64,000 nt of DNA. Origin: a bacterium (GTDB taxonomy: Bacteria > Actinomycetota > Acidimicrobiia > Acidimicrobiales > CATQHL01). Positions 1 to 64,000 of the stretch are shown here, in pieces (positions within the stretch are counted from its first letter, which is position 1; each line of letters opens with the position of its first letter). The notes under the pieces were generated by a model, which ran no database searches, had not been told where the DNA came from, and saw only the letters and a list, made by a program, of their open reading frames with translations. The stretch spans positions 1 through 64,000 of the forward strand of contig JAPOVS010000067.1 in assembly GCA_026708055.1 (NCBI GenBank). Direction: 5' to 3'. A program made the position numbers and the translations under genes.

Positions 1-161
1 AGGCCGACCGCGACGGCGAGGTGTGGACCTGGGTGGTGCGGAACCGTGCCGCCGTCACCTCGAGTTCGCAGTCCATCGAGACGGCCCGCGAGCGTCGAGC
101 CGAGCAGCGGGAGGCCGCCGAACGCCAGGGGACCCTGTTCGACCGGAGGTTGGGGGCATGA
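1..161 (+). CDS. C-terminal end of an unidentified upstream protein (partial)
   Basis: An open frame enters the window (first full codon at base 3) and runs 52 codons to a TGA at 159-161. The tail is rich in Arg, Glu and Ala and ends in a GTLFD-like segment followed by six residues. Its stop overlaps the ATG of the next gene by four bases (ATGA), so the two are almost certainly translated together. DUF499 ATPases are often encoded next to DUF1156-type DNA methyltransferases in phage-defence loci, so this may be the end of such a gene. That is inference from context only: the visible part carries no diagnostic motif. Confidence 0.6.
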   Translation, partial: ADRDGEVWTWVVRNRAAVTSSSQSIETARERRAEQREAAERQGTLFDRRLGA

Positions 162-2404
162 GCAGTGCGCCGCCGACTCCGTGGTGGGAGACCGTCCAGC
201 TACGCGACGAGATCGTCGACGGGAGGGGCCGTATCGACGATGTGCAGGCGTCGCTGCACGATGCGGTGTTCGGACGGGCCGACGGCGCGACCGGCCTCTA
301 CGGTGACGCCGACCTCTACGGGCAGATCACCCACCCGACCGGCTCTCTGGTGGCGTTAATGGCGCAGGTGGCGGTGCGGCTCGGCTCGGGCGGGGCGGCG
401 TCCACGAGGGCGCGTGCCGTTTGGCGGCTCGATCAGGCGATGGGGGGCGGGAAGTCCCACGGCCTCATCGGGCTATGGCATCTCGCCGCCCACACCGACC
501 GGCTGGCGGCGACAGATCTGGGCACAGAGGTGTTCCGCGAGGTCGGGCAGTTTGTCGGGCCGGGCATCGTGGCCGGTGACCTGGGCGGCCCGCGCTGCGT
601 TGTCCTGGACTGCGACAACCCCGAGCCCCGCGAGAAGGTCGACGGCCCGGCGGCGACGCTGGGGGAGCGGTTCCTGTGGCGGCTCTTCGAGGGCGCCTAC
701 AAGAAGTGGGAGACCTACAAGGACCACGTCGCCAACAAGGAGTCCCTCGCCGAGGCCCTGCACGATGCGGGCCGCCCGGTGCTGATCCTCATCGACGAGA
801 TCATGGACTACATCCGCTGGGCGTCCAACAAGGACGAGCAGCTGGCGCTGGCCGACATGGCGTTCCTGCGGGCGCTGCTGGATGTGGTCAACGACGTCGA
901 CAACTGCGTCCTTGTCGTGGTGATGATCGCCTCGGACCGGGACCGGATCGCCCTCAACGAGACCGGCCAGCGCTGCCGGGGCGAGCTGGAGGACCTGCTG
1001 GTGCGCAACGGCGAGGCCACGACCGTCTCCGGCGGCGGCGACTTCGCTGAGATCATCCGCCGCCGCCTCTTCGCCGGCCGCCCGCCCGCCGAGGTCGTCG
1101 CGGCCACCGCAGGGTGGTTCGCGGCGCACATGGGCGGGCGTTGGGGCGCCGACGTGTTCGCCCAACTCGGCCCCGACGGCGAGCGGGTGGCCGAGCGGGT
1201 GGCGCGCTGCTACCCGTTCCACCCGTCGCTGATCCGCCTGGCCGAGGAGGAGTGGTCCCAGCACGCCGGGTTCCAGCGGGTGCGCTCCACGATCCAGGTG
1301 TTCGCCGCGACCGTCTACGAGTTGGCCGAGCGCGGCGGCCGCGGGGACTGGGGGCCGCAGCTGATCGGGCCCGGTGACCTGCCGCTGTCGGCCCGGTCGG
1401 TGCGGGACTCCTTGTTGGACTCGGGGCTCGTCACCGATCACCGCACCGGGGCGAGCCTGCGCGAGATCGCCGCCGCGGAGATCGCCGACCCCGACCATCC
1501 CGAAAGGGGCACAGCCCGCCGCCTCGACCTGCACCGCGAACCCGTCGGCTGGAACAGCAACAACCCGAGAGCCGCAGAGCGCGCCGCCACCGCGCTGTTC
1601 GTCTACTCGGTCTGCCCACGCCCCGGCGGCCGCCGCGGTGCCACGCTGAGCGAACTGGCCGCCGCTGCTTTCGTTCCGTCCACGGCGTTCGGGCCGGGGG
1701 ACGCCGAGGTGGTGTGGACCGAACTGTCCGACCCCAACGCCGGGCTCACCGCCATCGACATGATCCCCGGCCGCGGCGGTCGCCCCGCCCGCTGGACCTT
1801 CGAGACGCGCCAGCTGCTCCCCGCCGGCGAGCGGGATCTCCGCCGCGCCCTGTTCGCGGCCATCACCGCCGGCGACATCGAGATCGTCGACAGCGCCGGG
1901 GGGACCCGCACCGTCACGACCGCTGCCGACATCAACCTCAGCTCCAACGAACTACGCATCCAGCGACCGGCAAAGGGCCAGGTCGAAGTCCCCGACGTGA
2001 CCGGCCAGAGCGCGGCAGACGCCCGTGCCGCCCTCCAGCAGGCCGGCCTGACAGTCGCCGCCGCAGGCGCCGGAGCCGCCGGGGTCGTCACCGAACAAGG
2101 CACAGCTCCCGGCGCCCGAGTCGAGCCGGGCAGCACGATCACCCTCACGCTCCGCCCCAAGACCGACGACCCGAGGCCCACATCCACCGAGCATCAAGTC
2201 GCTATGACCGTCACAAAGTCACTGAGCGACAGCGAGGCCCGCGACGCGGTCTGGCGGCTCTTCAGCACCCTCGCCGACGCTATCGACACCGACGCCTCCC
2301 ACATCCAGATGACGATCCAACTCACCACGTCCACCGCCACAAAGGACAAGATCGCCGGAGCAGCCGAAGAAGCCGGCCTATCTGCCGCCGTCCGGGACCT
2401 CTGA
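158..2404 (+). CDS. DUF499-type AAA+ ATPase with a C-terminal PASTA-like domain
   Basis: The 748-residue protein is a probable intracellular ATPase of the DUF499 family, members of which sit in phage-defence loci beside DUF1156 methyltransferases. A Walker A motif (GGGKSHG) lies near residue 95 and a Walker B motif (VLILIDEI) near residue 210, followed by a YPFHPSLI segment typical of the family. Around residues 608-665 there is a PASTA-like repeat (VPDVTGQSAADARAALQQAG, then GSTITLTL), which is unexpected in this family. About 80 further residues follow it. The ATG at 158 is chosen because GGAGGT precedes it by seven bases and because it overlaps the upstream stop; an open frame continues 5' of it. 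The normal C-terminal half of DUF499 proteins may be shortened here. The family call is fairly sure; the function is inferred. Confidence 0.8.
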   Translation: MSSAPPTPWWETVQLRDEIVDGRGRIDDVQASLHDAVFGRADGATGLYGDADLYGQITHPTGSLVALMAQVAVRLGSGGAASTRARAVWRLDQAMGGGKSHGLIGLWHLAAHTDRLAATDLGTEVFREVGQFVGPGIVAGDLGGPRCVVLDCDNPEPREKVDGPAATLGERFLWRLFEGAYKKWETYKDHVANKESLAEALHDAGRPVLILIDEIMDYIRWASNKDEQLALADMAFLRALLDVVNDVDNCVLVVVMIASDRDRIALNETGQRCRGELEDLLVRNGEATTVSGGGDFAEIIRRRLFAGRPPAEVVAATAGWFAAHMGGRWGADVFAQLGPDGERVAERVARCYPFHPSLIRLAEEEWSQHAGFQRVRSTIQVFAATVYELAERGGRGDWGPQLIGPGDLPLSARSVRDSLLDSGLVTDHRTGASLREIAAAEIADPDHPERGTARRLDLHREPVGWNSNNPRAAERAATALFVYSVCPRPGGRRGATLSELAAAAFVPSTAFGPGDAEVVWTELSDPNAGLTAIDMIPGRGGRPARWTFETRQLLPAGERDLRRALFAAITAGDIEIVDSAGGTRTVTTAADINLSSNELRIQRPAKGQVEVPDVTGQSAADARAALQQAGLTVAAAGAGAAGVVTEQGTAPGARVEPGSTITLTLRPKTDDPRPTSTEHQVAMTVTKSLSDSEARDAVWRLFSTLADAIDTDASHIQMTIQLTTSTATKDKIAGAAEEAGLSAAVRDL

Positions 2405-2623
2405 GCCGGTTCGACGCGCACCGGGAGGCCGCCGAGCGGTGCCCGCCGCTGGGGGCTGAGCCGTTCGGGCATCACTGCTACGGTGATGCAGGATCATCTT
2501 TCGGCCGATCGTCACCGCGAATGCGGACTGAAGGCCCGGGGAAAACGACATTCGACTCATGGGCAGCGAGACGCGGCAACGGTCCGGCGGGCCGGTGCGG
2601 GAGACGCCGGCGGGCGCAGTCCC

Positions 2624-5600
2624 GTGAGCGGCGCCGCCCGGAGTTACGACGTCGCCGTCGTCGGCGCCGGCCCGGTCGGCAGCTTGTGCGCGCTCGCCCA
2701 CGCGCGCCGAGGCGCCTCGGTGGCTCTGCTCGAGGCGAACCCCAATACCTCCAAACGGCTCGCAGGCGAGTGGTTGCACCCCCCCGCCCTGCGCATCCTG
2801 CGTGATTTCGGGATAGGGCTCGATACCCAGCCGCGGAGCACCGCGGGCAAGGGATTCGTGGTGTTCCCCGAGGACCGGTCCGAGCCGATCGTGCTTCGCT
2901 ATCCGGACGGATCGCACGGTCTGGTCTGCGAGCACGAGGCGCTGGTCTCGCTGCTGCGTGCAGCCGTCGACGACGAGCCGGGCATCGACTTCATGCTCCA
3001 CGCGCGCGTGCGGGCGGTCGAGGACCAGCGTGTCACGTTCGCCCGCGACGGCGCCGATGAATCCGTGAAGGCCGCGCTGATCGTCGGCGCGGACGGCCGG
3101 GGCTCGATCGTGCGCCGATCCTTGGGTCTCTGGACGAGTCCGAGTAACTGCTCGCGGATGATGGGGATCACCCTGAGCGGGGTGGGGTTGCCGCTGGAGG
3201 GTTACGGGCACGTGGTCTGCGGCGGACCGGGGCCGATTCTCATATATCGCTTGGGAGACGATTCCGTCCGGGTGATTGTCGACGTCCCCTTGGGGCACTC
3301 AGCGAGGGACCTGGTCGCCATGATGTCGGACTCGTACGCCAGCTGGATGCCCGAAGCGCTCCGGGCGGCGTTCGTCGAAGCGCTGCGGGAGCGGAGATTT
3401 CTCGCCGCGGCCAACGCGCTGAGGCCACGCGCCACCTACGGGAGCCCGCGGCGGGTCCTCATCGGGGATGCGGCCGGGCATTACCATCCGCTGACGGCGG
3501 TGGGGATGACCCTCGGTTTCGGCGACGCGCTGACACTGGCCGAAGGAAGGAACTTCCGCGACTTCACCAACAGGCGTTTCCGGGCGACCCGCGCCCCGGA
3601 GCTCCTCGCCATGGGGCTGTATGAGATCCTCGCGGACCATCGGGTCGAATCGGTGGCGCTCAGGCACGCGATCTACCGGCGTTGGCGGGAGAGTCCCGCG
3701 GTCCGCGACCGGACCGTCGGCCTTCTCGCCTGTGAGGACACCTCGATCGCCAGTCTGGGTCTGGCGTGCGGCGCGATGGGGGCCCGGGCGGTCGTCGGGG
3801 AGATCCCGAGATCCTGTGAGCGGGCCGCCTGGCGTCGGACCCGCGACATCGTCCGTGCGCTGGCGGTTCGTCTCGGGTGGGTTCTCCGCGGGGTTCGCCA
3901 ACTCCGCAAGGCGCGCAACGCCGGTGGGCGCAGGGACGCGCGGGCCCGGGAGACCCTGGCCCGCGCGTTCCTGGTCTCCATGCCTTCGAGAGCCGGGGAC
4001 CTCCGGGCCAGCCCCCCCGAAGCGGTCGCGGCGCCCGACGCCGGCCCGGCGCTGAGGAGCGCGAGCACGCGCCTGTTGAGCCTCCAGGGCGCCGACGGCT
4101 CCTGGGAGGGCGAGGTGGTGTGGTGTCCCATGCTCACCGCGCAGTACGTGCTGCTGCACCACATCGTGGGGCGGCCGCTCGACCCCGGCCGACGTCGCCG
4201 CGTGCTGCGCCACTTCGAGCGATCGCGCCTCGAGGGAGGCTCCTGGGGTCTGCACGAGCACGCACCGCCCCACCTGTTCGTCACGACCCTGGTCTACGCG
4301 GCGGCGAGACTGCTCGGCATCGAGCCGGACGACCCGCTGATCGAGCGGGCCCGGCGATTCCTGCGGGCGGAGGGGGTGCTCGGCATCCCGAGCTGGGGGA
4401 AGTTCTGGCTGGCGCTCGTCGGCCTCTACGACTGGCGCGGGGTGAACGCCGTCCTGCCGGAACTGTGGAGACTGCCGCGCTGGATGCCGTTGCATCCTTC
4501 GAAGTGGTACTGCCATACCCGGCTCATCTACATGGCGATGGCGGTGATCTACCCGCTCCGGTACCGGGCACCCGTCACGTCGGTGATCGCCGCGGTGCGG
4601 GAGGAGTTGTTCCCCGAGGGGTTCGCCGACGTCGACTTCCGCTCGGGCCGGAATCGCCTGCGGGAGGGCGACCTCTTCGCCCGGCCCGGTGTGTGGCTCC
4701 GAGCCGGCTACCGGTTCGCGCAGCTGTACGAACGGTTCGCAGGCAAGCGACGGCGCGCCCGATGCATCGAGGAGATGATCCGGCACATCAGGTGGGAACT
4801 GCGAACCACTGCCCACAGGAGCATCTCCCCGGTCAGCGGACTCCTCAACATTCTCGCCCTGTGGCTGCGGGATCCGGACGACAGCGACGGCCAGCGGGCT
4901 CTCGCGCAGCTGGACGGCTGGATCTGGGAGGACGCCGAGGGCGGCGCACGCGTCGCCGGAGCGAGAAGCGCCTTGTGGGACACCGGGTTCTCCCTGCAGG
5001 CGCTGGCGACCGTGCCGGAGTCCGACGGCGTTGCGAGCGCACTGCGCCGCGGCGCCGATTTCGTGCGCCGGCAACAGATCGATGTCAGCTTCGAGGGATT
5101 CGGCGACGCCTACCGGACCGATCCCAGAGGCGGCTGGTGTTTCGCCGGGAAATCGCACGGCTGGCCGGTGACTGACTGCACCGCGGAAGCCGTGCTCGGA
5201 CTGATCGCCGCCGATCGCGGCGCCACGAGCACGACGGCGCTCGGCGAGGCGGTTCGTTTCATGTTGCGCGGCCAGAGCCGCAACGGCGGGTTCGGCAGCT
5301 ACGAGGCACGGCGCTCGGCGATCGGCCTCGAGTGGCTGAATCCGGCCGAGATGTTCGGCGAGTCGATGACGGAGCGCTCCTACGTCGAGTGCACCGCTTC
5401 CTGCCTCACCGCGTTGACCGCTTGCCGGGAGCACTTCCCGGAGGTCGCGGATCCGGCGGTGATGAGCGCGGTCCGCAGGGCCGAGGCCTGGCTTCGCCGG
5501 ACCCAGCGCTGCGACGGGTCGTGGCGCGGCTCCTGGGGTGTCCAGTTCATCTACGGCACCTTCTTCGGGATCAGGGGTCTGCTTGCCGCCGGCGCCGGCC

Positions 5601-6004
5601 CCGGCGATCCGGCGCTGCGGCTGGCGTGCCGGTGGCTGCTGGACCGCCAGCGGCCCGACGGGGGGTGGGGCGAGCACCACAGCGGCTGCCTGACCGGCCG
5701 CTACGTCGCGCACACCGAGAGTCAGGTCATCCAGACCGCGTGGGCGATGCTCGCCCTCCTCGAGGCGGGCGACTCGGACTGGGCGGCGATCGCGCAGGGC
5801 GCCCGATTCCTGCTCGACAGCCAGGACGCGGACGGCCAGTGGCCCCGCCAGGACGGCGCCGGGGTGTTCTTCCGGACGGCCGTGCTGGACTACGGCCTGT
5901 ACCGGCAGTACTTCCCCCTCCAGGCGCTCGGTCTCTACGAGCAGCGGCGTCGAGCCCGGCTGGGACTGACACCCGCGGCGGGGCTCTCCGGGCTCGTTGC
6001 CTGA
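2624..6004 (+). CDS. Fused squalene epoxidase-oxidosqualene cyclase
   Basis: One uninterrupted frame encodes about 1126 residues. Residues 1-430 look like a squalene monooxygenase: a dinucleotide fold with VVGAGPVGS and an acidic residue after the second strand, a VGADGRGS segment, LIGDAAGHYHPLTAVGMT near residue 281, and a C-terminal GLYEILADH...VGLLA stretch resembling the eukaryotic enzyme. Residues about 480-1126 look like a triterpene cyclase with QW-type repeats, a WYCHTR..Y motif, and VTDCTAEA with the putative catalytic Asp at 851. DCTAE is the oxidosqualene cyclase signature, whereas squalene-hopene cyclases have DXDD. The predicted reaction is squalene to 2,3-oxidosqualene to a lanosterol- or parkeol-type sterol at the membrane. 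The start is uncertain: GTG 2624 places the flavin fold at the N-terminus as in the family, while GTG 2483 or ATG 2486 would add about 46 unrelated residues. No other sterol genes are in the window. Confidence 0.88.
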   Translation: MSGAARSYDVAVVGAGPVGSLCALAHARRGASVALLEANPNTSKRLAGEWLHPPALRILRDFGIGLDTQPRSTAGKGFVVFPEDRSEPIVLRYPDGSHGLVCEHEALVSLLRAAVDDEPGIDFMLHARVRAVEDQRVTFARDGADESVKAALIVGADGRGSIVRRSLGLWTSPSNCSRMMGITLSGVGLPLEGYGHVVCGGPGPILIYRLGDDSVRVIVDVPLGHSARDLVAMMSDSYASWMPEALRAAFVEALRERRFLAAANALRPRATYGSPRRVLIGDAAGHYHPLTAVGMTLGFGDALTLAEGRNFRDFTNRRFRATRAPELLAMGLYEILADHRVESVALRHAIYRRWRESPAVRDRTVGLLACEDTSIASLGLACGAMGARAVVGEIPRSCERAAWRRTRDIVRALAVRLGWVLRGVRQLRKARNAGGRRDARARETLARAFLVSMPSRAGDLRASPPEAVAAPDAGPALRSASTRLLSLQGADGSWEGEVVWCPMLTAQYVLLHHIVGRPLDPGRRRRVLRHFERSRLEGGSWGLHEHAPPHLFVTTLVYAAARLLGIEPDDPLIERARRFLRAEGVLGIPSWGKFWLALVGLYDWRGVNAVLPELWRLPRWMPLHPSKWYCHTRLIYMAMAVIYPLRYRAPVTSVIAAVREELFPEGFADVDFRSGRNRLREGDLFARPGVWLRAGYRFAQLYERFAGKRRRARCIEEMIRHIRWELRTTAHRSISPVSGLLNILALWLRDPDDSDGQRALAQLDGWIWEDAEGGARVAGARSALWDTGFSLQALATVPESDGVASALRRGADFVRRQQIDVSFEGFGDAYRTDPRGGWCFAGKSHGWPVTDCTAEAVLGLIAADRGATSTTALGEAVRFMLRGQSRNGGFGSYEARRSAIGLEWLNPAEMFGESMTERSYVECTASCLTALTACREHFPEVADPAVMSAVRRAEAWLRRTQRCDGSWRGSWGVQFIYGTFFGIRGLLAAGAGPGDPALRLACRWLLDRQRPDGGWGEHHSGCLTGRYVAHTESQVIQTAWAMLALLEAGDSDWAAIAQGARFLLDSQDADGQWPRQDGAGVFFRTAVLDYGLYRQYFPLQALGLYEQRRRARLGLTPAAGLSGLVA

Positions 6005-6029
6005 CGCTTCCAGCACCTACGCTCGGAGG

Positions 6030-7184
6030 GTGACAGCGGGACGCCTCGAGGGAGACGACGCCCCCCCGCGGCCGGCGCCGGTGCGAGTCGTGCGCCGCCC
6101 GGCAGGGCGCGGACCGGCGCGGGAGGCGCCGCCCGAGGACCTGCGGCGCGACGTTCTGGAGGTGGGGCGGCGGGCCGGGCTGGCCGCGGTCGGCGTGGCC
6201 CCGGTGGAGGTCTTCGAGAGCACGCGCCGGGCGCTGTCGGAGCGCCGGGCCGCGGGCCTCCACGGCGGCATGCAGTTCACGTACCGCAATCCCGAGCGCT
6301 CCACCGACCCGGGGCGGATCCTCCCGGGGGCGGCTTCCCTGGTGGTGGGGGCGCTGGACTACGCCCGTCCCGCCGCCCCGGGACCCGCCGCGGGGCGACC
6401 GACGGCCCGGGTGGCCCGCTACGCCAGCAGTGACGTGTACGGCGAGCTGCGTGCGGCCCTGGGCGCGGTGGCCCGGGTTCTCGTCGAGGCGGGCCATCGG
6501 GCGGTGGTCGTGGCCGACGACAACGCGCTCGTGGACCGCGAGGCCGCCCGCCGGGCCGGTCTGGGCTACTACGGCAAGAACAGCAACCTGCTGCTGGCGG
6601 ACTCGGGAAGCTGGTTCGTGCTGGGAACGGTGGTCAGCGATGCGGTCCTGGCGCCGGCCGTCGAGCGGGTGCCCGACGGCTGCGGCCCCTGCCGGCGGTG
6701 CCTCGACGGCTGCCCGACGGGCGCCATCGTCGCCCCCGGAGTCGTCGACAGCCGCCGCTGCCTGGCGTGGCTGCTGCAGGCCACCGGTGACTTTCCCGTC
6801 GAGTTCCGGGAAGCGCTCGGGGACCGGCTGTACGGGTGCGACGACTGCCAGGAGGTCTGCCCGCCCAACCGGCCCCTGCCGGAGGCCACCGATCCCGGCG
6901 AGGAGGCCTCGGTGGACGTCCTGGACCTCTTAGCGGCCGGCGACGAGGAACTCATGGAACGCCACGGGCGCTGGTACATCCCCGCCCGCGACCCTCGCTA
7001 CCTGCGGCGCAACGCGCTCGTCGTGCTGGGCAACATCGCCGACGGCAGCGATCCCGAGGTAGCGGGGGCCCTGCGGCGCTACCAGCGGCACGCGGACCCC
7101 ATGCTGGCCCGCCACGCGGCCTGGGCGGCGAGGCGGCTGGGGCTGGAACCGGAGTCGGCGACCGCCCCGGCGGGCGGCTCGTGA
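6030..7184 (+). CDS. queG: Epoxyqueuosine reductase QueG
   Basis: QueG reduces epoxyqueuosine to queuosine at the wobble base of tRNAs for Asn, Asp, His and Tyr, using cobalamin and two [4Fe-4S] clusters. About 384 residues are encoded. The DUF1730-type N-terminal half leads to VADDNALVDREAARR and GLGYYGKNSNLL, then a ferredoxin-like block with CGPCRRCLDGCP and YGCDDCQEVCP, giving the expected eight cluster cysteines. A short HEAT-like tail follows. GTG 6030 lies directly after GGAGG, which is too close to be ideal; GTG 6081 and an upstream TTG at 5997 are alternatives, and the first 30-40 residues are low-complexity. The last codons overlap the next gene by four bases. No queuosine synthesis gene is nearby, so the substrate may depend on salvage or on genes elsewhere. 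Confidence 0.93.
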   Translation: MTAGRLEGDDAPPRPAPVRVVRRPAGRGPAREAPPEDLRRDVLEVGRRAGLAAVGVAPVEVFESTRRALSERRAAGLHGGMQFTYRNPERSTDPGRILPGAASLVVGALDYARPAAPGPAAGRPTARVARYASSDVYGELRAALGAVARVLVEAGHRAVVVADDNALVDREAARRAGLGYYGKNSNLLLADSGSWFVLGTVVSDAVLAPAVERVPDGCGPCRRCLDGCPTGAIVAPGVVDSRRCLAWLLQATGDFPVEFREALGDRLYGCDDCQEVCPPNRPLPEATDPGEEASVDVLDLLAAGDEELMERHGRWYIPARDPRYLRRNALVVLGNIADGSDPEVAGALRRYQRHADPMLARHAAWAARRLGLEPESATAPAGGS

Positions 7185-8335
7185 GCGAGCCCCGCACGAC
7201 AACCGGCGGCGAACCCCGGCCGCGCCGCCACCTGCTGGTCACCAACGACTACCCGCCGAAGGTCGGCGGGATCCAGAACTACCTCTGGGAGCTCTGGCGG
7301 CGGCTGCCACCCGATCGGTTCTGCGTCCTGACCCGGCCGCATCCCGATGCCGCCGCCTTCGACGCCGCCGAGGCGTACCCCATCGTGCGCAGCGCGGCCT
7401 CCTTCCTGCTGCCCAGGCCGGTGGTGCTGGCGGAGATCCGCGATCTGCTGGCCTCCACCGGCGCCGAGCTGGTCGTGTTCGACCCCGCTGTTCCCGTGGG
7501 GGCCCTGGGGCCGCGCCTGGGGGTGCCCTACGGGGTCGTCCTGCACGGCGCCGAGGTGACCGTGCCGGCGCGGCTGCCGCTCGCCGCCGGAGCACTCCGG
7601 CGCACCCTGGCGGGTGCCGAGTTGGTGATCTCCGCCAGCCGCTACGCGGCCGGCGAAGCGCGGCGGCTGTGCCCCGACATGGCGCCGGACCACTACGTGC
7701 CGCCGGGGGTCGACGTCGGGCGCTTCGTGCCGCTGTCCGGCGAACGTCGGCGGGCGGCGCGCCGCTGCCTCGGCGTGGATGACGGCGAGACCCTGGTGCT
7801 CTGCGTCAGCCGGCTGGTGCCGCGCAAGGGCATGGACAGGCTGATCGAGGCGGTCGCCCGCCTGGCACCCGGCCGGCCGGGTCTGCGCCTGTGCATCGCC
7901 GGAGCGGGCAGGGACCGCGGGAGACTGGAGCGGCTCGTGCGCCGCACCGGCGCGCCGGCTCGCCTGCTCGGGCGGGTCCCCGAGGGGGAGTTGGCCGGCC
8001 TGTACGGCGCCGCGGACCTGTTCGCCATGCTGTGCCGCAGGCGCTGGGCAGGCCTCGAGCAGGAAGGATTCGGGATCGTCTTCCTGGAGGCGGCGGCCGC
8101 CGGGGTGGCGCAGGTGGCCGGCGAGAGCGGGGGAGCAGCCGAAGCCGTCGAGCACGGGATCAGCGGGCTGGTGGTCGGAGATCCCAACGATGCCACCGCA
8201 GTGGCCGACAGCCTGGCGACCCTGCTCGACGATCCCGCCTGCCGCCGCCGCATGGGCGCCGCCGCGCGCCGGCGCGCCGAGGCGCGGTTCAGCTACGACC
8301 GCCTGGCCGGGGACCTGTGCCGCGCCCTGAGTTGA
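7181..8335 (+). CDS. pimB: GT4 glycosyltransferase, PimB'-like mannosyltransferase
   Basis: This 384-residue GT-B enzyme resembles actinobacterial PimB', which adds the second mannose to phosphatidylinositol mannosides from GDP-mannose at the cytoplasmic face of the membrane. It opens with VTNDYPPKVGGIQNYLWEL, the hallmark N-terminal segment of that group. The C-terminal half holds CVSRLVPRKGMDRLIEA and the nucleotide-sugar EX7E motif (EQEGFGIVFLEA). GTG 7181 overlaps the queG stop (GTGA). The following membrane protein and the SRPBCC gene recall the mycobacterial arrangement around pimB'. The glycosyltransferase class is certain; the exact acceptor is inferred from similarity and neighbours. 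Confidence 0.82.
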   Translation: MSEPRTTTGGEPRPRRHLLVTNDYPPKVGGIQNYLWELWRRLPPDRFCVLTRPHPDAAAFDAAEAYPIVRSAASFLLPRPVVLAEIRDLLASTGAELVVFDPAVPVGALGPRLGVPYGVVLHGAEVTVPARLPLAAGALRRTLAGAELVISASRYAAGEARRLCPDMAPDHYVPPGVDVGRFVPLSGERRRAARRCLGVDDGETLVLCVSRLVPRKGMDRLIEAVARLAPGRPGLRLCIAGAGRDRGRLERLVRRTGAPARLLGRVPEGELAGLYGAADLFAMLCRRRWAGLEQEGFGIVFLEAAAAGVAQVAGESGGAAEAVEHGISGLVVGDPNDATAVADSLATLLDDPACRRRMGAAARRRAEARFSYDRLAGDLCRALS

Positions 8336-8805
8336 GTTCCCCGGCGCCTGCTGCCGACGGTGCTCCGCCACCGCAGTGGTTGCTCGTGGCCTCCCGCGCC
8401 GGCACAGCGGTGCTGTGCGTTGCGATCGTGCTGGGCGCGGTGTGGCCCCATCGAGCCGGCGCGGCCGCCCAGGTCGTGGCGCTGGTGCTGTTCGGTGCCG
8501 GGAGTCTCGCCCTTCTCCGGGCGTACGCCGTGGCGGTGCGCCGGAGCCGACTCGAGCAGGTGTCGACGATGGCTGCCTTCGTGGGAATGCCGGGAGCGCC
8601 CCGCTCGGTGCGCGTCGAATTGCGGCTCGCTGCCGGGTTGCAGTTCGCCGCCGGGCTCACCGGTGCGGCGGTTCGCCCCTTTGGCCCGCTCGCGTTCGGT
8701 ATTCTTGCGGGTGTGTACGGCTTGGGTGTGATTGCTCTCTGGGGTGCGGGGCACGGCGAGTTCCCCAGCCGGTCCCCGCGCGCCGCGCGGAGGCGGGATG
8801 GTTGA
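8332..8805 (+). CDS. Small integral membrane protein of unknown function
   Basis: The encoded protein has about 157 residues and four probable membrane segments: a first one over VLCVAIVLGAVW, a second over VVALVLFGAGSLALL, a third over LAAGLQFAAGLTG, and a last one over FGILAGVYGLGVIAL. A basic, Arg-rich tail follows. The only start that fits the layout is TTG 8332, which overlaps the glycosyltransferase stop as TTGA; this genome uses the same 4-base coupling with ATG and GTG elsewhere. The 3' end overlaps the start of the SRPBCC gene by eight bases. I recognise no family. Its position between a PIM-type glycosyltransferase and an SRPBCC protein hints at an envelope-lipid role, which is inference only. 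Confidence 0.65.
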   Translation: MSSPAPAADGAPPPQWLLVASRAGTAVLCVAIVLGAVWPHRAGAAAQVVALVLFGAGSLALLRAYAVAVRRSRLEQVSTMAAFVGMPGAPRSVRVELRLAAGLQFAAGLTGAAVRPFGPLAFGILAGVYGLGVIALWGAGHGEFPSRSPRAARRRDG

Positions 8806-9271
8806 GTTCTCGACGCGCCGGATGCTGGTGAACGCCTCGCCCTCGGACTGTTTCGACGTCGTCGTGGACTTCGAGCAGTACCCGCAGTGGGCGCCGGACA
8901 TCAAGGAGGCCCGTGTCCTTCGACGGGACGACAGCGGTGCCGGCGGTCTCGTGGCGTTCCGGGCCGCGGCGATGGGCCGCAGTGTGACCTACACGCTCAA
9001 GTACTTCTACGGCTCCAACCCGCTGCGGGTGGCCTGGCGGCTTACCGAGGGCGACCAGGTCCGCCACCTGGACGGTGAGTACGAGCTGGCGCCGTCGGCC
9101 GACGACGAGGGCAAGACCCTCATCACCTACTCGCTCGCGGCCGAACTGGCGGTGGCGGTGCCCGGGTTCGTGAAGCGCCGGGCGGAGTCGCGCATCATGC
9201 AGGCGGCGCTCGACCAGTTGCGGCGCCGCATCGAGTCGGTCAGCGCGGAGCGGGCGCAGCGGCGCGGGTGA
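8798..9271 (+). CDS. SRPBCC / polyketide cyclase-dehydrase-like lipid-binding protein
   Basis: This 157-residue protein has the START-like (SRPBCC, Polyketide_cyc) pattern: an opening strand (FSTRRMLVNASPSDCFDVVV), then DFEQYPQWAPDIKEARVLRR, a run of beta strands around VTYTLKYFYGSNPLRVAWRL, and a long C-terminal helix from FVKRRAESRIMQAALDQLRR. Proteins with this fold bind hydrophobic ligands in a cavity. The ATG at 8798 follows a GGAGG at 8789-8793. An SRPBCC protein near pimB' is a recurrent actinobacterial arrangement. The ligand is unknown. Confidence 0.85.
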   Translation: MVEFSTRRMLVNASPSDCFDVVVDFEQYPQWAPDIKEARVLRRDDSGAGGLVAFRAAAMGRSVTYTLKYFYGSNPLRVAWRLTEGDQVRHLDGEYELAPSADDEGKTLITYSLAAELAVAVPGFVKRRAESRIMQAALDQLRRRIESVSAERAQRRG

Positions 9272-9344
9272 GACCCGCGGCGAGCGACAGCCGGCCCGGG
9301 CCGCCCTCGCACATCGGGCCGCCCTCGCGGCTGCCGGTGCCGTG

Positions 9345-10334
9345 ATGGCCGGACGCCTGGCGGGCTTCGACATCGGCGGGACGAACATCCGGGCCGAGGT
9401 GCTCGGTCCGGGCGGCGCCACAGGGCACGCGGCCCGGCGCGGCGACCGCCCCGACAGCATGGCCGGCATCGTCGACGCGATCTGCGACATGGTGCGCGGG
9501 ATGGAGCAGGAGTTGGCCGAGCCGGTCGCCGCGCTCGGCGTGGGGTGCGCCGGGATCGTGGACCGGTCGGGTGTGGTGGCAACATCCCCGAACATTCCCG
9601 CCATTGCGGACTTCCCGCTGCGTTCGATGCTGACCGGGCGCCTGCGCCGCCCGGTGGTGGTGGACAACGACGCCACCGCGGCCCTGCGCGGCGAGATGGA
9701 GGGTGGGGCCGCTGCCGGTGTCGCCGACGCCCTGCTGGTGACCTTCGGGACCGGGATCGGCGCGGCGCTGCTGCTCGACGGCGAGATCCGGCGCGGCGCG
9801 CACGGCCTGGCCGGCGAGGCGGGGCACATGATCGTGGCCCCGGACGGGCCCGAGTGCCTGTGCGGTCGCCGGGGCTGCTGGGAGCGACTGGCCTCCGGCG
9901 AGGCGCTCGGGCGAGCCGCCCGGGAAGCCGTCCGTGCCGGGAAGGCGCCGGCGCTGAGCGACCGGGCGGCCGGTCGCGCCGAAGCGCTCCGGGGTGAGCA
10001 CGTGGGAGAGTTGGCGACCGCCGGCGACCCGGTGGCACGCGGGCTGCTGCGCGATCTCTCCTTCTGGGTGGCGCTGGGGCTCAACAACCTGATCCTGGTG
10101 CTGTCGCCGGAGGTGGTCGTGCTCGGCGGGGGATTGTCCGAACTGGGCGAGGTGTTCCTGGCGCCGGTGCGCGACGCCCTGTCGGAGATCCTCGTGGAAC
10201 AGGGCAGGAGGCCCACCGTGGAAGTGCGCCAGGCCCGCCACGGCGACCGGGCGGGTGTCGTCGGTGCGGCCCACTTGGCGCTGGACGCCCTCGGCGGGCC
10301 GGATCTCCACGGAGCGGGCGGGCGCGCTCGCTAG
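9345..10334 (+). CDS. ROK-family sugar kinase (probable glucokinase)
   Basis: This is probably the polypeptide that phosphorylates glucose or a related hexose with ATP in the cytosol. It has about 329 residues. It begins with the phosphate-binding motif [13 protein letters not shown], has [14 protein letters not shown] with the catalytic Asp, [26 protein letters not shown], and the ROK zinc site [13 protein letters not shown] 9345 and GTG 9342 are adjacent alternative starts. The gene follows the SRPBCC gene by about 70 bases. Phosphofructokinase two genes downstream supports a glycolytic role. Sugar specificity cannot be read from the sequence. Confidence 0.88.
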
Positions 10335-10345
10335 TCTCGGAAGCG

Positions 10346-11521
10346 ATGGAGTTCCGCCGCATCACCAACCTCCCGCCGTACGTCTTCTCGGTGATCGACC
10401 GCCTCAAGGTGGAGGGCCGGCGCCGCGGCGAGGACATCATCGACCTGGGTTTCGGCAATCCCGACATCCCCTCGCCCGACATCGCCGTCGAGAAACTGGC
10501 CGAGGCCGCCCGCAACCCGCGCAACCATCGCTACTCCCTCAGCCGGGGGATTCCCAAGCTCCGCAGCGCCGTGGCGGACCTGTACCTCCGCCGGTTCGGC
10601 GTCGAACTCGACCCCGAGACGCAGATCATCAACACCATCGGCGCCAAGGAGGGACTCTCGCACCTGATGTGGGTGGTGTTGCAGCCGGGCGACGCTGTGC
10701 TGGTGCCGGCGCCCTCGTATCCGATCCACCTCTTCGCGCCGCTCTTCGCCGGCGCGGAGATCCGCAACATCCCCCTCTCGGTGGGCGACGACCTCGACGA
10801 GGCGCTCCAGCAGCGCTGGGAGTACTCGTGGCCCAAGCCGCGGGTCATCCTGCTCTCGTTCCCGCACAATCCGACGACCACCTGCGTGGATCTGGACTTC
10901 ATGCAGCGGGTCGTGGACTTCGCCCGCCAGCACGAGGTCCTGGTGGTCCACGACTTCGCCTACGCCGACGTCGCCTTCGACGGCTACCGGCCGCCGTCGA
11001 TCCTGGAGGCCGACGGCGCAACCGACGTGGCGGTGGAGTTCTACTCGCTCACCAAGTCCTTCTCGATGGCCGGCTGGCGGGTTGCCTTCATGGCGGGCAA
11101 CGCCGAAGCGGTGGCCGCGCTCGCCAAGCTCAAGTCATACCTGGACTACGGCACGTTCCAGCCGGTCCAGATCGCCGCCACCGTGACTCTCAACGAGGCG
11201 GCCGACTACCCGAAGCTGGTGAGCGACACCTACCAGAGTCGCCGCGACAGCCTGTGCGAGGGTCTGGCGCGCATCGGCTGGCCGGTGGATCCACCGAAGG
11301 GAACGATGTTCGTCTGGGCGCCGATCCCGGAGGGCTACCGCCACATGGACTCGGTCGGCTTCGCCTCCTTCCTCGTCACCGAGGCGAATGTGGCCACCTC
11401 GCCCGGCGGCGGGTTCGGGCCCGGCGGGGAGGGCTACGTGCGCTTCGCGCTCATCGAGAACGAGCAGCGCATCGGCCAGGCGGTACGGAACCTGCGCAAG
11501 GCGCTGCCCGCGCTCGGCTGA
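10346..11521 (+). CDS. Class I/II PLP aminotransferase, AlaC/alanine transaminase-like
   Basis: The 391-residue fold-type I aminotransferase resembles AlaC-type glutamate-pyruvate transaminases. It has an N-terminal [12 protein letters not shown] segment, GAKEGLSHL, the pyridoxal-phosphate-contacting [23 protein letters not shown], the Schiff-base lysine in [13 protein letters not shown] (near residue 240), and a C-terminal [12 protein letters not shown] with the carboxylate-binding Arg. It starts 12 bases after the ROK kinase and ends seven bases before phosphofructokinase, so the three probably share a transcript. Amino-donor specificity is inferred. Confidence 0.88.
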
Positions 11522-11527
11522 CTTCCC

Positions 11528-12559
11528 GTGCGACTCGGCATCCTGACCGGCGGTGGCGACTGTCCGGGGTTGAACGCCGTGATCCGGGCCGTGGTGCTGC
11601 ACGGTGCCCGGCGCTGGGGAGACGAGGTGCTGGGTTTCCGGGACGGATGGCGGGGAGTCGTCGAGGACGACGCGGTCCCGGTGACTCCCGAGCGCGCCGC
11701 GCGGATCCTGGCCCGGGGCGGCACGATCCTCGGTACCTCGCGCATCCAGCCCTACAGGACCGCGGACGGTCCGGCCAGAGTGGCCGACGTGCTGGCCGGC
11801 CGGGATGTGGCGGCGCTGATCGTCGTCGGCGGTGAGGGGACTCTGAGCGTGGCGCACAGGCTGTACCGCGATCTCGGCGTGCCGCTCGTGGGCGTGCCCA
11901 AGACAATCGACAACGACGTCGGCGGCACCCAGCTGACCTTCGGCTTCGAGACCGCGGTGCAGACCGCCACCGACGCAATCGATCGGTTGCACACCACCGC
12001 CGAGTCGCATCACAGGGTCATGGTCGTGGAGGTGATGGGCCGCCACGCCGGCCACGTGGCGCTGTGGGCGGGCATCGCCGGCGGTGCGGCCGCCACCCTG
12101 GTGCCGGAGCGGCCCTTCGACATCGCTGCGATCGCCGCGGAGTTGCGCAGCCTCCACGACGACGGCGCCCAGTCCTCGGTGGTCGTCGTGGCCGAGGGCG
12201 CCCGACCGGTGCCGGGCACCCTGGAGGTGCCCGAGCCCGGCGTCGACGAGTACGGGCATATCCGCCTCGGCGGGATCGGGGCCATCGTGGCGTCCGAGAT
12301 CGAGCGGCGCACCGGCCTGGAGACCCGGATCACTGTGCTGGGCCACACCCAGCGTGGCGGCACCCCGACGGCTTTCGATCGCGTGCTGTGCAGCTCCTTC
12401 GGGGTGGCGGCGGTGGACGCCGCCCACGCAGGCGCGTTCGGCCGGATGGTGGCGGTGGAGGCCGGCAGGATCGCGCTGGTGCCGCTGGAGGATGCCACCG
12501 CGGCGGCCAAGCCGATCCCCGACGGGCTCTGGGAGGTGGCGGAGGCCTGCCGCTCCTAG
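11528..12559 (+). CDS. pfkA: 6-phosphofructokinase (group III type)
   Basis: This enzyme phosphorylates fructose 6-phosphate at C1 in glycolysis. It has 343 residues with ILTGGGDCPGLNAVIR, VVGGEGTLSVA, PKTIDNDVGGT and MGRHAGHVAL. The residue equivalent to Gly104 of the E. coli enzyme is Gly, which favours ATP, while position 124 is Lys, as in pyrophosphate-using and group III enzymes. The Gly/Lys combination is typical of actinobacterial ATP-dependent enzymes, but this reading is from two residues only. The start is GTG 11528. The stop overlaps the stop of the convergent lipoprotein gene. Confidence 0.92.
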   Translation: MRLGILTGGGDCPGLNAVIRAVVLHGARRWGDEVLGFRDGWRGVVEDDAVPVTPERAARILARGGTILGTSRIQPYRTADGPARVADVLAGRDVAALIVVGGEGTLSVAHRLYRDLGVPLVGVPKTIDNDVGGTQLTFGFETAVQTATDAIDRLHTTAESHHRVMVVEVMGRHAGHVALWAGIAGGAAATLVPERPFDIAAIAAELRSLHDDGAQSSVVVVAEGARPVPGTLEVPEPGVDEYGHIRLGGIGAIVASEIERRTGLETRITVLGHTQRGGTPTAFDRVLCSSFGVAAVDAAHAGAFGRMVAVEAGRIALVPLEDATAAAKPIPDGLWEVAEACRS

Positions 12560-13212
12560 CCGCCCCCGCCGGGCCCGGGCGGTGGTCCGGGCGGTCGCAA
12601 CGAGGCATAGTGCACCCGCCCCACCGGCGCCTCCACGTCGCCCTCATCGGTGGGCAGGGCGCGGGGCTCGCCCTCGATCAGCACCCAGAGCCAATCCACA
12701 CCGGGGAGTTCGGTGGCGGTGTAGACCAGTTGGGCGATCGCCAGGCTCTGGAGCGCGCCCTCGATCTGCTCCAGCGTCCCCTCGGCGAGATTCACCTGCA
12801 GCACGCCGTTGGTGAGATCGCTGCCGAGGACGACCGTCCCGGCGGGAATGACCGAGGTGAGCCCCGCGGAGGCCTCCTCCTCGGTCGGCCCCTCGATGAG
12901 TGCGTCGAGGGCGGCCACCAGGCCTGCGGGTGTGGCCAACTCGCGCTCGACGGGCTGGCTCAGGACCTCACCGTCCACGAAGTAGAGGTAGACGCTCTGG
13001 CGTGGCACCGGCGCCTCGGTGGAGGTCGTGGTCGTGGCCGGGATCGCCAACTCCTCCGGGAGGTCCGAGGGGTCCAGGACACGCGGCGCCGGATCCTGGG
13101 GCACGCCGCACGCCGCGGCTGTGACCAGCACCGCCAGGGTTGCCAGCAGTGCGGGAAGGGACCGCCGGGCGGGAACGGACCGCCGGAGTGGGGGCCGGCG
13201 CGAGGCGCTCAC
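12556..13212 (-). CDS. GerMN-domain lipoprotein, short LpqB-like
   Basis: The 218-residue product begins with a basic stretch, a hydrophobic segment (LPALLATLAVLVTAAACG) and a lipobox (TAAAC) that predicts lipidation at the Cys and anchoring on the outer face of the membrane. The rest is a GerMN domain (VYLYFVDGEVL, LDALIEGP, NGVLQVNLAEGTLEQIEGALQ) followed by a Pro/Gly-rich tail. In actinobacteria mtrA-mtrB is followed by lpqB, a GerMN lipoprotein of about 580 residues that modulates MtrB. Here only the GerMN part is present and the C-terminal propeller-like half is absent. It overlaps the histidine kinase by four bases. Confidence 0.8.
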   Translation of the reverse strand: MSASRRPPLRRSVPARRSLPALLATLAVLVTAAACGVPQDPAPRVLDPSDLPEELAIPATTTTSTEAPVPRQSVYLYFVDGEVLSQPVERELATPAGLVAALDALIEGPTEEEASAGLTSVIPAGTVVLGSDLTNGVLQVNLAEGTLEQIEGALQSLAIAQLVYTATELPGVDWLWVLIEGEPRALPTDEGDVEAPVGRVHYASLRPPGPPPGPGGGG

Positions 13213-14588
13213 AGCTCGTTCACCGGGAGTGTGACGACGAAGCGGGCGCCGGATGCGCCGTCGGCGCGCTCGGTCACGCGGACCGAGCCGCCGTGCAGGC
13301 GAACATGTTCGGCCACCAGCGCCAGCCCCAGCCCGGTACCGCTGAAACGTCCCCCCGAGGTCCGCCGGCTGCCGCGGGAGAAGCGGTCGAAGATGACGTC
13401 GCGGTCCTCGGGGCTCACACCCGGCCCGGCGTCGATCACCGAGATCTCCACCGAGGTGTCGAAGCGCTCGACGTGGATCCGGGTGGCGCCGCCGGCGTGG
13501 TTCTGCGCGTTCTCCAGCAGGTTCGCCATGACCTGTGCCAGGCGCCGCCGGTCGGCCCGCAGCACCAGACCCTCGGTGTCGGGATCGCGAGTGACCCGGG
13601 GGGTGTGACCGGCGGCGCGAGCCGCCTGCTGGACGAACTCGATGATCTCGAATTCCTCCAGTTCCAGGGCGGCGGCTCCCACGTCGTAGCGGGAGATCTC
13701 CAGCAGGTCGGCGACGAGTTGCTTGAAGTGCTCGAGGTCGGCGGTGAGCAGGTTGAGTGCGGTCTGGGACCGCACCGGCAACTCCCCCTGGCGCCTGCGC
13801 AGGACCTCCAGGGACGCCGTGAGCGTCATGAGGGGCGAGCGCAGCTCGTGGCTCACGTTCGAGGCGAAGCGGGCGTCGCGCTCGATGCGGTCCTGCAGGG
13901 CGGTGGCCATCTGGTTGAACGAGCGCGACAGCCGCTCCAGATCGGGGTCGGCGCCCTCGAGGCGCGTGTTGAGATCGCCGGCGGCGATGGCCTCGGCCGC
14001 CTCGCCGATGTCGGTGAGGGGTTGCACCGCGCGCTGCGACGCCCAGATGCCGATGCCGATGCCGGCGAGCACCGTGATGGCGCTCCCGGTGAGGAGTGCG
14101 ATCAGCAGCGAGCTGAGCGTGTCGGCGATGTCGTCCAGCGGCACCGCCTCGTAGTAGGCGGCGTCGATGTCGAAGTAGGGAATGCCGATGACGGCGAAGG
14201 GGGATTCCCCCACGACGTAGCGCATCTGCGCGGCGCGGCCTCCCGCCACGGTGTCCTTGAGGAGCGGATCGATCTGCGGCTCGCTGAACTCCACGGGATT
14301 GGCCGAGAGCCAGAGATCGCCGAAGCGGATGACCGGGCGGGCCCCGAGCGGTGTGTAGAGGTTCTGCAGCAGGTCGCGTAGCTGTTGCTCGGTCGACTCG
14401 GCGTCGATGAGCCGGCTCACCTGGGTGGCGTTGAACAGGACGCGCGCCAGGGAGGTGTCCTCCCGGCGGGTCAGCAGGTTGTCCCGTGTCAGCTCGTAGG
14501 TGATGAGCGAGAGCCCGGCGGCGAGCACGAGCGCCCCGAGGCCGAAGACCAGGCTGACGCGCAGCCGCAGGGAGACGCGCGCGGCCAC
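13209..14588 (-). CDS. mtrB: Sensor histidine kinase, MtrB-like
   Basis: The 459-residue membrane sensor has two transmembrane segments flanking an extracytoplasmic domain: one near residues 7-28 and one near residues 160-185. After these come a HAMP linker (VQPLTDIGEAAEAIAAGDLN), a HisKA domain with the phosphoacceptor in SNVSHELRSPLM, an N-box (MANLLENAQNHAGG) and a G-box (FSGTGLGLALVAEH). It should autophosphorylate and pass the phosphate to the adjacent response regulator. It lies five bases after the regulator gene and overlaps the downstream lipoprotein. The MtrB assignment rests on gene order and regulator similarity; in the reference actinobacteria MtrAB controls cell wall and division genes. 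Confidence 0.87.
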   Translation of the reverse strand: MAARVSLRLRVSLVFGLGALVLAAGLSLITYELTRDNLLTRREDTSLARVLFNATQVSRLIDAESTEQQLRDLLQNLYTPLGARPVIRFGDLWLSANPVEFSEPQIDPLLKDTVAGGRAAQMRYVVGESPFAVIGIPYFDIDAAYYEAVPLDDIADTLSSLLIALLTGSAITVLAGIGIGIWASQRAVQPLTDIGEAAEAIAAGDLNTRLEGADPDLERLSRSFNQMATALQDRIERDARFASNVSHELRSPLMTLTASLEVLRRRQGELPVRSQTALNLLTADLEHFKQLVADLLEISRYDVGAAALELEEFEIIEFVQQAARAAGHTPRVTRDPDTEGLVLRADRRRLAQVMANLLENAQNHAGGATRIHVERFDTSVEISVIDAGPGVSPEDRDVIFDRFSRGSRRTSGGRFSGTGLGLALVAEHVRLHGGSVRVTERADGASGARFVVTLPVNEL

Positions 14589-14593
14589 GGTTG

Positions 14594-15283
14594 CTAGGGC
14601 TGCAGCTTGTACCCCTCGCCGCGGACGGTCACGACGTGGCGGGGATTGGCAGGGTCGGTTTCGATCTTGGTCCGGAGGCGGCGGATGTGCACATCCACGA
14701 GCCGGCTGTCGCCGAAGTAGCCGTAGCCCCAGATCCGCTCCAGCAGCACCTCCCGGCTGAGGGTGCGCCCGGGGCTGGAGGCCAGCTCGACGAGCAGGCG
14801 GAGTTCGGTCTTGGTGAGGTTGATCTCCTGTCTGCCCCGGCGCACGACGCCCTCCTCGGCGAAGACCTCCAGGTCGGCGAAGATGAAGTTGGTGAGCGGT
14901 CCCTCGGCGGTGCGGGCCCGCCGCAGCAGCGCCCGGATGCGCGCCGAGAGCTCCTTGGGTGCGAACGGCTTGGTGAGGTAGTCGTCCGCGCCGGCCTCCA
15001 GCCCGGCCACGATGTCATGGGTGTCCTCCCGGGCGGTGACCATGACGATCGGAACGTTGCTGATCCGCCGCAGCGAGCGGCACACCTCGAACCCGTCCAC
15101 GCCCGGCAGCATGATGTCGATCAGCACCACGTCGGCGGGTTGGCGCCGGAAGATGCTCAGCGCGGCCTCGCCGTTGGAGGATTCCTCCACCTCCCAGCCT
15201 TCGTCCTCGAGGGCCAGCCGCAGGGAGGTACGAATGCGCTCGTCGTCCTCCACGGTCAGGATCCGCGTCGCCATGGTCACCAT
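14594..15283 (-). CDS. mtrA: OmpR-family response regulator, MtrA-like
   Basis: This DNA-binding regulator of 229 residues has an N-terminal receiver domain with the acidic pair in VEDDE, the phosphoacceptor Asp in DVVLIDIMLPGVDGF, and the switch residues in MVTAR and TKPF. The C-terminal winged helix (LTKTELRLLVELASSPGRTL and RLVDVHIRRLRTKIE, ending RGEGYKL) binds DNA. It is the likely partner of the kinase next to it. ATG 15283 and ATG 15274 are both possible starts, and the second gives a typical MATRILTVEDD N-terminus. The gap of about 30 bases to the preceding minus-strand reading frame suggests cotranscription or a closely placed promoter. Confidence 0.9.
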   Translation of the reverse strand: MVTMATRILTVEDDERIRTSLRLALEDEGWEVEESSNGEAALSIFRRQPADVVLIDIMLPGVDGFEVCRSLRRISNVPIVMVTAREDTHDIVAGLEAGADDYLTKPFAPKELSARIRALLRRARTAEGPLTNFIFADLEVFAEEGVVRRGRQEINLTKTELRLLVELASSPGRTLSREVLLERIWGYGYFGDSRLVDVHIRRLRTKIETDPANPRHVVTVRGEGYKLQP

Positions 15284-15313
15284 GCTGCCCCAATTCGCAG
15301 GTCGCTGCCGTGC

Positions 15314-15394
15314 TCAGGGCCTGTCGGCGGCCTCGGCGGCCAACTCGACGGCGAGTTGCCGGAGGGCTTCGAGGTCGGTGTCGCCGGAAGTCAC
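15314..15394 (-). CDS. Tiny coupled ORF, possible remnant of an inositol-monophosphatase N-terminus
   Basis: A 26-codon frame starts with GTG 15394, which overlaps the stop of the upstream small membrane protein as GTGA, the coupling arrangement used throughout this window. It reads MTSGDTDLEALRQLAVELAA and six more residues before TGA at 15314. The pattern LEALRQLAVELAAEA resembles the first helix of inositol monophosphatase family proteins, but the rest of such a protein is missing. It may be a truncated remnant or a genuine very short peptide. Chance coupling in GC-rich DNA cannot be excluded. Confidence 0.35.
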   Translation of the reverse strand: MTSGDTDLEALRQLAVELAAEAADRP

Positions 15395-15711
15395 CGGGCG
15401 CGCCGGCGGCCGAGCCGAAAGGCGGCCCCCGAGGCGGCCCGCGGGCCACTCCGCCACTCGTGCATGGCCCGCAGCGTCAAGGAGGCCACGACCGCCACGC
15501 CCGAGGCGCCGGCCACGGCACCCACGAGGACGCCCACTCCGAGTTGCCAGCCGCAGTCGCCGGTGCAACTCACGTCCACCAGGGCATAGCCGATGAGCCC
15601 GCCGCAGACCCCTGCCAGGAGGATCGCCAGGGTGGCCACGGCTCGTGCGCGGCGTCCCGGCAGGGCCGACCGGGAGGGAGTGCCGGCCTCGGTGCCAATC
15701 ACCCGGACCAT
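15391..15711 (-). CDS. Small membrane protein with two transmembrane segments
   Basis: The product has about 106 residues: a basic N-terminus, a first membrane segment (VATLAILLAGVCGGLIGYAL), a short loop with the pair SCTGDC, a second membrane segment (GVGVLVGAVAGASGVAVVA), and an Arg-rich C-terminus. ATG 15711 is preferred over the upstream ATG 15732 because GGAG precedes it at a suitable distance. It is divergent from dinB with only 55 bases between the two starts, so both promoters lie there. I recognise no family. Confidence 0.55.
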   Translation of the reverse strand: MVRVIGTEAGTPSRSALPGRRARAVATLAILLAGVCGGLIGYALVDVSCTGDCGWQLGVGVLVGAVAGASGVAVVASLTLRAMHEWRSGPRAASGAAFRLGRRRAR

Positions 15712-15766
15712 GCTAGGACTCCGCGCCGCCATCGCAGCGGTGCCGGGCCCGCCCTAGCGTGGCCGT

Positions 15767-16996
15767 ATGCCGCAACTCGGTGCGGCCAACGTGCTGCACG
15801 TGGACATGGATGCCTTCTTCGCCGCGGCGGAGGTGCTGCGGCGCCCTGAGTTGGCCGGCCGGGCGGTGATCGTCGGGGGAACGGGCGACCGGGGCGTCGT
15901 GGCGGCGGCCTCCTACGAGGCCCGGCGGTTCGGCGTTCACTCGGCCATGCCCACGCGGCGGGCGCGCTCGCTGTGCCCCGGAGGCGTGTTCCTGCCCGCT
16001 GATCACGATTACTACCGCGAGCTCAGCGGCAGGATCATGGAGCTGTTCGGCCGCTTCACGCCCCTGGTGGAGGCGCTCTCGCTGGACGAGGCCTTCCTGG
16101 ACGTGACCGGAGCGATGCGCCTGTTCGGCGCGCCGGCCGAGATCGCCCGGCGGATCCGCTCCGAGTTGGCGGCTGCCGAAGGACTCACCTGCTCGGTGGG
16201 GGTCGCGCCGAACAAGCTGCTGGCCAAGCTGGCCTCCGAGCAAGCCAAACCCCAGGTAGCCCCCGGCGGGGTGCATTCCGGCCGGGGAGTGGTCACCGTG
16301 GAGCCGTCCGAGGCGCTGGCGTTCCTGCACCGGTTGCCGGTGCGGTCGCTGCCGGGGGTCGGCCCGGCCACGCGGCGCCGGCTGCGGGAGTTGGGTGCGG
16401 GGACCGTCGGCGAGCTGGCGGCGCTGCCGACCGAGACCCTCGTGGACGCCTTCGGCACGGCGCACGGGCGCCGCCTGGCCGAACTCGCCGCGGCGCGCGA
16501 CCCCCGCCCCGTCGTTGCCCGGCGGGCGCCGAAGTCGCTCAGCAGCGAGGTGACATTCCCGCGGGACGTCTCGGACCGGGCCGCCCTGCAGGCCGAGGTG
16601 GTACGGCAGGCCGACGCTCTGGGAACGCGCCTGCGGGAGGCCGGCTGCACCGCCGGAACCATCGTGTTGAAGCTGCGGTTCGGTGACTTCCGGACGGTCA
16701 CCCGGTCGCGCAGCTTGTCGCGAGCCACCGCGCACGCCCCGTACATCGCCCGGGCGGGACGGAGCCTGCTGGAGGGCTTGGAGGTCGACGCCGGGGTGCG
16801 GCTCCTGGGGCTCGGCGCCGGCACGTTGACGGTCGGCGGCGGGGAGCAACTCACCCTGGACGAGGCCGCCGGGGGACCGGCGGCGGCGCTGGACGAGGCG
16901 CTCGACGAACTCAGGGCCCGGTTCGGCTCGGAGGTCATCGCCCCGGCGGGGGCTCGCTCGCCGGCCAGGCCGGAGGGAGCTGAACGCGGGCGGTGA
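15767..16996 (+). CDS. dinB: DNA polymerase IV (Y family)
   Basis: This 409-residue translesion polymerase copies past damaged bases. The palm motifs are intact: HVDMDAFFAAAE near the N-terminus, YEARRFGVHSAMP, and VEALSLDEAFLDVTG with the catalytic Asp-Glu pair. GVAPNKLLAKLASEQAKP and the helix-hairpin-helix region around LPGVGPATRRRL follow, then a little-finger domain from about residue 245. A QLTLDE segment near the C-terminus may be a weak clamp-binding motif. ATG 15767 gives the standard start. No LexA-like box was recognised upstream. Confidence 0.93.
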   Translation: MPQLGAANVLHVDMDAFFAAAEVLRRPELAGRAVIVGGTGDRGVVAAASYEARRFGVHSAMPTRRARSLCPGGVFLPADHDYYRELSGRIMELFGRFTPLVEALSLDEAFLDVTGAMRLFGAPAEIARRIRSELAAAEGLTCSVGVAPNKLLAKLASEQAKPQVAPGGVHSGRGVVTVEPSEALAFLHRLPVRSLPGVGPATRRRLRELGAGTVGELAALPTETLVDAFGTAHGRRLAELAAARDPRPVVARRAPKSLSSEVTFPRDVSDRAALQAEVVRQADALGTRLREAGCTAGTIVLKLRFGDFRTVTRSRSLSRATAHAPYIARAGRSLLEGLEVDAGVRLLGLGAGTLTVGGGEQLTLDEAAGGPAAALDEALDELRARFGSEVIAPAGARSPARPEGAERGR

Positions 16997-17102
16997 GCAC
17001 TTATGCGTTGTGGCGGAGCGCGGAGTGTGCGAGACTTGGCAGCGATCGCGGGCCGTCCATCGGTCTGCGGAACCGCTGTCGAGCGTGAAGGGAGCGAGGC
17101 CT

Positions 17103-17486
17103 GTGGCGCTGTCGGAGGACGAGCAACGGATTCTCAGCGAGATCGAGGCGAACCTCTACGAGACAGACCCGGAGTTGGCCGAAGAGGTTCGCTCCACCAC
17201 GGTGTTCCGTCACGGGTTCCGGAACCTGAGGCGGTCGGTTCTGGGATTCATCGCCGGCATCGTCTTCATGATCTTCACGCTGTCGACGTCGTTCTGGCTG
17301 TCGTTCGTGGGCTTCTTGATCATGCTGGCCTCGGCGATGTTCTTCGAGCGGAATGCCCGCTTGGTGGGGAAGGCCGGCCTGCAGCAGATCTCGCGCAATC
17401 CCCTCAGCGGCGCCTGGCGCGACGACAGCGGCACGCCCGGCCAGCGGATGCGCGATCGTTTCAACCGCGACCAGCGAGGCGACTGA
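17103..17486 (+). CDS. DUF3040 membrane protein
   Basis: This 127-residue actinobacterial family protein opens with LSEDEQRILSEIEANLYETDP, the DUF3040 hallmark, and has two closely spaced membrane segments, one around LGFIAGIVFMIFTL and one around WLSFVGFLIMLASAMFF, with a basic tail. GTG 17103 is chosen because it places the conserved LSEDE at the N-terminus and a GGGAG lies upstream; ATG 17010 would add 31 unrelated residues. In mycobacteria a DUF3040 gene sits near mraZ, which is also the case here at about 7 kb. Function is unknown. Confidence 0.85.
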   Translation: MALSEDEQRILSEIEANLYETDPELAEEVRSTTVFRHGFRNLRRSVLGFIAGIVFMIFTLSTSFWLSFVGFLIMLASAMFFERNARLVGKAGLQQISRNPLSGAWRDDSGTPGQRMRDRFNRDQRGD

Positions 17487-17533
17487 GGGCGCTCACCCCG
17501 GGCGCGCCGGCGGTTCGCACCGGCGCAGAGCGT

Positions 17534-19837
17534 CTAGCCGGCTGCTCCCCTGCGGCGCACGGCGCGCATGAGCACCCCCCACGGGCGCGGGTCGAGGATG
17601 CCCCGCAGCCGCTGCGCCGCGGTCCGGGACGCCCGCAGCTCCTCGCTGATCGATGAGGACGCCGTGGCGACCTGCCGCTGGAGCTCGGCGGGCATCGGAC
17701 CGCCGGCGAACGCCGCCACGGACACGCAGAAGGCGAGCCGCCGCCACGGCTCCGGCGCCGAGCCGAGCAGCCGGGCGGCTCGCTGGGCCACCTCGAGAGG
17801 TGTCTCGGAGCGATGCGGCCTGATGCGGCGCGGGCGCAATAGGTCGATGATCTCCTCCCACGCCGCGATCGCACCGCGGCCGGCGTCCGCGCCGACCCAG
17901 CGGCGCCGGCGCCGGCGCTGCAGTGAGCGGAGGCCGGCGGTGGCGGCGCCGTAGAGGCCGCTCGCGGCGACGGCCGCGGCCAGCGCCAGCCCGGCCAGCG
18001 CCAGAATCCGCGCCGCGCTCGTACCGTCACCCTCGGTGGCGAGCTCGCCGTCGCTCGGCGGGGTCGGAGGGGCCGGCGCCGGCGGGTCGTCGCTCGGCCC
18101 GGGCGCCGGCTGGTCGGGCACCGTCGGAGCCGGGGACTCCAGCGGCGAGTCCTGCTGTTCGGGAACGAAGGTGTACGACTCGGCTCCGGGCGCCCCGCGC
18201 CCCGGAGTGGGTTCGAACGCCACCCAGCCGGCGCCGCTGATGTAGACCTCCGGCCAGGCATGGGCGTGCTGCCCGCGCACGCTGTAGAGGGTCCTGCCGG
18301 TGGCGTCGGTCTCGAGGGCCACGCCCGGGGTGAACCCCACCGCCACCCGCGTCGGCAGGCCGAGGGTTCTGGCCAGCGTGGCGAAGGCGCCGGCGAACTG
18401 CTCGCAGTATCCCCGGCGCTCGCTGAACAGGAAGTCCTCCAGCCGGTCACCCGAATGGCCCGGCGCCACCTCGAGGTCGTAGTCGAATCCGTCCCGTAGC
18501 CAGTCCTGCAGCGCCAGTGCCTGCTCGTACGGGCCGTCCCGCCCGGCCGTGACCTCGAGGGCGAGCTCGGCGAGCGACGGGTTCAAGTCCGCCGGCAGAT
18601 CCACGAAGCCGGCCGGTACGTCGGCGGGATCGTTCCGCAGCGACCTGAGGAACGCCCCCTCGAAGCGCGGCGCCGCCGACTGCACGGTGTAGGAGAGGCC
18701 GTCGGAGTCGGTGCGTCCCGCCCCCACCAGCAGCGTTGAGGAGAGCGGTTCGAAGCTTGCCTCGAACGGCGTGCCGAGCGGTTCGAACGCCACGGGCTGG
18801 TACGCCGCCGGCAGCCAGACCGCGGCAAGCGCCCTGATCCTGTAGCTCTGGGTGAACTCGCTCACCGGTCCCGAGGTTGCCGCGAGGTTGGGCAGCGACT
18901 CGCCGGCCGCGCCGGTGCTCTCGTCGAGGGACCAGACCCCCCCGTCGAAGTCGCCGAGCGCGGTCAGGCGCCAGTAGGACCGCCCGGAACTCCGGACGAC
19001 GAAGAGCTCCAGATCGGGATTCTGCAAGAGCCGGCCCGGGACGGCCACGAGAGGGCTGAGAACAACCTTCCGCCCGCTGTCCGCTGGAGCGGTCGACGGG
19101 TCCAGCAGCCTCCTCAGCGGTCCGTCGTCGAGTGAGGGCAGCAACGCGGTGGTGAGCAGCGCGGCGGCGCCGACCGCCAGTGCCCCCGTCATGATTCCCC
19201 GAGGCAGGCGCACCCGGGGCTTCGGGGCGGCGCCGACGGCGGGCCGGGCCGCCGAACGCGCCGTGGCGTGCGCCAGGGCGAAGGCGACGGCGCACGCCAC
19301 GCTGATCGTGGGGTAGAGGATCGTGCCGTCGGCGGTCCCGAAGGTCGCCACCAGGGCCAGCAGGATCGCCGCCGGGGCCAGCGCCTCGCCGCGGGCTCCG
19401 ACACGGAAGGCCGCCCAGTCGCTCAGCAGGGCGAGCAACCAGGCCACCGCAGCAGCCGCGACGAGCAGCCCGGTGTCCTCGCCCAGTGGCACCTGCGAGG
19501 ACTGCAGCAACTGCCAGATATCGCCGAGATCCGCCCCTATTGCCTCGAACGTGGCGCGCCGCGGCAGCCCGTAGCCGGTCGTCTGCGGGTAGTGCACCCA
19601 CACCTGGAGTGCCGCCACGCCGACCAGCGAGACGAGCGCGCTGAGCGCCACGCCACGGCCGGCGCGGCGCATCAGGGCGACGAGCAGGTGCGCCAGGAGC
19701 GCCGCGCCGAGCACCGGCGCCAGGAACGAGGTGCCGTCGAAGAGGCGGACGCCTCCCGCCAGGGTTGCCAGCGTGACCGCCGTCGCCAGCAGTTCCCCCG
19801 CCGGCGCGCGGCCGGCCGGGCTCGCCGGGCGTCTCAT
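17534..19837 (-). CDS. Transglutaminase-like membrane protein (TgpA/DUF3488 type)
   Basis: The 767-residue protein has five to six N-terminal membrane segments, a large extracytoplasmic region, a transglutaminase-core domain, one more membrane segment ([20 protein letters not shown]) after a Pro-rich linker, and a cytoplasmic DUF4129-like tail. The catalytic Cys is in RRGYCEQFAGAFATLARTLG and the catalytic His in VRGQHAHAWPEVY. It overlaps the DUF58 gene by four bases and forms the usual MoxR-DUF58-transglutaminase operon. Such sets are thought to act in envelope protein assembly or processing; substrates are unknown. Confidence 0.9.
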   Translation of the reverse strand: MRRPASPAGRAPAGELLATAVTLATLAGGVRLFDGTSFLAPVLGAALLAHLLVALMRRAGRGVALSALVSLVGVAALQVWVHYPQTTGYGLPRRATFEAIGADLGDIWQLLQSSQVPLGEDTGLLVAAAAVAWLLALLSDWAAFRVGARGEALAPAAILLALVATFGTADGTILYPTISVACAVAFALAHATARSAARPAVGAAPKPRVRLPRGIMTGALAVGAAALLTTALLPSLDDGPLRRLLDPSTAPADSGRKVVLSPLVAVPGRLLQNPDLELFVVRSSGRSYWRLTALGDFDGGVWSLDESTGAAGESLPNLAATSGPVSEFTQSYRIRALAAVWLPAAYQPVAFEPLGTPFEASFEPLSSTLLVGAGRTDSDGLSYTVQSAAPRFEGAFLRSLRNDPADVPAGFVDLPADLNPSLAELALEVTAGRDGPYEQALALQDWLRDGFDYDLEVAPGHSGDRLEDFLFSERRGYCEQFAGAFATLARTLGLPTRVAVGFTPGVALETDATGRTLYSVRGQHAHAWPEVYISGAGWVAFEPTPGRGAPGAESYTFVPEQQDSPLESPAPTVPDQPAPGPSDDPPAPAPPTPPSDGELATEGDGTSAARILALAGLALAAAVAASGLYGAATAGLRSLQRRRRRRWVGADAGRGAIAAWEEIIDLLRPRRIRPHRSETPLEVAQRAARLLGSAPEPWRRLAFCVSVAAFAGGPMPAELQRQVATASSSISEELRASRTAAQRLRGILDPRPWGVLMRAVRRRGAAG

Positions 19838-20970
19838 CGGGCCGGCGAGCCGCCGCGCAGCATCCGGAACTCGTCCCAGCGTTCGGAGATCGATTCGCCG
19901 GGACCGATGGCCAGAACGTCACGGTGCTCGTCGGGGGGCTCGTCCTGCCAGAAGCTGCAGATGATCCGTCGAGGGCCGAATCGATCCAGCGGCAACGAGG
20001 ACTCGCCGACCGCGCCGCCCATGACCGCCAGCAGGATCATCCGGGCGGCGCCGACCGGGAGCCGCGCGGCAGGTCGACGGCCGGCGGGGATCTGCTCGAC
20101 GAGAGCCAAGGCATCGAGCACACCGGTCGGGGCGCCCGTGGCGCGCACCTCGGCACCGCCGCTCGTGAGCAGCCGGACCGATCCTGACTCGGCGGCGGCC
20201 ATCACGGCCAGCCCGGCGGCGGCGGAGACCATCCGCTCGAAGATCTCCGGCGTGGCGGCCCCCTCCTCGGCGTCCAGGAACAGCAGGGTCTCCGGGCGCT
20301 GGACGGTCTCGAATCGGCGCACCAGCAGTTCCTGGTAGCGGGTACTGGACGGCCAATGAATCCGACGGGGATCGTCACCGGGTTCGAATCTGCGGAGGCT
20401 GTGAAGGTCCGTGGCGGATCCCGACACGAGTTGGGCGTGCCGGCGCCGTTCGGTGGCGTGCTCGATGGTCTCCGTCAGGGGCTGGAGGTCGGCGATCTCG
20501 GGCCACACGAGCACCCGGCGGCGCGGTACCAGGCGGTGGCGACGGCGCGCCAGCCCGAAGGCATCCTCCGTCTCGAGCCAGAGCGGGCCCACGTCACGCC
20601 AGCCGCGCCTGTGCGTGGGCAGGTGGTAGTGGTCCTCGACGACCGCTCCCGACCGCATGCGCCCCACCCGCAGCACGGGTCCCGGGTGGTCGCTCGCATC
20701 GTCGAGGACGTCGGCGGGCGGGGCGGCACGTCGCCGGGCCGGGTTGCTGAGGCGGAGCTGGACTTGCAGCGGGGTCCCGCAGCTGACTCGCCGCCGTGGG
20801 GGATTGCAGACCGCCCGCATCGGGGGGCGCAGCAAGGTCGTGAGGCCGGCGAGCAGCACCAGCCCGGCGCACACCGTCGCCGCGAGGAACAGTTCCGGCA
20901 GCCCGAACAGCAGGGCGGCCGCCCCGAACACCAGGGCGGCGAGCAGCGCCAGGACGCCGGCCCGGGTCAC
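19834..20970 (-). CDS. DUF58 protein with two N-terminal membrane segments
   Basis: Two hydrophobic stretches at residues 5-45 are followed by a beta-rich region and the DUF58 signature near residue 190 (DLHSLRRFEPGDDPRRIHW, then a TRYQELLVRRFE stretch), and by a vWA-like C-terminal part (LLFLDAEEGAATPEIFERMV). The 378-residue protein lies 12 bases after the MoxR ATPase and overlaps the transglutaminase gene. It is likely to be the membrane-side partner of the ATPase. Confidence 0.9.
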   Translation of the reverse strand: MTRAGVLALLAALVFGAAALLFGLPELFLAATVCAGLVLLAGLTTLLRPPMRAVCNPPRRRVSCGTPLQVQLRLSNPARRRAAPPADVLDDASDHPGPVLRVGRMRSGAVVEDHYHLPTHRRGWRDVGPLWLETEDAFGLARRRHRLVPRRRVLVWPEIADLQPLTETIEHATERRRHAQLVSGSATDLHSLRRFEPGDDPRRIHWPSSTRYQELLVRRFETVQRPETLLFLDAEEGAATPEIFERMVSAAAGLAVMAAAESGSVRLLTSGGAEVRATGAPTGVLDALALVEQIPAGRRPAARLPVGAARMILLAVMGGAVGESSLPLDRFGPRRIICSFWQDEPPDEHRDVLAIGPGESISERWDEFRMLRGGSPAR

Positions 20971-20982
20971 CTGGCCGTCCGA

Positions 20983-21972
20983 TCAGCGAACGCTGACCGG
21001 CGGGCTGGGCGTGTCGGTCAGGATCTCCTCGATCACGGCGGCGGGCGTCGTCCCGTTGAACTGGGCGCTCTGGTGCAGGGTGATGCGGTGGAGCAGGATC
21101 GGCCGGGCGACGTCCTTCACGTCGTCGGGCAGGACGAAGTTGCGGCCGGCGGCGGCGGCCCTCGCCTGTGCCACACGCTGCAGGCCCAGCACGGCGCGCG
21201 GCGACATCCCACCGGCGATGGCGCCGTGGGCGCGGCTGTTGAAGGCCAGGTCCACGAGGTAGTCGCGCACGGCCGGAGCCACGTGCACCGCTCGGACAGC
21301 CTCGATCATGGCTTGGACCGAGGCTGTGTCGGTGACGGCGGGCAGGTCCTCCAGCGGATCCCTGGCGAGTTGCGAGTCCAGGATCTCCGCCTCGGCGGCG
21401 CGATCCGGGAAACCGGCGCTGAGACTCATGAGGAAGCGGTCGAGCTGGCTGGTGGGCAGCGGGAAGGTGCCCTCGATCTCCTCGGAGTTCTCCGTGGCGA
21501 TCACCAGGAAGGGCGAGGCAAGACGATGGGTGGTGCCGTCCACCGTGACCTGACGCTCGGCCATCGCCTCGAGCAGTGCGGACTGGGTCCGGGGCGAGGT
21601 CCGGTTGATCTCGTCGGCCAGCAGGAGGCCGGCGAACACCGGCCCCGGCCTGAACTCGAAGCCGTTTCGCACCGGATTCCACAGCGACACCCCGACGACG
21701 TCGCTGGGCAGCAGGTCGGGCGTGAACTGCACGCGGCCGAACTCCAGGCCGAGTGTGCGCGCCACCGTCTTGGCGAGCATGGTCTTGCCCGCCCCGGGAG
21801 GGTCGCGCAGGAGCGCGTGCCCCTCGGCGAACAGGCAGAGCAGCAGGAGCCTGACGAGGCGGCGCTTGCCCTTGACGACCCGCTCGACGTTGGCGGCGAC
21901 GGCCTCGAAGGTCGCCGCGAAACCGCCTTGGGCCGGGGCGGTGGATGGCGACTCGGGGTTGGCGTTGCTCAC
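20983..21972 (-). CDS. MoxR-family AAA+ ATPase
   Basis: About 329 residues with Walker A (RDPPGAGKT), Walker B (LLLADEINRTSPRTQSALLEAM), sensor 1 (FLVIATEN) and a lid domain (GGMSPRAVLGLQRVAQARA). The usual Gly or Glu before the P-loop is Arg here. GTG 21972 is chosen because the preceding frame is low-complexity and the family begins shortly before FEAVAANVERVVKGK. MoxR ATPases act as chaperones for vWA-containing partners; the DUF58 protein immediately downstream is the obvious candidate. It is divergent from the small gene at 22066. Confidence 0.92.
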   Translation of the reverse strand: MSNANPESPSTAPAQGGFAATFEAVAANVERVVKGKRRLVRLLLLCLFAEGHALLRDPPGAGKTMLAKTVARTLGLEFGRVQFTPDLLPSDVVGVSLWNPVRNGFEFRPGPVFAGLLLADEINRTSPRTQSALLEAMAERQVTVDGTTHRLASPFLVIATENSEEIEGTFPLPTSQLDRFLMSLSAGFPDRAAEAEILDSQLARDPLEDLPAVTDTASVQAMIEAVRAVHVAPAVRDYLVDLAFNSRAHGAIAGGMSPRAVLGLQRVAQARAAAAGRNFVLPDDVKDVARPILLHRITLHQSAQFNGTTPAAVIEEILTDTPSPPVSVR

Positions 21973-22065
21973 TCTGGCAGATCCGGTGTGTACTCGTCTG
22001 CAGTCCTGCGAGGGCCCCGACGGTCGTCCGCCATCAGGACCTCCGCGCCCCATTAGGGTACGCCG

Positions 22066-22326
22066 GTGGTGGGCCCGACAAGTCGCATTCAGTGGCGGTA
22101 CCGCGCCGGCGGCCTGTTGCTGGCGGTGGGCTGGGAGCTTCTTCGCCGGCCGCGCCTGTGGCCGGAGGCGTTCCGGCAGTTGCCGACCGTCGCCTCGGGG
22201 CGGTACCGGGGGTTCCGCTCGGTGACCGCCTACGGTGATCCTCAGCGGCAGCCGGCGCCGGCCGACGTCCTGGCCTGGCTGCGGTGGGCGCGGTCCTTCA
22301 GACGGGCCTGCACCCGGCACGGGTGA
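22066..22326 (+). CDS. Small conserved hypothetical protein
   Basis: The product has 86 residues. After a basic start it has a hydrophobic stretch (GGLLLAVGWELLRRPRLW), then FRSVTAYGDPQRQPAPADVLAWLRWARSFRRA. The pattern of a YGDP motif, PAPADV and a Trp-containing C-terminal helix is one I associate with small Acidimicrobiia proteins of unknown function, which makes the gene real despite its length. GTG 22066 is one of two adjacent candidates (the other is GTG 22069, out of frame). It ends 34 bases before the HNH endonuclease gene. Confidence 0.6.
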   Translation: MVGPTSRIQWRYRAGGLLLAVGWELLRRPRLWPEAFRQLPTVASGRYRGFRSVTAYGDPQRQPAPADVLAWLRWARSFRRACTRHG

Positions 22327-22360
22327 GGCATCGCGCGCTGTCGGGCTAGCTTGTTGGGCC

Positions 22361-22870
22361 ATGACCCAGGCCCTGGTGCTCAACGCCACGAACGAGCCGC
22401 TGAGTGTGGTGCCCGCTCGCCGCGCCGCCGTGCTGGTGCTCGACGGGAAGGCCGACGCCGTGCACCTCAGCGGTGTGGAGTTGCGGTCGGAGAGCCTCAG
22501 CCTCCCGATCCCCTCGGTCGTTCGCCTGCAGTACTACGTCCGAGTGCCGTACCTGCGGCGAGGCTCGCTGAGCCGGAGGGGCGTGCTGGCGCGGGACGAT
22601 CACAGTTGCCAGTACTGCGGTCACCGTGCCGACAGCATCGACCACGTCCGCCCGCGCAGCCGCGGCGGGGGACACACCTGGGACAACGTGGTGGCGGCCT
22701 GCCGGCGTTGCAACACGCGCAAGCGTGATCGACTCCCCAGCGAGATCGGCATGCGGCTCCGGCGCACGCCTCGGCCGCCGACGTGGACCACCGTCATCCG
22801 CCTCAGCGCCGGCGAGGTTCCCGACCACTGGGGCGCCTACCTGCACGACGACAGAGCCCTGTCGGCGTGA
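22361..22870 (+). CDS. HNH endonuclease family protein
   Basis: The 169-residue protein opens with ALVLNATNEPLSVVPARRA, the standard N-terminus of a widespread actinobacterial HNH family. The nuclease core is near residues 82-125: CQYCG, DSIDHVRPRSRGG with the catalytic His, HTWDNVVAACRRCN with the conserved Asn and second cysteine pair, and KRDRLPSEIGMRL. The family is common in housekeeping contexts and its substrate is not established. ATG 22361 is clear. The stop overlaps the next gene by four bases. Confidence 0.9.
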   Translation: MTQALVLNATNEPLSVVPARRAAVLVLDGKADAVHLSGVELRSESLSLPIPSVVRLQYYVRVPYLRRGSLSRRGVLARDDHSCQYCGHRADSIDHVRPRSRGGGHTWDNVVAACRRCNTRKRDRLPSEIGMRLRRTPRPPTWTTVIRLSAGEVPDHWGAYLHDDRALSA

Positions 22871-23583
22871 GCCGCGGCGGGGCCGCGGCATCGGGCGGCT
22901 CCCCCGGACCCTGGAGCATCATCGAGCGCCGCGGCTCGGTGCGGAGCCTGCACGGGATTGTGGCCGGCCCGGTCCGGTCGCGGGAGATCTGGGTCATGCG
23001 GCCCGCCGCGGGAGCCGTCGTCCTCGGCAGCAGCCAGCGCCCCGGCACGGTGGACGCCACAGCGGCGCGCCGGCGCGGCCTGACGGTGCTGCGGCGCCGC
23101 TCGGGCGGGGGAGTGGTGCTGGTGTCGCCCGCCGATCTGCTCTGGGTGGACGTGGTGGTGCCCCGGGGTGATCCGCTGTGGCATCCCGACACCGGACGCT
23201 CCTTCCTGTGGCTCGGGGACCTGTGGCGGCGCGCCCTGGGCCGCAGTGGGGTCGCCGCCGAGGCTCACGAAGGCCGCTACGAGCCGGGCGCGTGGGGATC
23301 GTTGGTCTGCTTCGCCGGACGCGGCCCCGGCGAGGTCTTCGTGGCGGGTCGGAAGGTGATCGGCCTGTCCCAGCGGCGCACCGCTTCGGCGGCGCGGTTC
23401 CAGTGTGGCGTGCTGCTGCGCTGGGATCCCGCGACACTGGCCGACCTGCTCGTGCTGCCAGCGGAACAGCGCGAGACGCTGGAGCGCGATCTCGCCGCCT
23501 GCGCCGCGGGCGTCGACCTCTCCGAGCACCGGATTCTGGATGCTCTCCTTGCCGCCCTGCAGGCGGCCGGGAGCAACCGCTAG
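22867..23583 (+). CDS. Lipoate-protein ligase A-like protein
   Basis: The 238-residue protein has the BPL/LplA/LipB catalytic fold pattern: LRRRSGGGVVLVSPADLLWVDVVVP, which matches the lipoate-binding RRxSGGG motif, and VAGRKVIGLSQRRTASAARF, which holds the conserved catalytic Lys in KVxGxxQ. It may attach lipoate or a related acyl group to a carrier lysine, but several members of this fold have other roles and the substrate is not clear. GTG 22867 overlaps the HNH stop as GTGA. It ends 85 bases before the mraZ promoter. Confidence 0.75.
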   Translation: MSRGGAAASGGSPGPWSIIERRGSVRSLHGIVAGPVRSREIWVMRPAAGAVVLGSSQRPGTVDATAARRRGLTVLRRRSGGGVVLVSPADLLWVDVVVPRGDPLWHPDTGRSFLWLGDLWRRALGRSGVAAEAHEGRYEPGAWGSLVCFAGRGPGEVFVAGRKVIGLSQRRTASAARFQCGVLLRWDPATLADLLVLPAEQRETLERDLAACAAGVDLSEHRILDALLAALQAAGSNR

Positions 23584-23667
23584 GACATCCCTCCCAGCCG
23601 CGGAACTCGACCACCGCCGCGAGGTTCTCCGGCGGCTCCTGAGACCCCTCCTGGTGGCTTGATTGTC

Positions 23668-23710
23668 TTGCTCAGTGGGGAGAGGTGGTCTATTGTGGTG
23701 AAAAAAGGGG
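23668..23710 (+). promoter_or_regulatory. mraZ promoter with four MraZ-type boxes
   Basis: A sigma-70-like promoter is visible: -35 TTGCTC at 23668-23673, a 17-base spacer, and -10 TATTGT at 23691-23696. Four TGGNN-type boxes spaced exactly ten bases apart overlap it: TGGGG 23676, TGGTC 23686, TGGTG 23696 and AGGGG 23706. MraZ proteins are known to bind tandem TGGGN repeats with 10-base periodicity upstream of their own operon and to repress it. The arrangement fits autoregulation by the mraZ product encoded 83 bases downstream. The leader between 23711 and 23792 holds no other clear signal. Confidence 0.75.
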
Positions 23711-23792
23711 AACAGTCCCTATACTGAACTCCGTTCAGAACAGCCGCGCCGAGCGCAATGCACGGCGCAGAGTCAGTGAGACACGACACACC

Positions 23793-24263
23793 ATGGATAG
23801 AACATTCTCCGGCAGTCACGAGCGCTCCATCGACGGTAAGTGGCGCGTCTCGCTCCCGCCGGAGTTCCGCGGCGGGCTGGATGCCGAGGACCGCTGTGTC
23901 CTGGGCCGTGTTCCCGGCAGCCCTTGCCTGGGGCTGTGGCGTCAGAAGGGTTTCGACGCCGCCTACCGGCGCCTCGAGGAGGAGGTTCGCACCCGGGGTT
24001 CCGGACAGAATCTGCTCCGCTGGTTCTCCGGCAACGGCTATCCCGTTCGGCCCGACGCGCAGGGCCGCATCGTGGTGCCCGAGCCGCTGCGCGAGGTGCT
24101 CAGCATCGACACCGCCGAGAGCGAGGCGCGCGTCTTCGTCGCGGGCGTCGGCGAGCGGATCGAGCTGTGGAACAGCGAGGTCTGGCTGGCGACGGTCGGT
24201 GGGGCCGACGCCTACACCGATGAGACGGGCCTGGATCCCTGGTCCGAGAGCAGTTGGCTGTGA
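23793..24263 (+). CDS. mraZ: Transcriptional regulator MraZ
   Basis: MraZ is the ring-forming regulator that controls the division and cell-wall operon. The product has 156 residues with the two expected SpoVT/AbrB-type repeats: HERSIDGKWRVSLPPEFR at the N-terminus and NGYPVRPDAQGRIVVPEPLR in the middle. ATG 23793 is chosen because it gives the family N-terminus (MDRTFSGSHE); GTG 23685 would add 36 unrelated residues and would start inside the operator boxes. The C-terminus is slightly longer than usual. It is separated from rsmH by 165 bases that include an inverted-repeat element. Confidence 0.93.
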   Translation: MDRTFSGSHERSIDGKWRVSLPPEFRGGLDAEDRCVLGRVPGSPCLGLWRQKGFDAAYRRLEEEVRTRGSGQNLLRWFSGNGYPVRPDAQGRIVVPEPLREVLSIDTAESEARVFVAGVGERIELWNSEVWLATVGGADAYTDETGLDPWSESSWL

Positions 24264-24279
24264 ACGACCGGCCCGCGCT

Positions 24280-24411
24280 GGTCCGCCGCTCAGCAATCTC
24301 CCGGCTGGCAGGAGGACAGCCAATCCCTACTCCGCCCGCTTGCCACTTTCCTTGCGACGGCAACAATCGCCGCGAGGTCCTGGCAGTCGGGAGATTGCTG
24401 AGCGGCGGACC
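24280..24411. mobile_element. 132-bp miniature inverted-repeat element between mraZ and rsmH
   Basis: The arms 24280-24303 and 24388-24411 are perfect inverted copies of each other over 24 bases (left arm begins GGTCCGCCGCTC). Similarity continues inward for about nine more bases with two mismatches. The 84-base interior has no plausible gene. This is the structure of a MITE-like non-autonomous element, although no clean target duplication is visible at the ends. If transcribed within the mraZ transcript it would fold into a very stable stem of at least 24 base pairs just upstream of rsmH. Confidence 0.7.
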
Positions 24412-24428
24412 GCGGGTGCGACGGCACC

Positions 24429-25376
24429 GTGGCCGTCCATGAGGGCCCCGGGATCGGAGGGCACGACTCCGTCATGGTCCGCGAGGTCACCGAGGTGCTG
24501 GAGCCGATCCCGGCGGGCGTCCTCGTGGATGCCACGGTCGGGGCAGGCGGTCACACCGCCGCCCTCCTGGAGCTTCGCCCCGATCTGAGATTCGTCGGGC
24601 TGGATCGAGATCCTGCGGCACTCTCCGCCGCCGCCCGGCGTCTTCCCGACGATGTCCGGCTGCTCCGCTGCAGCTACGCGGAGCTCGGCGCGGTGCTCGC
24701 CGAGTTGGGGGTCGGCTCGCTCTCGGGCGTGATCTTCGATCTCGGGGTCAGCTCCATGCAGCTCGACACCGCCGCCCGCGGGTTCAGCTACCGGGCTGCC
24801 GGGCCGATCGACATGCGCATGGATCCCACCGCTGAGCTCAGCGCTGCGCAGATCGTCAACGAATGGCCGGTCGAACGCCTGGCGAGCCTGCTGAGGCGCG
24901 ACGGCGACGAACCGCATGCACAGCGGATCGCCCGGGCCATCGTGGCCCGCCGCCCGCTGCCCGACACCGTCGTTCTGGCCGAGGTCGTGCGCTCCGCCAT
25001 ACCTGCCCGCGACCGCCGGCGCGGCGGGCATCCGGCCAAGCGCAGCTTCCAGGCGCTGCGCATCGCGGTCAACAATGAGATCGCCCAGATCGCCCCTGCG
25101 CTCACGCAGGCCATCGACCGACTGGTGCCTGACGGCAGGGGAGTGGTGCTCAGCTACCACTCCGGGGAGGACCGTGTCGTGAAGGACACCCTGGCGGCTG
25201 CCGCCTCCGGCGGCTGTGCCTGCCCGCCGAGGCTTCCCTGCGTCTGCGGTGCCGTCCCCAGCATCCGGCTGCTCTCCCGGCGCCCGGCGCGGCCCGCAGC
25301 CGAGGAGACACGACGCAACCCGCGCGCCTCGAGCGCCCGCCTACGGTCCTTCCAGAAGCTCCAGGTGGCGGCATGA
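24429..25376 (+). CDS. rsmH: 16S rRNA C1402 N4-methyltransferase RsmH
   Basis: RsmH methylates the N4 position of C1402 in 16S rRNA using S-adenosylmethionine. The 315-residue sequence has the family start HDSVMVREVTEVL, the cofactor-binding VDATVGAGGHTAALLE, IFDLGVSSMQLD, RGFSYRAAGPIDMRMD, KRSFQALRIAVNNE and the C-terminal VVLSYHSGEDRVVK. GTG 24429 lies 18 bases after the inverted-repeat element. The final ATGA overlaps ftsL. Confidence 0.95.
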   Translation: MAVHEGPGIGGHDSVMVREVTEVLEPIPAGVLVDATVGAGGHTAALLELRPDLRFVGLDRDPAALSAAARRLPDDVRLLRCSYAELGAVLAELGVGSLSGVIFDLGVSSMQLDTAARGFSYRAAGPIDMRMDPTAELSAAQIVNEWPVERLASLLRRDGDEPHAQRIARAIVARRPLPDTVVLAEVVRSAIPARDRRRGGHPAKRSFQALRIAVNNEIAQIAPALTQAIDRLVPDGRGVVLSYHSGEDRVVKDTLAAAASGGCACPPRLPCVCGAVPSIRLLSRRPARPAAEETRRNPRASSARLRSFQKLQVAA

Positions 25377-25744
25377 GCAAGGCTCTCCCCACGCCGCAGC
25401 CGGCCGCCACACAGGCAGGCACGCAGTCCCGGCTCCGCGTCGTGGCGCGAGAGCGGCCCAGGTCGAGTCAGGTTCGCCGCCTCGTCGTGTGTGTGGTGGT
25501 CGTGCTGCTGGGCGGGCTGTTCGCCATCGGCGTCCTCCAGGCAGTGGTCACGCAGGCTCAGGGACGCATCGACCAGTTGGACCGCCGGATCGACGAGGCG
25601 GTCAACCTCGACCGCGAGCTGCGACTGCGGCGTGCCGAATTGCTGTCGCCGGCGCGCCTGGCCACCGAGGCACGGGATCGCCTCGGGATGGTGCCGCCGG
25701 AGACGATCAACTACCTGGACCCGGCCGTCCCTCCGGCTCCGTGA
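25373..25744 (+). CDS. ftsL: Cell division protein FtsL
   Basis: FtsL is a bitopic divisome protein that works with FtsQ and FtsB. The 123-residue product has a basic cytoplasmic N-terminus, one membrane segment (VVCVVVVLLGGLFAIGVLQAVV) at about residues 39-60, then a predicted coiled coil (GRIDQLDRRIDEAVNLDREL) and a short tail with ARDRLGMVPPETINYL, typical of FtsL/FtsB-like proteins. Its identity rests on this topology and on its place between rsmH and ftsI, as the family is poorly conserved in sequence. Both ends overlap neighbours by four bases. Confidence 0.85.
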   Translation: MSKALPTPQPAATQAGTQSRLRVVARERPRSSQVRRLVVCVVVVLLGGLFAIGVLQAVVTQAQGRIDQLDRRIDEAVNLDRELRLRRAELLSPARLATEARDRLGMVPPETINYLDPAVPPAP

Positions 25745-27531
25745 GCAGATCCGACCGTGGCCGGCAGCACGTCCCGGGCCAGGCCGGCACCGCCGGGCCG
25801 CGGGGCTACCGGTCGGGTGGCCGCCGGGCTGTGCTCGTGATGGCGATGCTGGCGATGGCCGCCGGGCTCGTCTCGCGAACCTTCGACCTGCAGTTCGGCG
25901 ACAACGACGACATCCTGGCCTGGGCCAGGGAGCATCGCTTGCAGGAGAGCCCGGTGATGGGTGTGCGCGGCGACATCCTGGACCGCTCCGGGGAGCCTCT
26001 CGCCACCTCGGTGGAGTGGTCGGCGGTCTACGCGGATCCCTCCCGGATCGCCGACCCGCTCACCGTGGCGGGCGCCCTGGCGCCCACTCTCGGCGCCGAC
26101 GTGGAGCCGTTGGCCCGGAAGATGTCGGTGCCGGGCCAGTTCGTCTACCTGCAGCGGCAGGTGCCCCCCGAGCAGGCCGCGGCGGTGCACGATCTGGCGT
26201 TGGATGGGATTGGCACGGTTCCCGAACTGCACCGGACGTACCCGCTGGGCGACTTCGCCGTGGAGATCGTGGGTTCGGTGAGCACCGACCACGCAGGCAT
26301 CTCCGGCATCGAACTGCTCCACGACGACCTGCTGGCCGCCAGCGACGGCTCAGAGCTGCGCGAGATGTATCCGGGAGGCCGCAGCGTGCCCGGCGGGGTC
26401 AGCGAGTCGGTACTTGCGGTCGACGGCGCCGATCTGCGGCTCACCATCGACGGGATGCTGCAGTTCGAAGCAGCCCGCATCCTGGCCGCCCAGGTGCGCG
26501 AGACCGAAGCGGCCGGCGGGGTGATCATCCTCGGCCGCCCGGCAACCGGCGAGATCCTGGCCATGTCCACCGCAACCCGCGACGACTCCGGCGAGGTGGT
26601 CACCGGCGCGGAGAACAAAGCCATCACCTGGGCCTTCGAGCCCGGATCGGCGATCAAGGGACTCACCTTCTCCGCCGTGCTGGACGCCGGGCTGGCCGGC
26701 CCGGCCACGACCAGGGCCGTACCCGACCGCCTGGTCGTGCACGATTCACAGTTCAGCGACTACTCCCCGCACCCCGTGCTGGACTATTCGGTGCGCGACA
26801 TCGTCGTGGAATCCTCCAACATCGGGACGATCCTCTGGGGACAGCGGCTCGGCGCCGCCGAACTCGACAACTACCTGCGTCGTTTCGGTCTCGGGGCGCG
26901 CAGCGGGCTCGGGCTCTACGGCGAGTCCGCCGGTCTGCTGCCGAACGTGTCGGACTGGTCGGGAACCTCCCTGGCCACGATCGCCATCGGCCAAGGCGTC
27001 TCGTTGACGCCGCTGCAGTTGCTGCAGGCGTTCAACACCATCGCCAACGACGGCGTCTACGTCCCGGCGAGAATCGTGGCAGACGTGACCGTGCCCGGCG
27101 GGGAGCCCGCGAGCCCGCAACCCGTGCTCGAACCGCGGCGGGTCGTGTCCGCAGCGGCGGCCGTCCACATGCGCCGCATCCTGGGCGAGGTCGTGGCTGC
27201 CGGGACGGGCCGGCGGGCGGCGGTGGAGGGCTACGAAGTGGCAGGCAAGACCGGCACCGCCCGCAAGCCTCACCCCGACGGCGGCTATGAGGACGCGGCC
27301 GGGAACTATCGCTACGTCGCCACGTTCGTGGGCTTCCTCCCGGCCTCCGACCCGGAACTCTCGCTGATCGTGGTGATCGACGAACCCACGACCACCATCT
27401 ACGGCGGGAGCGCGGCTGCGCCGGCGTTCGCCGAGTTGGCCCAGATCGCCCTGCGTCGCCTCAAGGTGCCCCCGCCGTCCGGCGACGGGCAGCACCTGAT
27501 CCTGGCGGCCGGCGGCGGGAGACTCCCGTGA
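25741..27531 (+). CDS. ftsI: Septal peptidoglycan transpeptidase FtsI (PBP3)
   Basis: FtsI crosslinks septal peptidoglycan outside the membrane. The 596-residue protein has an N-terminal membrane anchor near residues 30-46, a dimerisation domain starting GVRGDILDRSGEPLATS, and a transpeptidase domain with the active Ser in EPGSAIKG (SxxK), the SxN motif in VESSNIGT, and the KTG motif in VAGKTGTARK. GTG 25741 overlaps the ftsL stop. No PASTA repeats are present at the C-terminus. Confidence 0.95.
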   Translation: MSRSDRGRQHVPGQAGTAGPRGYRSGGRRAVLVMAMLAMAAGLVSRTFDLQFGDNDDILAWAREHRLQESPVMGVRGDILDRSGEPLATSVEWSAVYADPSRIADPLTVAGALAPTLGADVEPLARKMSVPGQFVYLQRQVPPEQAAAVHDLALDGIGTVPELHRTYPLGDFAVEIVGSVSTDHAGISGIELLHDDLLAASDGSELREMYPGGRSVPGGVSESVLAVDGADLRLTIDGMLQFEAARILAAQVRETEAAGGVIILGRPATGEILAMSTATRDDSGEVVTGAENKAITWAFEPGSAIKGLTFSAVLDAGLAGPATTRAVPDRLVVHDSQFSDYSPHPVLDYSVRDIVVESSNIGTILWGQRLGAAELDNYLRRFGLGARSGLGLYGESAGLLPNVSDWSGTSLATIAIGQGVSLTPLQLLQAFNTIANDGVYVPARIVADVTVPGGEPASPQPVLEPRRVVSAAAAVHMRRILGEVVAAGTGRRAAVEGYEVAGKTGTARKPHPDGGYEDAAGNYRYVATFVGFLPASDPELSLIVVIDEPTTTIYGGSAAAPAFAELAQIALRRLKVPPPSGDGQHLILAAGGGRLP

Positions 27532-28964
27532 GTGAGCGAGCGACCCTCCGGTCGCTGCAGCAGCGCAGCGGGATCGCCGCTCGGCTGCATCTCCCGACCG
27601 GGGTGCGGTCGGTGGACCCGCCGATCACGGTGGTCTGCGAGGACTCCCGCGAGGTGCGAGCCGGAGCCCTCTTCTGCTGCATGCCGGGAAGATCCAACGA
27701 CGGCCATGACTTCGCGGCCGGGGCTGCCGAGGCCGGTGCCGCCGCGCTGGTCGTGGAGCGTGCCCTGCCGGTGAACCTGCCACAGCTGGTGGTTCCCGAG
27801 GTGCGCGCCGCCGTCGGTCCCCTGGCACTGGCCGGCGCGGGGTCGCCGCAGGAGCACCTGCAGCTGGCCGGAATAACGGGCACCAACGGCAAGACCACCG
27901 TCACCCATCTGCTGAGCAGCATCCTGGAGGGGTCCGGTCGGCGCTGCGTCGCCATCGGCACCCTGAGCAGCACGCTCACGACGCCGAGGGCAACCGAGTT
28001 GGCCGGCCGGCTGGCCTCGGCGCGGGCGGGCGGTGCCGGCGCCGCGGTGCTGGAGGTCAGCTCGCACGGTCTCGCCCAGAAGCGCGTCGAGGGGCTGCGC
28101 TTCGCCGCCGCAGCCTTCACCAACCTCTCCCCGGAGCACCTCGACTACCACGGGGACATGGAGGACTACTACCGGGCCAAGCTCAGCCTGTTCAGCGACG
28201 CCAGAACCTCCCTCTCGGTGGTCTGCACCGACGACCGCTGGGGCCGGCGCCTTGCCGCCGAGTTGACGGGCGAGGTGCGACGCTGCTCGCGAGACGACGC
28301 CGAGGTGCTGGAGGTCGCGGCGCGCTACAGCCGCTTCCGCTGGCGCGGGGTCGAGGTCTCGCTGCCCCTGGGAGGTGCGCACAACATCTCGAATGCGGTG
28401 GTGGCGGCCACAGTCGCCGAGGCGCTCGGCGCCCGGGCGGCCCAGATCGCAGAGGGGCTCCGGCGGGCGCCGCGCCTTCCGGGCCGGTTCGAAGTGGTGA
28501 CCGAATCGCCTGCGGTGGTGATCGTGGATTTCGCGCATTCTCCGGCGGCATTGGAGCAGCTGCTGCGCGCGGGCCGGAACCTGGTGCCCGCGCCGTCTCG
28601 CCTGACCGTGGTCTTCGGCTGCGGCGGCGAGCGGGATGAAGGCAAGCGGGAGGCGATGGGAGCCATCGCCTCCCGGCTTGCCGACAGGATCATCGTCACG
28701 TCCGACAATCCGCGGGGCGAGGATCCGGCGGACATCGCCCGGTCGGTCATGGCCGGTGTGCCCGACGGCGCCGCGGAGCTGGAGCTGGATCGCCGGCGTG
28801 CCATCGCGGCGGCGCTGGCCGGTGCGCGGCGGGACGACGTCGTGATCGTGGCCGGCAAGGGGCACGAGACCCGACAGATCATCGGCGGGAGGTCGCTTCC
28901 CTTCGACGACGTCGCGGTGGTGCGGGAAGTCTTGAACTCCGCGCGGGAGGTGTCGGCGACGTGA
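27528..28964 (+). CDS. murE: UDP-MurNAc-L-Ala-D-Glu:meso-DAP ligase MurE
   Basis: MurE adds the third residue to the peptidoglycan stem peptide. The 478-residue protein has the ATP-binding GITGTNGKTTVTHLL, the lysine for carbamylation in YYRAKLSLF, FTNLSPEHLDYHGDMEDY, and DNPRGEDP near residue 398. The DNPR motif is the marker of meso-diaminopimelate specificity, so the peptidoglycan is predicted to be of the DAP type. It is followed directly by mraY; murF, which normally sits between them, is missing. Confidence 0.95.
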   Translation: MSERATLRSLQQRSGIAARLHLPTGVRSVDPPITVVCEDSREVRAGALFCCMPGRSNDGHDFAAGAAEAGAAALVVERALPVNLPQLVVPEVRAAVGPLALAGAGSPQEHLQLAGITGTNGKTTVTHLLSSILEGSGRRCVAIGTLSSTLTTPRATELAGRLASARAGGAGAAVLEVSSHGLAQKRVEGLRFAAAAFTNLSPEHLDYHGDMEDYYRAKLSLFSDARTSLSVVCTDDRWGRRLAAELTGEVRRCSRDDAEVLEVAARYSRFRWRGVEVSLPLGGAHNISNAVVAATVAEALGARAAQIAEGLRRAPRLPGRFEVVTESPAVVIVDFAHSPAALEQLLRAGRNLVPAPSRLTVVFGCGGERDEGKREAMGAIASRLADRIIVTSDNPRGEDPADIARSVMAGVPDGAAELELDRRRAIAAALAGARRDDVVIVAGKGHETRQIIGGRSLPFDDVAVVREVLNSAREVSAT

Positions 28965-30019
28965 TCCGCCTTCTGCTCGCCGCCGCCATCGCCACCGTCG
29001 TTTCCCTGGCGGGCACGCGCCTGCTGATCGCCTTCTTCCGGGCCCGGAACCTCACCCAGCCCATCCGCAGCGACGGGCCCGAGACCCACGCCAACAAGGA
29101 GGGCACGCCCACGATGGGCGGACTGGCCATCGTCGGGGGCGGCTGCGTCGGCTACGCGGGGAGCCACTTCATCCACGGCGGCATCTTCACCCGGACGGGG
29201 CTGTTCGTGATGCTCGCCATCGTGGGGGCGACCGCCGTGGGGGCCCTGGACGATTGGCTCAAGGTCTCCCGTGCGCACAGCAAGGGGCTCAGCAAGCGCG
29301 CCAAGATGCTCGGCCTGTGCGCCGTGGGCGGCGGGTTCGCGGCGCTGACCGTCCTGGCGACCGACATCAGTACCGAGTTGTCCTTCACGCGTGCGGGGGG
29401 CATCGGCTTGGACATGGGCCCGGTGGGTTGGAGTCTCTGGGCGGTCCTGATCATCGTGGGGGCCTCCAACGGGGTCAACTTCACCGACGGGTTGGACGGT
29501 CTGGCCGCGGGGTCCAGCATCTTCAACTTCGCCGCCTTCACCATCATCGGGTACTGGGCGTTCCGGCACGTGGAGCTGTACAACCTGCCCCACGCCCTGG
29601 ACCTGGCCGTGGTGGGAGCCGCCATGCTGGGCGGCTGCGTCGGGTTCCTGTGGTGGAACGCCGCCCCGGCCCAGATCATCATGGGCGACGCCGGGGCGCT
29701 GGCCATCGGCACCGCGCTGGCCTGTCTGGCGCTCGCGACCAATACCCACCTGCTGCTGCCGATCATGTGCGCCCTGTTCGTGGTGGAGGCCCTGTCGGTG
29801 ATCCTGCAGATCGGCGTGTTCAAGTCGATGGGCGGGCGGCGCCTGTTCGCGATGGCGCCGATCCACCATCACTTCGAGCAGCGCGGCTGGCACGAGACGT
29901 GGGTCATCGTGCGGTTCTGGCTGCTGGCCGGGTTCGCCACCGCGGTGGCTCTCGGACTGTTCTACGCGGACTATTTCCCGCTCCTCGACGCCGGCTCCGC
30001 TGCGGGGGGATCGCCATGA
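28961..30019 (+). CDS. mraY: Phospho-MurNAc-pentapeptide translocase MraY
   Basis: MraY transfers phospho-MurNAc-pentapeptide to undecaprenyl phosphate, making lipid I. It is a 352-residue membrane protein with about ten membrane segments. Conserved motifs include KEGTPTMGG near residue 46, the acidic pair in GALDDWLK, NFTDGLDGLAAGSS, a MGDAGALAIG loop and the histidine cluster APIHHHFEQRGWHE. All catalytic residues appear intact. It overlaps murE and murD by four bases each. Confidence 0.96.
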   Translation: MIRLLLAAAIATVVSLAGTRLLIAFFRARNLTQPIRSDGPETHANKEGTPTMGGLAIVGGGCVGYAGSHFIHGGIFTRTGLFVMLAIVGATAVGALDDWLKVSRAHSKGLSKRAKMLGLCAVGGGFAALTVLATDISTELSFTRAGGIGLDMGPVGWSLWAVLIIVGASNGVNFTDGLDGLAAGSSIFNFAAFTIIGYWAFRHVELYNLPHALDLAVVGAAMLGGCVGFLWWNAAPAQIIMGDAGALAIGTALACLALATNTHLLLPIMCALFVVEALSVILQIGVFKSMGGRRLFAMAPIHHHFEQRGWHETWVIVRFWLLAGFATAVALGLFYADYFPLLDAGSAAGGSP

Positions 30020-31347
30020 ACGGCCTCGGAGACGCTCCGTTGCTGCTCTGGGGCCTGGGTGCCACCAACCGGGCGGTGGCGGCGGCGCTGGGTCGGCGGG
30101 GCCACCGGTTCGTCGCCACCGACGACGCGCCGGGGCCCGGCATGCGACGGGCGGTGGCCGAGGCGGGCGGGATCCTGCAGCCCCCGCCGGCCGACGACGA
30201 GCTGGCGGGACTCATGAGCCGCTGCGGCGCTTTCCTGCCCACGCCCGGCCTGGCGGACCGCCACCGGGCGATGCGGGTCGCCCTCGGCGCGGGCAGCCTC
30301 GTCCTCAGCGAGTTCGACCTGGCGGGCGCCTGGGACGACCGCCCCGTCGTCGCCGTGACCGGCACCAACGGCAAGACGACGGTCACGACCCTGGTGGCCG
30401 CGGCACTGGCTCCGAGCACCGGGGCGGTGGCCGCGGGGAACAACGAGCTGCCGCTGGTGAGCGCCATCGAGGACGCAGCTCCGACCGTCTTCGTGGTCGA
30501 GGCCTCGTCGTTCCGCCTGGGTCGCAGCCGGTCGTTCCGGCCGAAGGTCGCGGCCTGGCTGAACTTCGCTCCTGACCATCTGGACGTGCACGCCTCCCTG
30601 AGGGCCTACGAGGAGGCCAAGGCGGGTATCTGGCGACACCTGGGCGCCGGTGACGTGGCCGTGGTCAACGAAGCCGACCCGGTGGTGGCGGCCCGGCGCC
30701 CGGCCGCGGGCAGGGTGCTCACCTTCGGCCGGCCGGCGAGTGACGTCGCCGTGTGCGGTGAGTCGCTGAGGGTCGGCGGCGAGCCGCTGGTCGAGACCGC
30801 CCGGCTGCCGAGACGGTTCCCTCACGATCTGCGCAACGCCGAGGCCGCCGCCGCGTGTGCCCTCGCCGCCGGCGCGCCCGCAGCGGACGTGCGCGCCGCC
30901 CTTGAGTCTTTCCGCGGACTCCCGCACCGGCTGGAACTGGTGGTCGAGACCGGTACCAACCGCTGGTACGACGACTCGAAGGCCACGACCCCCGAGGCGG
31001 TACTCGCCGCCAGCGGCGCGTTCGAGTCGCTCGTCCTCATCGCCGGCGGGCGCAACAAGGGACTCGACCTCGCCGGTCTGGCCGGTGCCTCCTCGGTACG
31101 GGCCGTGGTGGCCATCGGCGAGGCCGCCGGAGAGGTGGGCGCCGCTTTCGCCGGCTCCCGGCCCGTGCAGCGAGCCACGGACATGGCGGGGGCCGTGGCT
31201 GTGGCCGGGGAGATGGCCCTGCCCGGGGAGGCGATCGTGCTGTCGCCGGGCTGCACCTCCTTCGACTGGTACGAGTCGTACCGCCAGCGGGGTGAGCACT
31301 TCGCCACGCTCGTGCGCGCCGCGGTAGGCGAAGGAGAGCCGCAATGA
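30016..31347 (+). CDS. murD: UDP-MurNAc-L-alanine:D-glutamate ligase MurD
   Basis: MurD adds D-glutamate to the cytoplasmic peptidoglycan precursor. The 443-residue product has the ATP site VAVTGTNGKTTVTTLV, the AAGNNELP segment, VFVVEASSFRL, LNFAPDHLDVHASLRAYEEA, and a C-terminal domain with WYDDSKATTPEAVLAA and the LSPGCTSFDWYESYRQRG motif. The motifs are those of MurD, not MurF, so this gene does not replace the missing murF. Confidence 0.95.
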   Translation: MNGLGDAPLLLWGLGATNRAVAAALGRRGHRFVATDDAPGPGMRRAVAEAGGILQPPPADDELAGLMSRCGAFLPTPGLADRHRAMRVALGAGSLVLSEFDLAGAWDDRPVVAVTGTNGKTTVTTLVAAALAPSTGAVAAGNNELPLVSAIEDAAPTVFVVEASSFRLGRSRSFRPKVAAWLNFAPDHLDVHASLRAYEEAKAGIWRHLGAGDVAVVNEADPVVAARRPAAGRVLTFGRPASDVAVCGESLRVGGEPLVETARLPRRFPHDLRNAEAAAACALAAGAPAADVRAALESFRGLPHRLELVVETGTNRWYDDSKATTPEAVLAASGAFESLVLIAGGRNKGLDLAGLAGASSVRAVVAIGEAAGEVGAAFAGSRPVQRATDMAGAVAVAGEMALPGEAIVLSPGCTSFDWYESYRQRGEHFATLVRAAVGEGEPQ

Positions 31348-32537
31348 CCGCGGTGACGGCGGGCCACTCGCGTGCAGGCGGTCGCCCGCACCGGACGGCG
31401 ACGCTGCAGGCCTTGCGGAACCCGCCGGTGGGGCGGAACACCCGCACCTTCGGTGCCCTCGCTGTCGTGCTGGTGCTCGTGAGCCTGCTGGGACTCGTGA
31501 TGGTGGTGCTGTCCTCGACGGTGACCTCCATCGAGGCCACGGGGGATCCCTTCTTCCATGCCAAGCGCCATGCCTTGTGGCTGGCACTCGGCATCGCCGC
31601 CGGCGTCGTGACGCTCCGGGTTGACTACCACCGCTGGCGAGCACCGCTGGTGACCACCGGTGCGCTCGTGGTGACCCTGGCAGCACTCGCCTGCCTGCGT
31701 ATCCCGTCGCCGCTCGTGCAGGTCGGCAACGGCTCGGCGCGCTGGATTCGCGTCGGCGGCCTGGTGATCCAGCCCTCAGAGGCGGCGAAGCTTGCACTGG
31801 TGCTGTCCGCCGCCTCGCTGCTGTCCCGCCGGCTGGACCGCGTGGCGAGCGTTCGCCAGACGCTGCTGCCACTGCTGGTGGTGTTCGGGGTGATGGCGGG
31901 ACTGATCCTGGCGCAGCCCAGCCTGGGCACGGTCGTGCTTCTCGGGGGGATCCTGCTGGCGATGCTGTTCCTGGCGGGGCTGCCGGCCCGGCACGTGGCG
32001 GCGCTCGTGGCGCTGGGGACCGGGGCGGTCGTGCTGTTCACGATGCTTATCGGCTACCGGCGCCAGCGCCTCACCTCCTACCTCGATCCCTGGTCGGATC
32101 CCTACGGCGCCGGCTACCAGGCCGTGCAGGCGCAGGTTGGGATCGCCTCGGGCGGGTTGACGGGAGTCGGACCCGGAGGGGCGCGCTCCAATCTGGCGTA
32201 CGTGCCCTACGCCCACACCGACTTCATCTTCGTGACCATCGCCGAGAACCTGGGACTGATCGGCGCGCTCGTGGTGGTGCTGCTGTTCCTGTGCCTGGGA
32301 GTCCTGGGGATCCGCGTGGTACGCGACGCTCCGGACCCCTACGGGGCGTTCCTGGCGGCGGGGATCAGCGGCTGGTTCGTGTTGCAGGCCTTCATCAACA
32401 TCGCGGTGGCCCAGAGCCTGCTTCCGACGATGGGTGTGACGCTCCCGTTCGTCTCCTACGGGGGTTCGAGCCTGATCGTGAACCTGGCGGCCGCCGGCAT
32501 CCTCATGAACGTTGCGCGCCAGGGGCGGACCGCATGA
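31344..32537 (+). CDS. ftsW: Lipid II glycosyltransferase FtsW
   Basis: FtsW is the SEDS-family polymerase that makes septal glycan strands together with FtsI. It has 397 residues and about ten membrane segments. The conserved extracytoplasmic loop holds GYQAVQAQVGIASGGLTGVG and, further on, YVPYAHTDFIFVTIAENLG, with the essential Asp in HTDF. The C-terminal GVTLPFVSYGGSSLIVNL signature is intact. It lies between murD and murG with 4-base overlaps on both sides. Confidence 0.95.
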   Translation: MTAVTAGHSRAGGRPHRTATLQALRNPPVGRNTRTFGALAVVLVLVSLLGLVMVVLSSTVTSIEATGDPFFHAKRHALWLALGIAAGVVTLRVDYHRWRAPLVTTGALVVTLAALACLRIPSPLVQVGNGSARWIRVGGLVIQPSEAAKLALVLSAASLLSRRLDRVASVRQTLLPLLVVFGVMAGLILAQPSLGTVVLLGGILLAMLFLAGLPARHVAALVALGTGAVVLFTMLIGYRRQRLTSYLDPWSDPYGAGYQAVQAQVGIASGGLTGVGPGGARSNLAYVPYAHTDFIFVTIAENLGLIGALVVVLLFLCLGVLGIRVVRDAPDPYGAFLAAGISGWFVLQAFINIAVAQSLLPTMGVTLPFVSYGGSSLIVNLAAAGILMNVARQGRTA

Positions 32538-33697
32538 GCGGTCGCCGGCAGCACGTCTGGGCGGTGATCGCGGGCGGCGGCACCGGCGGGCACGTCTACC
32601 CCGGGCTGGCGGTGGCGGAGGCCCTCGGCGCCGGCCCGGATCCCCGGCACAGCCGGGTCCACTTCGTCGTGAGCCGGCGCCCGCTCGACTCCGAGATCGT
32701 CGTCTCGGCCGGCTTCGAGGCCACGGCGATCAGCGCTCGCGGCTTCCGCCGGCGTCCGGCCGCGGCGAACCTGGCTGCGGCCTGGGCACTGGCACGAGGC
32801 GTCTGGCAGTGCTGGCGGCTGCTCGGCCGCACCTCGCCCCGCGTGGTGCTGGCCCAGGGCGGCTATGTCAGCGCGGCGTGTGCCATGGCCGCCCGCCTGC
32901 GGAGGATTCCCGTCGTCGTGCTGGAGGCCAACGCCGCACCCGGTGCCGCCAACCGCTTGACGGCACGCTGGGCGGTGGCCTGCGCGGTGGCGTACGAAGA
33001 GGCGCGTCTCCGTGGGGCGGTGCGTACGGGACTCCCGGTGCGCGCCGCCATCGCCGGATTGCATCCGGGGACCGGGAGCGAGGCCGCGGCGGGCAACGGC
33101 CGCCATGGCGCGCGCGCTGCCCTGGATGTCGGCGAGGGGCGGCGGCTCGTGCTGGTGATCGGCGGCTCCCAGGGTTCGAGCCGTCTCAACGCGGCCGTCG
33201 AGGCGGCTTGCGAACTTCTGGCCGGGCGCGCTGACCTGGCGGTGCGCCACGTCACCGGACCCGCGAGGGTGGGTCTCGGCGGACGTTCCACCGGCGGAGC
33301 CTCCGGTGCAGGACTCCACTACGAGACCGTGCCCTACGAGCACGACATGCCGACGGCGTTGGCGGCCGCCGATCTGGTCGTCAGCCGCGCCGGCGGCAGT
33401 GCCACCGCCGAGTTGGCGATTGCGGGGCGCGCCTCGCTGCTCGTGCCCCTGCCCGGGGCCACGAGCGACCACCAGAACGCCAACGCTGCGGTGCTGGCGG
33501 CGGCCGGTGCGTCGCTGGTGATCCCGGAATCCGAACTCGACGGCCCGCGCCTGGCGACGGCGATATCCGACGTCCTCGCCGACCCGGTGCGACTCGGGAG
33601 CATGCAGCAGGCTGCGGCCCGGTTCGGCCGGCCCGACGCCGCCGGCCGGGTGGCCGACCTGCTGCTCGCCGCCGCCGGTGAGGGTGCGGGCCCGTGA
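32534..33697 (+). CDS. murG: Lipid II synthase MurG
   Basis: MurG transfers GlcNAc to lipid I on the inner membrane face. The 387-residue GT28 enzyme has VIAGGGTGGHVYPGLAVAE at the N-terminus, VLAQGGYVSAACAMAA, LEANAAPGAANR, VIGGSQGSSRLN and the donor-binding VSRAGGSATAELAIAG followed by VPLPGATSDHQNANA. A Gly/Ala-rich insertion of roughly ten residues lies before the linker near residue 185. ATG 32534 overlaps the ftsW stop. Confidence 0.95.
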   Translation: MSGRRQHVWAVIAGGGTGGHVYPGLAVAEALGAGPDPRHSRVHFVVSRRPLDSEIVVSAGFEATAISARGFRRRPAAANLAAAWALARGVWQCWRLLGRTSPRVVLAQGGYVSAACAMAARLRRIPVVVLEANAAPGAANRLTARWAVACAVAYEEARLRGAVRTGLPVRAAIAGLHPGTGSEAAAGNGRHGARAALDVGEGRRLVLVIGGSQGSSRLNAAVEAACELLAGRADLAVRHVTGPARVGLGGRSTGGASGAGLHYETVPYEHDMPTALAAADLVVSRAGGSATAELAIAGRASLLVPLPGATSDHQNANAAVLAAAGASLVIPESELDGPRLATAISDVLADPVRLGSMQQAAARFGRPDAAGRVADLLLAAAGEGAGP

Positions 33698-35106
33698 GCA
33701 TCGCTCTGGACGGGGTGCGCCACGTGCACGTGGTGGGTGTGGGCGGTGCTGGGATGAGCGCCATCGCCACAGTGCTCGCCGACGCCGGACACGTGGTGAC
33801 CGGGTCGGACCTGAAGGCCTCGGTGGCCTTCGAACGGCTCCGGGCCCGTGGCCTGGGGGTCGCCGTGGGGCACCGGGCCGAGCACGTCCTCGAACCCGCC
33901 ACGACCGGCGCCGAATTGCCGGCCGGTCGCCTGCCCGATCTGGTCGCCCGCTCGAGCGCCGTGGGCGACGGCAACGTGGAGGTCACCGCCGCGCGCCGCG
34001 CCGGGATCCCGGTGTGCACCCGTGCCGACATCCTGGCCGCCGTCTGCCGGTTGCGGCGAACACTGGCGGTGGGTGGCACGCACGGCAAGACGACGACCTC
34101 CTCCATGCTGGCTCTGATTCTCGGCGAGGCCGGCTGCCGCCCTTCGTTCATCGTCGGCGGCGACGTCAACGAGACCGGCAGCGGGGCGGTGTGGGGCACG
34201 GGCGAATGGCTCGTGGTGGAGGCCGACGAGAGCGACGGCACGTTCTTGCAACTCGACCCCGAGGCGGCGGTAGTCACCAGTGTCGAGCCCGATCACCTGG
34301 AGCGGTACGGGAGCCTCGAGAGCCTGCACGAAGCCTTCGAGCAGTTCCTGGCCGGCGCCGCTGGCTTCCGGTTGGTGTGCATGGACGATCCCCGGGCTCG
34401 CCGTCTTGCCGGCAGGCATCCGGACGCGCGCAGCTACGGCGTCGCCGACGACGCGGACTACCGACTGACCGATCTCGCCACGGCGAGAACAGGCGTCGAA
34501 TTCGCGCTGCATCATCGTGGCGGTGACAGCGCGCGGGTGAACCTGCCGGTGCCCGGATTGCACAACGCGCGCAATGCCGCCGCGGCGATGGCCTGCGCCG
34601 AACACCTGGGAGTGCCGCTGGCTCGCGGCGCCGAGATTCTGGCTCACTACGGCGGCGTGTCCCGCAGGTATGAGTTCAGAGGCAGCGTCGGCGGCGTCAC
34701 CTTCATCGACGACTACGCACACCTGCCCGGCGAGGTGGCTGCAGTCCTGGCGACGGCCCGCGCCGGCGGCTGGCGGCGCATTGTCTGCGTCTACCAGCCG
34801 CATCGCTACACCCGGACCGCGGCCCTCTGGCGCGACTTCGGACCGGCGTTCACCGACGCCGACCTGGTCGTGTTCACCGACGTCTATGCCGCCGGTGAGC
34901 CGCCCCGGCCAGGGATCAGCGGGAAGCTGCTCGTGGACGCGCTGCTCGACGTCGAGCCGTACAAGCGGGTGGGGTGGTTCCCCCATCGGCGCGACCTTCA
35001 GTGCTACCTGGCCCGCGAGCTGCGGCCGGGGGACCTCTGCCTCACGCTGAACGCCGGTGATCTCACCACCTTGCCGGCCGAACTGATCGGCGAACTCGCA
35101 TCATGA
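33694..35106 (+). CDS. murC: UDP-N-acetylmuramate:L-alanine ligase MurC
   Basis: MurC adds L-alanine, the first residue of the stem peptide. The 470-residue protein has HVVGVGGAGMSAIATVLADA, GTHGKTTTSSMLALIL for ATP binding, WLVVEADESDGTF, VTSVEPDHLERYGSLESL and FIDDYAHLPGEVAAVLATAR. All three Mur ligase domains are complete. The start is GTG 33694, overlapping murG; the ATGA at the 3' end overlaps murB. Confidence 0.95.
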   Translation: MSIALDGVRHVHVVGVGGAGMSAIATVLADAGHVVTGSDLKASVAFERLRARGLGVAVGHRAEHVLEPATTGAELPAGRLPDLVARSSAVGDGNVEVTAARRAGIPVCTRADILAAVCRLRRTLAVGGTHGKTTTSSMLALILGEAGCRPSFIVGGDVNETGSGAVWGTGEWLVVEADESDGTFLQLDPEAAVVTSVEPDHLERYGSLESLHEAFEQFLAGAAGFRLVCMDDPRARRLAGRHPDARSYGVADDADYRLTDLATARTGVEFALHHRGGDSARVNLPVPGLHNARNAAAAMACAEHLGVPLARGAEILAHYGGVSRRYEFRGSVGGVTFIDDYAHLPGEVAAVLATARAGGWRRIVCVYQPHRYTRTAALWRDFGPAFTDADLVVFTDVYAAGEPPRPGISGKLLVDALLDVEPYKRVGWFPHRRDLQCYLARELRPGDLCLTLNAGDLTTLPAELIGELAS

Positions 35107-36065
35107 GCGCGGATCGCCCTCGAGCGGCCGGTCACGACTGGTCCGCCGCGGCCGGGCGCCTGGCGGTGGAGTTGGCGGAGAGCCGGGTCGTGGCCGGCGC
35201 GCCACTCGGCACGCTGAGCACCTACCGCGTCGGTGGCGCGGCCGGCCTGCTCGTGGAGGTCGGATCCCTGAACGACCTGCGGCGCCTGGCTCAGGCCGCG
35301 GCGCAGGAGGGCTGGAACGTTCTCGTGGTCGGGTTGGGGTCGAACCTGCTCGTCTCCGATGCCGGGTTCGACGGTGTGGCGCTGCGCCTCGGCGCGACCT
35401 TCGCAGTCACTCGGATCGATGCCCCGGTGGTCACCGCCGGCGGGGCCACGCCGTTGCCGGTTGTGGCGCGGCAGTGCGCTGCCGCCGGACTCGGAGGCTT
35501 CGGTTGGGCCGTCGGGGTGCCCGGCAGCGTCGGAGGTGCGGTGCGCATGAATGCCGGCGGACACGGCTCGGACATCAGCGAGGTGCTGCAGAGTGCCGAG
35601 ATCGTGGACCTTGCGACCGGAGAGGAGTGGCGCGCGGTTCGCGAGGACCTGGCGCTGGGGTATCGGCGGTCAGCGCTGGCGAACTCTCACGTTGTAGCTG
35701 AGGTTCAGATTCTTCTGCGACGCAGCCGGCGCGACCGGGAGGAAGCGCTCATCCGCGAGGTGGTGGCATGGCGACGCCAGAATCAGCCCGGCGGCGCCAA
35801 CACGGGCTCGGTATTCATGAACCCGCCGGGTGATTCCGCCGGTCGGCTCGTCGAGGCCGCCGGCTGCAAGGGCCTCCGGATCGGCTCGGCGAGAGTGTCC
35901 GGACTTCACGCCAACTTCATTCAGGCGGATGCCGGCGGGTCGGCGGACGATGTGATGTCACTCATGGTGGAGGTGGCGCAGCGCGTCGAGGCGCACAGCG
36001 GCGTTCGACTCCACCCCGAGACCCACTTCGTGGGTTTCGAGACACCCTTCGGGAGCCAATCATGA
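35103..36065 (+). CDS. murB: UDP-N-acetylenolpyruvoylglucosamine reductase MurB
   Basis: MurB reduces the enolpyruvyl group to form UDP-MurNAc, using NADPH and FAD. The 320-residue protein has LSTYRVGGAAGLLVEV near residue 38, VVGLGSNLLVSDAGF, GGFGWAVGVPGSVGGAVRMN, the catalytic Ser region NTGSVFMNPPG, AGCKGLRIGSARVSGLHANF and LHPETHFVG with the conserved Glu. The lengths of the loops fit type IIa-like bacterial MurB. It overlaps murC and ftsQ. Confidence 0.95.
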   Translation: MSADRPRAAGHDWSAAAGRLAVELAESRVVAGAPLGTLSTYRVGGAAGLLVEVGSLNDLRRLAQAAAQEGWNVLVVGLGSNLLVSDAGFDGVALRLGATFAVTRIDAPVVTAGGATPLPVVARQCAAAGLGGFGWAVGVPGSVGGAVRMNAGGHGSDISEVLQSAEIVDLATGEEWRAVREDLALGYRRSALANSHVVAEVQILLRRSRRDREEALIREVVAWRRQNQPGGANTGSVFMNPPGDSAGRLVEAAGCKGLRIGSARVSGLHANFIQADAGGSADDVMSLMVEVAQRVEAHSGVRLHPETHFVGFETPFGSQS

Positions 36066-36853
36066 CAGTGCACGCACCTGGCATTCCACACCCCCGTATC
36101 GCACGGCGGCGTGCAGTCGTGGATGCGGCCGCACGAGCGAAGGAGGTGCGGCGACGGCGCCTGCTGTGGTTGGCTCTGGCGGTCGCTCTCCTGGTGCTGT
36201 CGGGCTACCTGGCCACGCAGAGCGAAGTTCTGGACGTCGACCGTTTGGAGGTGAACGGAGCGGTCAACACGTCCGACGAGGAGATCATCGCGGCGGCTGG
36301 GATCCGCGCCGGTGCGCCCCTCGTCGGACTTGATCTGGCCGACGCCCGATTGCGGATCGCGCGCCTGCCATGGGTGAAGGATGTGTACTCCAGGAGGTCC
36401 TGGGGCGGTGTCGTGAGTTTCACCGTCACCGAGCGCTCACCGCTGGCGGCTCTGGCGACAGCCGGCGGCTGGGCGTTCGTGGAGGAGAACGGTCGGGTGC
36501 TCTCCGTCGAGCCGCAACTCTCCGGGGCCGCCGTGCCGATCGTCGGGCTGAACATCGCACAGGCCGCGCCGGGGGACTGGTTGGAACCGGCCCAACGCGG
36601 CGCCGTGCTTGTCGCGGCCGAACTGTATGAACCTGTCCGCGGGAGGGTTCGATCGATCCAGGCAGGGCCCGAGGGGTACGTGCTGGATTTGCACAACACC
36701 GGTCGGGTGCTGCTCGGCGACGCCGACGAGATGGCTGCCAAAGTCCTGGCCGTGCACACCTTCATCGAGCGCGTCAACCTTCATTGCATGGACACGCTGG
36801 ACGTTCGCTCACCCGGCAATCCGGTGTTGACGCGGCGGATACCTTGTCAGTAG
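36062..36853 (+). CDS. ftsQ: Cell division protein FtsQ
   Basis: FtsQ is a bitopic divisome protein that holds FtsL and FtsB. The 263-residue product has a basic cytoplasmic N-terminus, a membrane segment (LLWLALAVALLVLSGYL) near residues 35-52, and a POTRA domain (VDRLEVNGAVNTSDEEIIAA) with LPWVKDVYSRRSWGGVVSF. The FtsQ beta domain follows. It is the last gene of the tightly overlapping chain; its stop coincides with the start of the AT-rich ftsZ leader. Confidence 0.9.
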   Translation: MTVHAPGIPHPRIARRRAVVDAAARAKEVRRRRLLWLALAVALLVLSGYLATQSEVLDVDRLEVNGAVNTSDEEIIAAAGIRAGAPLVGLDLADARLRIARLPWVKDVYSRRSWGGVVSFTVTERSPLAALATAGGWAFVEENGRVLSVEPQLSGAAVPIVGLNIAQAAPGDWLEPAQRGAVLVAAELYEPVRGRVRSIQAGPEGYVLDLHNTGRVLLGDADEMAAKVLAVHTFIERVNLHCMDTLDVRSPGNPVLTRRIPCQ

Positions 36854-37007
36854 ACTGTTTCTTATACAAGAGACTGATATAAGGCTCAAGTAAAGCTTTA
36901 GATCAGACCCCCGTTCGCCTGGGGACCGGAGAGCAACAGCCGGAAACCACCAGGCAGAACCGGACAGACACATGCGGCTCGCACCGCAGGAATCCCGGGA
37001 GGATCCC
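36854..37007 (+). promoter_or_regulatory. AT-rich ftsZ leader with candidate promoter
   Basis: After ftsQ the base composition falls sharply from the surrounding GC-rich sequence over about 50 bases. An extended -10 element TGATATAAG lies at 36875-36883, with a weak -35 (CTGTTT) 17 bases upstream. CTTATA at 36861-36866 and TATAAG at 36878-36883 form an inverted repeat that covers the -10 box and could be an operator. A ribosome-binding GGGAGG lies at about 36997-37002. This suggests that ftsZ has its own promoter in addition to read-through from the upstream cluster. Confidence 0.5.
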
Positions 37008-38090
37008 GTGAGCACCCCACACCAGTACCTGGCCGTCATCAAGGTCGTCGGCGTCGGCGGCGGCGGCGTGAACGCCGTGAACAGAATGATCGAAGCGGGC
37101 CTTCGCGGTGTCGAGTTCGTGGCGGTCAACACCGATGCGCAGACGTTGCTCATGAGCGACGCCGACATCAAGATCGACATCGGGCGCGACCTGACGCGGG
37201 GCCTGGGAGCGGGCAGTGATCCCGATGTCGGGGAGAACGCCGCAGAGGCGGCGTCCGAGCAGCTGCGGGAGTCCCTCGACGGCGCGGACATGGTCTTCAT
37301 CACCGCCGGTGAAGGCGGCGGGACCGGCACCGGTGGCGCACCGGTGATCGCCGAGATCGCGCGGGACCTCGGCGCCCTGACGATCGCGGTGGTGACGCGG
37401 CCGTTCCGGTTCGAAGGCCGGAAGCGGGCGCTGCAGGCCGAGCAGGGCATCCAGCGGCTCAAGGAGAAGGTGGACACGCAGATCGTGATCCCCAACGATC
37501 GTCTCCTCAACGAGGTGTCGGAGAACACAAGCCTGCTGAACGCCTTCCAGATGGCCGACGACGTGTTGCTGCAGGGCGTGCAGGGGATCACCGATCTCAT
37601 CACGACCCCCGGGCTCATCAACACGGACTTCGCCGACGTACGGGCAGTTCTGTCCGACGCCGGCTCCGCCCTCATGGGCGTCGGCACCTCCTCGGGCGAG
37701 GATCGGGCTGCCAGCGCGGCTCGGAAGGCCATCGCCAGCCCGCTGCTGGAATCCTCCATCGAGGGCGCCCGGGGCCTGCTGCTCACGATCGCCGGCAACG
37801 CCGACATGGGCCTGCTCGAGGTGACCCAGGCCGCCGAGGTCATCGGCGGGGTCTCCCACGAGGACGCCAACATCATCTTCGGCACTGTCATCGACGAGTC
37901 GCTCGGCGAGTCGATGCGGGTCACGGTGATCGCTGCCGGCTTCGATCGCTGGGACGACTCCTCGCCGCGGCGGGAGGAGAGCAGCGCCTCGGCACACCGC
38001 AGCCTGCCTGATCCGTTCGCCGAGACCGAGGAGGCCGACGGCGAGTCCACCGGCGAGTTGGAGTTGGACATCCCGTCGTTCCTCCGGTGA
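37008..38090 (+). CDS. ftsZ: Cell division GTPase FtsZ
   Basis: FtsZ polymerises into the division ring. The 360-residue protein has [16 protein letters not shown], the tubulin signature [25 protein letters not shown], and the T7 loop around [11 protein letters not shown]. The C-terminal conserved tail [10 protein letters not shown] is intact and should bind SepF and FtsW. GTG 37008 is preferred to ATG 36972 because GGGAGG precedes it and family members start a few residues before the first strand. The acidic linker is short. Confidence 0.96.
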
Positions 38091-38103
38091 TCCGGGGCCG
38101 CCG

Positions 38104-38775
38104 GTGCTGGCGCTGACCCTGGAGTTGAAGGGCTCGCGCCGCGCCGAGATCAGATTCAGCGACCGTCGCCAGGGCGACTTCGGTGAGGGATCGCCCGCGC
38201 AGCGGGCCTCGCTGGCGGGCGGGCGCTGGACCCGGCTGCGCCAGCAGCACGGGGCGCACGTCGTGACCGTCACTGAGCCCGGTGATGCTGACGGTGCGGC
38301 GGCGGACGCTGCGGTCACCGCGACGAGCGATGCTGTGCTGACCGTCCGGACCGCCGACTGCGCACCACTGGCCCTGGTCGCCACAGAGGGCGTGGTGGCG
38401 GCTGTGCATGCCGGCTGGCGGGGGTTGGCCGCCGGTGTGGTCGAGGAGGCGACGGCCGCGGTCCGGCGGCTGGGCGGTCTTCACATTCGCGCTTTCGTCG
38501 GTCCCTGCATCGGCCCCGAGTGCTACGAGTTCGGGCGCCAACCCCTGGATCACCTGGCCGCGCGGTTCGGTCGTGAGGTCGTCTCACGAACCGCGTGGGG
38601 CACCGCAGCACTCGACATCCCGGCTGCGGTTCGTGCCGCGCTGCGGCGTGCCGGCATCACCGACGTCATCGAGGCCGATCGTTGCACGGCCTGCGAGGCC
38701 GAATCCTGGTATTCCCATCGAGCCCGTGCCGAGACCGCTCGCCACGTCCTGGCCACGTGGATCAGCCAGAGTTGA
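38104..38775 (+). CDS. pgeF: Peptidoglycan editing factor PgeF (YfiH/laccase-domain family)
   Basis: This 223-residue protein belongs to the multicopper-oxidase-like YfiH family, whose members act as purine nucleoside phosphorylases/deaminases and affect peptidoglycan fidelity. It has RQQHGAHVV, the metal-binding Cys in TVRTADCAPLALV, the metal-binding His in VAAVHAGWRGLAAG, GPCIGPECYEFG with another Cys, and DRCTACEAESWYSHRA. It sits 13 bases after ftsZ, the usual place in actinobacteria. Confidence 0.9.
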   Translation: MLALTLELKGSRRAEIRFSDRRQGDFGEGSPAQRASLAGGRWTRLRQQHGAHVVTVTEPGDADGAAADAAVTATSDAVLTVRTADCAPLALVATEGVVAAVHAGWRGLAAGVVEEATAAVRRLGGLHIRAFVGPCIGPECYEFGRQPLDHLAARFGREVVSRTAWGTAALDIPAAVRAALRRAGITDVIEADRCTACEAESWYSHRARAETARHVLATWISQS

Positions 38776-39428
38776 ACCGGCGCGCCGCGGAGATCCGGCG
38801 GCGGCTGGCGCAGATCCGCGAGCAGGTGGCCGATGCCGGCGGTGATCCCGACCGCATCGAGATCGTGGCGGTGACCAAGGGGCGGGATCAACTGACGGCC
38901 GCGACAGTCGTCGCTGCGGGGCTCTGCGACCTCGGTGAGAACTACGCGCAGGAATTGCTGGAGAAGGCTCCGGGGCTGGCAGGTGCCCGCTGGCACTTCA
39001 TCGGCAACCTCCAGTCCAACAAGGTCCGGCGCCTGGCGCCCCACGTCGAGCTCTGGCAGAGCGTCGACCGCCCGCGCCTGCTGCGCGAGATCGCTCGCCA
39101 CAGCCCGGGGGCGCGGATCCTGGTGCAGATTGCGGCGCGGGCGGTTCCCGGGCGGGGAGGCTGCGATCCGGCGACGGCCCGGCGGCTCGTGGCCGAGGCC
39201 GGGGACCTGGGACTGCACCCGGCCGGCCTCATGTCGATGGCGCTGCCCGGCCCGCCCGAGGCGGTGCGCCGGCAGTTCCGCCAGGTGCGCAGCCTGGCCG
39301 ACGAACTGGAACTCCCGGTACGCAGCATGGGAACCAGCGGCGACTTCACCCTGGCGGTGACCGAGGGCGCCAACCTGTTGCGGCTCGGGCGGGTGCTGCT
39401 CGGCGATCCCGCGGCCGCACTCGGATAA
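38757..39428 (+). CDS. PLP homeostasis protein, YggS family
   Basis: YggS-family proteins bind pyridoxal phosphate and keep the free cofactor level in balance. About 223 residues are encoded, with the cofactor lysine in IVAVTKGRD, LCDLGENYAQELLEK, WHFIGNLQSNKVRRL, GLMSMALPG and the phosphate-binding MGTSGDFTLAV. GTG 38757 gives the longest plausible product; TTG 38772, which overlaps the pgeF stop as TTGA, is equally plausible because this overlap style recurs in the window. It lies in the standard ftsZ-pgeF-yggS-sepF order. Confidence 0.9.
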   Translation: MDQPELNRRAAEIRRRLAQIREQVADAGGDPDRIEIVAVTKGRDQLTAATVVAAGLCDLGENYAQELLEKAPGLAGARWHFIGNLQSNKVRRLAPHVELWQSVDRPRLLREIARHSPGARILVQIAARAVPGRGGCDPATARRLVAEAGDLGLHPAGLMSMALPGPPEAVRRQFRQVRSLADELELPVRSMGTSGDFTLAVTEGANLLRLGRVLLGDPAAALG

Positions 39429-39617
39429 GGGCGTCGCGGTGCCGCGCGGCCTACACTTGTGCAAACAACGAGGTGCGATGCACATGCCCGCAACGTCGCC
39501 GCTCCGCCACGGCGCGCCGGCACCGAGCGTTGTGGACAAGTCGCAGATCTGCTACCGGTCGAGGCTCGGCACAGGGCGGATCACCCGCACGACTCGCACA
39601 TCCTTGGAGGAACGCCC

Positions 39618-40145
39618 ATGTCGGCCTTGAAATCCTTCGTGAACTGGTTGGGCCTGGGGCCCGACGAGGGAGAACCGTACGCCGGCCACCTCGGCGGACC
39701 CCAGCGGGCACACACCGGGGGCGATCCCTACGGCGGTCCGCCTCCGGAGCGCTACCCAGCAACCGTCGAACCGACGGCGCTTGCCGAGCCGGTGGGTCTG
39801 GCGGCGGTGACCGCCACGCCCGAGCCCGTCACCGCCGAACCCGTCGCCCGGCCGGCCATTGCACGCCCGCGCTCATCGGCGACCGCCGTGCGCCCGATCG
39901 TGGTCTCGCCGGCGCACTTCGACGAGGCGCAGGAGGTCGGCGACCACTTCAAGCAGCGCCAGCCGGTGATCGTGAACCTGCAGGACGCCAACAGCGACCT
40001 GCGCCGCAGGCTGGTGGACTTCGCCGCGGGGCTCTGCTACGCCCTCGACGGTCAGGTGGAACGGGTGACCCCCGGCGTCTACCTGCTCACGCCCAGTGAC
40101 GTGCGGGTCGCTCTCGAGGAACGAAAGCTCCCCGACGAGTCCTGA
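39618..40145 (+). CDS. sepF: Cell division protein SepF
   Basis: SepF anchors FtsZ to the membrane. The 175-residue protein begins with the amphipathic helix MSALKSFVNWLGLGP, has a long disordered linker rich in Pro, Ala, Glu and Thr, and ends in the SepF core: RPIVVSPAHFDEAQEVGDHF, VIVNLQDANSDLRRRLVDFA, then GQVERVTPGVYLLTPSDV. TTGGAGGAA precedes ATG 39618. The 189-base gap from yggS leaves room for a promoter; a TACACT at 39452 could be a -10 box but has no convincing -35. Confidence 0.93.
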   Translation: MSALKSFVNWLGLGPDEGEPYAGHLGGPQRAHTGGDPYGGPPPERYPATVEPTALAEPVGLAAVTATPEPVTAEPVARPAIARPRSSATAVRPIVVSPAHFDEAQEVGDHFKQRQPVIVNLQDANSDLRRRLVDFAAGLCYALDGQVERVTPGVYLLTPSDVRVALEERKLPDES

Positions 40146-40163
40146 ACCCTCGGCTGCTGTCCC

Positions 40164-40415
40164 GTGGTCGTACTCTGCTGGCTGCTGCTGATCTACGCAT
40201 TGGCCTTCTTGGCGCGCGCTCTGCTGAGTTGGTTCCCCATCCGACCCGACGGTGTGGCGGCCACCCTTGCCGGGGGGCTCATCATGGTCACCGACCCGAT
40301 CCTGCGCCCGTTGCGCCGCCTGCTGCGGCCGCTGCGCGTGGGCGCCGTGGCTCTCGACTTCGCGCCGACGATCGTCATGGTGGTGCTGTTCGCCGTGCAA
40401 GCGCGCATCTGCTGA
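40164..40415 (+). CDS. YggT-family membrane protein
   Basis: The 83-residue product has two membrane segments, one over the N-terminal VLCWLLLIYALAFLARALLS and the other over TIVMVVLFAVQARI. Between them is the YggT signature with SWFP and DPILRPLRRLLRPL. Members of this family lie next to sepF in most actinobacteria and Gram-positives and are thought to act at the division site or in osmotic homeostasis. The start is GTG 40164. Confidence 0.88.
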   Translation: MVVLCWLLLIYALAFLARALLSWFPIRPDGVAATLAGGLIMVTDPILRPLRRLLRPLRVGAVALDFAPTIVMVVLFAVQARIC

Positions 40416-40473
40416 GCCTCCCGGTGAGGCGGGATTCCGGCTCCCGGGGCCGGTGAGCACTACGGTTGGGCTC

Positions 40474-40961
40474 GTGGAACTCTCCCCCGAGGCGCTGCGC
40501 GACGTCCGCTTCACCGAGCGTTTCCGGGGATACGACGCCGCCGAGGTCGACGCCTTCCTGAGCGAGGCGGCGGAGGCCCTCGAGGTACTCGTCACCGAGC
40601 GCAGCGCGCCGATGGCGGCGCTGGCCGCCGAACGGGCCCGCCTGGCGATCGAGGATGTCCGGCGGCAGACACTCGAGGAGGTCTCGGAGCTGCAAACTCG
40701 CCGTGACGAGTTGGCGCAGACGGTTGCGGACCTTCAGCTGATGCTGGCGGACCGGCGCCGCGGGCTCGTCGAGGCATTGGCCCTGATCGACGCCACCGGC
40801 GGGCAGGCACCGGATTCCGGCGACGGTGCCGAGCCTGCCGGCAGCCCGCAGGACGAGGCCGCCGAGGACGGCGATCCGGAGGCCGCGCCCGAGGGGGCTC
40901 CCGAAGGGGACAGTTTCCTGGCGCGGCTCGAGCGAGCGGCCGAGGGCGGGGACTCCTCCGG

Positions 40962-40965
<4 letters not shown>
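40474..40965 (+). CDS. divIVA: DivIVA-domain protein (Wag31-like, short)
   Basis: DivIVA proteins mark negatively curved membrane at the poles and septum. The 163-residue product has the N-terminal membrane-binding domain LSPEALRDVRFTERFRGYDA, followed by AEVDAFLSEAAEALEVL, then a coiled coil to about residue 110 and an acidic Ala/Glu/Gly-rich tail. The coiled coil is much shorter than in Wag31 of mycobacteria. GTG 40474 is chosen because it places the conserved ELSPEAL at the N-terminus; GTG 40453 is possible. The stop overlaps the stop of convergent ileS. Confidence 0.88.
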
Positions 40966-44144
<3,179 letters not shown>

Positions 44145-44328
44145 GGCGCAAGAAAATACCGCCGAAGTGTCCGACCCGGCACCGGGGGCATCGGGAGGCA
44201 CCTCGGTTGCCTCGCCAACAGCGGTCCCGCCTGGCGGTGCAGCAGGTGCCGGCGGCTAGAGTTGGCCCGCCCGCCGTCGAGTCGTGCGGCCGGACCGGCG
44301 GCTCGCAGGATCTACTCAGGAGGGTCAG

Positions 44329-44757
44329 GTGGCCCCACCCGGAAGTACTCCGGACAGCGACGAGGAGGTCTCCTCCCCACGGCGCCTCGATGACGCCTTC
44401 CTCGAGGAGCAGCGCAAGAAGCTGCTCGCCGAGCGGGCCAGGTACGTCCGGTCGGCGGAGACGATGGCGGCCGAGGCGGCGGCGCTGCTCGACGACCGCG
44501 AACCGGGCGACCTGCAGTTCGACGAGGAGTCCGGCGAGGGCGACAGTTGGGCGGTGGAGCGTGAGCGGGATCTGGCGCTCAGCGCCGCGGCCCGCGCCGC
44601 GGTGGAACTGATCGACGAAGCCCTGAAGCGAATCGAGGAGGGCACCTACGGAACCTGCGTCGTCTCCGGGAAGCCCATCCAGAAGGAGCGTCTCCGTGCC
44701 ATTCCTTGGGCGGCCGAGCGGGTCGAGTACAAGGCCGGTGGCCTCAGACGGCGCTGA
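44329..44757 (+). CDS. DksA/TraR-like protein with degenerate zinc finger
   Basis: The 142-residue product has an N-terminal coiled-coil region (FLEEQRKKLLAERARYVR) with acidic residues, a long helix ending IDEALKRIEEGTYGTC, and the DksA-type C-terminus VVSGKPIQKERLRAIPWAAE. DksA-family proteins bind RNA polymerase through its secondary channel. Only one of the four zinc Cys positions is kept (CVVS in place of CxxC, and no second pair). GTG 44329 is preceded by AGGAGG at 44318-44323. It is divergent from ileS and overlaps lspA. Confidence 0.8.
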   Translation: MAPPGSTPDSDEEVSSPRRLDDAFLEEQRKKLLAERARYVRSAETMAAEAAALLDDREPGDLQFDEESGEGDSWAVERERDLALSAAARAAVELIDEALKRIEEGTYGTCVVSGKPIQKERLRAIPWAAERVEYKAGGLRRR

Positions 44758-45259
44758 GAGCCGCAGTCCCGGCCGTCCGCGGGCCAACCGCCTCCTGCTG
44801 CTGTCGGTCGCCGCAGCGGTTCTGCTGGCGGACCAGTTGACCAAGCTCTGGGCGCTGCGGGAACTGGCCGACGGCAGCATCCATCTCTTCTGGACGATCC
44901 GGCTGCGGCTGGTCTTCAACCAGGGCACCGCCTTCGGGTTGGGCAGTTCACTGGCCCCGGTCATCACCGTGGCCGCGGTCGTGGTGTCGCTGCTGCTGCT
45001 CCGCCTCACCTGGTCGACGACCCGCCGGTCCGTGGCGTTTCTGGCGGGACTCGTGTTCGGGGGCGCCCTCGGCAACCTCGGTGATCGGGCCTTCCGGGGC
45101 GACGGATTCTTCGGCGGCAGCGTTGTGGACTTCGTGGACCCGCAGTGGTGGCCGGTGTTCAACGTGGCCGACGCGGCCATCTCGGTCGGCGTGGTGCTCT
45201 TCGCGGTGCTGGGCCTCCGTGCGGGCCTGCGCGGCGATCCGCTGCTGGAGGAGGCGTGA
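44738..45259 (+). CDS. lspA: Lipoprotein signal peptidase LspA
   Basis: LspA removes signal peptides from prolipoproteins after lipidation. The 173-residue membrane protein has four membrane segments and the family motifs LLADQLTKLWAL, LVFNQGTAFGLGS, GGALGNLGDRAF with the first catalytic Asp, VVDFVD, and WPVFNVADAAISVGV with the second. GTG 44738 overlaps the preceding gene by 20 bases; an upstream ATG at 44696 overlaps more. Its substrates include the GerMN lipoprotein in this window. Confidence 0.93.
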   Translation: MASDGAESRSPGRPRANRLLLLSVAAAVLLADQLTKLWALRELADGSIHLFWTIRLRLVFNQGTAFGLGSSLAPVITVAAVVVSLLLLRLTWSTTRRSVAFLAGLVFGGALGNLGDRAFRGDGFFGGSVVDFVDPQWWPVFNVADAAISVGVVLFAVLGLRAGLRGDPLLEEA

Positions 45260-46200
45260 CCGAACCCCTCCCGCCGGCACTGGCCGGCGAGCGGTTGGAC
45301 AGGGCGGTGGCGTTGCTCACCCGGACGAGCCGTTCCACCGCCGCCGCCCTGGTGGCCGCCGGTGCCGTGCAGGTGAACGGCAGCGTGCGCACCGACCGTG
45401 CGGCACGGCTGTCGGAGGGTGATGAACTGGTCGTGGCGGCCGCCGCGCTCGCCGATCAGCGCGGCCGCGGCAAGCCGCGTGCCGAACCGGACGTGGAGCT
45501 GGCGGTCGTCCACGAGGATCGGTACCTCGTGGTCGTGGACAAGCCGGCCGGGCTCGTTGTCCACCCGGGCGCCGGCCGCACGGAGGGCACCCTCTGCGGC
45601 GCCCTACTGGCGCGCTACCCGGAGATGGCCGGCGTCGGAGAGGCGACCCGGCCGGGGATCGTCCATCGCCTCGATGCCGGTACGAGCGGGCTACTGGTCG
45701 CCGCCCGCAGCGCCCTGGCCTACGACTCGCTGGTGGCACAGCTCGCCGGGCGGACCGTGCGCCGCCGCTACGAGGCCATCTGCTGGGGCACTGTCGGCGA
45801 CGACCGGGGCCTGATCGACGCCCCCGTCGGCCGCTCGGGTCGCCGGCCTGCGCAGATGGCGGTGACCGAGCGGGGACGCCCGGCCCGGACGGGCTACGAG
45901 GTGCGCCGCCGCTACAGTTCGCCGGCTCCGGTGACCCACCTGAGCTGCCGGCTGGAGACCGGGAGAACCCACCAGATCCGGGTGCACCTGGCGGCGATCG
46001 GACATCCCCTGCTCGGTGACGAGGTCTACGGGACCGCCACGGTGACACCGGACCGGGCTGCGACGGCGGCGCTGCGGCTCGACCGTCCGGCCCTGCATGC
46101 CGCCCTGCTGGGATTCGCGCACCCCTCCGACGACCGGGAGATGCTCTTCGAGTCGACCCTGCCGTCAGACCTCGGAGCCGTTCTGGCCGCCCTGTCCTAG
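45256..46200 (+). CDS. rluD: Pseudouridine synthase, RluD family
   Basis: This enzyme makes pseudouridines in 23S rRNA. About 314 residues are encoded, with an N-terminal S4 RNA-binding domain (GERLDRAVALLTRTSRSTAA, LVAAGAVQVNG), a lysine-containing VVVDKPAGLVVHPG, the catalytic Asp in GIVHRLDAGTSGLLV, and LETGRTHQIRVHLAAIGHPL. GTG 45256 overlaps lspA by four bases. The lspA-rluD pair is common in Gram-positives and actinobacteria. It is convergent with the Rrf2 regulator. Confidence 0.93.
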   Translation: MTEPLPPALAGERLDRAVALLTRTSRSTAAALVAAGAVQVNGSVRTDRAARLSEGDELVVAAAALADQRGRGKPRAEPDVELAVVHEDRYLVVVDKPAGLVVHPGAGRTEGTLCGALLARYPEMAGVGEATRPGIVHRLDAGTSGLLVAARSALAYDSLVAQLAGRTVRRRYEAICWGTVGDDRGLIDAPVGRSGRRPAQMAVTERGRPARTGYEVRRRYSSPAPVTHLSCRLETGRTHQIRVHLAAIGHPLLGDEVYGTATVTPDRAATAALRLDRPALHAALLGFAHPSDDREMLFESTLPSDLGAVLAALS

Positions 46201-46664
46201 CGCGGCTCGCCGGCCGGCGCGGCGGGGGCCGCGTCGGGCCAGGGCGCGGTGCCGCCGGCAATGGCGGCGATGTCGGCAAGGCTGAAGGAGGACAGCAGTC
46301 GCCGCATCTCGGTTCCCACGGCGGCCCACACCGCCAGCAGCACGCACTGCCCCTCGTGGTCGCAGGCTCCGTCCTTGTGCGGCTCGCCGAAGTCGTCGGC
46401 CACGATGGGGGCCTCCACCGCGCTCACGATCTCGCTCAGGTAGATCTGTCCGGCGGGGCGCGCCAGCCGGTAGCCGCCGCCGACGCCGCGCTTGGACAGG
46501 ACCAGGCCGGCGCCCTTGAGTGCCAGCAGGATCTGCTCCAGGTAGGGCTGGGGGAGTCCGGTGCGGTCGGCGATGTCCCGAGCCGACTGCGGTGCGCCGG
46601 CCTCGTGCAGGGTGAGCGACAGCAGCGCCCGGCTGGCGTAGTCCGCCCGCGTCGAGACCTTCAC
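46197..46664 (-). CDS. Rrf2-family transcriptional regulator
   Basis: The 155-residue protein has an N-terminal winged helix starting MKVSTRADYASRALLSLTLH and the recognition segment TGLPQPYLEQILLALKGAGL with GVGGGYRLARP. Two Cys spaced as C-x5-C lie near residue 100 (CDHEGQC), as in [2Fe-2S]-binding members such as IscR and NsrR, but the third expected Cys position is Trp. It may sense iron-sulfur status, redox state or nitric oxide; none is shown by the sequence. It is divergent from bpa. Confidence 0.88.
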   Translation of the reverse strand: MKVSTRADYASRALLSLTLHEAGAPQSARDIADRTGLPQPYLEQILLALKGAGLVLSKRGVGGGYRLARPAGQIYLSEIVSAVEAPIVADDFGEPHKDGACDHEGQCVLLAVWAAVGTEMRRLLSSFSLADIAAIAGGTAPWPDAAPAAPAGEPR

Positions 46665-46795
46665 GTCGAGACCTTCACGCCTGCGAGCGTAACGGCTCGG
46701 TCAACATGGATCGGGAGGGTGGTCCCGACGCCGGGGGCGTCGCCGGGCCGCTAGCGTCACAGCACCTGACCTGTCCCGATCCGGAGCCGGCGAGC

Positions 46796-47293
46796 ATGAC
46801 CCCCGACAGCGAGCACAGTCCGACCGAGCCGGAGCGCGCGGAGATCGTGGCGCCCGAGGATGCCGCCGAACCGCAGGGCGACGCCATCGAGCAACCGGCC
46901 AAGGTGATGCGCGTCGGGGCCATGCTGCGCGGCCTGCTCGAGGAGGTTCGCGAGGCGCCTCTCGACGAGCGCAGCCGCGACCGGCTGCGGGAGATCTACG
47001 AGATCTCGCTGCAGGAGCTGGGATCGGCCGTCTCGGCGGACCTGCGTGAGGAGCTGGAGCGCCTGGCACGGCCCTTCCCCGACGCCGAGGTGCCCACCGA
47101 AGCGGAACTGCGCATCGCCAAGGCGCAGCTGGTGGGCTGGATGGAGGGACTCATCCAGGGCATCCAGGCGACGCTGTACGCCCAGCAGGTGCTCGCCCGG
47201 AGGCAGTTGGCGGACATGCGCGGCCAGCTGCCGCCCTTCCGGGGGGCCGACGAGCAACGGCCCGACGACGAGCGACCCGGCCCCTATCTCTAG
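46796..47293 (+). CDS. bpa: Bacterial proteasome activator Bpa
   Basis: Bpa forms a ring that opens the 20S proteasome without ATP in actinobacteria. The 165-residue protein has a disordered N-terminus, then the Bpa core: VMRVGAMLRGLLEEVREAPL, RSRDRLREIYEISLQELG, PTEAELRIAKAQLVGWMEGL and GIQATLYAQQVLARRQL, which form the four-helix bundle. It ends in GPYL, close to the GQYL tail that docks into the proteasome alpha ring. ATG 46796 is preceded by GGAG. The stop codon TAG includes the TA target duplicated by the adjacent miniature element. Confidence 0.9.
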   Translation: MTPDSEHSPTEPERAEIVAPEDAAEPQGDAIEQPAKVMRVGAMLRGLLEEVREAPLDERSRDRLREIYEISLQELGSAVSADLREELERLARPFPDAEVPTEAELRIAKAQLVGWMEGLIQGIQATLYAQQVLARRQLADMRGQLPPFRGADEQRPDDERPGPYL

Positions 47294-47420
47294 TGTCCTG
47301 AGTTCCAAGTTCATGAGGATATGGCGTGGCCTCAACCGTTCGCCTTGGCGCGAAACCGCTGTTGAGAGGCTTGCTAACCTCACCAGATACCTCCGACGAA
47401 CTTCCGGCTCAGGACACTAG
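47290..47420. mobile_element. TA-flanked miniature inverted-repeat element downstream of bpa
   Basis: CTAGTGTCCTGAG at 47290-47302 is a perfect inverted copy of 47408-47420. Similarity continues inward with an AAGTTC match in both arms at the same distance. Both ends carry the dinucleotide TA (47291-47292 and 47418-47419), the target duplication left by Tc1/mariner-IS630 transposases. The interior of about 100 bases encodes nothing. It is probably a MITE mobilised by an IS630-type element located elsewhere. Confidence 0.7.
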
Positions 47421-47456
47421 GACGCTGCGGAACAATGCGGCATGTCCAGTATGAGT

Positions 47457-47485
47457 GTCATTCCGGCGGAGGCCGGAATCCAGGA
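47457..47485. repeat. Dispersed palindromic repeat (GTCATTCCGGC type), copy A
   Basis: GTCATTCCGGCGGAGGCCGG followed by AATCCAGG is an imperfect palindrome whose stem pairs ATTCCGGC (47460-47467) with GCCGGAAT (47472-47479). The same unit occurs twice more near 54.4-54.5 kb. Such repeats are widespread in bacterial genomes and may act as terminators or RNA-processing sites. About 50 bases further on lies an 18-base perfect palindrome at 47535-47552. Confidence 0.75.
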
Positions 47486-47696
47486 CTTCCGCCACCGGAC
47501 CGACTTTGCCCGTGGATTACGCAGCCCACTCCCAGGACGCGGGCCCGCGTCCGGCTCCCCGGCCGCGCCTCGCGGCCTCCGGACGGTCGTCGTACGCGCT
47601 CGCTCCGCCGCCGACTATGGTCGGCGCTGAAACGACATCACTGTGATTTGTCCACAGGACGTGGGGACGTAATGGGGACAGTCTGGGGAGCCGACG

Positions 47697-50600
47697 ATGC
47701 CCGACAGCTTCGTTCACCTGCACACCCACACCGAGTACTCGATGCTCGACGGCGCCTCGCGCGTCGATGCGCTCGTGGCGGCGGCCGCGGCCGACGGCCA
47801 GCCGGCGCTCGGGATCACCGATCACGGGAATCTCTACGGGATCGTCCCGTTCTACAAGGCCTGCCGTGCCGGCGGCGTGAAGCCCATCCTGGGCATCGAG
47901 GCCTACATGGCCCACGAGAGCCGCCACGAGCGGCCCGCCCGGCAGGGCAAGGTGGATGACAGCGGCGGCGAGACGGCCACCGGCCACAAGCTCTACTACC
48001 ACCTGACCCTGCTGGCGGAGAACGAGGCCGGCTACCGCAACCTCATCCAGATCGCCAGCCGCGCCTTCCTGGAGGGTTACTACTACAAGCCGAAGGTGGA
48101 CTGGGAGGTGCTGGCTGAGCACTCCGAGGGGATCCTGGCGAGCACGGGCTGCCTCGGGAGCCACGTCTGCCAGGCGCTGCTGCGGGACGATTTCGACAGG
48201 GCGCTGGGCCATGCGGGGCGCCTGCGCGACATCTTCGGGCCCGGCAGCGCCTACGTCGAGCTCCAGGATCACGGCATCGACGCCCAGCAGCGCATCATGC
48301 CGCACCTGCTGGAGATCGCGCAACGCCTGGATCTCCCCCTGCTGGCCACCAACGACAGCCACTACACGCACCGCGGCGACGCGGTGGCGCACGACGCCCT
48401 GCTCTGCGTGCAGACCGGGAGCGTCCGCAGCGACCCGAACAGGCTCAAGTTCGACGGCGACGAGCACTACCTGAAGTCGGCGGCGGAGATGCGCCGGCTC
48501 TTCGCCGAGTCGCCGGCGGCCTGCGACAGCACGCTGGACATCGCCGAGCGCTGCAACATCGAGATCGGCTTCGGCGACATCAAGCTGCCGCCGTTCCCCG
48601 TACCGGAGGGCTTCGGCGACGCCGACGAGTACCTGGCGCATCTCACCCTCGAGGGGGCGCGCTCCCGCTGGGGCCACGAGCTGCCCGAGGCCACCTCGGA
48701 CCGCCTGGCCTACGAGCTGCAGGTGATCACCACGATGGGCTTCGCCTCGTACTTCCTGATCGTCTGGGACCTCATCCGCTACGCCCGGTCCGCCGGGATC
48801 CGGGTGGGTCCCGGCCGGGGCAGCGCCGCGGGCTGCGCCGTCTCCTACTGCCTCGGCATCACCAGCCTCGACCCGCTGCGCTACGACCTGCTGTTCGAGC
48901 GGTTCCTGAACCCCGGCCGGCGCCAGATGCCCGACATCGACATGGACTTCGACTCCCGCTACCGCGACGACCTGATCCGCTACGCGGCGGAACGCTACGG
49001 GCGGGACCACGTGGCACAGATCATCACCTTCTCCACCATCAAGGGGCGTGCCGCGGTGCGCGACGCGGCCCGAGTGCTGGACCACCCCTACGCCGTCGGC
49101 GACAAGATCGCCAAGGCGGTCCCCGAACCCATCATGGGCCGGACGACGCCGCTGCGCGCCTGCCTCGAGCGTGAGACCGCCTACGGCGCCGGCTATGACC
49201 TGGCCGGGGATCTGCGCAACATGTACGCCGAGGATTCCCAGGTGCGCGAGGTCGTGGACGTGGCGCTGGGTCTGGAGGGGCTGCGGCGCCAGGACGGCAT
49301 CCACGCGGCCGCGGTCGTGATCTCACCCGACCCCCTGACGACGAACGTGCCCATCCAGCGCAAGCCGGCCGAGAAGCAGGCCGCCGCGGACGCCCCCATC
49401 GTCACCCAGTACGACATGGACGCGGTCGAGGAGCTGGGTCTCCTCAAGATGGACTTCCTCGGACTGCGCACGCTCGACGTCATCACCGACACCGTCGCCC
49501 ACGTGGCGCGCCTGCGCGGCGCCGAACTGGACATCGACGAGCTGCCGCTGGACGACGAGCGCACCTACGAGATGCTCCAGCGCGGCGACACCACCGGCGT
49601 CTTCCAGCTGGAGAGCCCCCCGGTGCGCGCCCTGCTGCGCTCCATGCTGCCGGGCGACATCAACGACGTGGCCGCCGTGGTGGCGCTGTACAGGCCGGGC
49701 CCGATGAAGGAGAACGTGCACACGGCGTATGCGGAGCGCAGGACGGGGCGTGCCCCCGTGGAGGTGCTGCACCCCGACGCCGCGGAGATTCTGGCCGACA
49801 CCTACGGACTCATGATCTACCAGGAGTCCATGATGCGGATCGCCCAGGTGTTCGCCGGCTACAGCCCGGAGGAGGCCGACAACCTGCGCAAGGCCTGCGG
49901 CAAGAAGATCCGCGAGAAGATGGCCGAGGAGCGCCAGAAGTTCATCGACGGCTGCGAGGCCACCGGCTACGGCCGGCGGGTGGGGGAGCAGTGGTGGAGC
50001 CGCATCGAGCCCTTCGCCGACTACGCCTTCAACAAGAGCCACTCCTACGCCTACGGCCTGCTGGCCTACCAGACCGCCTACCTGAAGGCGAACTACCCCA
50101 TCGAGTACATGGCGGCCCTGCTGACGAGCGTGCGCACCAAGATCGAGCGCCTCACCCCCTACCTCCTGGAATGCCGCCAGCGGGAGGTCGCCGTGCTGGT
50201 GCCCGACGTGAACGAGTCGCTCTCGGACTTCACGCCGGTCCCGCGCCCGGAGGCGCCGGACCGCGGACGCATCCTTTTCGGTCTGGCGGCCATCCGCAAC
50301 GTGGGCGCCGGCGATGCCGCCCACATCATCGAGGCGCGTGCGGGCGGCGGGCCGTTCCGGGACTTCGACGACTTCTGCGACCGGGTGGACCCCTCGGTGC
50401 TCAACAAGCAGACGGTCCAGTCGCTGATCAGGGCCGGCGCCTTCGACTCCCTGGGACAGCCGCGGCAGGGGCTGCTGAACGTGCACAGCCGAACCGTCGA
50501 CGCCGCCCTCGCCGAGCGGCGCGAGCGCGAGGCCGGGGTCCTGAGTCTCTTCGGTGACACCGACGTGGCCACCGGCTACAGCCACAAGCCCGCCGTGCCC

Positions 50601-51224
50601 GACACCCACGCACCGCGGTCGGTCATGCTGGCCGAGGAGAAGGAGATGCTCGGGCTCTACATCAGCGACCATCCCCTGGCGGGCATCGAGCAACTGCTGG
50701 CGGCCAAGCGGGAGCACGGCATCACCGAACTCGAGGTGTTGCCCGACGGCGAGGTCGTGACGGTGGCGGGCGCCGTCACCTCGCTGAAGCGCCGCCGGAC
50801 GCGCAACGGCGCGCGCATGGCCACCTTCACCCTGGACGATCGCACCGGGATGATCCCGGTCACGGTCTTTCCCCGAGCCATGGAAGCCCAGGAGGCCCTG
50901 CTCGCCGACGAGGTGGTGGTGATCCTCAAGGCGCGCCTGGACCGGCGCGACGACGAGCCGAAGCTCATCTGCATGGAGATGCAGGAGTTCTCCGCCGAGA
51001 CCCGCGGGGCGCTGCGCCTGCACATCCCCGCCGTCGGCGTGGACAGCGATCAGCTGGCGGCGCTCAAGCGGCTCCTCGGTGAGCACGGCGGCCACTCGCC
51101 CGTGGAGATCCTGGTCGGCAAGGGGCATCTGTTGCAGCTTCCCCAGGAGTACCACGTCGACATCGAGGGGGGACTGGTGCCCGAGCTGCGGCAACTGCTG
51201 GGAGTCAGCGCCGTGCAGGTCTGA
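47697..51224 (+). CDS. dnaE: DNA polymerase III alpha subunit
   Basis: DnaE is the replicative polymerase. The 1175-residue protein begins with a PHP domain (FVHLHTHTEYSMLDGASR), has the polymerase palm with VGPGRGSAAGCAVSYCLGI and the catalytic Asp cluster in MPDIDMDFDSRYRDDLIRYA, then FNKSHSYAYGLLAYQTAYLK, a helix-hairpin-helix region, and an OB fold (VVTVAGAVTSLKRRRTRNG). The length and the intact PHP fit DnaE1. ATG 47697 gives the standard N-terminus; a TTTGTCCACAGG-type AT-richer patch lies upstream at about 47645-47660. Confidence 0.96.
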   Translation: MPDSFVHLHTHTEYSMLDGASRVDALVAAAAADGQPALGITDHGNLYGIVPFYKACRAGGVKPILGIEAYMAHESRHERPARQGKVDDSGGETATGHKLYYHLTLLAENEAGYRNLIQIASRAFLEGYYYKPKVDWEVLAEHSEGILASTGCLGSHVCQALLRDDFDRALGHAGRLRDIFGPGSAYVELQDHGIDAQQRIMPHLLEIAQRLDLPLLATNDSHYTHRGDAVAHDALLCVQTGSVRSDPNRLKFDGDEHYLKSAAEMRRLFAESPAACDSTLDIAERCNIEIGFGDIKLPPFPVPEGFGDADEYLAHLTLEGARSRWGHELPEATSDRLAYELQVITTMGFASYFLIVWDLIRYARSAGIRVGPGRGSAAGCAVSYCLGITSLDPLRYDLLFERFLNPGRRQMPDIDMDFDSRYRDDLIRYAAERYGRDHVAQIITFSTIKGRAAVRDAARVLDHPYAVGDKIAKAVPEPIMGRTTPLRACLERETAYGAGYDLAGDLRNMYAEDSQVREVVDVALGLEGLRRQDGIHAAAVVISPDPLTTNVPIQRKPAEKQAAADAPIVTQYDMDAVEELGLLKMDFLGLRTLDVITDTVAHVARLRGAELDIDELPLDDERTYEMLQRGDTTGVFQLESPPVRALLRSMLPGDINDVAAVVALYRPGPMKENVHTAYAERRTGRAPVEVLHPDAAEILADTYGLMIYQESMMRIAQVFAGYSPEEADNLRKACGKKIREKMAEERQKFIDGCEATGYGRRVGEQWWSRIEPFADYAFNKSHSYAYGLLAYQTAYLKANYPIEYMAALLTSVRTKIERLTPYLLECRQREVAVLVPDVNESLSDFTPVPRPEAPDRGRILFGLAAIRNVGAGDAAHIIEARAGGGPFRDFDDFCDRVDPSVLNKQTVQSLIRAGAFDSLGQPRQGLLNVHSRTVDAALAERREREAGVLSLFGDTDVATGYSHKPAVPDTHAPRSVMLAEEKEMLGLYISDHPLAGIEQLLAAKREHGITELEVLPDGEVVTVAGAVTSLKRRRTRNGARMATFTLDDRTGMIPVTVFPRAMEAQEALLADEVVVILKARLDRRDDEPKLICMEMQEFSAETRGALRLHIPAVGVDSDQLAALKRLLGEHGGHSPVEILVGKGHLLQLPQEYHVDIEGGLVPELRQLLGVSAVQV

Positions 51225-51324
51225 TCGCTCACCAGGTCGGTTTGCACGCGGCCGTCCGGCACACTGGACTATTGGGCGATCCACCCTGTGATCGGTGTGG
51301 CCCGAGAGTGACAAGGCGGCGACA

Positions 51325-51996
51325 ATGGCAGTTGAGGTCGAGAGCAGGGACTGCACCGCGGTCAGCGACGCCGAACTCGAGGCGATGGCCGATCTCTGCG
51401 CGGAAGGTCCGAACCCCTTCACGGTCGGGTTCCTCTCCAAGCAGACGGAGCTCTGGGTACTGCTGACCGAGGCACGCGAGGGCAGCCGCCTGCGAGGCTT
51501 CGTGTTCTCCACGCTGGAACGGATCGGCGGGACCCCGGTCGTGGTCCTCGGTGCGGGATCGGTGGCCCGCACCTCCCGGCGCAGCACGGTCCTGCAGGCG
51601 CTGGTGGCCGAGCAGTTGCACCGAGCAGTCATGGCCTTCCCCGACGAGGACGTGCTGATGGGGGTGCGCATGAACGACCCCTCCACTTTCGAGGTGTTCA
51701 AGGTGCTGAGCAACGTGATCCCCCGGCCCGACCACGGCGCCAACGGTGAGGAGCGGGCATGGGGACGGCGGCTGGCCAAGCGCTACCGGATCGGCAACAG
51801 CGTCTACGACCCGCGCACCTTCCTGGCGACCGGCGACGGCGGGCAGCCGGCCGTGCTCGACTACGAGACCCTGCGGCCCGAGCGGACCGATCCGGCCCTC
51901 AGCGACGTGTTCGCGCCGCTGCAGCGCGACCGGGGCGATTCGCTGGTGGCCGTGGCCTGGGCCACGGCAGGGCGTTTGCAGCGCTACGGCGACTGA
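51325..51996 (+). CDS. Conserved hypothetical protein
   Basis: The 223-residue product has no motif I can assign with certainty. A pattern of beta strands and helices with GFVFSTLERIGGTPVVVLGA in the first half, and LVAEQLHRAVMAFPDEDVLM with MGVRMNDPSTFEVFKVL in the second, recalls acetyltransferase-like folds, but no acetyl-CoA P-loop is evident. ATG 51325 is preferred to ATG 51295 because family-like sequence begins there. It follows dnaE by 100 bases and is followed by the nitroreductase-like gene after 43. Confidence 0.6.
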   Translation: MAVEVESRDCTAVSDAELEAMADLCAEGPNPFTVGFLSKQTELWVLLTEAREGSRLRGFVFSTLERIGGTPVVVLGAGSVARTSRRSTVLQALVAEQLHRAVMAFPDEDVLMGVRMNDPSTFEVFKVLSNVIPRPDHGANGEERAWGRRLAKRYRIGNSVYDPRTFLATGDGGQPAVLDYETLRPERTDPALSDVFAPLQRDRGDSLVAVAWATAGRLQRYGD

Positions 51997-52039
51997 TTCC
52001 CCCCGGCGCTGAGCCCGCAGCGGGGAGGCGCAGCCGGAC

Positions 52040-52663
52040 GTGAACCTCAGCGAGGTGCTCGCGGCGCGCCGCATGACGCGGAACTTCGAGTCTCGGCGCC
52101 TGGAGCGGGCCCTGCTCGAGGAACTGTGCCTGATGGCCCGGCGGGCGCCGTCGGCGGGATTCGCCCAGGGTGCCGAACTCATAATCCTGGATACCGCCGA
52201 GGCGCGCGAATCGTTCTGGGACCTCACCCTGCCCGCCACCCAGCGCGCCGACTTCGCCTGGCCCGGACTTCTGCAGGCGCCCGCTCTGGTCCTGCCGGCG
52301 GCCGACAGCCGCCGCTACCTCGCCCGCTACCGCGAGGCGGACAAGGCGTCGGGCGCAGCCGGCGGCCTCGGCGAGTCACCGGAGGCCTGGCCCATGCCGT
52401 ACTGGCTGATCGATTGCGCCTTCGTCGTGCAGAACCTGCTGCTGGCGGCCGCCGAACGGGGTCTGGGAGCCCTGTTCTTCGGCCTGTTCGACGGGGAGGC
52501 CGAGGTACGTGCCGCGCTGCAGGTTCCCGAGGGGGTCGAAGTGTTGGGGGTCGTGGCGTTGGGTTGGCCGGCTCCCGACCACCCCAGCAGGTCGCTGGCG
52601 CGCGGCTGGCGGGATCCCCGGGAGATCCTGCACTGGGGCTGCTGGGGCGGCCCCCGGCGCTAG
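52040..52663 (+). CDS. Nitroreductase-family flavoprotein
   Basis: The 207-residue product has the FMN-dependent nitroreductase pattern: SEVLAARRMTRNFESRRLER with the Arg pair that binds flavin phosphate, ELCLMARRAPSAGFAQGAEL, a central DCAFVVQNLLLAAAERGLGA, and a C-terminal GVEVLGVVALGWPAPDH. Members reduce nitro groups, quinones or flavins with NAD(P)H. The substrate is not evident. The start is GTG 52040. Confidence 0.85.
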   Translation: MNLSEVLAARRMTRNFESRRLERALLEELCLMARRAPSAGFAQGAELIILDTAEARESFWDLTLPATQRADFAWPGLLQAPALVLPAADSRRYLARYREADKASGAAGGLGESPEAWPMPYWLIDCAFVVQNLLLAAAERGLGALFFGLFDGEAEVRAALQVPEGVEVLGVVALGWPAPDHPSRSLARGWRDPREILHWGCWGGPRR

Positions 52664-52698
52664 GGTTCCTCGCACCGGCTCGAGTCCCGGAGGCCCCG

Positions 52699-53103
52699 AT
52701 GGCAACCGAACGGATCCCACTGGTGGCCTATCTGGCGCTCGAGCCCGAGGCGCACCTGGTGGCGGAGGAGTGCGACGCTTGCGGCGCCCGCTTCTTCGAT
52801 CGTCGCAATGCCTGCGGGGCCTGCGGCGGCCGCAGCTTCGAGCCTGCGCCGGTGGCTGTGACCGGTCATCTGCGGGCGTTCTCGATCGTGCACCGGGCGG
52901 ACCCGGGCGTCGCGGTGCCGTTCGTCTCAGCGATCGTGGAGGCCTGCGACGGCACCACGGTCCGCGCCAACCTGCTGGAGGTGACGCCGGACCCCGCCGA
53001 GATCCGACTCGGCATGCCGGTGCGGCTGGTGACCTACCCGGCCGGCACGGACAGCGAAGGCACCGAATGCGTCGCGTTCGGTTTCGCGCCGGCGAGCGCC
53101 TGA
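52699..53103 (+). CDS. DUF35 zinc-ribbon OB-fold protein
   Basis: The 134-residue product has a zinc ribbon with four Cys (CDACG, then CGACGG after eleven residues) and an OB fold (VAVTGHLRAFSIVHRADPGV). DUF35 proteins pair with thiolase-like or SCP-x-type enzymes and are needed for their activity. GGAGG precedes ATG 52699. The thiolase gene starts 39 bases after its stop, so the two are probably one operon and one complex. Confidence 0.9.
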   Translation: MATERIPLVAYLALEPEAHLVAEECDACGARFFDRRNACGACGGRSFEPAPVAVTGHLRAFSIVHRADPGVAVPFVSAIVEACDGTTVRANLLEVTPDPAEIRLGMPVRLVTYPAGTDSEGTECVAFGFAPASA

Positions 53104-53142
53104 AGCGGATCAGGCGACAGCAACCCCACAGAGGAGCCACCC

Positions 53143-54348
53143 ATGAGTGACAGCGTCTGGATACTCGGTACCTCCATGACACGATTCGCCCGCCACGGTG
53201 ACCGCGACCTGCTCGACCTGGCCAGCGAGGCGGCACTGGGCGCGCTGGACGACGGCGGGGTGACCGTGCAGGACCTCGACGTGCTGGCGTGTGGCAGTCT
53301 GTTCTCGGCCCACGCCGGGGTCGGTCAGCAACTGCTGGGCCAGATCGGCCAGACGGGCATCAGCGTCTACAACGTGGCCAACGCCTGTGCCACGGGGGCC
53401 ACAGCCGTACGGGTCGGTCTCATGGCCATTCGTTCGGGGGAGGCCTCCATGGCGATGGCCGTCGGGGTTGAGAAGATGGGGAAGATGGGGTTGCTCACGA
53501 GCACCCCCAAGGGCTCGAAGGGAGCCAAGGTGTTCGAGCCGTCGGGACGTTTCGGGTCGGTCCGCTCGGTCGACGGCATCCTCGGCACCAAGACCATGCC
53601 CGGAGTCTTCGGCCAGGCCGGCATGCGCTACGCCCACGACCACCCCGGTGTGGGTTTCGACCAGTTCGCCAGGATCGCCCACAAGAACCACCTGCACTCG
53701 ACCCTGAACCCGCTGGCGCAGTACCGGAAGCGCTTCAGCGTCGAGGAAATCAAGGCCTCGCCGATGATGGCGTACCCCAACACGCTGCTGATGTGCTGCC
53801 CCACCGGCGACGGTGCCGCCGCGGCGATCCTCGTCAGCGGGGAGCGCCTGAGGACACTGTCGCCGTCCCAGCGCAGCCGGGCGGTCAAGATCGCCGCCTC
53901 GGTGCTCACGAGCGATCCGTATGTCGAGGGCGGCCAGATGCAGCCCGACGTGAACACCTTGACCCGCAACGCCGCCGACGCGGCCTACGAGCAGGCGGGA
54001 GTGGGACCCGAGGACCTCGACATGGTGGAGTTGCACGACTGCTTCGCCTCGGCGGAGCTCATCCACTACGACAACCTGCGGCTGTGCGAGCCGGGCGGGG
54101 CGGGTGACTTCATCGACTCGGGTGCGCCCTACCGCGACGGGACAACGCCCGTCAACGTCTCCGGCGGTCTCATCTCCAAGGGCCATCCCATCGGTGCGAC
54201 CGGCGTGGCGAACATCTACGAGATCGCCACCCATCTGCGCGGCGAGGCGGGCGATCGCCAGATTCCCGACGCCCGGGTCGGCCTGGCGCACGTGATCGGG
54301 CTGGGCTCCTCCTGCGGCGTGCACATCCTGGAGCGCTCCGCCGCCTGA
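53143..54348 (+). CDS. Thiolase-family protein (SCP-x/lipid-transfer type)
   Basis: The 401-residue thiolase-fold protein has the nucleophile Cys in NACATGATAVRV, HDCFASAELIHYDNL, and the base His in GGLISKGHPIGATGVANIYE. The overall pattern fits the acetyl-CoA acetyltransferase/SCP-2 thiolase branch that pairs with DUF35 proteins. Some close relatives (Ltp2 with ChsH2) are retro-aldolases of steroid side chains, others are true thiolases; the retained Cys favours thiolase activity. The start ATG 53143 has GGAG upstream. Confidence 0.87.
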   Translation: MSDSVWILGTSMTRFARHGDRDLLDLASEAALGALDDGGVTVQDLDVLACGSLFSAHAGVGQQLLGQIGQTGISVYNVANACATGATAVRVGLMAIRSGEASMAMAVGVEKMGKMGLLTSTPKGSKGAKVFEPSGRFGSVRSVDGILGTKTMPGVFGQAGMRYAHDHPGVGFDQFARIAHKNHLHSTLNPLAQYRKRFSVEEIKASPMMAYPNTLLMCCPTGDGAAAAILVSGERLRTLSPSQRSRAVKIAASVLTSDPYVEGGQMQPDVNTLTRNAADAAYEQAGVGPEDLDMVELHDCFASAELIHYDNLRLCEPGGAGDFIDSGAPYRDGTTPVNVSGGLISKGHPIGATGVANIYEIATHLRGEAGDRQIPDARVGLAHVIGLGSSCGVHILERSAA

Positions 54349-54444
54349 GGTGAAGTCGCCCGGTCGCCGGGACGCCGCCGGGCTGGCTGCCCGGCCCTTG
54401 CCCTGCCTGGGCCCTTCGCCATAGCAACCCCCGCCCCACGCCGC

Positions 54445-54540
54445 GTGTCATTCCGGCGCAGGCCGGAATCCAGAACCCACGCCTCCGGCGACCCCCGCCA
54501 CACACCGCGAGTGTCATTCCGGCGCAGGCCCGAACCCGGA
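54445..54540. repeat. Dispersed palindromic repeats, copies B and C
   Basis: Copy B (54445-54474) is GTGTCATTCCGGCGCAGGCC followed by GGAATCCAG. Copy C (54511-54540) has the same left arm but a degraded right arm (CCCGAACCCGG). They lie between two convergent genes, the thiolase and the YyaL-type protein, where they may serve as a bidirectional terminator. Copy A is 7 kb upstream, near dnaE. Confidence 0.72.
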
Positions 54541-54571
54541 ACCCCCGCTCCCCGCGGCGGTCGCCGATGCC

Positions 54572-56590
54572 TCAGGGGCGACCGGCCCTCCCGGCGTCGA
54601 TCGCCAGCTGCCGACGCAGGGTGGCAGGGTCGTCTGCGGGCGCCGCGCAGGTGTAGCGCCGGCACACGTAGGCGGCACCGTCGCGACGCTGGGCCCACAG
54701 CGGCGAGTCGTACGGCTCGCCCCAGGCCAGCACGGCGTTCGGCAGCCAGGCCCCGTGCACGACATCCACGAGGTCTCGGCGGTCGCCGGTGATGACGACC
54801 TCGGTGGCGCCGCCGGCGTGCAGATCCAGGGCGCACAGCAGGTTGCCGAAGCCGCTGGGGTGCTCGCCGGCGAGCGGGCCCAGCAGCGCCAGGATCTCAG
54901 CGGCCCGCTCGTGGTAGGCGCCGGTACCCACGAGCGCGCCCAGGCGCATCAGGCCCAGCGCGGCGGCGCTGCTGGCCGAGGGGGTGGCGTTGTCGAAGAG
55001 ATCCCGGGGCGTGGCAACCAACGGCTCGGCGTCGCGCCCGCAGGTGAGCAGGCCGCTGCCGTCGGGATCCCAGAACAACTCCACCAGGTCGTCGGCGGTC
55101 CGTCGGGCCTCGGCGATCCAGTGCGCTCTGCCGGTGGTCTCGGCAAGGCGGCAGAAGGCGTTCAGGAGCGCGGCGTAATCGGCCGCGCAGGCCAGGTGCC
55201 GCGCCCCGGGGGGGCGGTCGGCGTCGCCCGCCTGCCAGGAACGCAGCCAGCGCCCGTCGGCACGCCGCAGGTTCTGCAGCAGGAACTCGCCGCAGTCCTC
55301 CGCGACAGCCAGCCAGGCGGTGTTCCCGGTCGCGGTGGCCGCAGCGGCCAGAGCGGCTATCAGCAGCCCGTTCCATTCGGTCAGCACCTTGTCGTCGAGG
55401 CCGGGGCGGACCCGCCCGGAGCGGGCCTCGAGCAGCGCCCGGCGCGCCTGCTCCACCTCGGGCGAGCGCAGCAGGTCGCCGCGCACCGGCCGCCACAGGA
55501 TGTTGGCCCCCTCGAAGTTGCCTTCGCCGGTGGCGCCGTACCACTCGATGGCGGCGTCGGCTGCCTCTCCGGCGGCACTGCGGATCTCTTCGAGGCGCCA
55601 CACGTAGAACTTCCCCTCCACGCCTTCGGAGTCGGCGTCCTCGGCTGAGGCGAAGCCGCCGCCGGGCAGGCGCAGATCGCGCAGCAGGTAGCCGACGGTC
55701 TCGGTGACCACCTGGCGGTAGCGGGCCTTGCCGGTGACCTGCCAGGCGGCGGTGTACAGCCCCAGCAGCAGGGCATTGTCGTAGAGCATCTTCTCGAAGT
55801 GCGGTACCAACCAGCGCTGGTCGGTGGCGTAGCGCGAGAAGCCGCCGCCGAGGTGGTCGTAGATGCCGCCGGAGGCCATGCAGTCCAGGCTGTTGACGAC
55901 CATCGCCAGCACGTCGTCGTCACCGGAGTTCCGCCAGTGCCGCAGCAACGCCTCCAGCGTCATGGCCTGGGGGAACTTGGGAGCATGGCCGAATCCTCCC
56001 CAGGCGGCGTCGTACTGGCGGCGCAGCGCTCCGGCGGCGGCGGCGAGCACCTCGTGGCCGTCGGGGACGCCGCCCGACGCCGGCGGCAGGCGAGCGGCCC
56101 GATCCAGGGCCGCCGTGATGCGCTGTGCCTGATCCCGGACATCGCCGCGGCGCTCGCCCCACGCGTCGCTGACCCGCTGGAGGACGTCGCCGAACGAGGG
56201 CATCCCGTGGCGCGCCGTGGGCGGGAAGTAGGTGCCGGCGAAGAACGGCTCCCCCTCGGGTGTCAGGAAGACGGTCATGGGCCAGCCCCCGTGGCCGGTG
56301 AGCGAGGTGACCGCCTCCATGTACAGCGAGTCCACGTCGGGCCGTTCCTCGCGGTCCACCTTCACGTTCACGAACCAGCGGTTCATCAGCTCCGCCGTGG
56401 CCGGGTCCTCGAACGATTCGTGGGCCATCACATGGCACCAGTGGCAGGAGGAGTAGCCCACCGACAGCAGCATCGGCTTGTCGGCTCGGCGGGCCTCGTC
56501 GAAGGCCTCCGTGCCCCAGGGGTACCAGTCCACGGGGTTGTCGGCGTGCTGGCGAAGGTAGGGGCTCCCCTCGGCCGCGAGTCGGTTCAT
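54572..56590 (-). CDS. Thioredoxin-domain protein, YyaL/SSP411 family
   Basis: The 672-residue protein has an N-terminal thioredoxin-like domain ([38 protein letters not shown] with the CxxC, then [16 protein letters not shown]) and a long (alpha/alpha)-barrel glycosidase-like region ([64 protein letters not shown]). The biochemical role of the family is not established. ATG 56590 gives the canonical [12 protein letters not shown] start. The frame upstream is open for 2.8 kb as far as the DUF222-HNH gene. Confidence 0.92.
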
Positions 56591-56887
56591 GCGGCGAGCA
56601 TAAAGGGAGCTGGAAGCGGCCCGCACCGAGAGACACAGCGCGACCGCGCCGCCTCGAGGTTCGGCACGGCGAATCCCAGTCCCACCGAGGCACGCCCGTG
56701 CCGAAAGGTGTGCCGCTGCCGCGCCGCAGCCCCTCCCCGCGCCCTGAGGGTCGCCGACGCGGCGGGCGGCGCCGGCCGGTCGCGGCACCGGTGCCGCGCC
56801 GGATCCGCCGCTGTAGGGACAGTGACCGGCCCGGTCGGCCGGGCCGCGGTCCGGCCTGTCAGGCAGGCTGCCGCTAGCGTGGCCGGT

Positions 56888-57787
56888 GTGACGCGGGTGC
56901 AGGACTGGGTCGCCGGGGCGAGGCCGCGAACCCTGCCGGCCTCGCTGGCACCGGTGATCGCCGGCACGGCGAGCGCGGCCAGGCCGGGCTTCGGCTGGGG
57001 CCAGGGTCTCATCTGGTGGCGTCTGGCGCTGGCCCTGGTGGTGGCGCTGGGGTTGCAGATCGGCGTCAACTACGCCAACGACTACAGCGACGGCATGCGC
57101 GGCACCGACGACGAGCGCCGGGTGGGCCCGCGGCGCCTGGTGGGTTCGGGCCTGGCGCGCCCCGGGGCCGTGCGCAACGCCGCCGCTCTTGCCGGGCTCG
57201 TGGCGGGAGGCGCCGGTCTGGCCCTCGCCGCGGCGGCCGGCTGGGAACTGGTGATCGTCGGCGCTGCGTGTCTCGCAGCCGGCTGGTTCTACTCGGGCGG
57301 ACGCCGGCCCTACGGCTACCGGGGGCTGGGCGAGGTGAGTGTGTTCATCTTCTTCGGCCTCGTGGCAGCGGTCGGAGCCGCCTTCGTGCAACTGGAGGCG
57401 ATCACGGCCCGCAGCATCTGGGTGGGAGTGGGCTGCGGTTGCCTGAGCTGCGCACTGCTGGTGGTCAACAACCTGCGCGACATCGAGGGTGACGCGGCCG
57501 CCGGGAAGCGCACCCTGGCGGTCCGCATGGGAACGTCCCGGACACGCCTTCTCCACGCCGCTCTGGTGGCGGGCGCCTTCGTCGCACTGATCCCGTTGGC
57601 GCTCAGCGAGCCCTGGGCCGTGCTGGGGCTGGCAGCCTTGCCGTTCGCTGCGGCCCCGCTGGCGCGGGTGCTGCGCGGCGCCGAAGGAGTCGACCTGATC
57701 GGCGCTCTGGCCGCCACGGGCCGCCTGCTGGCCGCCTACGGCCTCACCCTCGCCGCCGGCCTCTGGGCAGCTTCGGCCCTGGCCTGA
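56888..57787 (+). CDS. menA: 1,4-dihydroxy-2-naphthoate polyprenyltransferase MenA
   Basis: MenA attaches the isoprenoid tail to the naphthoate ring in menaquinone synthesis at the membrane. The 299-residue UbiA-family protein has about eight membrane segments, the first Asp-rich motif in [14 protein letters not shown] and the second in [22 protein letters not shown] 56888 gives the family N-terminus ([20 protein letters not shown]). It is divergent from the YyaL-type gene with 297 bases between, which hold an 18-base perfect palindrome (56781-56798) and no gene. Its 3' end abuts the antisense end of the DUF222-HNH frame. Confidence 0.95.
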
Positions 57788-57790
57788 AAG

Positions 57791-59242
57791 AACTGCTTGC
57801 GGGGGTGGTTTCTGTTCGCAGGCGACGGTGATGGTGTTGCCTGCGCGCAGCGCCGCCCGGCGTGGCGGCTGGGGTTTGAACAGCCCGGCTTGTCGGGGTC
57901 CGTCGGTGCCGTCGGTTGGCGTGTTGGGTGGTTGGAGGGTGAGGCTGCCGTCGGGGCGTCGGGTGACTTCTTCGCCGTTGAGGTGGACGCGGATGTGGTG
58001 GCAGCGGTGGCAGAGCAGGCAGGTGTTCTCCAGGGTGGTCTCGCCGCCGTGGCACCAGTGGTCGATGTGGTGGACCTCGCAGATCTTCTCGGTGACGCGG
58101 CAGCCGATGCAGCCTCGGTCGCGGGCGACGAGTTGTTTGCGCAGCCGCGGCGAGACCTTGCGTTTGGATCTTCCAAGCAGTGTCTCGCCAGTGTGCTTGT
58201 TGAAGATGCCCGACAGGATCCTGGCGTCACATGCCAACGCCAGCACCTCGGCCGTGGTGAGGGGGGTGTCGTCGGCGAGGCGGGCGTTGACGACCCGCTC
58301 GCGGACCAAGTCGTAGTCGGCCAGCACGATCAACTCTGCGCCCATCGGCGCGCCCTTGCCGCCGGTGTGGCTGTTGCAGATCAGTTCTGCGAGCGCATCC
58401 GCGGAGCGCTGCTGTGGCGTGGGACGGTTCTTGGGGTCCTCGGCGCGGAACAACTCGTCGCCGCGGGCCAACAGCGCGGCGCGCACCCGGTTTCCGGTGA
58501 GCGGGTCGAACTGCGCGAACAGATGGAACATCCCGTCGCCCTGCTCAGCGATCGACGCCCGGCGGCGCCGCCGCTGGGAGGCCCGCCGCGCCTCGAGTTC
58601 CTGCTCACTGGTGGCGTCGTTGACCATCTGCTTGATCGTGCGGCGCAGCTGATCCTCGGGCTCGACCTCGGCGGCGTCCAGCAGCGCCCGCCGGTCCAGC
58701 GGCGCGTCGGCGGCGGCGTCGAGGATCATTCCCGCCGCCTCCGGCGTGATCGCCCCCTCGGCGAGCCTGTCGGCCACCTCGGGCGACCACTCCAGCTGCC
58801 CGGCGACCTTCACGGCCTTGCGGGCGCCGGAACGCGACCGCTTCTGATCCCGACACAGCATCTCTTCGATCGCCTTCTCGCCCTCCCGGCGAGAGATCTC
58901 GGTAATCACCTCCGCCTCGCAGGCCGCGATCGCCGCCCGCGCCCGCCCCATGCGCCCCAAGCGGTCACGCAACACCGCCAAGGTCACCTCCCGCAACGAC
59001 ACCGGCGGCGCGAACAACCACTCCCCCAACGACGCCCACTCCCCACCAGCACGGCCGCCGGTGCCACCAGCGGCGTCGGCGCCGGCGATGACGGCGTCCG
59101 CTTCGGCGGAACCGCGAGCGGCGAAGCCAGAACCGGTACCCGTAGTGGCCTCTCCGCTGCCCGGCTCTCGGTGACCGCGACCGCCAGCGGCGGCGTCACG
59201 GCTGGTGACGGTGCCACCGGTGCGCCTCGAGTCCTCGCCCAT
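57791..59242 (-). CDS. DUF222-HNH endonuclease (13E12-like), without its own stop codon
   Basis: About 484 codons show a DUF222 domain ([39 protein letters not shown]) and a C-terminal HNH nuclease domain ([34 protein letters not shown]). Such genes are often multicopy and sit in mobile regions of actinobacteria. The expected stop just after the HNH domain is absent: the frame stays open through the strand opposite menA and joins the YyaL-type gene in frame, so the 3' end was probably lost. The coordinate 57791 marks where the family sequence fades, not a stop. The start is most likely ATG 59242. Confidence 0.7.
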
Positions 59243-59395
59243 CTCGCCATCACCCCTTCGTTCGTTCCCGGCCCCCGCCCCTCGGCGGCGAACGCCCCTT
59301 GTCATTGCCTTTCCACAATCTAAAACACGGGTGTGACACTCTCCCAATACATGTTTGTCTAAGCGGCGAGAAAACCCCACAGTCATCTGCGGCAC

Positions 59396-59821
59396 GACCA
59401 GAGCCGACCGGATAGCTCGCGCCGAACCCCCAGGTCAACGGACCGCGCCCTGACCCCGCATCCACCGCAGGCTGAGCGTCGGCCAGTCCCCGGCGAATCA
59501 CCCCGGCTCTGGTGGAGGGTGACCTCGGAACCGAGAGTGAGCAGTGGCACAACGAGAGTCGGCGTGCCGGGCCCACCGCGCCGCATCCGTTGCACTCATG
59601 GCGAGGTCCCGATGCTGAACTCGACCCAACGAGCCAAGACAGCCTGTGGATCGACGCCCTCCCGGGCTGATTGTTGAACGTCGCCGTTTGGCGTTCGGCG
59701 GCAATCGGCAGCGAGCGCTCTGGATCGGCATCGGAGACGGCGGCACTGATCCGCGTTCGGGTGACCGGTAGGCTTAGGTCGCAATTCGAGAGTCCATCGC
59801 CATCAGAGCCGGAGGTGGATC
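59396..59821. other. Intergenic region without a recognisable gene
   Basis: These 426 bases lie between the DUF222-HNH frame and the antitoxin remnant. The part next to the HNH gene is less GC-rich (around 59320-59370) and probably holds a promoter. I found no credible reading frame, RNA gene or repeat in the rest. Confidence 0.5.
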
Positions 59822-60072
59822 ATGCAGGCCAACGAGCGCCCCCTGCAGCGCATCACCGCCCGGCCCGATGTGTTCGGGGGCAAGCCGATCGTCCGCGACC
59901 TGCGCATCTCGTGGAGATGGTGCTGAGCCTGCTCGCCCAGGGAGTAGCTACTGACGACATCCTGGACGACTACCCGGACGTCGAGGCGGAGGACGTTCTG
60001 GCCTGCACCGCCTACGCGCACGCGGTCATCGCCCGCGACACGCTGGCCTCGGTCTCCGTCCCAGGGCGGTGA
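59822..60072 (+). pseudogene. Frameshifted DUF433 antitoxin-type gene
   Basis: ATG 59822 begins ERPLQRITARPDVFGGKPIV and RDLRIS, the expected N-terminus of a DUF433 protein, and then runs into TGA at 59924. From 59911 the other frame continues in register with the family: VEMVLSLLAQGVATDDILDD and YPDVEAEDVLACTAYAHAV, ending at TGA 60072. One base is missing near 59908-59911. DUF433 proteins are antitoxins that usually sit upstream of DUF5615 PIN-like toxins, as in this case. A sequencing error is possible but the adjacent toxin is also broken. Confidence 0.75.
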
Positions 60073-60368
60073 GGTTTCTGGTTGATCGCTGCGCCGGGCG
60101 ACGCCACGCTCGCCTGCCTGAGGACGCAGGTGCCCGATCTGCAGAACCACCTGCAGCATCTACGCGCCGCGCGCCCGGACCTGCCCGTCGAACGGTCAAC
60201 ACACAGAACGCCGCTCGGCCCCATCGCATCACCCATCACATCAGAGGGCTCCGACACGGGCTCGTCGTCCCCATCGGAGCCGGGCCTCAGCCCGTAACAC
60301 GGCGAGCTCCGGCGAGGCTGTCACAGGTGGCCATTAGCTTGAAGCGCCAGAGTCGGGCAAGCTGCTGA
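60069..60368 (+). pseudogene. Remnant of a DUF5615-type toxin gene
   Basis: GTG 60069 overlaps the antitoxin stop and begins MRFLVDRCAG, the typical start of DUF5615 PIN-like toxins (MRFLVDexxP...), but the resemblance fades after about 24 residues into low-complexity Arg/Ala/Pro sequence. The frame ends at 60368. The rest of the toxin domain, including its later acidic residues, is not present. The call depends on the short N-terminal match and the antitoxin context. Confidence 0.4.
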
Positions 60369-60393
60369 TCACCCGTGTTCGAAGGAGAACCCC

Positions 60394-62688
60394 ATGGCCA
60401 GGACGATGTACCGCACAACGTTCTACGGATTGATGAACCTCGTCGAGGACATCGATCGCGGCAGGATCGCGCTGCCCGACATCCAGCGCCCCTTCGTGTG
60501 GAAGCCTGTGCAGGTCCGCGACCTGTTCGACTCCATGTACCGGGGCTTCCCCGTTGGGACGCTGATGTTCTGGGAGACCGGCGCTGAGGCGGGTATCCGG
60601 CAGATCGGCGGCGGTGACGGCGACGGCGTGCCCAGGCTCCTGATCGTCGACGGCCAGCAGCGGCTCACCTCCCTGTACTCGGTGCTGCAAGGCAAACCTG
60701 TATTGGACGCCCGCTTCAAGCAGAAGCGCATCAAAATCGCCTTCCGGCCCGAGGATGAATCCTTCGAGGTCAGCGACGCGGCGATTCGACGTGATCCGGA
60801 ATACATCGCCGATGTCACGGCGCTGTGGGGCGACCGTTACCGCTCTGTCGTCAGGGAGTTCCTGGCGCGCCTCGCGGCACACCGGCAGGCCGGCTCGGAG
60901 CTGCCCGAGCCGAACTGGGACGCGCTGCATGACCGGCTCGAGGACCGCATCGACAGGGTCCGCGACCTCCGCGACTTCCAGTTCCAGGCTCTCGAACTGA
61001 CGGGCAACGCCGACGAGGAACAGGTCGCGGACATTTTCGTCCGCGCCAACTCCAAGGGCGTGCAACTCAAGCAGGCCGACTTCATCCTGACGCTCATGTC
61101 CGTGCATTGGGAGAAGGGCAGGGTCCAGATCGAGCAATTCTGCCGAGACGCCGTCGCGCCTGCTGGCAGCGGCGCCTCGCCCAGGAACCCCTTCATCGAC
61201 CCGAAGCCCGATCAGATGCTGCGGGTCGCGGTCGGCTTGGCGTTTCGGCGCGCCCGCCTCGAATACGTCTACAGCATCCTGCGCGGCAAGGACCTCGAGA
61301 CTGGCGACATCTCCGCTCTGCGGCGCACTGGGCAGTTCGAGCGGCTGCAGAGAGCCGTGGACCAAGCGCTCGACCTCGGCAACTGGCACGAGTTCCTGAA
61401 GTGCCTGACCCACGCGGGGTTCCGCAGCGGTCGAATGATTACCAGCGAGAGTGCCGTGCTCTTCAGCTACCTGCTGTGGTTGATCGGCAGGTGCGACTTC
61501 GGCCTCGACCGCAGGAGGCTGCGCGGTGTAATCGGCCGCTGGTTCTTCATGGCACAGACGGCGGGCCGTTACACCGGATCGCCCGAGACCTTGCTGGAAG
61601 GTGACCTCAGGCGACTCGAAGCCGCGTCCAAGGACGGCGAGACGTTCTGCGGCGAGTTGGACCGCATAATTCGTGCCACCTTCACCCGCGACTACTGGGA
61701 GGTCTCCCTGCCGGAGCGGCTCGACACGTCGTCGTCCCGATCGCCGGTGCTCTCGGCGTACCTTGCGGCGCTGAACCTTCTGGACGCCGAGGCCCTGCTG
61801 AGCAACCTGCGGATCCGCGACCTGAGCGATCCGCTGCGCGCCGCGCCGCGCTCGCTGGAGCGCCACCACCTGTTCCCCAAGGCCCATCTGGCAGCGAAGG
61901 GCATCACGCGGCTCCAAGAGACGAACGCCATCGCCAACATGGCCTTCCTGGACTGGCCGGACAACGCCGCCGTCGGTCCGGAGGATCCGCGTGCCTACTG
62001 GCCCGCAATGAGCGCGGCGATGGATCCTGCACGGCTCGAGCGGCAGATGTACTGGCACGCCTTGCCTGTGGGATGGGAGCAACTGGACTACCCGACCTTC
62101 CTGGCGAGGCGCCGCAGACTCCTGGCGATGGTGGTGAGAGACGGTGTCGAGCAACTCTGGGACGCGGGATCCTCCGCTCCGCCTGCAGGAGGGGTCGACG
62201 AACTGCTGAAACTCGGAGAGTCGCAGACGCTGGAGTTCAAGTCCTCGGCGCGCTGGAACAGCCACACAGGGGGCGTCGACAAGCGCCTCGAGCACGTCGT
62301 TGTCAAGACCGTCTGCGGGTTTCTCAACGCGGCGGGCGGCAAGCTGCTCATCGGCGTGAAGGACGATGCCGAAGTGTTGGGAGTCGATGCCGACATGGAG
62401 ACCCTGGGGCGCAAGGCTGACAAGGACGGCTACGAGCTCTTCCTGCGCCAGCTGCTCGAGAACTCACTGTCGGTTCCCACTGCCGGGATTGTGCACATCG
62501 GTTTCGATCACATCGGAGGCGTCGAAATCTGCGTCGTCACCGTCGCCTCGTCCGGGAAGCCCGTGTTCGCCAAACCGCTCGAGGGCGGTGCTGGCCACAT
62601 TGAGTTCTGGCTCCGGGTGGGCAACGCCACGAGGCAGCTTCACGGTGACGACATGCTCGACTACAAGAACAGCCATTGGGGCGACTGA
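60394..62688 (+). CDS. DUF262-HNH-AlbA_2 fusion protein, probable defence nuclease
   Basis: The 764-residue protein is a three-part fusion. Residues 1-200 carry a DUF262 (GmrS-type, ParB-like) domain with ALPDIQRPFVWKPVQVRDLF and the DGQQR motif in LLIVDGQQRLTSLYSVLQG. Residues about 480-540 carry an HNH-like nuclease region (LERHHLFPKAHLAAKG, then NAIANMAFL). Residues about 600-764 carry an AlbA_2/Schlafen-type domain (LGESQTLEFKSSARW, LNAAGGKLLIGVKDD). DUF262-HNH proteins are modification-dependent restriction enzymes and DUF262 uses nucleotide hydrolysis. GGAG at 60384 precedes ATG 60394. The target is unknown; the reading frame appears intact in a region of broken genes. Confidence 0.85.
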   Translation: MARTMYRTTFYGLMNLVEDIDRGRIALPDIQRPFVWKPVQVRDLFDSMYRGFPVGTLMFWETGAEAGIRQIGGGDGDGVPRLLIVDGQQRLTSLYSVLQGKPVLDARFKQKRIKIAFRPEDESFEVSDAAIRRDPEYIADVTALWGDRYRSVVREFLARLAAHRQAGSELPEPNWDALHDRLEDRIDRVRDLRDFQFQALELTGNADEEQVADIFVRANSKGVQLKQADFILTLMSVHWEKGRVQIEQFCRDAVAPAGSGASPRNPFIDPKPDQMLRVAVGLAFRRARLEYVYSILRGKDLETGDISALRRTGQFERLQRAVDQALDLGNWHEFLKCLTHAGFRSGRMITSESAVLFSYLLWLIGRCDFGLDRRRLRGVIGRWFFMAQTAGRYTGSPETLLEGDLRRLEAASKDGETFCGELDRIIRATFTRDYWEVSLPERLDTSSSRSPVLSAYLAALNLLDAEALLSNLRIRDLSDPLRAAPRSLERHHLFPKAHLAAKGITRLQETNAIANMAFLDWPDNAAVGPEDPRAYWPAMSAAMDPARLERQMYWHALPVGWEQLDYPTFLARRRRLLAMVVRDGVEQLWDAGSSAPPAGGVDELLKLGESQTLEFKSSARWNSHTGGVDKRLEHVVVKTVCGFLNAAGGKLLIGVKDDAEVLGVDADMETLGRKADKDGYELFLRQLLENSLSVPTAGIVHIGFDHIGGVEICVVTVASSGKPVFAKPLEGGAGHIEFWLRVGNATRQLHGDDMLDYKNSHWGD

Positions 62689-62879
62689 GAAAGACGCCGG
62701 CCCCTGGCTGCGGGGTGGCTTCTCGGACGAGGCTCCTCGGGCGCTGCGGGTGGCGGTGAGGAGTTGGGCGATCCCGCCGCTGAGGAGGTTCTGGTCCACC
62801 TCGTCGAAGCTGGCGGCCATCAGCTGCTCAACGAGCCGTTCCGGCGGCGGCAGCAAGCGCAGCGAGTCCGGCCGCTAAC

Positions 62880-63731
62880 CTAGCCGCCGTTGAGTGCGAG
62901 CAGCTGGCGGAGGTCGTCTTCGTCGGAGATGTCTGCTGGCCAGCCGTAGGCGGCGGCCACGGCCTCGTCGAGGGCTTGGTGGGCGTCGGCGAGCCATTGC
63001 GGGCGGGTGTTGTAGAGGTTCGTCAGGGTGCGTTTCTTGAGTTCTTTCGCTGCCTGCTCGTCGCGAGGAACGGGCCGCTTCGGATAGCCGGGGACCGGCT
63101 CGTCGGCCCACTCGACCCACTCAGGCGGGTTGAGCCAGCGGTCGCGCAGCTCGACGAGACGCCGGGCTCTCGTGGCTATGGCCGCAGAACGGGGGTCGGA
63201 CGCGTACTCGGTCGCCGGGACAGCCGGCGCGAGGCTGGCGGGGAACGGGAACGTCGCGAAGGTGGATGTCGGCGTGTAGCGAGGGTCGTTGCCTTTGCCG
63301 AGCCATGTGCCGAGGCGGAGAGACCAGATCTCGTGGAACCGGCTGTGCAGGATCCCGAATGTCGTGTCGTCGTCACGGGCGATCACGATCAGCTGATGAT
63401 CGGGACAGATCCGCGCATCGAGCCAGGCGAACAGGCGGTGCTTGGCGACGGTCGGCGTCGCGATGTACCGCGACAGGCCGTCGAGCGCCGCCCGCATCTG
63501 TCGCATCCACTGGATCTCGCCGATCCACACCGACACGCGCGCCAACTCGGCGGCGTAGGGGTTGACCTCGATTCCCTTCACGTTGGCCGGGCCGATCTCG
63601 GACCAGTCCAACGCCGCCCTTGACACCACATCAATGTCCGATCGCTCCAGCGGCAGAGCGTCACTGTCAGCGAACAGCCCGCCGTTGAACCAAGGCACCG
63701 GTTCGAAACCGACGCCGCCGCCGTGGGCCAT
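62880..63731 (-). pseudogene. Internally deleted class I DNA methyltransferase (MmeI/type IIG-like), C-terminal part
   Basis: An open frame of 283 codons is a patchwork of conserved blocks from a large type IIG-like DNA methyltransferase. AMAHGGGVGFEPVPWFNGGL is joined to a DALPLERSDIDVVSRAALDW block, then directly to NVKGIEVNPYAAELARVSVW and GEIQWMR, then to GLSRYIATPTVAKHRLFAWL and the usual C-terminus (ILHSRFHEIWSLRLGTWLG, TLTNLYNTRPQWLADAHQAL). In intact members roughly 200-residue stretches, which hold the cofactor site and the NPPF/NPPY catalytic motif, lie between the blocks. They are missing here although the frame is kept, so no activity is expected. Confidence 0.75.
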
Positions 63732-64000
63732 CGCTTCGAACGCTGTTGGTCCAGTTGGTGCGGATGCGGAACCGCACCATGTCCGAGACGATCAACAGCG
63801 GCGGGTTCTCCAGCGCCAGCGCGTCCTGCCGGAGCTGATCGAACGCCGCGTCGAGGTCCTTCCCCTTCGCCTTGTACTCCCAGGCGCAGCAGTGGCGCTT
63901 CCAGACATCGGCTCAGCCGTCGCCGCCGGTGTCCTTGTGCGCCCCCGCTCAAAGCAGTACGACCCGCCGATCGGGTCGACGTCCGCGGGCTTGGGCTCGC
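63732..64000 (-). pseudogene. N-terminal part of the same methyltransferase, with frameshift and nonsense codon
   Basis: Reading leftward from 64000, a DVDPIGGSYCFERG stretch is followed in another frame by AHKDTGGDG, a TGA at 63913-63915 where relatives have Trp, then ADVWKRHCCAWEYKAKGKDL and ENPPLLIVSDMVRFRIRTNW. One base is missing from a run of five C (63942-63946) to join the first two pieces. The N-terminal domain then meets the C-terminal block out of frame near 63750. The gene continues beyond the window. A sequencing error could explain the homopolymer slip but not the nonsense codon plus the deletions. Confidence 0.65.

Follow-up and report, generated by a model that had tools for sequence, protein, structure and literature searches.

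A conserved three-way-junction RNA between mraZ and rsmH in Acidimicrobiia, with a loop that resembles the 16S rRNA site of RsmH

The stretch of DNA analyzed here (the window) comprises 64,000 nucleotides (nt) of a contig from a member of the order Acidimicrobiales, class Acidimicrobiia. It carries mraZ and, downstream on the same strand, rsmH (mraW), which encodes the methyltransferase of 16S rRNA position C1402 (Table 1). Behind rsmH lies an FtsL-like gene, whose scores did not reach the curated cut-offs; next comes a murE-like Mur ligase gene. Why the cluster of division and wall genes begins with rsmH has long been puzzling. Upstream of mraZ, at positions 23675-23700 of the window, three GTGG repeats (GTGGGG, GTGGTC, and GTGGTG) follow each other with an exact 10-nt spacing, an arrangement that we take to be the one expected of an MraZ operator. 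A promoter-like site (23698-23725) overlaps the last of these repeats. Slightly upstream of mraZ, an HNH-endonuclease gene (22235-22870) was found, which showed weak, below-cut-off NCBIfam similarity to the HNH regions of IscB and Cas9d.

The mraZ stop codon (24261-24263) and the rsmH GTG start codon (24429) are separated by a spacer that contains a 132-nt inverted-repeat element (24280-24411). Its two 34-nt arms are separated by 64 nt and are 94% complementary. Pairing is perfect over the outer 24 bp (24280-24303 and 24388-24411), and the full arms carry two mismatches. The RNA of positions 24250-24440 was predicted to fold with an energy z score of -6.7, and none of 200 dinucleotide shuffles was as stable. 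An intrinsic terminator, defined as a GC-rich hairpin with a U run, was searched for in 23600-24700, and no terminator-like site was found. A first-pass annotation of the sequence had described an element of this length with perfect 24-bp inverted ends between mraZ and rsmH and no obvious target duplication. All of this was correct, and no flanking direct repeat was detected in 24200-24500.

Table 1. Genes and RNA features at the mraZ-rsmH junction (positions in the window)
Feature	Position	Strand	Evidence or remark
mraZ, upstream gene	23793..24263	+	PF02381, E 7.9e-16
P1 5' arm, long closing stem	24280..24313	+	Pairs with 24378-24411; inverted repeat, fold, covariation in 25 sequences
P2 hairpin (GGACAGC ... 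GCUUGCC)	24314..24346	+	82% of cells paired; the window's own shape inferred from homologues
Conserved P2 loop ACUCCGCCCG	24329..24338	+	9/10 identical to E. coli 16S rRNA 1396-1405
P3 hairpin	24350..24377	+	Variable, absent in some relatives
P1 3' arm	24378..24411	+	Ribosome site and rsmH start in many relatives; in-frame stop in the window's genus
Small hairpin GGUGC-GACG-GCACC	24415..24428	+	Directly 5' of the rsmH start in the window's genus
rsmH (mraW), 16S rRNA C1402 N4-methyltransferase, downstream gene	24429..25376	+	TIGR00006 equivalog, 281.7 bits vs cut-off 154.3

The element, which has perfect terminal inverted repeats, had been tentatively interpreted as an old or unusual MITE inserted between the two genes. 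The data refute this part of the first-pass annotation. A search of the own genome, a 3.9-Mb draft in 87 contigs, returned nothing apart from the element itself and its two palindromic arms; there was thus a single copy and not the dispersed copies of a MITE. The element was present at the same mraZ-rsmH site in all seven other genomes of the genus (81-95% identity), with neither presence/absence variation among these close relatives nor a target duplication. The same site is occupied across the order and the class, where the stem is kept by compensatory changes, and the element is tied to rsmH. The lack of a second copy together with a stem kept in relatives had been named beforehand as the outcome that would speak against a mobile element, and this outcome was observed. 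We therefore rejected an inserted MITE or other mobile element, to which we assign practically no probability.

Comparison of homologues revealed a three-way-junction RNA in which a long closing stem (P1) encloses two hairpins: P2, whose loop (CCCUACUCCGCCCG) is almost invariant, and P3, which is variable. In distant genomes of the order, a different sequence upstream of rsmH follows the same P1/P2/P3 plan. P1 has at least 27 pairs in most members. P2 is imperfect in the window's genus and elsewhere reads GAUGGAAG ... CUUSCCAUC. Members in which the modelled P3 is missing retain P1 and the loop. The fold was evaluated in a MAFFT alignment of 25 members, drawn from the 30 elements found. Of the 27 modelled P1 pairs, 26 change on both sides yet stay paired. 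When P1, P2, and P3 were taken together, 88.7% of the cells were paired, compared to 72.8% after shuffling. Double-sided changes were present in 42 of the 45 pairs, compared to 24 after shuffling; none of 500 shuffles reached as high a value, and pairing was halved when the partner was slid by one column. In 35 held-out sequences (66 loci minus the 25 used for model building and six redundant ones), 90.3% of the cells were paired, compared to 72.3% after shuffling, and 41 of the 45 pairs showed double-sided changes, in an alignment that was fitted to the model and leans towards it.

The coding strand, which reads into rsmH, scored higher than its reverse complement in all 66 loci, which argues for an RNA rather than a DNA palindrome. 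These loci are a hand-made, non-duplicate choice, and 57 reverse-strand matches in the same alignment were ignored. The element thus has what is expected of a cis-regulatory leader, namely a covarying structure, a fixed place before one gene, and the orientation of the coding strand. An RNA element at the mraZ-rsmH junction is near certain. A possible loop-loop contact between CUCC in P2 and GGAG in P3 was judged by eye. It is mostly not kept in the genus and P3 is missing elsewhere; the contact is not claimed here.

Genome searches were performed with a covariance model, R1. Within the order, it matched 209 of 298 genomes (E 0.01, with stricter filters; many of these genomes are incomplete); it also matched 28 of 346 genomes spread over the phylum (E 0.1). 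The 28 include seven genomes from other orders of Acidimicrobiia; one further genome of the class, also from another order, gave no match to R1. In all 44 fetched loci with E values up to 2.8e-8, some of which repeat earlier-fetched sites, rsmH was located just downstream on the same strand. It was nearby in none of the 10 fetched loci with weaker E values. A MraZ match was detected in 62 of the 66 element loci. An exact 22-nt pattern taken from P2 and its loop was also used, and had 87 matches in a collection in which each of 84,980 species is represented by one genome. The next gene was rsmH in 82 cases; the other five matches lie so close to the end of the stored stretch (within approximately 250 nt) that the downstream gene could not be judged. 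Four loci in which the loop pattern is followed by rsmH come from records titled Bifidobacterium breve or Acidobacteria, titles that are probably wrong.

Outside the class, model matches (E 3.3e-6 or weaker) did not adjoin rsmH. The stretches upstream of rsmH from 30 loci of 38 genomes of the phylum chosen outside the class were folded and searched for the motif, and no comparable structure was seen by eye; one of these loci was seemingly read inside the gene. Among 60 near relatives, 57 had rsmH, and the element was directly upstream of it in 47 of the 57. Three were set apart: one is cut by a contig end, and two with a model match were counted as present but unplaced. One genome was judged by eye at a truncated contig, and one is a weak member. 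The element was missing upstream of rsmH in the remaining seven (G010, G014, G027, G040, G042, G047, and G051), and in most of these, mraZ and rsmH overlap or nearly adjoin. Thus, the element coincides with the loss of a tight coupling between the two genes. The earlier proposal that the stem might affect the downstream genes or uncouple them from mraZ agrees with this arrangement at the level of structure. Such overlapping or nearly adjacent mraZ and rsmH were noted in four loci of order members without the element (L015, L217, L218, and L219).

No Rfam family matched the element. The top matches, to miRNA families, were far under the gathering scores and reflect any long hairpin. The Rfam mraW motif (RF01746) is likewise an RNA structure that precedes rsmH (mraW) in actinobacteria, and it, too, has a long stem whose apical loop is rich in C; the original description gives it for Actinomycetales (Weinberg 2010, PMC2864571). 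The present element shares this location. In contrast to it, the mraW members form a single long rod with the loop GUACUUCCCC and have no three-way junction. The RF01746 model reached its cut-off in none of 148 genomes of the order, and it matched neither the window nor any of 20 element loci. Sixteen sub-threshold matches were read in part, and those compared, from eight genomes (G011, G022, G027, G037, G041, G045, G052, and G057), were on another contig than rsmH. The model of the present element, in turn, does not convincingly find mraW loci (best E 0.004, 17.5 bits). No description of the element was found in a literature search, for which subscription papers were mostly out of reach. The mraZ-rsmH junction, which is among the best-conserved gene junctions in bacteria, almost certainly harbors a real, class-wide, and apparently undescribed RNA family, which adds an unlisted structured RNA to this site.

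The relation between P1 and the start of rsmH was analyzed in 57 non-redundant loci (the 66 loci minus seven same-genus copies and the loci L096 and L099). In 29 of them, about half, the rsmH frame starts with an ATG or GTG whose position in the P1 3' arm is constant. This codon is usually preceded, 6-8 nt upstream, by GAGGGG, GGGGGG, or a similar run that constitutes the ribosome site. The predicted accessibility of the region from base -12 to the start codon had a median of 0.07 in the whole leader versus 0.44 when the 5' arm was left out. Of the first-pass reading, therefore, the stem in the mRNA before rsmH stands by structure, although the MITE does not. In the other 28 loci, including that of the window, the start codon is not in frame inside P1, having moved downstream or the frame being unfit. 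Masking of the start codon in P1 is thus common but not universal. The window's genus has an in-frame TGA at the place of the P1 start codon, and the window's rsmH GTG is located 18 nt beyond P1, with the small hairpin in between and no evident ribosome site. Its own leader must therefore act differently or additionally. In one genome (G007), the stem of the small hairpin is changed to GGCGC/GCGCC.

The core of the P2 loop, CUCCGCC, is the most conserved part of the element, with 1.57-2.0 bits per position versus a mean of 0.93 bits outside the P2-P3 region. The loop was compared to rRNA, and its counterpart in 16S rRNA (ACACCGCCCG in E. coli; Table 1) is the sole 9-of-10 match among all 10-base windows of E. 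coli 16S and 23S rRNA. This rRNA segment contains C1402, the base methylated by the product of the adjoining gene rsmH; C1402 corresponds to position 24335. Wherever a base is present, the loop positions facing C1400, C1402, and C1403 are C (57/57, 57/57, and 56/56 sequences). Speaking against mimicry, the loop has a conserved U opposite A1398 (55/56), and several same-genus members have A in place of the G facing G1405. Two control loops, that of P3 and that of the Rfam mraW motif, matched at 8/10 positions at best. Loops shuffled at constant composition matched a segment over C1402 as well in approximately 3% of cases (555/20,000 and 41/1,500); with this probability and a C-rich loop, the match could be due to chance. 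By its sequence, the loop may plausibly mimic the RsmH target site. In one same-genus genome (G003, locus L011, outside the 57), the loop is CUCCCAUC instead of CUCCGCCC: the second half of the motif is lost, A takes the place that would correspond to C1402, and P1 is kept.

It is probable that the element controls rsmH translation. P1 would fold as soon as it is transcribed and, in the commonest arrangement, would pair away the rsmH ribosome-binding site and start codon. With these hidden, rsmH would not simply be carried along by the translation of mraZ. The P2 loop would present almost the same sequence as the decoding site around C1402. RsmH that is free of immature 30S subunits may bind (or methylate) this loop and keep the leader shut, and plentiful 30S substrate would draw RsmH off. 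Opening of the leader may additionally need cleavage of the double-stranded P1 by RNase III. We regard a conserved cis-acting leader of rsmH with RsmH feedback via the loop as the best explanation, held tentatively and with slightly less than even confidence. RsmH as the ligand, with feedback through substrate mimicry, is the best specific idea for the mechanism and the weaker step, possible rather than probable. A similar or slightly lower probability applies to the wider reading that RsmH, by binding a leader that copies the site around C1402, regulates translation of its own gene and perhaps also of the division and wall genes that follow. P1 is very stable, which makes a simple ligand switch hard to imagine. 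Moreover, one study states that recombinant RsmH requires the 30S subunit and not free 16S rRNA (PMC5053481), and another states that METTL15, the human orthologue of RsmH, shows no sequence preference when binding RNA in vitro (PMC10828496). Both reports argue against a simple recognition of the loop.

Leaders of ribosomal protein genes (e.g., those of S8, S15, and L1) mimic an rRNA site, in that the mRNA carries a copy of the binding site next to the start codon. The present element may likewise carry a copy of an rRNA site near a start codon; unlike those leaders, it would bind a modifying enzyme, and it has a much longer stem. The leader of sgm, a gene for another methyltransferase, reportedly carries a CCGCCC motif, and we know of no large conserved leader structure for sgm or kgmB. 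According to a report on these two genes, whose products are methylases that protect the same rRNA site, the genes are negatively autoregulated at translation (PMC2791848), which is a precedent for feedback by RsmH. These methylases, too, act at the decoding site. They are resistance enzymes, with KgmB acting at G1405, whereas RsmH is the housekeeping C1402 enzyme, for which translational control is deduced from the leader. If RsmH feedback operates, the supply of immature 30S subunits would determine how strongly the first genes of the division cluster are expressed, and ribosome assembly would be directly linked to cell division throughout Acidimicrobiia. A leader that copies the rRNA target of RsmH would make this link directly testable.

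The main rival to RsmH feedback is processing by RNase III, which would cut P1 in every transcript, part the mraZ and rsmH mRNAs, and free the start codon without any sensor; the loop would be kept for folding or for the nuclease. The length of P1, far beyond the needs of masking, supports such a site, and so does the close spacing of mraZ and rsmH in most element-less genomes, which makes the element coincide with uncoupling. It leaves unexplained, however, why conservation peaks in the single-stranded loop, and we consider it unlikely. Translation of the loop itself, as part of a short coding sequence, was also considered, since the loop reads PYSAR in one frame and, in many members, no stop codon interrupts this frame within the element. 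This was rejected and has only a very small residual probability: third codon positions are the most conserved ones (1.77 bits versus 1.45 and 1.56), a one-base indel divides the family into groups of 32 and 25, and stop codons are scattered.

In a metabolite riboswitch, or another response to a small ligand, the three-way junction would bind a compound such as S-adenosylmethionine or a precursor of the wall. This would account for the junction, for the conservation of the loop, and for a start codon placed within the closing stem, and the downstream genes make the cell wall. We find it improbable, more so than RNase III processing, because the most conserved bases are in one hairpin loop and not in a junction pocket, P3 is without pairs in several relatives, and no Rfam riboswitch matched. 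Slightly less improbable than a riboswitch is a different partner of the decoding-site-like loop, such as RsmI, another 30S maturation factor, MraZ acting on RNA, or a small RNA. The loop data that point to RsmH would equally suit such a partner, and RsmI acts on the same base (PMC5053481). Nevertheless, the adjoining gene is rsmH in every locus that could be judged, which favors RsmH itself.

Follow-up and report, generated by a model that had tools for sequence, protein, structure and literature searches.

Restriction enzymes of the GmrSD type were surveyed in 2015, and DUF4268, DUF4357 and DNA_binding_1 were listed as their extra domains, AlbA_2 being absent from that list; the GmrD motif definition used here was taken from the same report (PMC4619093). 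Residues important for AlbA_2 nucleases have been described in animal proteins. The substitutions E205A and E210A abolished the activity of rSLFN13 (PMC5862951), and a lysine of the K212 type marks cleavage-proficient Schlafens, being gone from the inactive SLFN5 and mSlfn2 (PMC8789055). SAMD9 has an E-x-K motif with equal spacing (E196, K198), both residues of which are listed as essential (PMC12331169), and a fragment of the human protein (156-385), consisting of a single AlbA_2 module, cleaves tRNA by itself.

A gene joining both kinds of module was found in a 64,000-nucleotide stretch of an acidimicrobial contig (hereafter the window). The gene, its product (P0001) and their parts are as follows:

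60382..60387 (+): putative ribosome-binding site AAGGAG, 6 nt 5' of the ATG
60394..62688 (+): P0001 gene, DUF262 (GmrSD_N), helical linker, HNH and AlbA_2 (Schlafen), 764 aa, intact; from the ORF, domain scans, AlphaFold model and orthologs
60436..61089 (+): DUF262/GmrS domain, aa 15-232; Pfam GmrSD_N (PF03235), E 5e-32, above gathering cut-off
61858..61965 (+): HNH active-site segment, aa 489-524, ERHHLFP ... NAIANMAFLDWPDN (H491, H492, N515, N524); from alignment, the motif table of PMC4619093 and the BrxU fold match
62179..62685 (+): C-terminal AlbA_2 module, aa 596-764; Pfam SLFN_AlbA_2, E 1.4e-14, above gathering cut-off; domain model pLDDT 94.6
62218-62640 (+): SLFN_AlbA_2 Pfam core, aa 609-749
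62218..62241 (+): E609, E614 and K616, aligned with rSLFN13 E205, E210 and K212 in a profile alignment to SLFN11/13/14
62362..62364 (+): D657, third carboxylate, aligned with rSLFN13 D248 in the profile alignment

The open reading frame has exactly these boundaries (60394-62688) and starts with ATG. Its GC content by codon position (0.854 at third and 0.443 at second positions, in a window of 71% GC) fits a real gene, and the antisense ORF that overlaps it displays the mirror image of this pattern. Orthologs are full-length and share 44-67% identity across the entire protein, which rules out a chance fusion or an assembly artefact. The initial annotation had proposed an intact DUF262-HNH-AlbA_2 gene, and this was confirmed: DUF262 and AlbA_2 were recovered by Pfam above the gathering cut-off, and a GmrD-type signature together with the BrxU fold points to HNH. 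Judged from its sequence and predicted structure, the protein is a DUF262-HNH core with a C-terminal AlbA_2 module on a single chain.

The DUF262 motifs QR (31-32), DGQQR (86-90) and FxxxN (215-219) were preserved across the scored relatives with the exception of one truncated row. The GmrD signature consists of RHHLFP (490-495) and of L(G/A)NLxLLxxxN, present as IANMAFLDWPDN (513-524). When compared with the (E/D)-H-N-N arrangement of GmrD, H492, N515 and N524 are there and H491 stands where E or D is expected. Pfam HNH/DUF1524 models, including PF07510, gave no match in the protein, nor did an NCBIfam search. The N-terminus matched BrxU with phmmer, and an AlphaFold model computed from 73 sequences had a mean pLDDT of 91.6 with a low-confidence joint between core and tail at 594-598. 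Residues 7-586 matched BrxU with Foldseek (E 3e-11), and VIA-align gave Z 12.4-12.8 over 6-590 with a large rmsd (18-20 Å) that, in the model, points to a domain orientation different from that of BrxU.

The C-terminal part, from about residue 595 to 764, folds like DIP2311, the SAMD9 tRNase domain and the Schlafens (Foldseek and VIA-align, Z from 14 down to 9), and the same fold matches were obtained when the tail was modelled alone (pLDDT 94.6; Z 13.3 for 7ksp and 12.4 for 9o0d). Marginal phmmer matches of the C-terminus to SLFN12 and Schlafen 8/13 were also observed (E 0.04-0.06). A profile built from 64 AlbA_2 modules was used for residue alignment with the Schlafens. E609, E614, K616, D667, D678 and R741 were invariant in 70/70 AlbA_2 modules of all partner types (GmrSD, BrxL, HsdR and short proteins), and the position of D657 was D in 65 and E in two of these 70. 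The SLFN14 chain of structure 9jr9, an E211A mutant, has alanine at the position equivalent to E614. These E/E/K/D motifs typify AlbA_2 generally, and no substrate follows from them.

Of the features that mark Schlafen nucleases, the AlbA_2 domain and fold and the carboxylate triad with its lysine were all found in P0001. Human Schlafen cores consist of two AlbA_2-like lobes. The two-lobed horseshoe is absent from P0001: its AlbA_2 part is a single module spanning some 165 aa, and the protein is for this reason not classed as an SLFN protein proper. It may nevertheless function like one, by analogy with the single-module SAMD9, and with one lobe it may require a dimer for activity.

Our preferred reading, to which we give a probability of about one half, is that P0001 combines two nucleases in a single-chain restriction factor of the GmrSD type: HNH would cut DNA and AlbA_2 probably RNA, both under the control of DUF262 as sensor and NTPase. 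DUF262 would bind and hydrolyse NTP and respond to foreign, probably modified, DNA; this response would license DNA cleavage by HNH and also cleavage of RNA, most likely tRNA, by AlbA_2, and translation arrest would thereby reinforce the destruction of DNA. We infer the modified-DNA trigger, NTP coupling, RNA or tRNA substrate and phage defence by analogy: the NTP switch and the trigger are borrowed from BrxU, SspE and GmrSD, BrxU and GmrSD being distant from P0001 (16-17% identity to BrxU in structural alignment), and RNA cleavage is borrowed from SLFN and SAMD9. The restriction-factor reading is supported by the BrxU-like fold of the core and by the genes adjoining its relatives, which encode HsdR (L078), MmeI-like enzymes (L081, L156), BrxL (L093) and a helicase with an Eco57I-type methylase (L090). 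The three-part architecture and this defence context agree with the earlier suggestion of a defence enzyme carrying a module beyond its restriction core. That suggestion had left the added module as either a sensor or a second effector. The effector role is favoured here over the sensor because the full Schlafen catalytic signature is present and because HNH decay occurs only in AlbA_2-bearing lineages; the occurrence of HEPN, counted among the RNases in PMC12839542, in the same C-terminal slot of one relative (L170) also counts for it.

The catalytic histidine of HNH was lost in 10 of the 42 AlbA_2-bearing relatives and in none of the 111 relatives without AlbA_2, a contrast inflated by relatedness, drawn from a sample selected by similarity to P0001 and reducible to three independent events, too few for a phylogenetic test. 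One truncated row was unscored at N524 in this tally, and L055, which has H492, was not counted as HNH-dead. In these ten proteins, RHHLFP was replaced by RDRLFH, RDLLFP, RSNLFP, RYQLFR and similar sequences, and N524 was lost as well. All ten retain DGQQR together with E, E and K of AlbA_2, and at the D657 position nine have D and L195 has E. The ten correspond to three losses on supported branches: a Streptomyces/Verrucosispora group (including L195), L019 and L197. The HNH-dead copies from Streptomyces are intact genes with about 80% identity from end to end, and so are not in decay. In P0001 itself, the HNH and AlbA_2 sites are both intact.

These alignments are suggestive, not conclusive, of AlbA_2 being able to replace HNH as effector in the HNH-dead relatives, where the same sensor would drive AlbA_2 alone and constitute an abortive-infection switch. 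More tentatively, and with somewhat less than even confidence, a Type IV scaffold may have been turned into an RNA-cutting abortive-infection device: DUF262 would also license a Schlafen-type RNase, and HNH would have been discarded in Streptomyces and other lineages, in which foreign DNA would be sensed and host or phage RNA destroyed. If true, Type IV restriction could couple the detection of modified phage DNA to RNA cleavage, restriction and abortive infection being combined in one chain. A relative of the animal antiviral tRNases (SLFN, SAMD9) would then be a plug-in effector common to GmrSD, HsdR and BREX BrxL. The HNH-dead proteins are natural variants in which any protection cannot stem from HNH.

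Examination of related cores revealed that the C-terminal slot is exchangeable. The DUF262-HNH core was found tailless (about 590 aa) or followed by AlbA_2, by an extension of about 110 aa that is RAMA where recognised by Pfam (L027, L094, L098 and L122; below threshold in L143) or by HEPN. The HEPN tail was HEPN_Cthe2314 on a virus-labelled contig (L170:4965-7439), and another GmrSD core (L134:7023-10253) had a sub-threshold HEPN_Swt1 at its C-terminus and Mrr_N at its N-terminus; the HEPN superfamily is handled as RNases in PMC12839542. AlbA_2 presence required 8 changes on the core tree, at least 4 of them on supported branches, indicating repeated gain or loss of the tail. Modules sharing about 29-42% identity with that of P0001 close HsdR (type I) and BrxL proteins, and in BrxL they occupy the place of the Lon-like domain of a canonical BrxL (L093). 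This replacement was seen in L046, L047, L048 and L051 (also L049 and L050), and C-terminal AlbA_2 of the same subfamily was seen in the HsdR-like type I restriction proteins L052, L053, L056 and L060 (also L057-L059, L061 and L063). As far as the accessible part of the 2026 BREX survey goes, an HKD DNase, which takes the place of the BrxL Lon-like domain in 1030 loci, is the sole replacement reported (PMC12839542).

With corrected labels, the AlbA_2 module tree required a minimum of 3 changes for GmrSD and of 2 for HsdR, so that fusion or exchange has probably happened more than once, in whichever direction. An apparent swap of AlbA_2 between BrxL (L045) and GmrSD (L055) was rejected, L045 being a truncated GmrSD. 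Short AlbA_2 proteins (L031-L043, about 260-325 aa, mostly one family) have an unrecognised N-terminal part of about 100-160 aa, and a 713-aa protein (L054:4055-6196) has 520 unrecognised N-terminal residues followed by AlbA_2.

RAMA, the commonest other tail, is presumed to be a binder of modified DNA and not an effector. Since a sister group carries this presumed modified-base reader in that position, AlbA_2 could likewise be a nucleic-acid reader that brings the GmrSD core to particular DNA, be it modified, branched or RNA-bearing, and leaves HNH as sole effector. The crystal structure 7ksp shows the SAMD9 module with dsDNA, AlbA_2 has historically been annotated as DNA-binding, and close relatives of the module terminate DNA-acting machines (HsdR, BrxL). 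However, a reader would have no effector to serve in the ten HNH-dead relatives, and it needs no invariant metal-type signature of E, E and K, a signature which inactive SLFN5 let drift; we consider a reader role less likely than that of an effector.

Many bacterial proteins regarded as regulators contain AlbA_2, and the genome of the window alone holds 12 AlbA_2 loci. Both observations would suit a structural or regulatory module devoted to dimerisation or ligand binding and devoid of catalysis, a role made quite improbable by the invariance of the catalytic signature, K616 included, and by the loss of HNH while AlbA_2 was kept. Least probable is a DNase providing a second DNA-cutting site to complement HNH, as the characterised cleavage-proficient relatives (SLFN11/12/13, SAMD9) cut RNA and SLFN5, the one assayed on DNA in PMC8789055, did not cut it, even though the AlbA_2 partners HsdR and BrxL work on DNA and the other BrxL Lon-domain replacement documented in the accessible text of PMC12839542 is the HKD DNase.

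Two remnants lie downstream of the P0001 gene:

62880..63731 (-): C-terminal remnant (283 aa) of an MmeI-like/class I DNA methyltransferase; sub-threshold MmeI Pfam matches; annotated DNA methyltransferases are at most 66% identical to it
63792..64000 (-): probable N-terminal piece of that methyltransferase, extending to 64097 on the contig (ORF L044:7792-8097), assigned by resemblance

The two pieces are 60 bp apart, and most of the middle of the protein is missing when compared with an intact relative of about 930 aa. Their identity is based on sub-threshold Pfam matches and annotated plasmid relatives, and tblastn with two intact MmeI-like proteins gave no significant match to the remnant in the window. 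No close match to the fragment was found in the other loci of P0001 relatives, and the neighbours of these vary. The methyltransferase was consequently rejected as the fixed partner of a two-gene system and is regarded as general defence context. Given this absence of a fixed neighbour, the P0001 gene seems, like that of BrxU, to be an independent defence gene that settles in defence islands.

The initial annotation had described the gene as the only intact one among broken neighbours and had taken this to imply selection or recent arrival. The downstream remnant and upstream frames that look broken agree with the description, but long intact genes are present within a few kb on both sides; selection is supported by the orthologs and not by the broken neighbours. 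Upstream, 59803-60160 (+) is probably a frameshifted small DUF433/DUF5615-type toxin-antitoxin-like pair, recognised by eye. A single 1607-aa ORF at 54572-59395 (-) seems to combine a DUF222-like HNH protein with out-of-frame sequence and a DUF255-like thioredoxin-domain protein; the probable cause is a frameshift, or readthrough, in DNA of high GC content.

Analysis of the distribution of the architecture showed that it is sparse yet widespread over many phyla; a singular fusion is not supported. The full-length form was present in 12 of the 395 genomes of the class to which the window belongs, its own included, with 44-66% identity. A scan of named genomes found it in Streptomyces, Verrucosispora, Microbacterium, Acidobacteria, Planctomycetes, Chloroflexi, Rhizobiales, Rhodospirillaceae, Anaeromyxobacter, Lentisphaerae, Rhodothermales and others, at low frequencies (about 3/344 in Streptomyces, 4/279 in the Verrucosispora order, 2/269 in the Rhizobium order), and a scan of viral contigs found it in two that are virus-labelled (L156 and L176). 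Uniqueness of the architecture was accordingly rejected. DUF262 proteins with matching C-terminal parts, annotated only as 'DUF262 domain-containing protein', occur on a Haloquadratum plasmid and on Sinorhizobium pSymA. In the genome of the window, 5 DUF262 loci (one a fragment) were counted beside those of AlbA_2, and an AlbA_2 protein of HsdR size was located at C34:30995. A full-text literature search, the reach of which did not extend to a 2025 preprint on bacterial Schlafens, retrieved no paper linking AlbA_2 with DUF262; as the contents of that preprint lie outside the comparison, no priority is claimed for the fusion.

Among described systems, the core is closest in organisation to BrxU and Eco94GmrSD (Type IV, PDB 7p9k and 7p9m), which share DUF262 with QR, DGQQR and FxxxN, and HNH with H-N-N. 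Over the whole core, the structural alignment with BrxU reached Z 12.8 over 478 residues at 16-17% identity. BrxU (580-587 aa) stops after the HNH part and is devoid of AlbA_2, whereas P0001 adds this module, and the residue preceding the catalytic histidine is H491 in P0001 and D or E in the GmrSD family. The top PADLOC match, HEC-05 (E 1e-33, over the core), represents a candidate family only, with profiles of 566-621 positions that are too short for core and AlbA_2 together.

As regards the tail, the SAMD9/SAMD9L tRNase domain (7ksp, 9o0d) is, like that of P0001, a single AlbA_2 fold (Z 12-13) with E-x-K and acidic residues, which are essential for tRNA cleavage by SAMD9. Unlike P0001, these animal antiviral proteins have an NLR-like arrangement without DUF262 or HNH. 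The RNases SLFN11, 12, 13 and 14 share the E/E/D triad and the lysine (fold Z 9-10) but are two-lobed and have other partners. Prokaryotic Schlafen domains are defence RNases according to the accessible text of PMC12839542, which cites Taboada et al. (bioRxiv 2025); the prokaryotic fusion described there joins Schlafen to a minimal histidine kinase and a wHTH, the partner in P0001 being DUF262-HNH. A last parallel is provided by BrxL, in which the C-terminal slot of a phage-defence ATPase is likewise refilled, by an HKD DNase or, as observed here, by AlbA_2, on a core that is AAA+ in BrxL and DUF262-HNH in P0001.
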